Part shown: positions 1 through 22,589 of the stretch, one piece after another
Position numbering within the stretch: the first letter of the stretch is position 1
Layout: every line of letters starts with the position of its first letter
From: a virus
Virus record (IMG/VR): IMGVR_UViG_3300044948_000247
Location: 1 to 22,589 of that record
Length of the DNA: 22,589 nucleotides
Direction: 5' to 3' (one strand)
Program-made: the position numbers and the translations under genes
The notes under the pieces: generated by a model
Seen by the model: the letters and a program-made list of their open reading frames with translations, nothing else
Databases searched by the model: none
What the model was told of the DNA's origin: nothing

Positions 1-5
1 AAATT

Positions 6-722
6 ATGGATAAAAACTTTATCAAACGGGCTTTGCACGTTACGTCATTCAATCTGTCTTCATCAGATTTTAAAGACACACGTTTCAAAAAAGAAATTCA
101 GCATATCTTTAATATGCATTTCTTCCCCAAGTTTGATCTAAAGGATACGATTGATTCGATCGATATGAATAAGATCAATAGACTGATTGACAAGCTTCGC
201 AGCGAAGATCCGGTAATGCTGTCGAAGATGCACAACTACAATCTCAAGGGCGTAGGTCCTGGTGAAGTCACTCTTTACTTTCTAGTCAACTCGGCTCATC
301 TCGGTGGTGGGTCGTCCGCCGGCGTTGACGTAATAGCGAGTAACGGAGAATTCGAAGTGAAGGCTGTCGATGTTACTGCCAATGGCTATGCTACAAACTT
401 TAAACTCGGCGGTACATTCAATCTGAGTGATATCGTAAAGGATCTATTAGATCTGAAAAAGAAAGTTGGTGCTAGTGGTGAAGGTGTCAACAAGTCAGCT
501 CTCGATGCCATTCGTAGGAAATATCCTAACGAGCTGAAGCGTATCGAAGAAGACTTTGCACAGCGTGCATATGACAACTACTTCAAGAACCACCAGATCA
601 TCTTTATCAAAAACTCTACTCGAGATATTGGTAAGGTTATGGCCATCAAGAAGGTTAAGAAGAGCGATATCATGCTCGATCGTTTGACGAGCGGTGTGCT
701 CAAACCAAACGTAAAATTATAA
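6..722 (+). CDS. Putative PD-(D/E)XK nuclease-like phage protein
   Basis: The 238-residue protein has no clear named homologue that I recall. Its centre carries a pattern like the PD-(D/E)XK nuclease core: GPGE at 84-87, then a Gly/Ser-rich turn, D108 in GVDV, and E117-V-K119 in FEVKAV. The D...ExK spacing and an upstream Glu fit that fold, in which these residues bind the catalytic metal. The N-terminal 80 residues are helical and charged, and the C-terminus is basic. The ATG at 6 is the first in the window, but the frame is open to the window edge, so the true start may lie upstream and the ribosome site cannot be judged. The gene ends at TAA 720-722, just before a promoter-like motif. The fold is inferred from a motif only; a structural role is equally possible. 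Confidence 0.6.
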   Translation: MDKNFIKRALHVTSFNLSSSDFKDTRFKKEIQHIFNMHFFPKFDLKDTIDSIDMNKINRLIDKLRSEDPVMLSKMHNYNLKGVGPGEVTLYFLVNSAHLGGGSSAGVDVIASNGEFEVKAVDVTANGYATNFKLGGTFNLSDIVKDLLDLKKKVGASGEGVNKSALDAIRRKYPNELKRIEEDFAQRAYDNYFKNHQIIFIKNSTRDIGKVMAIKKVKKSDIMLDRLTSGVLKPNVKL

Positions 723-760
723 AAATAAACATGTACATTTTATCGAAACTATTGTAGAGT
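723..760 (+). promoter_or_regulatory. Promoter-like motif shared with 12652-12688
   Basis: The 43-bp gap before the HAD gene begins with AAATAAACATGTACA (723-737), identical over 15 bases to the motif upstream of the primase gene. AAACT recurs at the same distance in both copies. TGTACA resembles a -35 box (4/6 match to TTGACA), and TAGAGT at 755-760 is a weak -10 after a 17-bp spacer. It is probably an early or middle promoter read by host sigma70-type polymerase; the -10 is poorer here than in the other copy. Confidence 0.45.
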
Positions 761-765
761 AAACT

Positions 766-1371
766 ATGATAAAGAAAAGATTTAAAGAGTTTGTTGGTAC
801 TGGTACCCTCACGATATTCGATATTGATGAGACATTGTTTCACACGTATGCAAAGGTTGCCGTTGTAAAAGACGGCAACCTTGTCAGAATGCTAGACAAC
901 CAAGAGTTCAACACTTACAAACGTAAGAAGGGTGAAACCTACGACTTCGGAGAGTTTGCAAACGCCGAGGTATTTCGTAGGTCATCCAAGCCAATCACTC
1001 GTATGGTTGCAAAAACAAAAGCTATCTTTGCTAACTCGAAAAAGAATCCTCATAGTCGAGTGATTATCTGTACAGCGCGAGCTGACTTCGATAACAAGGA
1101 TATCTTCCTTCAGACGTTCAGAGATCATGGTCTACCTATCGATAATATCCATGTCGAACGAGCTGGTAACTTGAAGATCGACTCTTCGGCTGAAGCCAAG
1201 AAGATCATCTTCCGCAAATATATAAATACTAAGAACTACGTAAAGCTTCGGTTGTTTGATGATGCTCCTAGCAATCTTCAGGCGTTTCTTTCGTTGAAGA
1301 AAGAGTTTCCTGATATTACGTTCGAAGCCTTCTTTGTAAATCCTGATGGATCGGTAAAAACAGTACGATGA
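766..1371 (+). CDS. HAD-superfamily phosphatase
   Basis: This 201-residue protein has the HAD hydrolase signature in order: motif I IFDIDETLF with nucleophile D19 and acid D21, motif II ICTAR with T103, a Lys-rich stretch near 145-146 as candidate motif III, and motif IV LFDDAPSN with D165/D166. HAD enzymes remove phosphate through an aspartyl-phosphate intermediate with Mg2+. The substrate is not evident. The 3'-phosphatase half of T4 polynucleotide kinase is a HAD domain, and this gene precedes a ligase-like gene, so nucleic-acid end repair is one option. Its stop overlaps the next start (ATGA at 1368). It contains an 11-bp perfect hairpin and a late-promoter octamer. Confidence 0.85.
   Translation: MIKKRFKEFVGTGTLTIFDIDETLFHTYAKVAVVKDGNLVRMLDNQEFNTYKRKKGETYDFGEFANAEVFRRSSKPITRMVAKTKAIFANSKKNPHSRVIICTARADFDNKDIFLQTFRDHGLPIDNIHVERAGNLKIDSSAEAKKIIFRKYINTKNYVKLRLFDDAPSNLQAFLSLKKEFPDITFEAFFVNPDGSVKTVR
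853..882 (+). repeat. 11-bp perfect inverted repeat (hairpin) in HAD gene
   Basis: AAGGTTGCCGT (853-863) and ACGGCAACCTT (872-882) are perfect complements around an 8-nt loop, TGTAAAAG. The hairpin begins about 88 nt into the gene. No U-tract follows, so it is not a standard terminator. It could be an mRNA processing or stabilising element, or a scar of quasipalindrome template switching. Confidence 0.8.
1221..1228 (+). promoter_or_regulatory. T4-type late promoter octamer (TATAAATA), intragenic
   Basis: This is an exact 8/8 match to the T4 late promoter element inside the HAD gene. Transcription would start near 1234, about 134 nt upstream of the ligase-like gene. Its intragenic position makes chance possible, but it is correctly oriented to drive 1368-3145 late. 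Confidence 0.45.
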
Positions 1372-2537
1372 CAAGTTTTAGAAATTTCCTTGCAGAAGAG
1401 CTTGACGAAACTAAGCTGAAGCATCTTGAGCATGCCGAAGATCACGTGATTAATGCTGGGCATGAAGGCTTTTCTCATGCCTATCACAATCTCAAAGATG
1501 TGCATGACAGACTGACAGGCAAGAAGAACGATACAAGAATCACCATGAAGTATGATGGTTCTCCTTCTGTGGTATTCGGTCGTCATCCTCAAACTGGTCG
1601 ATTCTTCGTAGCATCGAAGTCTGCCTTCAATAAGAATCCAAAGATCAATTATACTCCAGAAGATATTGAGCGTAACCATGGACATGCTCCTGGCCTCGTG
1701 TCGAAGCTGCGAGCTGCATTACAACATCTGCCAAAGGTGACACCAAAGAAAGGTGTTTTCCAAGGAGATATCATGCATACTTCTGATGATGTGCATGAGT
1801 CTGATGGTCGTGTACACTTTACACCTAACACCATCACTTACTCTGCTCCAAAAAATTCGGCACATGGTAAGGCTGCTCTTAACTCGAAGATTGGTGTAGC
1901 CATTCATACTAAGTATAATGGTAAGAACCTCGAGGATATGCAAGCCGAGCATGGTGCTCAGCTGAATGACTTTGGATTGCACAAAGACGTGCATCTGATT
2001 TCAACGGAACATCATCTCGATAACATTAAGTACACTCCTCAGAATCGCGAAAGCTTTGCAAAGGCTATGACTGCGGCTGCAGCCCATAACAAAAAAGCAA
2101 AGCCTGAAACCTATGAGTCCATCAAAGGTCACGAACTTCCTCTGAAGACTTACATCAATCATACCGTTCGTACTGGTACGAAGCCTAACGTAGAAGGTTT
2201 CATGAACCACTACATGAAGGCACATCAGAAGAAGATTGAAGGTGTGAAGATGGCAGCATCGAAGGCAGCTAAGACTGCTGCGATGGAAGCAGATATCGGT
2301 CACATTCAACGTAATCGTGCTCACTTCGAAAACGTTCTGAACCAGCATAAGCACCTGCAAAAAGCAAAGGATGTGTTGGCTAAGACTCTTTCGAGTAGTG
2401 CCGAGTTTGATCATAGTATCAATGGCAAGAAGTCGAAGCCTGAAGGATTCGTAGTAGTTAGACATAACCGTCCTACTAAGATCGTAGATCGTGCTGAATT
2501 CTCGGCTGCCAATTTCAATAAGGTTAAAGCTCAATGA
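1368..2537 (+). CDS. Ligase-like nucleotidyltransferase with capsid-targeting-like N-terminus
   Basis: This 389-residue protein carries what look like nucleotidyltransferase (DNA/RNA ligase superfamily) motifs in order: motif I K61-YDGS, with Lys as the expected AMP-accepting residue; motif III-like F131-QGD; motif IV-like E359-GFVVV; and motif V-like K371-IVD at the C-terminus. The roughly 225-residue stretch between motifs III and IV is unusually long and rich in His and Lys. It resembles an uncharacterised family of T4-like phages (DUF6267, from memory). Residues 1-10 read M-x-x-F-x-x-F-L-A-E, matching the register of the T4 internal-protein leader, so the protein may enter the prohead. 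The gene overlaps both neighbours by 4 bp, suggesting co-translation with the HAD and NMNAT-like genes. Ligase activity is inferred from motifs alone. Confidence 0.7.
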   Translation: MTSFRNFLAEELDETKLKHLEHAEDHVINAGHEGFSHAYHNLKDVHDRLTGKKNDTRITMKYDGSPSVVFGRHPQTGRFFVASKSAFNKNPKINYTPEDIERNHGHAPGLVSKLRAALQHLPKVTPKKGVFQGDIMHTSDDVHESDGRVHFTPNTITYSAPKNSAHGKAALNSKIGVAIHTKYNGKNLEDMQAEHGAQLNDFGLHKDVHLISTEHHLDNIKYTPQNRESFAKAMTAAAAHNKKAKPETYESIKGHELPLKTYINHTVRTGTKPNVEGFMNHYMKAHQKKIEGVKMAASKAAKTAAMEADIGHIQRNRAHFENVLNQHKHLQKAKDVLAKTLSSSAEFDHSINGKKSKPEGFVVVRHNRPTKIVDRAEFSAANFNKVKAQ

Positions 2538-3145
2538 AATCCATTCATATCACACAAGGACGATTCAATCCTGTGCATGCAGGCCACGAAATGGTCGTCA
2601 AGCATGTGATGGATGCGGCCAAGAAAGAAGGAGCCGATCATAAGATCCTGACAACAGGATCTCATGATGCCAAGAAGAATCCTTTAACACCTGAGCAGAA
2701 GGTGAAGCATCTTTCTCGTGCTGTCAAAGGTTCGCACGTCGAGGCGATGACGAAGGAACATCCGACTCTGCTCCATCAGATGTCAAAGCTGCATAAGGCT
2801 GGTTACACACATGTGACTATGCATGTCGGTTCTGATCGTGTACACGAATTTCATAAGCTTTTGCATCAGTATAATGGCACAGAGAATAAACATGGCCATT
2901 ACAACTTCAAGAGCATCAAAGTAAAGTCTGTCGGTGGCGAACGCAAAGAAGGTGGAGGTGGAATTGAATCTGCTTCTGGTACTGCTATGCGTAAGCACGT
3001 CACCGCTGGAGATAAAGAATCATTCCATAAGATGGCTCCATCTGGTATGAGCAAAGCACATAAAGACGAGTTGTATCACGATGTCCGCAAAGGCATGGGT
3101 GTGAACGAATCATTCATTGTCAGATTTAAAAACTGGATTAGTTGA
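2534..3145 (+). CDS. NMNAT/cytidylyltransferase-like nucleotidylyltransferase
   Basis: This 203-residue protein belongs to the HxGH nucleotidylyltransferase superfamily. QGRFNPVHAGHE at 8-19 is the G-x-F-x-P-x-H-x-G-H phosphate-binding motif, VGSDR lies at 98-102, and SASGTAMR at 146-153 corresponds to the ISxTxIR motif. Family members transfer AMP or CMP to a phosphorylated acceptor such as nicotinamide mononucleotide, with release of pyrophosphate. A run of glycines at 140-143 precedes the second motif. The start overlaps the upstream stop (ATGA). Adjacency to a ligase-like and a HAD gene suggests one pathway, either NAD+ supply or nucleic-acid end chemistry. The acceptor is not known. Confidence 0.82.
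   Translation: MKSIHITQGRFNPVHAGHEMVVKHVMDAAKKEGADHKILTTGSHDAKKNPLTPEQKVKHLSRAVKGSHVEAMTKEHPTLLHQMSKLHKAGYTHVTMHVGSDRVHEFHKLLHQYNGTENKHGHYNFKSIKVKSVGGERKEGGGGIESASGTAMRKHVTAGDKESFHKMAPSGMSKAHKDELYHDVRKGMGVNESFIVRFKNWIS
2637..2668 (+). repeat. Long hairpin (13 bp, one mismatch) in NMNAT-like gene
   Basis: AGATCCTG (2643-2650) pairs with CAGGATCT (2655-2662) around an ACAA tetraloop. After a single A/C mismatch the stem continues with ATCAT (2637-2641) and ATGAT (2664-2668). It begins about 103 nt into the gene. Confidence 0.7.
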
Positions 3146-3153
3146 TCCGTTAA

Positions 3154-3230
3154 AGTTTCCTTGTTATAAATAGATTTGCGGTTAGGCTACGGCAATCCCG
3201 TTTGTTTAACAGATAAGCCCAAGGGAAACT
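3154..3230 (+). promoter_or_regulatory. Inverted repeat that can mask the ribosome site of gene 3234
   Basis: AGTTTCC (3154-3160) is complementary to GGAAACT (3224-3230), and TTG (3161-3163) to CAA (3220-3222). The 3' arm covers the AAGGG ribosome-binding site of the gene at 3234. The late octamer at 3165-3172 would start RNA near 3178, downstream of the 5' arm, so late transcripts could not form the pairing whereas read-through transcripts could. This is the arrangement known for several T4 genes. Confidence 0.5.
3165..3172 (+). promoter_or_regulatory. T4-type late promoter (TATAAATA)
   Basis: This exact octamer lies in the 88-bp gap before the large head gene, which is the best-placed late promoter in the window. 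The expected start is near 3178, leaving a leader of about 56 nt. In T4 such promoters are read by polymerase carrying the late sigma factor gp55. Confidence 0.8.
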
Positions 3231-3233
3231 CTG

Positions 3234-5441
3234 ATGGAAGATAAGAAGAATAAACCGGTCGACACAAAACAGTTAAAAAAGCCAACCGGAACGTCTGTAA
3301 CTGGCAAACCACTTGATGGTATCGAGATCCGTCCTCAGCTCAAAGGTCTCGGCAATCGCCAGCACAACGAGGATACCGTAGTCCTAACTGACACTTTAGC
3401 TGAGAAGAAAGCACTGACACTCGTTCAGCGCCAACGCAGAGCTCGCATCTTGAGAGCCAAAGAACCGAAGATGCAGAGAGCCAAAGAAGTTGCTCAACAC
3501 AAACTCGCCTCAGACGAAAAGCTGAAGGCTCGAGCAATTGTCAAAGCAAGAAATATTGTCAAGATGCGGTTTGCATCTCGTAGAGGTACTCCTTATACTG
3601 AGCTCACCACATCTGAAAAAATTCAAGTAGATAAGGTAGTCGATAAGAAGGTCAAGCTGATCAGAAGATTAGCTGCTCGCCTTCTACCTGCTCTTCGTAA
3701 AGCAGAAGTCAATCGTCTCGCTTCATTCCAATCGGGATCAAAAATACAACATGCGACTGCTGCCCCAGTCAACGAAGAATTCAATACAATCGTAGAGAGT
3801 CTTGATAATAAGACTTCTATGCAACTCGTCGACATTATCAACGACTCTATCGATGCCCTCAACGAGAATAATAACTCGATGGGTATCACGCTGAAGAGAC
3901 TCCTAAGCGCAGTTCTTCCAGAAGACGTAGCAACGTCAACCCTCATGAAAAAATCCGAAAGAACCGGCATACCGTTCTCGACCCTCAGAGAGGTGTTCGA
4001 GCGCGGTTCTTTTGCGTGGGAAGATGACGGCAGAACAACGCAAGAACAATTCTCTTTCTCAAGAGTGAACAGCTATATTGCCAAGGGCAGAGCTTGGACA
4101 CTCGATGCAGATCTTCGTGAAGAGAAAGAAGTCAACGATAAGCTCGATAATGTTTTCGAGGCATATCATACTGGACTCAGCGCTTCGACTGCCAAGGCAC
4201 GCGAATCTCACTGGAAGAAGATGGAAAAGTATTCTGATCGAGATCCGCGTGCATATCAAGATGCACCTGGTGACAAGGCAGCTCGTAAGAAAGATATGCC
4301 ACAATCTGTACACACAAAGAAATATAAAGCGATGTACGGAGAAGAGATTGAACAGATGGTCAACGAAGCTGCTGACGGTCTTGCTGCCAAGGCAAAGAAG
4401 TCAGGTGTTTCCTTATCCACTCTGAAGAAAGTGTATGCTCGCGGTGTTGCTGCTTGGAACAGCGGCCACCGTCCAGGAACTACACCACAACAGTGGGGCA
4501 TGGCTCGCGTAAACTCTTACATCACAAAGGGCAAAGGCACTTATCACGGTGCTGATAAGGATCTTCGTGAATCTGATATCAATGAAAGCCTATGGGCTAA
4601 CATTCATGCCAAGCGCAAGAGAATTAAAGCTGGATCTGGCGAACGTATGCGTAAGCCTGGATCGAAAGGTGCACCGACTGACGCAGGCTTTAGATCGGCA
4701 TCTGAAGCAGTCGAAACAAATCCATCTGTAAACAAGAAGGATACTTCTGTGCAATCTGTCGCAGTGTCTACTAAACTAGATAGAAAATCACATGAATTTG
4801 TTGATAGAGGCGCTTTTAATAAAGGTGCAGCCAAGCGCCATCAAGAAATTAAAAAGAAAATTATTGACGAGTCGAACAATAAACCATACGTCAAGCCTTT
4901 CACAGAAAAAGGCAGCACTCAGCAACGTGGTTGGAAAGCCTCGAACAAGCATGGCAAGGTAAAGTACTTTGGCATGGACTTCAAAGCCTCGGCACATAAG
5001 CACGCTGGAATTAATGAAGCCGCTGAAAAGCATCCAATTGCGAAAGAATACGACTCACTAAAGAAGCACGATATTAAGACTCTGCATGGTCTTATTAAGC
5101 AACAAAGCAAAGTAGTTGATACTTCTGAATTTAAAACAAAAGATCATGCAATATCGCACTATCTGCGTAACAAGCATGGCCACAAAAAAGTAGATGCTGC
5201 ATTTGGATTTAAAGAAGATACTGCAGCAGATCGTGAAGTTGGTACTAAATCACTCGTCAAGAAGTATCAGAAAGAAACTCCTGGACAGGAAAAAGCAGAT
5301 ATCAACGAAGTGTTTAATACAACTTTCGACGAAGAGAAAGAAACCAAATCAGACTTTCGTATGATAAAGGTTCGCACACCTAAGGGATGGGCTTGGAGAA
5401 AAGTTCGTCGCGAAGTTGATATCGAGAAGGACGCAGAATGA
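3234..5441 (+). CDS. Large modular Lys-rich head protein with two DUF5824-like repeats
   Basis: This 735-residue protein is very basic and low in hydrophobic residues. Residues 55-165 resemble a conserved Arg/Lys-rich helical segment seen in marine T4-like phages. Two copies of a DUF5824-type unit lie at about 238-294 and 387-444, each with a (T/S)L(R/K)xVxxRGxxAW core and xRVNSYIxKG end; the second is the better match. Between them is an STAKAR...PGDKAARKK segment common in phage proteins. Later modules start SLWANIHAKRKRIKAGSGER (452-471) and AAEKHPIAKEYDSLKK (596-611). (I/L)-x-E sequences at 186-188, 294-296, 444-446, 449-451, 544-546, 593-595 and 690-692 often sit right at module edges. 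A prohead core or internal-peptide precursor role is inferred. A late promoter and RBS-masking repeat lie upstream. Confidence 0.7.
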   Translation: MEDKKNKPVDTKQLKKPTGTSVTGKPLDGIEIRPQLKGLGNRQHNEDTVVLTDTLAEKKALTLVQRQRRARILRAKEPKMQRAKEVAQHKLASDEKLKARAIVKARNIVKMRFASRRGTPYTELTTSEKIQVDKVVDKKVKLIRRLAARLLPALRKAEVNRLASFQSGSKIQHATAAPVNEEFNTIVESLDNKTSMQLVDIINDSIDALNENNNSMGITLKRLLSAVLPEDVATSTLMKKSERTGIPFSTLREVFERGSFAWEDDGRTTQEQFSFSRVNSYIAKGRAWTLDADLREEKEVNDKLDNVFEAYHTGLSASTAKARESHWKKMEKYSDRDPRAYQDAPGDKAARKKDMPQSVHTKKYKAMYGEEIEQMVNEAADGLAAKAKKSGVSLSTLKKVYARGVAAWNSGHRPGTTPQQWGMARVNSYITKGKGTYHGADKDLRESDINESLWANIHAKRKRIKAGSGERMRKPGSKGAPTDAGFRSASEAVETNPSVNKKDTSVQSVAVSTKLDRKSHEFVDRGAFNKGAAKRHQEIKKKIIDESNNKPYVKPFTEKGSTQQRGWKASNKHGKVKYFGMDFKASAHKHAGINEAAEKHPIAKEYDSLKKHDIKTLHGLIKQQSKVVDTSEFKTKDHAISHYLRNKHGHKKVDAAFGFKEDTAADREVGTKSLVKKYQKETPGQEKADINEVFNTTFDEEKETKSDFRMIKVRTPKGWAWRKVRREVDIEKDAE

Positions 5442-5731
5442 TCGGATTTAAGGAATTCATCACTGAGCGTGGCGAAGATTCGAAAGGTCACTTCATCGCC
5501 ACTGAGAAGGGTGCAGGTATGACAGCGAAAGGTGTAAAAGCTTATCGTGCCAAGAATCCTGGATCCAACCTTCAGACAGCTGTCACTGGTAAAGTAAAGC
5601 CTGGATCCAAAGATGCAGGTAGACGTAAGTCTTTCTGTGCTCGTATGAGTGGCGTCAAAGGTCCGATGAAAGATGAAAAAGGTAGACCGACTCGCAAGGC
5701 GATGTCGCTTCGTAGATGGAAGTGTAACTAA
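5438..5731 (+). CDS. DUF6321-type basic phage protein with capsid-targeting-like leader
   Basis: This 97-residue protein matches, from memory, the conserved phage family DUF6321: TAVTGKVKPGSKDAGRRKSF, CARMSGVKG, and a KGRPTRKA...RRWKC end. It is strongly basic with two Cys. Residues 1-10 are MIGFKEFITE, aligning with the T4 internal-protein capsid-targeting leader (aromatic at 4, F7, I8, E10), whose E is the cleavage point for the prohead protease. It overlaps the upstream gene by 4 bp and abuts the Dps-like gene as TAATG. Packaging in the head as a DNA-associated internal protein is a reasonable inference; no enzymatic motif is visible. Confidence 0.72.
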   Translation: MIGFKEFITERGEDSKGHFIATEKGAGMTAKGVKAYRAKNPGSNLQTAVTGKVKPGSKDAGRRKSFCARMSGVKGPMKDEKGRPTRKAMSLRRWKCN

Positions 5732-6168
5732 TGGAAGAACTCATTCAGCAGATGAAAGAACTGCTAGCCGATACCTTTGCGTTTCGGTTAAAGACACAGT
5801 ATTACCACTGGAATATTGAAGGTCCTGACTTTGCTCAGTATCATAAGTTTCTTGGAAAACTTTACGAAGAGATTGACAGTGCTGTCGACGAGACTGCTGA
5901 AAAAATTCGCAGTTTAAATGCGTATGCTCCAGGATCTTTTAAAAGATATCTAGTTCTTGCAACTATTCAGTGTGATGATATGATTATTCCGGCTGTAGAA
6001 ATGCTTTCACAAGTAAAGATAGATAATGATACACTTAGAAACAAATTAAAACAAGTAAGAAATACAGCCGAGTCTGCAGGCGAATTCGGTTTAGTGAATT
6101 TTCTAGAAGGTCGTCTAGATGCACATGATAAACATGCCTGGATGTTAAAAGCACTTACAAAAAGATAA
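5731..6168 (+). CDS. Dps-like ferritin (DNA-protection / iron-storage protein)
   Basis: This 145-residue protein has the four-helix pattern of Dps ferritins. HWNI at 26-29 matches the family's HWNV motif. The ferroxidase ligands fall at the exact spacing of E. coli Dps (H51, H63, D78, E82): here H26, H38, D53 and E57 in VDETAEK. Dps dodecamers oxidise Fe(II) with peroxide, store iron and limit hydroxyl-radical damage. The long Lys-rich DNA-binding N-terminus of E. coli Dps is missing, so direct DNA binding is doubtful. It is shorter than E. coli Dps (167 aa). It sits inside the head-gene cluster, overlapping the upstream stop by 1 bp, which raises the question of whether it is packaged. Homology is firm; the phage role is open. 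Confidence 0.9.
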   Translation: MEELIQQMKELLADTFAFRLKTQYYHWNIEGPDFAQYHKFLGKLYEEIDSAVDETAEKIRSLNAYAPGSFKRYLVLATIQCDDMIIPAVEMLSQVKIDNDTLRNKLKQVRNTAESAGEFGLVNFLEGRLDAHDKHAWMLKALTKR

Positions 6169-6179
6169 TAGGAGTTACC

Positions 6180-7676
6180 ATGTTAACTAAAAAGATTGCA
6201 AATTTTTCAGACGACCTTCTTAATACTGTTCTCGGTATTCTTGGAGAAGCGAAGAAATGTCCAGCCGACTGCGAATGCTCAAAGTGCGAAGCAGAAGATG
6301 AGATGAAAGAAGGCACGATGCCTACTGCCGATGAACCGACTGAAGCTAACAAGAAGACGGCAGACAAAGTTCGTGCGATGATGGCAAAAGAAAAGAAGCC
6401 AATCAAGGAAGAAGATGCACCTAAATTGCCTTTTGATGGTCCTTATAGAAAAGCTGGCGAAGAGCGTAAAGATGAATACGGTAACAAAGTAAAGAACGTT
6501 GCTAAGCATCTTGCGAAGAAAGCAATGAAAGCCAATGAAGATGTAGAGCATACCAATTGCGGAACTCCTGAATGTTGCGGTCAGTGCGATACAGCAGCGC
6601 CGATCAATGAGGTCTCGAAGGGAACACTTGGCCGTTACATCAATAAAGCCAAGGATTCTATCGATACTGCTTCTTATAGACAAGGCCACAAAGAAGCTCA
6701 CGGTAGTTCTTCGAAGCCACTTGAAAAGAAGCTCACAAAGCGCCACAAGGGTATTGAAACTGCTGTTAAGAAACTGACCAAGGAAGAGTCAGAGCAGATT
6801 GATGAACTATCAAAGGCAACTCTTGGTTCTTATGTCAAGAAAGCAACAAACCAGGCATTTAGCAGAGGCTACTCGGGTGACGCAATGACAGTTCGTGGTG
6901 ATATGAATCGCGATTCTGAAGAAGAAAAAGCCGGCGAAAAGAATGTGCATAAAGCTATTAAAAGAGTTAGCGGTGTAACAAAAGCAGTTAATAAGCTGAC
7001 TCAAGAAGAACAAGACTTTGTTGATTCGCTGAACGATGAAATGTTCGAAGGTATGGATAATGACATGCCTAAAGGCTTGGAAGATAGATCACCGCGTGGT
7101 AGAGCTAGAAATGCAATGGGCCGTGCCATTGCAAAAAAAGAGCGTAACCTTGCAAGAGCTCGTAAAGAGATTGCTTCGCGTAATGAAGAAACTGGTTACC
7201 TTGAAACAGATCTTAAAAAGCGTAAGAAGAATAACGATCAAGCTGTCAAGGATATGAAGAAGATGGGTTCTCCCATGAAGAATCCACATTTTGGTGAAGA
7301 AGTAGAAATCACCGAAGCTCGCGGCCGTCCAAAGAAAGCTGGTGCCAAGGATTTCACGATCCATCCGAAGACAAAAGAAAAGCTCATGCACAATAATCCT
7401 GAGCATATGAAAAAGATCGAACTCCTTCAGAAGAATAAAGTTCTTGAGAAGCCAAAGGTTGAAGCCGGCCAGCACATCATGAACCAACTTTCGAAGGCGA
7501 AGACATCGATGTTGGGTGGATCCAAAATTCACTTTACACACGGCGATTCGAAAGAAGTTTCAGGAACACATGCGGCAAAGATCTTAACGAAGTATGCTGG
7601 CATGAAACCAAATGAGAAAGAAGACTTCCAAAAGTTTGTAGGTCACTCGCATGAAAACCTCATGAAACACGTATAA
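6180..7676 (+). CDS. Modular Lys-rich head protein with TLGxY repeats and two Cys4 clusters
   Basis: This 498-residue protein is highly charged and of unknown function. It has two four-cysteine clusters (C27, C31, C33, C36 and C127, C132, C133, C136) that could bind metal. Two related units follow: 145-203 begins VSKGTLGRYINKA and ends AVKKLTKEE; 210-277 begins LSKATLGSYVKKA and ends AVNKLTQEE. The same unit occurs once in the gene at 9424. Each is preceded by an (I/L)-x-E tripeptide (INE144, IDE209), and an ARGRPKK segment follows ITE379. These look like prohead-protease sites. A clear GGAG precedes the ATG at 6180. A role as prohead core or internal-peptide precursor is inferred. Confidence 0.65.
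   Translation: MLTKKIANFSDDLLNTVLGILGEAKKCPADCECSKCEAEDEMKEGTMPTADEPTEANKKTADKVRAMMAKEKKPIKEEDAPKLPFDGPYRKAGEERKDEYGNKVKNVAKHLAKKAMKANEDVEHTNCGTPECCGQCDTAAPINEVSKGTLGRYINKAKDSIDTASYRQGHKEAHGSSSKPLEKKLTKRHKGIETAVKKLTKEESEQIDELSKATLGSYVKKATNQAFSRGYSGDAMTVRGDMNRDSEEEKAGEKNVHKAIKRVSGVTKAVNKLTQEEQDFVDSLNDEMFEGMDNDMPKGLEDRSPRGRARNAMGRAIAKKERNLARARKEIASRNEETGYLETDLKKRKKNNDQAVKDMKKMGSPMKNPHFGEEVEITEARGRPKKAGAKDFTIHPKTKEKLMHNNPEHMKKIELLQKNKVLEKPKVEAGQHIMNQLSKAKTSMLGGSKIHFTHGDSKEVSGTHAAKILTKYAGMKPNEKEDFQKFVGHSHENLMKHV
7112..7133 (+). repeat. 8-bp hairpin followed by an A-tract
   Basis: TGCAATGG (7112-7119) and CCATTGCA (7126-7133) are perfect complements around a 6-nt loop inside the modular head gene, followed by a run of A. 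A repeat of this length is expected a few times by chance in a window of this size, so it is noted only for completeness. Confidence 0.45.
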
Positions 7677-7684
7677 GGTGTAAT

Positions 7685-7894
7685 ATGGCAATTAATGTCG
7701 GAACTTTTATAGTAAAAAATAAAGTTGCTGAAACTTTACCAGAAGTTGAAGCTGTCGTTGAAAGTGAAGAAGCTGTGTCTTTACCAGAAGTTGTACAGAT
7801 GGAAGAAGGCACTGTTATTCATAACGGTCAACCAAAAAAGTTTAATAAAAAAATGTCGGCATATATGATTGATATGCTTACATCCGAAGAATGA
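7685..7894 (+). CDS. Small acidic phage protein, unknown
   Basis: This 69-residue ORF follows the modular head gene by 8 bp, with AAGGTG as ribosome site. It is Val/Glu-rich in the first half, with two LPEV repeats (18-21 and 33-36), and ends KKMSAYMIDMLTSEE. I do not recognise a family. Its stop codon (TGA 7892-7894) overlaps the late promoter of the next gene. Conserved spacing and coding character support a real gene within the virion cluster. Confidence 0.7.
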   Translation: MAINVGTFIVKNKVAETLPEVEAVVESEEAVSLPEVVQMEEGTVIHNGQPKKFNKKMSAYMIDMLTSEE

Positions 7895-7900
7895 TAAATA
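7893..7900 (+). promoter_or_regulatory. T4-like late promoter variant (GATAAATA)
   Basis: This 7/8 match to TATAAATA fits the NATAAATA form of marine T4-like phages. It lies in the 34-bp gap before the virion gene at 7929, with a start expected near 7906 and a strong TTTAGGAG ribosome site following. Confidence 0.7.
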
Positions 7901-7928
7901 AGACAAAGAATCTTTAGGAGAAAAGAAG

Positions 7929-8774
7929 ATGGCTCAATGGGGCAATACAGACGATGCTGCAAACTCGGTCCTATGGGCCACAGCTGCAGTGAACTTAACA
8001 CCTAACACAGTAAACCAAGCGGCATTGTTTGGTAACACCACGGTCGGCGCATTTGTTGCTGGCGAAGCGGTAGGCCAATTCGGTCTTGATGCCACAGAAA
8101 TTCGTGTTTCTGGTAATGCTGCGATTGCGCAATATATCGTAGTAAATGCTGGATCTGGATATGCTGCGAATGCTGTAGTTACAGTTGCTAACTCGACGGG
8201 TGGATCAAACACATCTGCAGCCAACTCAACAGTTGCTGTTGGTCGTGTAACTGCACTGACTGCTAACGTAACGATCGCTGGATTCGGTTCGGTGCCTGCG
8301 GTGACTATTGCTGCTCCAGCAGCGCAAAGCTTTAATGCTAACGCTGCTGTTACGAATGCGACAGACGCTATTGCAATCACAACTGCAAACAGCTTCTTCC
8401 TGGCAGGTGACAAAGTAACATACACTGTTGCAACAGGTAATACCGCTTTGACAAATCTAGTATCAGGTACTGATTATTTTATTAAGACGTCGAATACAAC
8501 AGCTGTGACTCTTGCGACTGCTCCAAATGGTGACACTATCGACCTAACAAAGGGATTGACAGAAACAGGCCACTCTCTGAGAGGCGAAACAGCTACTGCA
8601 GTTGCTGTGCTGACAGAACGTGGTTACACCAAGGGCGCTGCTCACACTGGTTGGGTACTCCGTACAGTTGGTAGTGGTGGTCGTGCAGGTCGTGTTCAGT
8701 ACGAAACGCTCGTTGCAATGGGTGGAAACTTATCTACCGACGCATCTGACGACGCAATCTTGCCAGACGCATAA
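7929..8774 (+). CDS. Virion structural protein (beta-rich, Ala/Thr/Asn-rich)
   Basis: This 281-residue protein begins MAQWGNTDDAANSVLWA and ends with HTGWVLRTVGSGGRAG, an RVQYETLVAMG segment and LPDA. I recall both ends as conserved in structural proteins of marine T4-like phages. The middle is variable, rich in Ala, Thr, Asn and Val, with almost no Lys and no Cys, as expected for beta-sheet surface domains (a YIVVNAGSGYAANAVVTV-type repeat at about 69-86). It is probably an abundant exposed head or tail component. It has its own late promoter and strong ribosome site, which fits high late expression. The exact position in the virion is unknown. Confidence 0.78.
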   Translation: MAQWGNTDDAANSVLWATAAVNLTPNTVNQAALFGNTTVGAFVAGEAVGQFGLDATEIRVSGNAAIAQYIVVNAGSGYAANAVVTVANSTGGSNTSAANSTVAVGRVTALTANVTIAGFGSVPAVTIAAPAAQSFNANAAVTNATDAIAITTANSFFLAGDKVTYTVATGNTALTNLVSGTDYFIKTSNTTAVTLATAPNGDTIDLTKGLTETGHSLRGETATAVAVLTERGYTKGAAHTGWVLRTVGSGGRAGRVQYETLVAMGGNLSTDASDDAILPDA

Positions 8775-8783
8775 GGATAATAT

Positions 8784-9035
8784 ATGAGTGATCGTGCCAA
8801 GAAAATAACTGAGCTTACTTCGATTGGCACGGCCAACACGTCGATCGCTAGCGGAGATATCTTTATTGTAGAAGATATCTCCGCTAATACGACCAAGTCT
8901 GCTACATTATCCACCATTCGGAAGTCTATCTTCCAAGGACCATTCGCCAACGATTCAGTAGCAAATACTAATGGAGTGGCACTTGGCCAACCATACTTTG
9001 TAGCTGATGGGAGCGTCAAAGTAAGAATTGCCTAA
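8784..9035 (+). CDS. Small virion/tail-associated protein
   Basis: This 83-residue protein has the pattern KKITELTSIGTANTSIASGD followed by an IFIVEDISA segment, typical of N-terminal pieces of phage tail-fibre-like proteins ('ITELT...GD.f.VvD'). It ends in ADGSVKVRIA, seen in small structural proteins next to the gene type at 7929. AAGGAT precedes the ATG. It overlaps the next gene by 1 bp (TAATG). It carries a 15-bp perfect hairpin about 65 nt after its start, plus a smaller 8-bp inverted repeat (8793-8800/8824-8831) upstream of that. Confidence 0.65.
   Translation: MSDRAKKITELTSIGTANTSIASGDIFIVEDISANTTKSATLSTIRKSIFQGPFANDSVANTNGVALGQPYFVADGSVKVRIA
8849..8886 (+). repeat. 15-bp perfect inverted repeat (hairpin)
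   Basis: TAGCGGAGATATCTT (8849-8863) and AAGATATCTCCGCTA (8872-8886) are perfect complements around an 8-nt loop, TATTGTAG. This is the longest perfect stem-loop I found in the window, and it lies wholly within coding sequence. No U-tract follows. Confidence 0.88.
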
Positions 9036-9424
9036 TGATTGAAAAACTTGATGATTCCAATTTCTTGATATATGCTGCTAAGTGTTATGATAATCCACAA
9101 TGTTTTGAGGATCTTGAATTTTACGAAGACTTAGCTCGATTCAAATATATTAAGAGATTACTTAATCGCTATGAAGAGTCCGGAGATTTAAAAGATAGAT
9201 TAATCGTCAATCATCTCGTTGTTCTGTACAATGTGTTCGGTAACGAAGCTACCAGATTACTCTTCTTTAAGTTAGATGGCTATCATCATATGTTGAAGCC
9301 ATTCATCGTTTTATTAGGAAGGCTTCCTGAGAAGATACCGAATATAGGCATAGATAATAAAACACTTATTACTAACGATATTGCTGTAGATGAAGTTATA
9401 GTACAAAAACTAAGGAAGATTTAA
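9035..9424 (+). CDS. Conserved T4-like phage protein, unknown function
   Basis: This 129-residue protein, mostly helical, has the pattern DDSNFLIYAAKCYDNPQCFE, RFKYIKRLLNRYEESGDLKD, LIVNHLVVLYNVFG and LKPFIVLLGRLP. I recall similar proteins beside virion genes in marine T4-like phages, where no function is assigned. It overlaps the upstream gene (TAATG at 9033-9037) and the next gene by 1 bp. No catalytic or membrane motif is visible. Confidence 0.75.
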   Translation: MIEKLDDSNFLIYAAKCYDNPQCFEDLEFYEDLARFKYIKRLLNRYEESGDLKDRLIVNHLVVLYNVFGNEATRLLFFKLDGYHHMLKPFIVLLGRLPEKIPNIGIDNKTLITNDIAVDEVIVQKLRKI

Positions 9425-9984
9425 TGGCCAATAAAGAAAAGCAAGAGTATGACTACGAAGGCGATATGGCCATGTCACAACTCAAGTCTATCATTGCCAA
9501 CGCTCAGCGCATGCATGACATGCTGAAGGTAGATACGAATCTTCCTGAATGGGTTCAGTCGAAGATTACACTCGCAGAAGATTACATCACTACTGCTTCG
9601 AATTATATGCAAGGCGAGATGAGCGAAGAAGCACAACTCGACGAACTTTCAGGTGCTACACTCGGTTCTTATGTTGTCAAATCGAAGAAAGACGAGAAAG
9701 CTCGTAAAGAACATGGTATCGCAGTACGCGATGAGATTCGTAAGAAGACTGGTTTGAACGTAGGCACACCTATGGATCCTAAACTTTATGGTCGTAAGAT
9801 GAGCCGTGGGCATAATCAACAAGTTGCTATGAAAAAGCTCACAGGACAAGCACGAGTAAATGCGACTGAAGAAGTTGCAGTGAATTCTGTTGGTTCTGGC
9901 CAAGTTGCAGGCCTACAAGGTGAACCGCCAGTAAGAAAGAAAAAGAAAAACGTCATGACTTTCAATAGATTTATGAAGAAATAA
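9424..9984 (+). CDS. Modular Lys-rich protein with one TLGxY unit
   Basis: This 186-residue protein has three parts. Residues 1-65 are a helical segment with PEWVQSKITLAEDYITTASN at 41-60, frequent in marine T4-like phage proteins. Residues 75-141 form one copy of the repeat unit of the gene at 6180 (LSGATLGSYVVK ... AMKKLTG), preceded by LDE (72-74), a candidate prohead-protease site. The tail is Lys-rich (RKKKKN) and ends TFNRFMKK. It is likely a minor head or core component, by similarity to the larger modular proteins. The gene stops 1 bp before the spanin ATG. Confidence 0.62.
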   Translation: MANKEKQEYDYEGDMAMSQLKSIIANAQRMHDMLKVDTNLPEWVQSKITLAEDYITTASNYMQGEMSEEAQLDELSGATLGSYVVKSKKDEKARKEHGIAVRDEIRKKTGLNVGTPMDPKLYGRKMSRGHNQQVAMKKLTGQARVNATEEVAVNSVGSGQVAGLQGEPPVRKKKKNVMTFNRFMKK

Positions 9985-9985
9985 T

Positions 9986-10498
9986 ATGTTAGGAATGATC
10001 CCACTACCATATAAGTTGCTTGCAGGTGCTGCACTCATGGCAGGGATCTTCGTCTTTGGTTATATGAAAGGATCTGCTTATGCTGAAGCTGAATTGGCTC
10101 GTTTCTCTGCGCAAAAGAGTGAGCAAATCGCGGAATTGGAGAGGAAGAATTCTGCAATTTCTACTGAGGTAGTCACTGAATATGTTGATCGCACAAACAC
10201 AATTAGAGAGAAAGAATATGTTTACATTGATGCCGCTAAAGACACTGTTCCTAATCAGTCTGTTATGTCTAACGGCTGGGTGTTCACGCACGACATTAGT
10301 GCCAGTGCCGGTGATGCCGACGCCGCCAGAAGTTCTGATGCGTCCCCCTCAGCAGTTAAAGACACTGATGCCCTCATCGGAATCATCAGAAACTACGCCA
10401 TCTGCCAATCCAACTCGGTCCAACTCGTCGAACTCCAACGATGGATAAGTGAGAATAAAATGGCCGTTGATGCGATGGCAAAAGAGAAGAAGAAATGA
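9986..10498 (+). CDS. Inner-membrane spanin (Rz-like)
   Basis: This 170-residue protein has one N-terminal membrane segment (about 6-26, LPYKLLAGAALMAGIFVFGY) and a long charged periplasmic domain predicted to be helical or coiled-coil. This is the layout of i-spanins, which span the periplasm and, with an outer-membrane lipoprotein, fuse the two membranes at the last step of lysis. The decisive point is a second ORF fully embedded in another frame (10218-10448) that encodes a lipoprotein with a lipobox, as for Rz/Rz1. The ATG at 9986 has only a weak ribosome site. Four bases overlap the next gene. Confidence 0.85.
   Translation: MLGMIPLPYKLLAGAALMAGIFVFGYMKGSAYAEAELARFSAQKSEQIAELERKNSAISTEVVTEYVDRTNTIREKEYVYIDAAKDTVPNQSVMSNGWVFTHDISASAGDADAARSSDASPSAVKDTDALIGIIRNYAICQSNSVQLVELQRWISENKMAVDAMAKEKKK
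10218..10448 (+). CDS. Outer-membrane spanin lipoprotein (Rz1-like), nested in Rz
   Basis: This 76-residue ORF lies entirely within the Rz-like gene in another frame. It has a basic-hydrophobic signal peptide (MPLKTLFLISLLCL) and a lipobox LTAGC with C22 as the lipidation site. The mature part is Pro-rich (LVPVPVMPTPPEVLMRPP), typical of Rz1. The mature chain is about 55 residues. The start at 10218 was preferred to the ATG at 10182 because it gives a normal-length signal peptide and follows a GAGAGAAAG stretch; 10230 is also possible. The lipoprotein implies a host with an outer membrane. Confidence 0.85.
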   Translation: MFTLMPLKTLFLISLLCLTAGCSRTTLVPVPVMPTPPEVLMRPPQQLKTLMPSSESSETTPSANPTRSNSSNSNDG

Positions 10499-10707
10499 AA
10501 AAGTTTAAAGACGTACCAGAAGAAGACTCGAACGATAGTTTGATTACCATCATTGCCAACTCTCTCAATAGAGCGAGCAGTGGCAATAAAGATGATACGC
10601 GCGGTCTACTCCTTTTGATCGCCGCTCTGGGACTTCTTAATCTTTCAAAAGATGGGCTTCCTGCAAGTGTTGCAAGAAAGCTCGCATCAACATCAAATAG
10701 AAAATAA
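10495..10707 (+). CDS. Small protein with a short hydrophobic stretch, unknown
   Basis: This 70-residue protein overlaps the spanin stop by 4 bp (ATGA). It has an acidic N-terminus, a hydrophobic stretch GLLLLIAALGLLNL (about 37-50) and a basic Ser-rich end. The stretch is too short for a confident membrane span but could be amphipathic and membrane-associated. Position suggests a lysis-related role; I recognise no family. Confidence 0.62.
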   Translation: MKKFKDVPEEDSNDSLITIIANSLNRASSGNKDDTRGLLLLIAALGLLNLSKDGLPASVARKLASTSNRK

Positions 10708-10719
10708 TCGGAGACTGAT

Positions 10720-10905
10720 ATGTGGGAAAAAATTAAAAGCTGGTTCATGAAGACAGCAGACCTGAATTCAGATGGTAGAGTCACAGCAGAAGATCTTGAA
10801 CTTGCTCGTGCTTTGGCTGATAAGAAAGCCAAAGAAGCAAATGAAACTATCAATGCAGTTGTTGAAGCCGCAGAGAAAATTAAGAAAGTTAGAAAAAAGA
10901 AATGA
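10720..10905 (+). CDS. EF-hand miniprotein
   Basis: This 61-residue protein carries a near-canonical calcium-binding EF-hand/dockerin-type loop: D14-L-N16-S-D18-G-R-V-T22-A-E-D25, with acidic or polar residues at loop positions 1, 3, 5, 9 and 12 and Gly at 6. The first helix is WEKIKSWFMKTA; the rest is a charged helix ending KKVRKKK. A single EF-hand usually pairs with another copy, so it may dimerise. TCGGAG precedes the ATG. It overlaps the next gene (10902) by 4 bp within the lysis/membrane block, suggesting calcium-linked membrane or cell-wall function, which is inference. Confidence 0.75.
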   Translation: MWEKIKSWFMKTADLNSDGRVTAEDLELARALADKKAKEANETINAVVEAAEKIKKVRKKK

Positions 10906-11351
10906 GCCTATTATCATTTTTTGCAACACCGCCGATTAACTCTCTCGAACAACTCGAGCTTGAGAAGGGCAAGATCCAACTTACTATCATGAAAATGGTA
11001 ACGCTTGTCTTATCATCTATTATGTTGGCTGTTGTATTCATCTTCCTCATTGGTATGTTCATGCCAAACGAGCTAATCGATAACAACGAGATCTTTAAGA
11101 TTATTGGTCCAGCATTCTCAATGATTATTGGTGCCTTTGTTGGTGCATTTGCTACCATGATGGGTATGAAGACAGCAGAATTTGATCCGAATGTCAAGAC
11201 ACAAGAACTTGGTAAGACAGACCATAAAGAACTCGCAGAAGCACATGTCATCAACGCACAAGCTGAAACAATTGAAACCGAAAATGAAATTAAAATGATG
11301 GCAGCTATCGATAAATACAAAGATAGCGACGAGGATTTCGGTCCTTTCTAA
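10902..11351 (+). CDS. Membrane protein with two transmembrane helices (lysis block)
   Basis: This 149-residue protein has two clear membrane spans, at about 29-53 (IMKMVTLVLSSIMLAVVFIF...) and 64-89 (IFKIIGPAFSMIIGAFVGAF...), the second with small-residue GxxxG-like packing. A long charged, soluble C-terminus follows. It lies between the spanins and the holin-like gene, so a holin, antiholin or other lysis-membrane role is plausible, but the long tail is unusual for a holin. It overlaps the EF-hand gene by 4 bp. A late-promoter variant lies near its end (11310). Confidence 0.72.
   Translation: MSLLSFFATPPINSLEQLELEKGKIQLTIMKMVTLVLSSIMLAVVFIFLIGMFMPNELIDNNEIFKIIGPAFSMIIGAFVGAFATMMGMKTAEFDPNVKTQELGKTDHKELAEAHVINAQAETIETENEIKMMAAIDKYKDSDEDFGPF
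11310..11317 (+). promoter_or_regulatory. Possible late promoter variant (GATAAATA), intragenic
   Basis: This 7/8 match to TATAAATA sits near the 3' end of the membrane-protein gene. It would start RNA near 11323, about 63 nt before the holin-like gene. It lies in the loop of a weak 6-bp inverted repeat (GCTATC/GATAGC). Chance occurrence cannot be excluded. Confidence 0.4.
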
Positions 11352-11385
11352 ATTATGATTTCGTTAACCTAACGGAGTCGAAGAA

Positions 11386-11625
11386 ATGTTTAAAAAAATA
11401 AAAGATCTGATTTTCCAAACATTCACTGGAAAAGATAATAAGACACTTGATCTTGGTAGAATTCTATGGGCCAAAGGCGTAATGCTTTTCTTTGGTCTGT
11501 CGATCTACGACATCTATCGTGGTGCAGAATTTGATGCATCGACATGGGGTGTAGGATTAGGTGCGGTACTCGCCGCCGGCGGTGCAGCTCTTGCACTCAA
11601 AGCTAGTACGGAACCAACAGAATAA
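11386..11625 (+). CDS. Putative holin
   Basis: This 79-residue protein has two membrane helices, about 26-46 (ILWAKGVMLFFGLSIYDIYRG) and 53-73 (TWGVGLGAVLAAGGAALALK), joined by a short loop, with a charged N-terminus (FKKIKDLIFQTFTGKDNKTL). Size and topology fit a class II-like holin, which forms holes in the inner membrane to start lysis. I recall similar 'KDNxTxxLGRxLW...GLGAVLAGGGAA' proteins called putative holins in phages of marine bacteria. CGGAG lies 9 nt upstream. It is followed immediately by the tail-anchored gene (TAATG overlap). Confidence 0.7.
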   Translation: MFKKIKDLIFQTFTGKDNKTLDLGRILWAKGVMLFFGLSIYDIYRGAEFDASTWGVGLGAVLAAGGAALALKASTEPTE

Positions 11626-12107
11626 TGGCAACACCATCGGTCAACAAGTTAGCTGAAGATGTGTCGTATCTAAGTAGAGATATGGCAGTCGTCAATACGC
11701 TTGTTGGCCGTTTGGATACAACCATTGATAAGCTAACTGACATTTCAAGTAGCGTATCGAATCTTCTTGCTGTCCACGAAACTAAACTGACTTCCCAGGA
11801 AATCATAAGTAAACAACTATCAGATTTAGTGGAAGCACGCAGAGTGGAAACAGACGACAAAGTCCAGCTATTACATGAAAGAATTTCTTCAGGCGAGCGC
11901 GAGCTCAAAGAAAGCATCGACGATCAGTACGACGAACTCATGAAAGAAATTAAAGAGATGCGTGCTGAGTCGACAGTACAGCATAACACTCTGAGCGATC
12001 GAATCACTGCCATGGAAAAATGGATGTGGACAGTCATCGGCGGTGCTGCTATCGTAGGCGGTATTATTACATTGGTGCCATGGAGTACAATATTCGGAAT
12101 TGGATAA
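11625..12107 (+). CDS. Coiled-coil tail-anchored membrane protein (XhlA-like layout)
   Basis: This 160-residue protein has long heptad-rich coiled-coil segments (about 5-125) and ends in a single membrane helix preceded by MEKWMWTVIGGAAIVGGIIT (about 130-149). This matches the layout of the XhlA/hemolysin-type lysis accessory proteins (coiled coil, LEKWxWxIxG, C-terminal span), although it is longer than typical XhlA. The adjacent holin-like gene strengthens a lysis role. The start overlaps the previous stop by 1 bp. Relation to XhlA is inferred from layout and the EKWMW motif only. Confidence 0.68.
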   Translation: MATPSVNKLAEDVSYLSRDMAVVNTLVGRLDTTIDKLTDISSSVSNLLAVHETKLTSQEIISKQLSDLVEARRVETDDKVQLLHERISSGERELKESIDDQYDELMKEIKEMRAESTVQHNTLSDRITAMEKWMWTVIGGAAIVGGIITLVPWSTIFGIG

Positions 12108-12110
12108 ATT

Positions 12111-12653
12111 ATGAGACGCGTGATTGATGACTTCTTGCCAAGAAGTTATTTTAATGAAATAAAACAGATGATCGAACATCCAGCCTTTCGTTGGAACTTC
12201 TCATCGATACTTCCTGAAGGATACAACGGCCAGACTGAAAAAGACTGGTACTTCATGAAGAGAATCTATACAGAAAATGAACACATCGAAGATGCATTCG
12301 GGTATTGGCAAACGATCAGACCGATGTTCTATTTCTTTGAAGAAAAACTTAATTTCAATACAGAACATGTCATCAGCGTAAACGTCAATAGCATGATGAA
12401 TCAAGGCCGTAAGCGTGCCCATGGTTGGCACAATGATTGCCCGTATAAGCATTACGTAGCTCTGTTTTATATCAATACTTGTAATACTGCTCCAACACTA
12501 TTTGAAGATGGATCAGAAGTCGAGCATATCGAGAATCGATTACTATTCTTCGAAGGCGGAGATCATATTGATAATAGGCACAGTACTAATCTTCCATTAG
12601 ATGTCGAAAGAAGATTAGCGATTAATTTTAATCTTAAAGGCTCTTTGTTCTAA
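12111..12653 (+). CDS. 2-oxoglutarate/Fe(II)-dependent oxygenase
   Basis: This 180-residue protein has the iron-binding triad of 2OG dioxygenases: H107-x-D109 (GWHNDCP) and a distal H157 (NRHSTNLP), with R167 or R168 about 10 residues later as the 2-oxoglutarate-binding Arg. These enzymes hydroxylate protein, nucleic-acid or small-molecule substrates with O2. Genes of this family are frequent in marine T4-like phages; the substrate is unknown. There are 3 bp after the tail-anchored gene, and TAA at 12651-12653 runs into the next promoter motif. An early hairpin (12126-12150) lies just after the start. Confidence 0.85.
   Translation: MRRVIDDFLPRSYFNEIKQMIEHPAFRWNFSSILPEGYNGQTEKDWYFMKRIYTENEHIEDAFGYWQTIRPMFYFFEEKLNFNTEHVISVNVNSMMNQGRKRAHGWHNDCPYKHYVALFYINTCNTAPTLFEDGSEVEHIENRLLFFEGGDHIDNRHSTNLPLDVERRLAINFNLKGSLF
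12126..12150 (+). repeat. 11-bp stem-loop near the start of the oxygenase gene
   Basis: Seven perfect pairs, ACTTCTT/AAGAAGT, surround a GCC loop (12137-12139). The stem extends outward by four more pairs including two G-T wobbles, to 12126 and 12150. It begins 15 nt after the A of the start codon, within the ribosome footprint, so it could lower translation. Confidence 0.6.
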
Positions 12654-12688
12654 ATAAACATGTACAATAATCACAAACTGTGTATAAT
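12652..12688 (+). promoter_or_regulatory. Sigma70-like promoter upstream of the primase gene
   Basis: TATAAT at 12683-12688 is a perfect -10 box, preceded by TG. TGTACA at 12661-12666, 16 bp upstream, is a 4/6 match to the -35 box. The element AAATAAACATGTACA (12652-12666) is shared with 723-737. RNA would start near 12695, ahead of GGAG (12703-12706) and the ATG at 12712. It probably drives the replication and nucleotide genes early with unmodified host polymerase. Confidence 0.72.
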
Positions 12689-12711
12689 GAAGTTAACAGA
12701 TTGGAGTTATT

Positions 12712-13731
12712 ATGCTTTGGATAGAACACAAATACATCAGCCTTCTCTCAGGTCGTCTCGAGAGATTTCAGCGAGTGAACAACACCGTCTATCGGTTCCG
12801 TTGCCCTATCTGCGGCGACTCTCAAAAGGACCGTCGAAAGACTCGTGGGCACTTGATCGAGAAGGGCGGCAAGGTTCGTTTTTATTGTCATAACTGTTCT
12901 GCGAGTATGCAGTTCAGATATTTCATGAAAGAGATCGATCCAACACTCTACCTTGAATACATCAAGGAACAGATGAAAGAATCTGGTAATCAGAAAGATG
13001 TCGAGACTTTTGCAGAGAAGATGAAACCTCCAGTCTTTGTCAAGACCACCGCTCTGTCGAAGATAAAGAAGGTAAGTCAGCTCGATCCGGGTCATCCTGT
13101 CAAGAAGTATGTGGATAGTCGGCAGATCCCTCCGCATCTTCACTACAAGCTATTCTATGCTCCAAAATTTGGCGCGTGGGTCAATACTATGATACCTGAC
13201 AAGATCAAGATCGGTGAGAAAGACGAACCACGTCTGATCATACCATTCCTTGATAAGGAAAAGAATCTCTTTGGTTTTCAAGGCAGGTCGTTCAAGAAAG
13301 ACGGTGTCCGATATATCACCATCATGCTGGATGATTCGAAACCAAAAGTATTTGGCATGGATACTATCGATGAGGATAAAGATATATATTTACTAGAGGG
13401 ACCGATCGATTCGATGTTCTTGCCGAATGCAATGGCAGCGGCAGGTGGAGATCTTGCTGCACAAGTCGAACAAACCGGTTTACTTAAAGAGAAAATTGTG
13501 GTAGTATTTGATAATGAGCCAAGGCATTCAGATACAATCAAAAGAATGCAGAAGGCGATTGATGCTGGATATCGTGTAGTCATATGGCCTTCAGACATCC
13601 AACATAAAGATGTCAATGATATGATTTTAGCCGGCTACACGTCAGAATATATTAAGGGTGTTTTAGATGAATGTAATTACTCCGGACCTACAGCAAAATT
13701 GCATTTCGCAATTTGGAGAAAAGACCGTTGA
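12712..13731 (+). CDS. DNA primase (T4 gp61-like)
   Basis: This 339-residue protein has an N-terminal zinc-binding domain with C31-PI-C34 and C59-HN-C62, and a TOPRIM domain with LLEGPIDS (E229, D233) and VFDNE (D267, E269), the acidic residues that hold Mg2+ in primases and topoisomerases. It should make RNA primers on the lagging strand together with the gp41-type helicase, which is not in this window. Length matches T4 gp61 (about 340 aa). A sigma70-like promoter and GGAG ribosome site lie directly upstream. The 3' 65 bp overlap the next gene. Confidence 0.92.
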   Translation: MLWIEHKYISLLSGRLERFQRVNNTVYRFRCPICGDSQKDRRKTRGHLIEKGGKVRFYCHNCSASMQFRYFMKEIDPTLYLEYIKEQMKESGNQKDVETFAEKMKPPVFVKTTALSKIKKVSQLDPGHPVKKYVDSRQIPPHLHYKLFYAPKFGAWVNTMIPDKIKIGEKDEPRLIIPFLDKEKNLFGFQGRSFKKDGVRYITIMLDDSKPKVFGMDTIDEDKDIYLLEGPIDSMFLPNAMAAAGGDLAAQVEQTGLLKEKIVVVFDNEPRHSDTIKRMQKAIDAGYRVVIWPSDIQHKDVNDMILAGYTSEYIKGVLDECNYSGPTAKLHFAIWRKDR

Positions 13732-13945
13732 GTCTATTCTGTCTCTTCCAGAGCAAAAGCTTACGTGGGTAGTTTATAATGCCAACATGGTGCAAACTGC
13801 CGTGATGTTGATTATTCAACTTCGAGGTGTCGATTTCTTTGATGATTACGTGAAGGTAGTTTCGAGAGAATGTGGCGATGGCGCTCAAGGTGCATTGTAC
13901 TTTGATCCTAACATCTTCAACCTAATAGGAAACGGATATGACTGA
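13667..13945 (+). CDS. Unknown 92-residue phage protein overlapping the primase
   Basis: This ORF starts 65 bp before the primase stop in another frame. The start is supported by AAGGG (13654-13658) 8 nt upstream; the next Met is residue 41. The protein (LPEQKLTWVVYNANMVQTAV, RGVDFFDDYVKVVSRECGDG) has no family I recognise. The overlap is long for this genome, so a non-standard later start is possible, though no better one is visible. It shares 8 bp with the next gene. Confidence 0.68.
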   Translation: MNVITPDLQQNCISQFGEKTVESILSLPEQKLTWVVYNANMVQTAVMLIIQLRGVDFFDDYVKVVSRECGDGAQGALYFDPNIFNLIGNGYD

Positions 13946-14207
13946 TTTAGTAGACAACGAGTTTGGGATCGAGTACGAGCAAATCTCGATCAAGAAGCTT
14001 CGAATATTTCGAGTAGGCAAGCAGTGGCTTGTCGAGTATCAACGTTATGTTCGTCTTTGGGCGCCATGGGACCACTTCTGGTGGTACAATGATGGTCAGT
14101 ACGTCGAATACTACGATGCTCTGGCTCGTGTAAATGATTTGAAGGCTAGTGGCTACGCTAATGTTCCACGGTTTATGAATGTAAAAACTTTTGAGGTTGA
14201 ACAGTGA
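13938..14207 (+). CDS. Unknown Trp/Tyr-rich small protein
   Basis: This 89-residue protein is rich in aromatic residues (VRLWAPWDHFWWYNDGQYVE). It has a beta-strand-like N-terminal half, ISIKKLRIFRVGKQWLVEYQ. I recognise no family. GGAAACGG precedes the ATG. The stop overlaps the GTG start of the next small gene. Confidence 0.7.
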   Translation: MTDLVDNEFGIEYEQISIKKLRIFRVGKQWLVEYQRYVRLWAPWDHFWWYNDGQYVEYYDALARVNDLKASGYANVPRFMNVKTFEVEQ

Positions 14208-14350
14208 AACAGGTTACATACGAAGATGCTATGAAGTTTCTTGACCTACTCAAGGAAAAGCTGCCATATGGTTGGTCAGACGACTATGAACCAGAAATTG
14301 AATACATCAAAGAAATGCTTTGGCAATATAATGATTTGAGGAACAGTTAA
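14204..14350 (+). CDS. Small 48-residue protein with a GTG start
   Basis: GTG at 14204 overlaps the preceding TGA (GTGA), and GAGG lies 7 nt upstream. The product begins (M)KQVTYEDAMKFLDLLKEK, continues LPYGWSDDYEPE and ends EMLWQYNDLRNS, an acidic helical protein. It fills what would otherwise be a 144-bp gap in this tightly packed genome. Family unknown. Confidence 0.72.
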   Translation: MKQVTYEDAMKFLDLLKEKLPYGWSDDYEPEIEYIKEMLWQYNDLRNS

Positions 14351-14351
14351 A

Positions 14352-14546
14352 ATGAAAGATGAAATTAAAATGGTGCTTCGCAAGCATTTTCAAGCACACA
14401 TTGAGAAGCATGCAATGAACGTTCGTGTTATGATGAATAACCCAATGGCTATTCATGAACATACCGATTTTATGGGTGCAATTGAACTTGAACTTGGACA
14501 TATCGCCGAGTACAAAGACAAGCTGGAAGCATTGGAACATATTTAA
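14352..14546 (+). CDS. Conserved small T4-like phage protein, unknown function
   Basis: This 64-residue helical protein (MKDEIKMVLRKHFQAHIEKH, NPMAIHEHTDFMGAIELELG, HIAEYKDKLEAL) resembles small proteins I recall in marine T4-like phages near thyX and nrd genes. It is His-rich, without a recognisable metal-site pattern. The stop overlaps the thyX start (TAATG). Confidence 0.72.
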   Translation: MKDEIKMVLRKHFQAHIEKHAMNVRVMMNNPMAIHEHTDFMGAIELELGHIAEYKDKLEALEHI

Positions 14547-15247
14547 TGAGTGAAGTAAATCTAGTCGGCATTACAAAGCCGAGTGCATATACAGAATGTG
14601 TAACCGCAAACGAATTGATTGCATGGGCTGCTCGAGTATCGAATCCATCAAATCAAAACAACACTGCTACAGCGCCTAAGCTTGTTCAGTATCTTATCAA
14701 GAACCAGCATTGGTCACCCTTGGAGATGGTCCATGTCTCAATGGAAATCAGAACAACAAGAGATATCGCTCGACAAATTCTTAGACATCGTTCTTTCATG
14801 TTCCAAGAATACTCTCAGCGTTACGCCGATCCAACGAAAGATCTTGGCTTTGTTAATCGAGAAGCCAGACTTCAAGATGCCAAGAACAGACAGAACTCAA
14901 TCGAAGCTGGCGATAATAAATTACTACAAGAAAATTGGAATATACGGCAAGCCCGAGTAATCAGCGAGTCGTTGTATGCCTATAACTGGGCAATTGAAAA
15001 TGGTATCGCCAAAGAACAAGCTCGTGCCGTTCTTCCTGAAGGCAATACAGAATCGGTCATGATCGTGACTGGCACGCTTCGTTCATGGGTTCACTACTGT
15101 CAGTTGCGTATGGATAAGGCAACTCAGAAAGAACATCGTATCATTGCCGAACAGTGCTGGGATATTATTGCGCACCATTTCCCTGATGTGAAGAAAGCTC
15201 TTGACGATATGGCTGCGCAAGCAGAGTTTGAAAGGAAACTACCATGA
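14546..15247 (+). CDS. thyX: Flavin-dependent thymidylate synthase ThyX
   Basis: This 233-residue protein carries the ThyX signature RHRx7S: R80-H81-R82 then S90 in RHRSFMFQEYSQRY. Neighbouring conserved pieces are HWSPLEMVHVSMEI upstream and ARAVLPEGNTESVMIVTGTL and SWVHYCQLRM downstream. ThyX methylates dUMP to dTMP using methylene-tetrahydrofolate and FAD/NADPH; it replaces ThyA and needs no separate dihydrofolate reductase. It lies beside the ribonucleotide reductase genes, forming a dNTP-supply group. The start and stop overlap both neighbours by 1 and 4 bp. Confidence 0.95.
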   Translation: MSEVNLVGITKPSAYTECVTANELIAWAARVSNPSNQNNTATAPKLVQYLIKNQHWSPLEMVHVSMEIRTTRDIARQILRHRSFMFQEYSQRYADPTKDLGFVNREARLQDAKNRQNSIEAGDNKLLQENWNIRQARVISESLYAYNWAIENGIAKEQARAVLPEGNTESVMIVTGTLRSWVHYCQLRMDKATQKEHRIIAEQCWDIIAHHFPDVKKALDDMAAQAEFERKLP

Positions 15248-15390
15248 TTAATTGGCTAGTATACAATAAAAATGATATCGTCGTTGCAGACGTTGAGTCT
15301 GAAGAAGAAGCTCTCGAGGTTGTACAAGATCTTACAGAAGATCCATGGTGGAAAGACGAAGCGCCTTATCGAATAGAGATGTTACCATGA
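15244..15390 (+). CDS. Small 48-residue protein, unknown
   Basis: ATG at 15244 overlaps the thyX stop (ATGA) and the stop overlaps the next ATG in the same way, so translation is probably coupled. The product begins MINWLVYNKNDIVVADVESE, continues EEALEVVQDLTED and ends APYRIEMLP; it is acidic with alternating beta/alpha character. The gene fills the gap exactly. No family recognised. Confidence 0.75.
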   Translation: MINWLVYNKNDIVVADVESEEEALEVVQDLTEDPWWKDEAPYRIEMLP

Positions 15391-15563
15391 GTCATAGCAG
15401 CGTAGTCAAAGAAAACGAAGACGGCGAATTGTACATAGAATTATCAGACGAACTCATGGAATCCATGGGTTGGGATATAGATACTGAACTAGTATGGACC
15501 GTTTATGACGACGGCAAAATTGGATTAAGAAAGAGAACAGATGATTCAAGTAACGAAACGTGA
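15387..15563 (+). CDS. AbrB-like small protein
   Basis: This 58-residue protein has the pattern GELYIELSDELMESMGWDID, TELVWTVYDDG, KIGLRK, resembling the SpoVT/AbrB-type swapped-hairpin DNA-binding fold ('l.iP.elle.lGw..Gd.v.w....dG.i.Lrk'). The start at 15387 (ATGA overlap with the previous gene) was chosen over one 42 nt upstream, which would run deep into that gene. It overlaps nrdA by 23 bp, so it may be coupled to or regulate nrdA. DNA binding is inferred. Confidence 0.7.
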   Translation: MSHSSVVKENEDGELYIELSDELMESMGWDIDTELVWTVYDDGKIGLRKRTDDSSNET

Positions 15564-17808
15564 TGGAACGCGAGAACCACTCGATATTAATAAGTTCCAT
15601 AAAGTAGCGCTACATGCGTGTGAAGGTTTAAGCGGCGTTTCTGTTTCAGATCTTGAAATCAAAACTCATATTCAATTTTATGATAAGATCAAGTCGACTG
15701 ACATTCAAGAGACACTGATCAAGGCTGCTGCCGAACTCATCGCAGAAGAAGCGCCAAACTATCAGTATGTTGCTGGTCGTCTGATCAACTATAACCTTCG
15801 CAAAGAAGTCTATGGTCAGTACGAACCTCCTCACCTTTTCGGCCATTATGGTCGAGTAGTACTAGAAGGGTATTATGATAATGCTCTGGCTTCTGCATAC
15901 TCGCAAGAAGAGTGGATTCAACTAGCTGATTATATCGACCACGACCGTGATAACCTACTGACTTATGCTGCCATGGAACAATTCCGTGGAAAGTATCTGA
16001 TCCGTAATCGTGTGACGAATAAGTTCTACGAAACACCACAAATGGCATTCATGTTGATTGCCATGACACTCTTTCAAAATTACACTACAAATAGAATGAA
16101 ATGGGTAAAGGACCTTTATGATGCTATCAGTACATTTGACATTAGTCTTCCTACTCCTATTATGGCAGGAGTGCGGTCACCTCAACGTCAGTTTAGTTCG
16201 TGCGTACTTATCGAAACTGACGACTCGCTGGATTCCATAAATGCAACAGCCTCCGCAATTGTTAAGTATGTTTCTCAGAAAGCTGGTATTGGTATTGGCG
16301 GCGGTCGTATTAGGGCTGTTGGATCTCCTATACGCAATGGCGATGCTTCTCACACTGGTACTATTCCTTTTTATAAGCATTTCCAGTCAGCTGTTAAATC
16401 TTGTAGCCAAGGTGGTGTCCGAGGTGGAGCAGCGACTCTCTATTACCCCCTTTGGCATTACGAAGTGGAGGATCTTCTTGTCCTAAAGAACAACAAAGGC
16501 ACCGAAGATAACCGTATCCGTCATCTTGATTATGGCGTACAATTTAATAAGGTAATGTATGAAAGACTTCTTTCTGGAGGTAATATCACCCTCTTCTCAC
16601 CTAGTGATGTCCCGGATCTCTATGAAGCCTTTTACAAAAGCGCTGAAGACTTTAGAGAACTCTACGAAAAATACGAACGTAGTAAGGTTAGAAAGAAAAC
16701 CATCCCTGCGATTGATCTCTTCTCAGCCTTCGTTACCGAACGAAAAGACACGGGACGAATCTATCTGATGAACGTCGACCATGCCAATGAGCATGGTTCG
16801 TTTACTGAAGCAGCACCGATTAAGATGTCGAATCTGTGCTGTGAGATTACATTGCCAACAACACCACTAAAGGATATTCATGATGAAACAGGCGAGATTA
16901 GCCTATGCACGCTTGCAGCGATCAATTGGGGAAAGATTAGAAAGCCAGCTGATTTCGAAAAGCCATGCACCATTGCAGTACGCGCTTTGGATGCCTTACT
17001 TGACTATCAGGACTATCCTGTTCGAGCCGCTGCTATTGGTACTCGGAATCGTAGGCCTCTTGGTATTGGTATCATTAACTTTGCTTATTGGTTGGCTCGT
17101 AATGACACTAATTACTCTGATCCTAACCTTGAGCTTGTTCATGAGTATGCTGAAGCATGGAGTTATTACCTTATTAAAGCCTCGGTCGACTTGGCTGAAG
17201 AAGTAGGTGCTTGCCCTCTTGATAATCAGACGAAGTATGCACATGGATATATGCCAATCGATACCTATAAGAAAGATGTAGACGAATTGGTCGCTCCTAA
17301 CTATAAGATGCCATGGAGTGTATTGTCGAGCCGAGCATTGTCATCTGGCATTCGTAACTCGACTCTCATGGCTCTGATGCCAGCCGAGACTTCTGCTCAG
17401 ATCAGTAACTCGACCAATGGCATCGAACCTCCTCGTGCACTCATTTCGATCAAACAATCGAAAGACGGAGTACTCAAACAAGTCGTTCCCGAGCTAAGAC
17501 GCCTGAAGAATAAATACGAATTACTATGGGATCAAAAGTCTCCAGAAGGTTATCTGAAGATTATGGCGGTCCTGCAGAAGTTTATCGATCAGGCAATCTC
17601 GGTCAATACTTCTTATAATCCTCGTCACTATGAGGATGAGAAGATCCCGATGTCTGAGATGATCAAACATATTCTGATGCACTACAAGTATGGCGGTAAG
17701 ACGCTCTACTACTTCAACACCTTTGACGGTGCTGGTGAGATTGAAGAAAACAAACCACTCGCACAAGGGCAACTAGATGATGAGGATTGTGACTCTTGTA
17801 AAATTTAA
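15541..17808 (+). CDS. nrdA: Class Ia ribonucleotide reductase, large subunit NrdA
   Basis: The 755-residue protein has all key residues: C221 in QFSSCVL and C456 in SLCTLAAINW as the reducible pair, N431-x-C433-x-E435 (NLCCE) in the active site, adjacent tyrosines in KTLYYFNT for radical transfer, and a C-terminal C750-DS-C753 shuttle pair. Their spacing matches E. coli NrdA (C225, N437, C439, E441, C462). The N-terminus (TKRDGTREPLDINKF) looks like an ATP-cone, the allosteric domain. It reduces ribonucleoside diphosphates to deoxy forms together with NrdB (18691), using the glutaredoxin at 21034. Three small genes separate it from nrdB. No inteins or introns are seen. Confidence 0.97.
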   Translation: MIQVTKRDGTREPLDINKFHKVALHACEGLSGVSVSDLEIKTHIQFYDKIKSTDIQETLIKAAAELIAEEAPNYQYVAGRLINYNLRKEVYGQYEPPHLFGHYGRVVLEGYYDNALASAYSQEEWIQLADYIDHDRDNLLTYAAMEQFRGKYLIRNRVTNKFYETPQMAFMLIAMTLFQNYTTNRMKWVKDLYDAISTFDISLPTPIMAGVRSPQRQFSSCVLIETDDSLDSINATASAIVKYVSQKAGIGIGGGRIRAVGSPIRNGDASHTGTIPFYKHFQSAVKSCSQGGVRGGAATLYYPLWHYEVEDLLVLKNNKGTEDNRIRHLDYGVQFNKVMYERLLSGGNITLFSPSDVPDLYEAFYKSAEDFRELYEKYERSKVRKKTIPAIDLFSAFVTERKDTGRIYLMNVDHANEHGSFTEAAPIKMSNLCCEITLPTTPLKDIHDETGEISLCTLAAINWGKIRKPADFEKPCTIAVRALDALLDYQDYPVRAAAIGTRNRRPLGIGIINFAYWLARNDTNYSDPNLELVHEYAEAWSYYLIKASVDLAEEVGACPLDNQTKYAHGYMPIDTYKKDVDELVAPNYKMPWSVLSSRALSSGIRNSTLMALMPAETSAQISNSTNGIEPPRALISIKQSKDGVLKQVVPELRRLKNKYELLWDQKSPEGYLKIMAVLQKFIDQAISVNTSYNPRHYEDEKIPMSEMIKHILMHYKYGGKTLYYFNTFDGAGEIEENKPLAQGQLDDEDCDSCKI

Positions 17809-17820
17809 CAGGAGTATTAC

Positions 17821-17961
17821 ATGGCAAAGTCCATTACATCAAAGCAACTACATGTTCCAATCGTAACAGGAACATCTCAAGATACAAGACGTCCTAAATT
17901 ATCGTCAATGAATAAGCACAAGAAGAGAAACTTTAAGGCATATCGTGGGCAAGGAAGATAA
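17821..17961 (+). CDS. Small basic 46-residue protein between nrdA and nrdB
   Basis: AGGAG lies 8 nt before ATG 17821. The product is very basic (MAKSITSKQLHVPIVTGTSQ ... SMNKHKKRNFKAYRGQGR). I recall short proteins ending '(M/K)NKHKxRxxKxYRGQG' next to nrd genes in marine T4-like phages. No function is known; nucleic-acid binding is possible from charge. The stop overlaps the next start (TAATG). Confidence 0.78.
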   Translation: MAKSITSKQLHVPIVTGTSQDTRRPKLSSMNKHKKRNFKAYRGQGR

Positions 17962-18149
17962 TGCAATATATTAAAATTGATAGTGATATGTGGTCAGACG
18001 CAGGCAAAGTTTGGTTTGTGCATGAGTATACGACGCGTGAAAATAGTACCGGCGTAACTCTTACGATTGAAGATACCACAACCGGCGAAATTCAGACACG
18101 GGTTGTTCCACAGAACCAAATCGAATGGCTCGAAGCGAAGGACTGGTAA
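17961..18149 (+). CDS. Unknown 62-residue protein
   Basis: This small beta-rich protein (MQYIKIDSDMWSDAGKVWFV, STGVTLTIEDTTTGEIQTRV, NQIEWLEAKDW) has no family I recognise. Both ends overlap neighbours by 1 bp (TAATG), and GGAAG precedes the start. Coding character and coupling support it as real. Confidence 0.7.
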   Translation: MQYIKIDSDMWSDAGKVWFVHEYTTRENSTGVTLTIEDTTTGEIQTRVVPQNQIEWLEAKDW

Positions 18150-18694
18150 TGCTATACACAGGATCGGGGAATATACCTCATCACATCTATTGTTGGGTAG
18201 ATTCTTCGTTCATTCGTAAAGATGCCAAACCAAACACATACGAACCTTGCATCTGGTTTGCATTGCATGCTAAAGCTGGTCATTCTTGGGGTTGTCATGT
18301 GATGCTCGAGTGTGGAGCAGTTTGGCGTGGAGTTCCGCCGCATGCATTAGCCTTCGCGCCTAATCCAGAGAAAACGTGGCAGCTTGAAGATACACAGATA
18401 TGGGATTGTTATGGTGATCAGTTTTCGGTATTGATATATAACTATCTACACAGCCAACAAGCAGAGATTCGAAAGACCGGCCTTTTCGGCCGTTATCTTT
18501 TTACAGTGATTCCAATGCACGATGGATATTCACAAGATCCTTCTCAGTCGAAGGAATTTATGTTTATTCAATTAGACAATGGCAGACTGACTATCATGCC
18601 TACAAACGAACTTCGATTCCATGATAAATCATATACCGAAGGCGATTGGCCGAAAGATATTAAATTAAATACCAGCACCTGGAGAGTTGAATGA
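18149..18694 (+). CDS. Unknown 181-residue phage protein upstream of nrdB
   Basis: The start at 18149 (TAATG overlap with the previous stop) was preferred to one 24 nt upstream. The protein has a distinctive N-terminal half, IPHHIYCWVDSSFIRKD, CIWFALHAKAGHSWGCHVML, ECGAVWRGVPPHALA, with many Cys, His and Trp that could form a metal or active site (H-x3-W-x-C-H-x3-E-C). The C-terminal half looks beta-rich. I cannot assign a family. Because it lies between nrdA and nrdB, it may act in nucleotide metabolism, but this is weak inference. A terminator-like hairpin lies within it. Confidence 0.65.
   Translation: MLYTGSGNIPHHIYCWVDSSFIRKDAKPNTYEPCIWFALHAKAGHSWGCHVMLECGAVWRGVPPHALAFAPNPEKTWQLEDTQIWDCYGDQFSVLIYNYLHSQQAEIRKTGLFGRYLFTVIPMHDGYSQDPSQSKEFMFIQLDNGRLTIMPTNELRFHDKSYTEGDWPKDIKLNTSTWRVE
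18478..18502 (+). terminator. Terminator-like hairpin inside a gene, upstream of nrdB
   Basis: CGGCC (18478-18482) and GGCCG (18488-18492) form an all-GC 5-bp stem with loop TTTTC, followed by TTATCTTTTT (18493-18502). It has the shape of a short intrinsic terminator but lies in coding sequence about 190 nt before nrdB. The stem is short, so it may act as a pause or partial terminator, or it may be fortuitous. Confidence 0.35.
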
Positions 18695-19791
18695 CAGTTT
18701 TTTCAAACGAAATGTTTGATGCTACAGAACAGACTTGTTTCTTCGGAAAGCAAGTTAATATTGCCCGTTACGATAAGCAACGTTACAATATCTTCGAGAA
18801 GCTGACAGATAAGCAACTCGGATTTTTTTGGCGGCCAGAAGAAGTAGATCTGTCAAGAGACGGCAAAGACTTTAAAGGGTTAAGCGACCATGAAAAGCAC
18901 ATCTTTACAAGCAATCTCAAGCGTCAGATTCTTCTTGACTCTGTTCAAGGACGTGCGCCTAGCCTGGCGTTTCTACCGATTTGTTCGCTCCCCGAACTCG
19001 AAACCTGGATCCAAACATGGACATTTTCCGAAACGATTCATAGTCGATCCTACACTCATATCATTCGAAACGTTTATTCAGATCCGTCAAGGGTATTTGA
19101 CGAGATGCTCGACATCCAAGAAATAGCCGATTGTGCTCATGACATAAGCAAATACTATGATGATCTGATTGAAATGAACAATCTAAATTCCATCGATCCT
19201 TACTGGGTTGGTGATAGGCAAGCTGTTGATCCATATCAACACAAGAAGGCTCTATGGCTTTGTCTAAATGCTGTTAACGCTCTCGAAGGAGTAAGATTCT
19301 ATGTCTCGTTTGCATGCAGTTGGGCTTTTGCGGAAGTTAAGAAAATGGAAGGTAACGCCAAGATCATCAAGCTCATCGCGCGGGACGAGAACGTTCATCT
19401 TGCCTCGACACAACAGCTCCTCAAAATTCTACCGAAAGAGGATCCAGACTTTGCTCGCATACAAGAAGAAACACGAGATGAGTGCATCAGCATGTTTTAT
19501 CGAGTGGTCGAGCAAGAAAAAAGTTGGGCACATTACCTTTTCCAGAACGGTTCGATGATTGGTTTGAACGAAGAGCTTCTTTGTAACTACGTAGACCATA
19601 TCGCCGCGAAACGTATGGGTGCTATCGGTCTGAACGGTAAGCCAGGAGCGAATCCTTTGCCATGGACACAGAAGTGGATTTCAGGTTCTGACGTACAAGT
19701 TGCACCGCAAGAAACAGAAATTACTAGCTATGTGATTGGTGGAGTTAAAAAAGATGTTGATGAAAACACATTCAAAGGATTTACACTATAA
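18691..19791 (+). CDS. nrdB: Class Ia ribonucleotide reductase, small subunit NrdB
   Basis: This 366-residue protein has the full diiron-tyrosyl radical site: D83, E114, H117, radical Y121 (TIHSRSYTHI), E199, E233 and H236, each at E. coli NrdB spacing (D84, E115, H118, Y122, E204, E238, H241). The C-terminus (NTFKGFTL) is the tail that docks on NrdA. It generates the radical used by NrdA (15541). It overlaps the upstream gene by 4 bp and the following zinc-ribbon gene by 1 bp. No intron is present, unlike T4 nrdB, although a homing-type endonuclease gene lies close downstream. Confidence 0.97.
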   Translation: MTVFSNEMFDATEQTCFFGKQVNIARYDKQRYNIFEKLTDKQLGFFWRPEEVDLSRDGKDFKGLSDHEKHIFTSNLKRQILLDSVQGRAPSLAFLPICSLPELETWIQTWTFSETIHSRSYTHIIRNVYSDPSRVFDEMLDIQEIADCAHDISKYYDDLIEMNNLNSIDPYWVGDRQAVDPYQHKKALWLCLNAVNALEGVRFYVSFACSWAFAEVKKMEGNAKIIKLIARDENVHLASTQQLLKILPKEDPDFARIQEETRDECISMFYRVVEQEKSWAHYLFQNGSMIGLNEELLCNYVDHIAAKRMGAIGLNGKPGANPLPWTQKWISGSDVQVAPQETEITSYVIGGVKKDVDENTFKGFTL

Positions 19792-19928
19792 TGGATTGGA
19801 TTACTTGCCCCTCATGTGATGAGGAATTTAAAATAATCACAGAAAACACCGCTCTTCCAGAATATTGTCCATATTGTTCTGCAGAGCTTGAGCTTGAAGA
19901 TCCATTCGACGAAGAATATGAAGAATAA
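19791..19928 (+). CDS. Small zinc-ribbon protein (45 residues)
   Basis: ATG at 19791 overlaps the nrdB stop (TAATG). The product MDWITCPSCDEEFKIITEN..., with C6-PS-C9 and C26-PY-C29, is a compact four-cysteine zinc ribbon, followed by an acidic tail (ELELEDPFDEEYEE). Such miniproteins often act in transcription or protein-protein contacts; the role here is unknown. Its stop (19926-19928) lies inside the late promoter of the next gene. Confidence 0.8.
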   Translation: MDWITCPSCDEEFKIITENTALPEYCPYCSAELELEDPFDEEYEE

Positions 19929-19931
19929 ATA
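19924..19931 (+). promoter_or_regulatory. T4-like late promoter variant (AATAAATA)
   Basis: This 7/8 match of the NATAAATA type overlaps the stop of the zinc-ribbon gene. The expected start is near 19937, 22 nt before the GIY-YIG gene. It overlaps the 5' arm of the hairpin at 19929-19960. Confidence 0.62.
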
Positions 19932-19960
19932 GATCTTTCTCCTGATGGAACGTGATCTAT
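19929..19960 (+). promoter_or_regulatory. Hairpin that can mask the start of the GIY-YIG gene
   Basis: ATAGATC (19929-19935) is a perfect complement of GATCTAT (19954-19960), which includes two bases of the ATG at 19959. The loop holds the TGGAA ribosome site, itself able to pair as TCC/GGA (19940-19942/19947-19949). RNA from the late promoter would begin near 19937 and lack the 5' arm. This is the layout described for T4 I-TevI. Confidence 0.6.
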
Positions 19961-20381
19961 GAGTTGGTTATACGAAGACAAAGAATTTACTGAAGTCGAA
20001 GATTATTATGGCTTCATATATCTCATCGAAAATTTGGTAAACGGCAGGAAATATATAGGTCGTAAGTATCTGACAAAAGCCGGATACAAAACTGTCAAAG
20101 GCAAACGAAAGAAGCTTCGCGTAGAGTCCGATTGGCGAGACTACTACGGATCTTCTACTTCCCTCAAAGAAGACATTGATCTCTACGGAAAAGATAACTT
20201 TCGTAGAACGATCTTAAGACTCTGCAAGGGTCGCGGAGAATGTAATTACTTTGAAACAAAATATATATTCGATACAGATGCCATTTTAGATCCTAAATAT
20301 TACAATAGTTGGGTATCTTGTAAAATTCAAACAAGCCACGTGAAGGCTTTACTTTTCAACCCCGAACAGGAGAATTTATGA
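19959..20381 (+). CDS. GIY-YIG endonuclease (SegE-like, homing type)
   Basis: This 140-residue protein has a GIY-YIG domain: YGFIYLIENLVNGRKYIGRK (about 18-37), with the G-F-Y and Y-I-G elements, then conserved Arg/Lys, a DWRDYYGSS segment, and E98 or nearby (CNYFETKYIF) as the candidate metal-binding Glu. The pattern resembles the SegE-type family of free-standing phage homing endonucleases. It lies just downstream of nrdB and a zinc ribbon. Late promoter plus RBS-masking hairpin suggests delayed expression. No separate DNA-binding region is visible beyond the domain. Whether it cuts and homes is not shown by sequence. Confidence 0.85.
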   Translation: MSWLYEDKEFTEVEDYYGFIYLIENLVNGRKYIGRKYLTKAGYKTVKGKRKKLRVESDWRDYYGSSTSLKEDIDLYGKDNFRRTILRLCKGRGECNYFETKYIFDTDAILDPKYYNSWVSCKIQTSHVKALLFNPEQENL

Positions 20382-20382
20382 G

Positions 20383-20772
20383 GTGGGTAAGGTACTAGAA
20401 CACAAGCATTTGATTGTAAGAGCTGAGCTGAACAATCCTCCGCAGTGCACATCGGCGATCGATGAGTGGATGAAGAAGCTGGTCAATCAGATTGATATGA
20501 AAATTTTAATGGGACCATACACAGTGTATTCTGATATGGTCGGTAATCGCGGATTGACTGCCGTGACTATCATCGAGACCAGTCATATTGCTCTACATGT
20601 ATGGGACGAATGCGAGCCGGCGATGGCTCAGCTAGATGTTTACACGTGCAGCACTTTGAATATTCAAGATGTGTTTGATGCCATCACTGAATGGGATCCT
20701 ACAAAAGTTGAGTATAAGTATATAGACCGAGAAAACGGGTTGACATTAATTGAGAAAAATGAGGTGTTATAA
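20383..20772 (+). CDS. SpeD-like (S-adenosylmethionine decarboxylase family) protein
   Basis: This 129-residue protein resembles the prokaryotic AdoMet decarboxylase fold: an N-terminal strand HKHLIVRAEL, then IIETSHIALHVWDE, where S67 before H68 corresponds to the self-cleaving Ser that becomes pyruvoyl, H72 to the processing His, and C89 (DVYTCST) to the conserved catalytic Cys. Family members make decarboxylated AdoMet for spermidine, but some phage SpeD homologues are reported to have shifted to amino-acid decarboxylation. The start is GTG at 20383 with CAGGAG 10 nt upstream; the nearby ATG 20378 opens a 6-codon frame only. The gene ends coupled to the next (TAATG). Confidence 0.82.
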   Translation: MGKVLEHKHLIVRAELNNPPQCTSAIDEWMKKLVNQIDMKILMGPYTVYSDMVGNRGLTAVTIIETSHIALHVWDECEPAMAQLDVYTCSTLNIQDVFDAITEWDPTKVEYKYIDRENGLTLIEKNEVL

Positions 20773-21041
20773 TGGGTAAGAAGAGAACACGTAAGACAGT
20801 CGTATCGAAAGGCCAACGTCGTTCGATCGTAGCTGGTGTGAAAGAAGTCCGTCAAGATCGTAGCGAAGGCGAAAAGGCCTACAATAAGCTGAAAGCTTGG
20901 CGCAAAGGCCAGAATCCATGGATTACTGTTCCTGGTCCGCAGTCTAACATGCGCTTTATTAAAGTGCGTGCGAACGGTGTTTGGGGTAATCCAAAAAATC
21001 GATCAACAGGTATTTACAGCAAAGCGACGAGCGATGAATAA
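20772..21041 (+). CDS. Conserved basic small phage protein, unknown function
   Basis: This 89-residue protein is strongly basic at its N-terminus (MGKKRTRKTVVSKGQRRSIV) and has the conserved-looking KLKAWRKGQNPWITVPGP, MRFIKVRANGVWGNPK. I recall comparable proteins in marine T4-like phages near nrdC or speD, without function. RNA or DNA binding is suggested by charge only. It overlaps the glutaredoxin gene by 8 bp. Confidence 0.75.
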   Translation: MGKKRTRKTVVSKGQRRSIVAGVKEVRQDRSEGEKAYNKLKAWRKGQNPWITVPGPQSNMRFIKVRANGVWGNPKNRSTGIYSKATSDE

Positions 21042-21288
21042 GAATATTCTAATCTATACGAAAGACAACTGCCCTTTTTGTGTACAAGCGAAAAACTTGT
21101 TTACAAATAAAGGAGAACAGTATATAGAGAAGAAGATAGGAAAAGATATTACGCGCGAAGAGTTTATGGAAAACTTTCCAGACGTAAGAACAGTTCCTTT
21201 CATTATAATTGACACAGAAAAGGTAGGTGGTTATGACAAACTCGTTGAATGGTACGACAGACCAGAACGAAGCTTCTTGGCAGAATGA
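21034..21288 (+). CDS. nrdC: Glutaredoxin (NrdC-like)
   Basis: The start at 21034 gives an 84-residue protein of glutaredoxin size; an upstream in-frame start would add 22 residues of unrelated sequence. It has the redox motif C13-PF-C16 after a beta strand (NILIYTKDN), the cis-Pro loop TVPF and the GGYDKLVEW end that binds glutathione. It should reduce the NrdA C-terminal cysteines, linking it to nrdA and nrdB upstream. T4 NrdC plays this role. It overlaps both neighbours. Confidence 0.9.
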   Translation: MNKNILIYTKDNCPFCVQAKNLFTNKGEQYIEKKIGKDITREEFMENFPDVRTVPFIIIDTEKVGGYDKLVEWYDRPERSFLAE

Positions 21289-21529
21289 ATATCTCAAGAA
21301 AACATTATTTGAAAATGTAGTTAATGTTTTGTTTGTAAAGAAAGATGGAACAGAACGCAAGTTAATTTGCACTCTGAAACCAGATCTTCTTCCAGTACAA
21401 ACTGATCTTGAAGAAGCCGTGCAAAAGAAAACTCCAAATCCAGATGTACTCGCCGTATGGGATATTGAAAACAAAGGCTGGAGATCGTTTCGCTATGATT
21501 CGATCCTTGGATACATGGTCCACGAATGA
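21233..21529 (+). CDS. WYL_2/SH3-like small phage protein
   Basis: This 98-residue protein shows LFENVVNVLFVKKDGTERKL, ICTLKPDLLP and VLAVWDIENKGWRSFRYDSI, which I recall as the Sm-like SH3-barrel family of T4-like phages (WYL_2, formerly DUF2693). Function is unknown; nucleic-acid binding is possible. ATG 21233 was chosen because AGGTAGG lies 5 nt upstream; a GTG two codons earlier overlaps that ribosome site. It overlaps glutaredoxin by 56 bp and the following HAD gene by 4 bp. Confidence 0.78.
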   Translation: MTNSLNGTTDQNEASWQNEYLKKTLFENVVNVLFVKKDGTERKLICTLKPDLLPVQTDLEEAVQKKTPNPDVLAVWDIENKGWRSFRYDSILGYMVHE

Positions 21530-21891
21530 TCTACATGGTAGATATTGATCAGACCATCTGTGTAACTCCATGCACAGATGGTCGACATCGTTATGAGCTT
21601 GCGTGCCCATATCAGTACCGTATTGATCGTATAAATAGTTTGTACGACGAAGGGCATACCATCATTTATTGGACAGCCCGAGGTTCAGGATCAGGAATCG
21701 ATTGGACCGAACTTACCAATAAACAACTCAATGATTGGGGCTGCAAGTTCCATGAAGTTCGTCTTGGAAAACCGTCATACGACGTATGGATTGATGACAA
21801 GGCAATGAGTGATGTTGAGTTTTTTAAAAGTGTTGACATCGAGGCGAAGTACGATGACTTTTTAGTAAATGGATACAAAAATAATGAATAA
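21526..21891 (+). CDS. HAD-like phosphatase (sugar/capsule type)
   Basis: This 121-residue protein has HAD motif I MVDIDQTIC (D6, D8), motif II IIYWTARGSGSGID, a candidate Lys in RLGKPSYD and motif IV VWIDDKA (D88, D89). Small HADs with 'YWTARG...DW...T..QL..WG..(Y/F)...GKP.YD...DDKA' are found in capsule and lipopolysaccharide sugar operons. The following gene is a glycosyltransferase, which supports a sugar-phosphate substrate. The gene overlaps both neighbours. It contains a 13-bp hairpin right after the start and a late-promoter octamer. Confidence 0.85.
   Translation: MIYMVDIDQTICVTPCTDGRHRYELACPYQYRIDRINSLYDEGHTIIYWTARGSGSGIDWTELTNKQLNDWGCKFHEVRLGKPSYDVWIDDKAMSDVEFFKSVDIEAKYDDFLVNGYKNNE
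21552..21583 (+). repeat. 13-bp hairpin at the start of the second HAD gene
   Basis: GACCATCTGTG (21552-21562) and CACAGATGGTC (21573-21583) are perfect complements (11 bp). The stem can extend inward by a T-G and an A-T pair, leaving loop ACTCCA. It begins 26 nt after the start codon. Confidence 0.82.
21630..21637 (+). promoter_or_regulatory. T4-type late promoter octamer (TATAAATA), intragenic
   Basis: This exact 8/8 match lies inside the HAD gene. The start would be near 21643, about 240 nt before the glycosyltransferase gene. It is correctly oriented, but the intragenic position makes chance possible. Confidence 0.42.
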
Positions 21892-22589
21892 TCAAGATAA
21901 GATTGAACTGAACGAACTGAATAAGGACTCGAATGGTGGAACAGAACTTACCACTCGAAATCTTTTCCACCGACTTTCAAGTGATGAACTCGATGGTGTC
22001 CAAATTATCACTGCTCGCGTCCGCGACCTCGATCCTGACCGAATTAAGATCTATCATTTACATGATCTCGCCGGTGATCCGGAAGCTTCACACCTTCAAG
22101 ATCCAGCTTCTCGAGCTCGCTTTCAAAAGTTGGTCTTCAGTTCTAACTGGCAGTATCAACAGTATCGTGATTATCTTGGAGTTCCATATAGCAATCATTC
22201 AACAGTTATCGAAACAGGCATCGAGCCTATTCCACTCGTTGACAAACCAAAGGACAAGATTCGTCTCATTTATACGTCCACGCCTCATCGTGGATTGGAG
22301 ATTCTGGTTCCTGTCTTTTGCGCTCTCGCCGAGAAATATCCTAACATCGAGCTAGACGTATACTCTTCGTTCGGCATTTATGGTCCAGGTTGGGAGAGTC
22401 GCGACGAAGCGTACAAACCTATCTTCGATCGGATGAAAGAGCACCCACAAATCAACTATCATGGTTGGGCAGATCAGGAGACAGTCCGTGCCGCATATCA
22501 AAAAGCCCACATCTTTGCGTATCCTTGTATCTGGCCGGAAACTTCGTGCAGGTCTCTTATTGAAGCTATGTCAGCTGGTTGTTTGGCGG
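21884..22589 (+). CDS. GT-B glycosyltransferase (GT4-like), 3' end outside window
   Basis: At least 235 residues are open to the window edge. The N-terminal domain has NGGTELTTRNLF and IKIYHLHDLAGDPE with VFSSNWQYQQYRDYLGVP. The C-terminal nucleotide-sugar domain begins KIRLIYTSTPHRGLEILV and has YHGWADQETVRAAYQKAHIF and the E-x7-E motif ETSCRSLIEAMSAGC. This is the pattern of family 4 retaining glycosyltransferases. The start ATG 21884 overlaps the HAD stop (21889-21891). The acceptor is unknown: modified DNA base, virion protein or host surface sugar. Confidence 0.87.
   Translation, partial: MNNQDKIELNELNKDSNGGTELTTRNLFHRLSSDELDGVQIITARVRDLDPDRIKIYHLHDLAGDPEASHLQDPASRARFQKLVFSSNWQYQQYRDYLGVPYSNHSTVIETGIEPIPLVDKPKDKIRLIYTSTPHRGLEILVPVFCALAEKYPNIELDVYSSFGIYGPGWESRDEAYKPIFDRMKEHPQINYHGWADQETVRAAYQKAHIFAYPCIWPETSCRSLIEAMSAGCLA

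Follow-up and report, generated by a model that had tools for sequence, protein, structure and literature searches.

The 5' leader of gene 3234 in an IMG/VR viral record (IMGVR_UViG_3300044948_000247; the whole 22.6 kb stretch is hereafter called the window) looks like a control switch rather than a simple cover for the ribosome-binding site (RBS). With moderate confidence, we interpret it as a cis-acting switch in late mRNA, coupled to the translation of its own leader open reading frame (ORF), in T4-like aquatic phages. The structure of the element is well supported by the comparison of related sequences: these establish, at the level of predicted RNA pairing, two small hairpins (P1 and P3), a long-range helix between the leader and the coding region, the mutual exclusion of alternatives in folding, an anchoring to the late transcription start, and the existence of split and fused forms of the downstream ORF.

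The window appears to come from a T4-like (Kyanoviridae-type) phage, as suggested by its ribonucleotide reductase, thymidylate synthase and primase genes, its T4-type late promoters and protein matches to Melnitz and HTVC008M. The gene downstream of the element (3234..5441, + strand, with its AUG at 3234) encodes a 735 aa protein of unknown function with two DUF5824 (PF19141) stretches. The earlier note had called it a large head gene of the structural core; its PHROG matches are either of unknown function or cytidyltransferase-linked, and the head-gene label thus finds no support beyond the neighbourhood. A literature search for DUF5824 returned no paper.

A T4-type late promoter octamer, TATAAATA, recognized from the sequence, occupies 3165..3172 on the + strand (-13 to -6), placing the predicted +1 at 3178. 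Relatives were collected by protein and DNA searches and 85 distinct ones were compared: all 85 have a NNTAAATA octamer just 5' of the leader, which takes the form TATAAATA in 66/85 and has a C at position 2 in 16/85 (e.g. ACTAAATA). The ACTAAATA or GCTAAATA octamers of some leaders correspond to a variant described for phage Aeh1 (PMC2988020). The conserved leader, as delineated by conservation and a covariance model, occupies 3178..3233 on the + strand, starting at the predicted late start and stopping one base short of the AUG, and that of the window scores 77.5 bits against the model (E about 1e-16). Across the 85 relatives it is these first 56 bases of the predicted late mRNA that are conserved; they are nearly invariant, with the protein down to about 45-55% identity and the flanks differing. 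Sequences upstream of the promoter differ among relatives, often through insertion of another gene; many of them carry an inserted gene that separates the stop codon of the cytidyltransferase from the late promoter (window 3145-3165; L004, L006, L029, L043), and this junction therefore looks like an insertion hot spot. Several copies of the element per genome were considered and rejected: nine of the ten long contigs have one strong copy each, and the tenth has one weak match.

Hairpin P1 pairs GCGG (3178..3181, + strand) with CCGT (3198..3201, + strand), the latter being also part of the long-range 5' strand, and shows compensatory changes at all four pairs. Hairpin P3 pairs CAGA (3210..3213, + strand) with TCTG (3230..3233, + strand), directly 5' of the AUG, and has in its loop the Shine-Dalgarno AAGGG (3221..3225, + strand, read from the sequence), this loop being kept in relatives. 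In diverged members P1 has 4 bp around UAAGGCUACGGCAGAC-like loops, and P3 has 4 bp around UAAGCCYAAAGGGAAAC; here too the Shine-Dalgarno lies in the P3 loop and the AUG follows at once. P1 stems include GCAG/CUGC, GCGA/UCGC, GUGG/CCAC, GCGG/CCGU, GUGA/UCAC and AUAG/CUAU among others, while P3 changes in compensatory fashion at its two outer pairs (CAGA/UCUG, UGGA/UCCA, CCGA/UCGG, CUGA/UCAG); the two inner pairs are invariant by ascertainment, since the search patterns fixed GATAAGCC/GGGAAACTC and hence part of P3. In an unfitted alignment of 36 sequences, 94.8% of the P1 and P3 cells are paired (shuffled, 78.1; slid, 19-49), with 67 versus 21 double-change cells and a covariation of 0.615 versus 0.268 (0/500). 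On 62 model-aligned sequences the paired fraction is 98.4%, with 119 versus 35 double changes. Both stems are only about 4 bp long and are predicted to be weak in the window itself. A kissing interaction between GGCU of the P1 loop and AGCC of the P3 loop was rejected, as P3 loops with AACC keep GGCU in P1.

Variants of this arrangement also occur. Leaders in which the late promoter is closely followed by P3, with no P1, are found at L255, L265, L357 and L358, where the genes after them are unrelated ones or a cytidyltransferase gene. On the reverse-complement strand of L289 (about 4230-4330), a cytidyltransferase gene is preceded by two P3-like hairpins in tandem, arranged in another order; this tandem suggests that P1 and P3 may be copies of one hairpin.

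The 5' part of the leader has a partner inside the coding sequence. Its long-range 5' strand (3180..3202, + strand; blocks GGTTAGG, CTACGG, ATCC and CGTT) is complementary to a 3' strand at 3366..3389 (+ strand; AACG, GGAT, CCGTAG and CCTAACT), the blocks being 3180-3186/3383-3389, 3187-3192/3376-3381, 3195-3198/3371-3374 and 3199-3202/3366-3369. The partner segment thus lies within the following ORF, 150-200 nt downstream in the window and 37-190 nt downstream of P3 in relatives. Pairing with compensatory changes was found in most relatives, as exemplified by CUACGG/CCGUAG, CUAAGG/CCUUAG, CUAUGG/CUAUAG and CUACGCC/GGCGUAG. Overall 84.3% of positions are paired, with 29 versus 12 double-change cells and at most 40% in slid versions, and leaders score 45.1 with their own partner, 33.7 with swapped and 25.2 with shuffled ones. 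The outer part begins 5-8 nt past TAAATA in 62/64 cases, which indicates that the long-range pairing begins at the predicted late start. The long-range strand is absent in some members (L220/L222/L233, L236, the L260/L267 group, L333, L340 and L219).

The long-range helix dominates the predicted fold of 3178-3400. RNA that stops at the AUG folds with 3.4 expected pairs for P1 and 0.63 for P3; when the coding strand is included, the long-range helix has a mean probability of 0.82 (>0.5 in 68/72) and P1 drops to 0.03. The two share bases and are mutually exclusive in equilibrium folding, and the minimum free energy has a z of -4.3 against versions with the coding part shuffled. Of 142 windows compared among 24 close sequences, the one with the codons for NEDTVVLT (3366-3389) varies least at synonymous sites (0.010 versus 0.298). 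In three lineages, the part before the leader/main boundary is less diverse at synonymous sites than the part after it (0.191/0.318, 0.083/0.402 and 0.109/0.382); a recently exchanged 5' cassette could also produce low values of this kind. By calculation, forming the long-range helix hardly raises the energy needed to open the RBS (7.1 to 7.6 kcal/mol), so that equating the long-range state with an off state does not follow from accessibility; masking of the ribosome site by this helix was set aside as unsupported by these opening energies.

The first 56 codons of the gene (3234..3401, + strand) form a leader-ORF segment that in twelve distinct relatives is a separate peptide gene. In these split forms the ORF after the element has only 33-40 aa, its stop codon lies no more than 8 nt from the 5' edge of an intrinsic terminator hairpin (-10 to -16.5 kcal/mol), and the homologue of the main gene comes next with its own start site. 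In one of them, L254, the main protein is alignable with that of the window starting at residue 57 of the latter (32% identity); thus, window codons 1-56 correspond to what is elsewhere a separate leader ORF, with a terminator in between. The terminator is limited to the short-ORF relatives, about 105-120 nt after the AUG. Between 3000 and 3700 of the window no + strand terminator was found, and the leader ORF there runs in frame into the gene; the combination of a short leader ORF and an adjacent terminator that characterizes an attenuator is hence seen in the twelve split forms and not in the window. In Escherichia coli, terminators are repressed by ribosomes at a stop codon located a few bases upstream (PMC4824070), and the split forms can accordingly be read quite naturally as translation-coupled attenuators; as a caution, the ORFs are short, and efficient termination is possible within the first 100 bp of a coding region (PMC4824070). 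The leader peptide keeps a PQL...VVLT-like pattern, and predicted peptides such as MDRIVNTPRDNNVSSPKLDMVAGEMGALVLTRRFL do not look hydrophobic by inspection. L261 has the leader-ORF segment joined to a cytidyltransferase domain in place of a DUF5824 protein. In split forms such as L277 and L254, the P3 loop (AAGCCC/AAGCCU) is complementary to GGGCUU/AGGCUU in the terminator arm, which may be chance or an antiterminator contact.

A mechanism for the switch can be proposed along these lines. P1 would form first on the nascent RNA, the leader ORF would be translated from P3, and a ribosome on its first 11-50 codons would keep the long-range strand open. Were the leader ORF left untranslated, the 5' end would fold back on the coding strand, and the closed domain would give low expression. 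As the leader ORF is fused in frame in the window, the switch would there act on the translation (or stability) of gene 3234 itself; in the split forms, where the leader ORF ends at an intrinsic terminator, a failure of leader translation would end transcription before the main gene. In the window, the upstream arm considered below would be an added lineage-specific layer. We infer that leader translation holds the P1 state and that the long-range state is one of low expression, as we do any signal or ligand; which way the switch works is the least secure part of the mechanism, given the small effect on RBS opening. More tentatively, the element could represent a new family of switches, in which one sensing domain has two outputs, either translational (fused ORF) or transcription-terminating (separate ORF), and which would provide feedback on a late gene after its promoter has fired, possibly via a ligand or protein reading the paired P1 and P3.

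The earlier note had instead proposed that an arm upstream of the late promoter (AGTTTCCTTG, 3154..3163, + strand) masks the ribosome site on read-through RNA only, leaving the gene silent early and on from the late promoter. The complementarity across the promoter is indeed present: AGTTTCCTTG at 3154-3163 can form 10 pairs, with one bulged G, with CAAGGGAAACT at 3220-3230 over the ribosome site, and a further outer helix that the note had missed (TCCGTTA 3146-3152 / TGATGGA 3232-3238) would cover the AUG too. The expected difference between the two transcripts is likewise recovered, with 3140-3260 folding at -28.0 kcal/mol with the arm-RBS hairpin and 3178-3260 at -16.0 without it. The former fold does not stand out from whole-stretch shuffles (z -1.37, 17/200), whereas the upstream 35 nt form an uncommonly strong duplex with the RBS (-20.5 kcal/mol, p=0.007). 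The burial of the Shine-Dalgarno and AUG in read-through RNA depends on its length: in ensembles with starts at 3140, 3100 or 2900 and ends at or before 3300, the arm-RBS helix has a probability of about 0.9 and the AUG is closed, whereas late RNA has no arm-RBS pairing and an AUG that is open with a probability of about 0.4-0.7. In read-through RNA extended to 3395-3450, competition from a stronger long-range helix lowers the arm-RBS helix to 0.02-0.31 in 5/6 cases (0.63 in the other). The arm is also lineage-specific: it is present at p<0.02 in only 6/62 upstream-flank clusters, a mild excess over the 1.2 expected, the energies of its duplex span -20.5 to -10.8 in the cluster to which the window belongs, and in most relatives that share the leader the sequence 5' of the promoter is unrelated and the arm absent. 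Nor do the two arms covary among relatives: the RBS side is invariant, so that no covariation supports the pairing; the RBS sequence is already accounted for by a different conserved hairpin, P3, within the larger switchable domain of the late transcript. For e, soc, 49 and I-TevI of T4, the late promoter is situated 3' of the arm and 5' of the RBS, and late RNA lacks the 5' arm (PMC3014915). The window resembles these precedents in having a T4-type late promoter (TATAAATA, 3165-3172, with a predicted +1) between the arms and a read-through RNA that can mask the start, and differs in that its arm is not conserved and its conserved structure lies wholly in the late transcript, where it pairs with the coding region. 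Thus, the promoter position claimed for a late-promoter masking switch stands and its conservation as a design does not; as the late transcript would lack the 5' arm, the arm is a possible extra masking layer of this lineage, distinct from the conserved element. As the explanation of the feature as a whole, we regard arm masking as improbable.

Protein binding to the paired hairpins and protection of the 5' end are serious rivals to the switch. P1 and P3 (stem-UAAGNCYANNGGNARAC-stem) might form a tandem operator for a phage or host RNA-binding protein that represses or activates translation, with the long-range helix tuning access to P1; the alike loops, the covarying stems around fixed loops, the reordered pair of P3-like hairpins in L289 and the occurrence of P3 alone before a few other genes all fit this reading, and T4 gp32 and gp43 control their own mRNAs by protein binding (PMC3014915). 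Yet the downstream product varies (a 35 aa peptide, DUF5824 proteins, cytidyltransferases), making simple autoregulation by the product unlikely, and an operator alone leaves the long-range covariation and the terminators unexplained; we hold it to be possible, though on balance unlikely. Somewhat less likely still is that the long-range helix mainly shields the late-mRNA 5' end from decay by keeping its 5' nucleotides paired, rather than switching translation. Such a role is consistent with pairing from the predicted +1 and with the small effect of the helix on RBS accessibility, but does not explain why P1, which excludes that helix, covaries, or why a terminator stands beside the leader stop codon in the split forms. 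Finally, the free swapping of upstream flanks at the promoter and the retained peptide pattern would be compatible with a horizontally exchanged DNA cassette of promoter and N-terminus, or a conserved peptide, with no RNA function; the double changes that preserve pairing in P1, P3 and the long-range helix, and the peak of synonymous constraint at the long-range strand in the window lineage, make this very improbable.

Parts of the element resemble T4 RBS masking, attenuators and metastable leaders, and as a whole it appears to be an uncatalogued RNA family. Ribosome-mediated transcription attenuators of the pyrBI and mgtL type have a leader ORF next to an intrinsic terminator. The split forms are comparable in their leader RNA, 33-40 aa ORF, stop at the terminator and main gene next; they differ in having a late phage promoter and a long-range helix of the 5' end with the coding region as an alternative to P1, and the window differs in its fused leader ORF and lack of a terminator. 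The hok/aapA type I toxin mRNAs combine metastable local hairpins with a 5'-3' long-distance fold (PMC6733600). Systems of this type code for a small membrane toxin and have an antisense RNA as antitoxin. Similarly, local hairpins of the nascent RNA are here predicted to give way to long-range pairing of the 5' end, as seen on comparing equilibrium folds ending near the AUG with those including the coding strand; unlike in those systems, there is no hydrophobic toxin by inspection, the partner strand is inside the ORF, and the gene is a phage late gene. The manA and wcaG RNA motifs, known from T4-like cyanophages, are structured 5' leaders in marine T4-like phages (PMC2864571), a setting shared by the present element, which differs in lacking an Rfam match, in preceding other genes and in being tied to the late promoter start.

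Rfam searches of window 2900-3400 at E up to 5 gave no family match, manA and wcaG included; at six diverged loci, permissive thresholds gave only tRNAs and one sub-threshold match outside the element, to the ribosomal L20 leader (L225, 1680-1800; E=0.6, under the gathering score). The leader element had no blastn match among the INPHARED sequenced isolates, and the covariance model found nothing above noise in Melnitz, HTVC008M and C48C1. Occurrence in hosts or prophages was rejected, as a pattern search of 84,980 genomes gave only matches without promoter and P1, which in bacterial genomes appear to be due to chance. A search for loci related to the diverged L111 protein returned L111 alone, and our literature search found no paper describing this leader.

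Control of late genes in T4-like phages is usually placed at the promoter. If the proposal is true, a conserved, covarying, switchable RNA at the late start would mean that some of these genes have a second, post-initiation control, and would add an uncatalogued RNA family to aquatic viral genomes; the predicted structure is open to direct and cheap tests via compensatory synonymous changes. Separately, gene 3234 contains, at residues about 452-490 (window 4587-4703), a 40 aa module (SLWANIHAKRKRIKAGSGERMRKPGSKGAPT, phrog_16028) with further matches in marine podoviruses that are otherwise unrelated and in ORFs located at ribonucleotide reductase genes.
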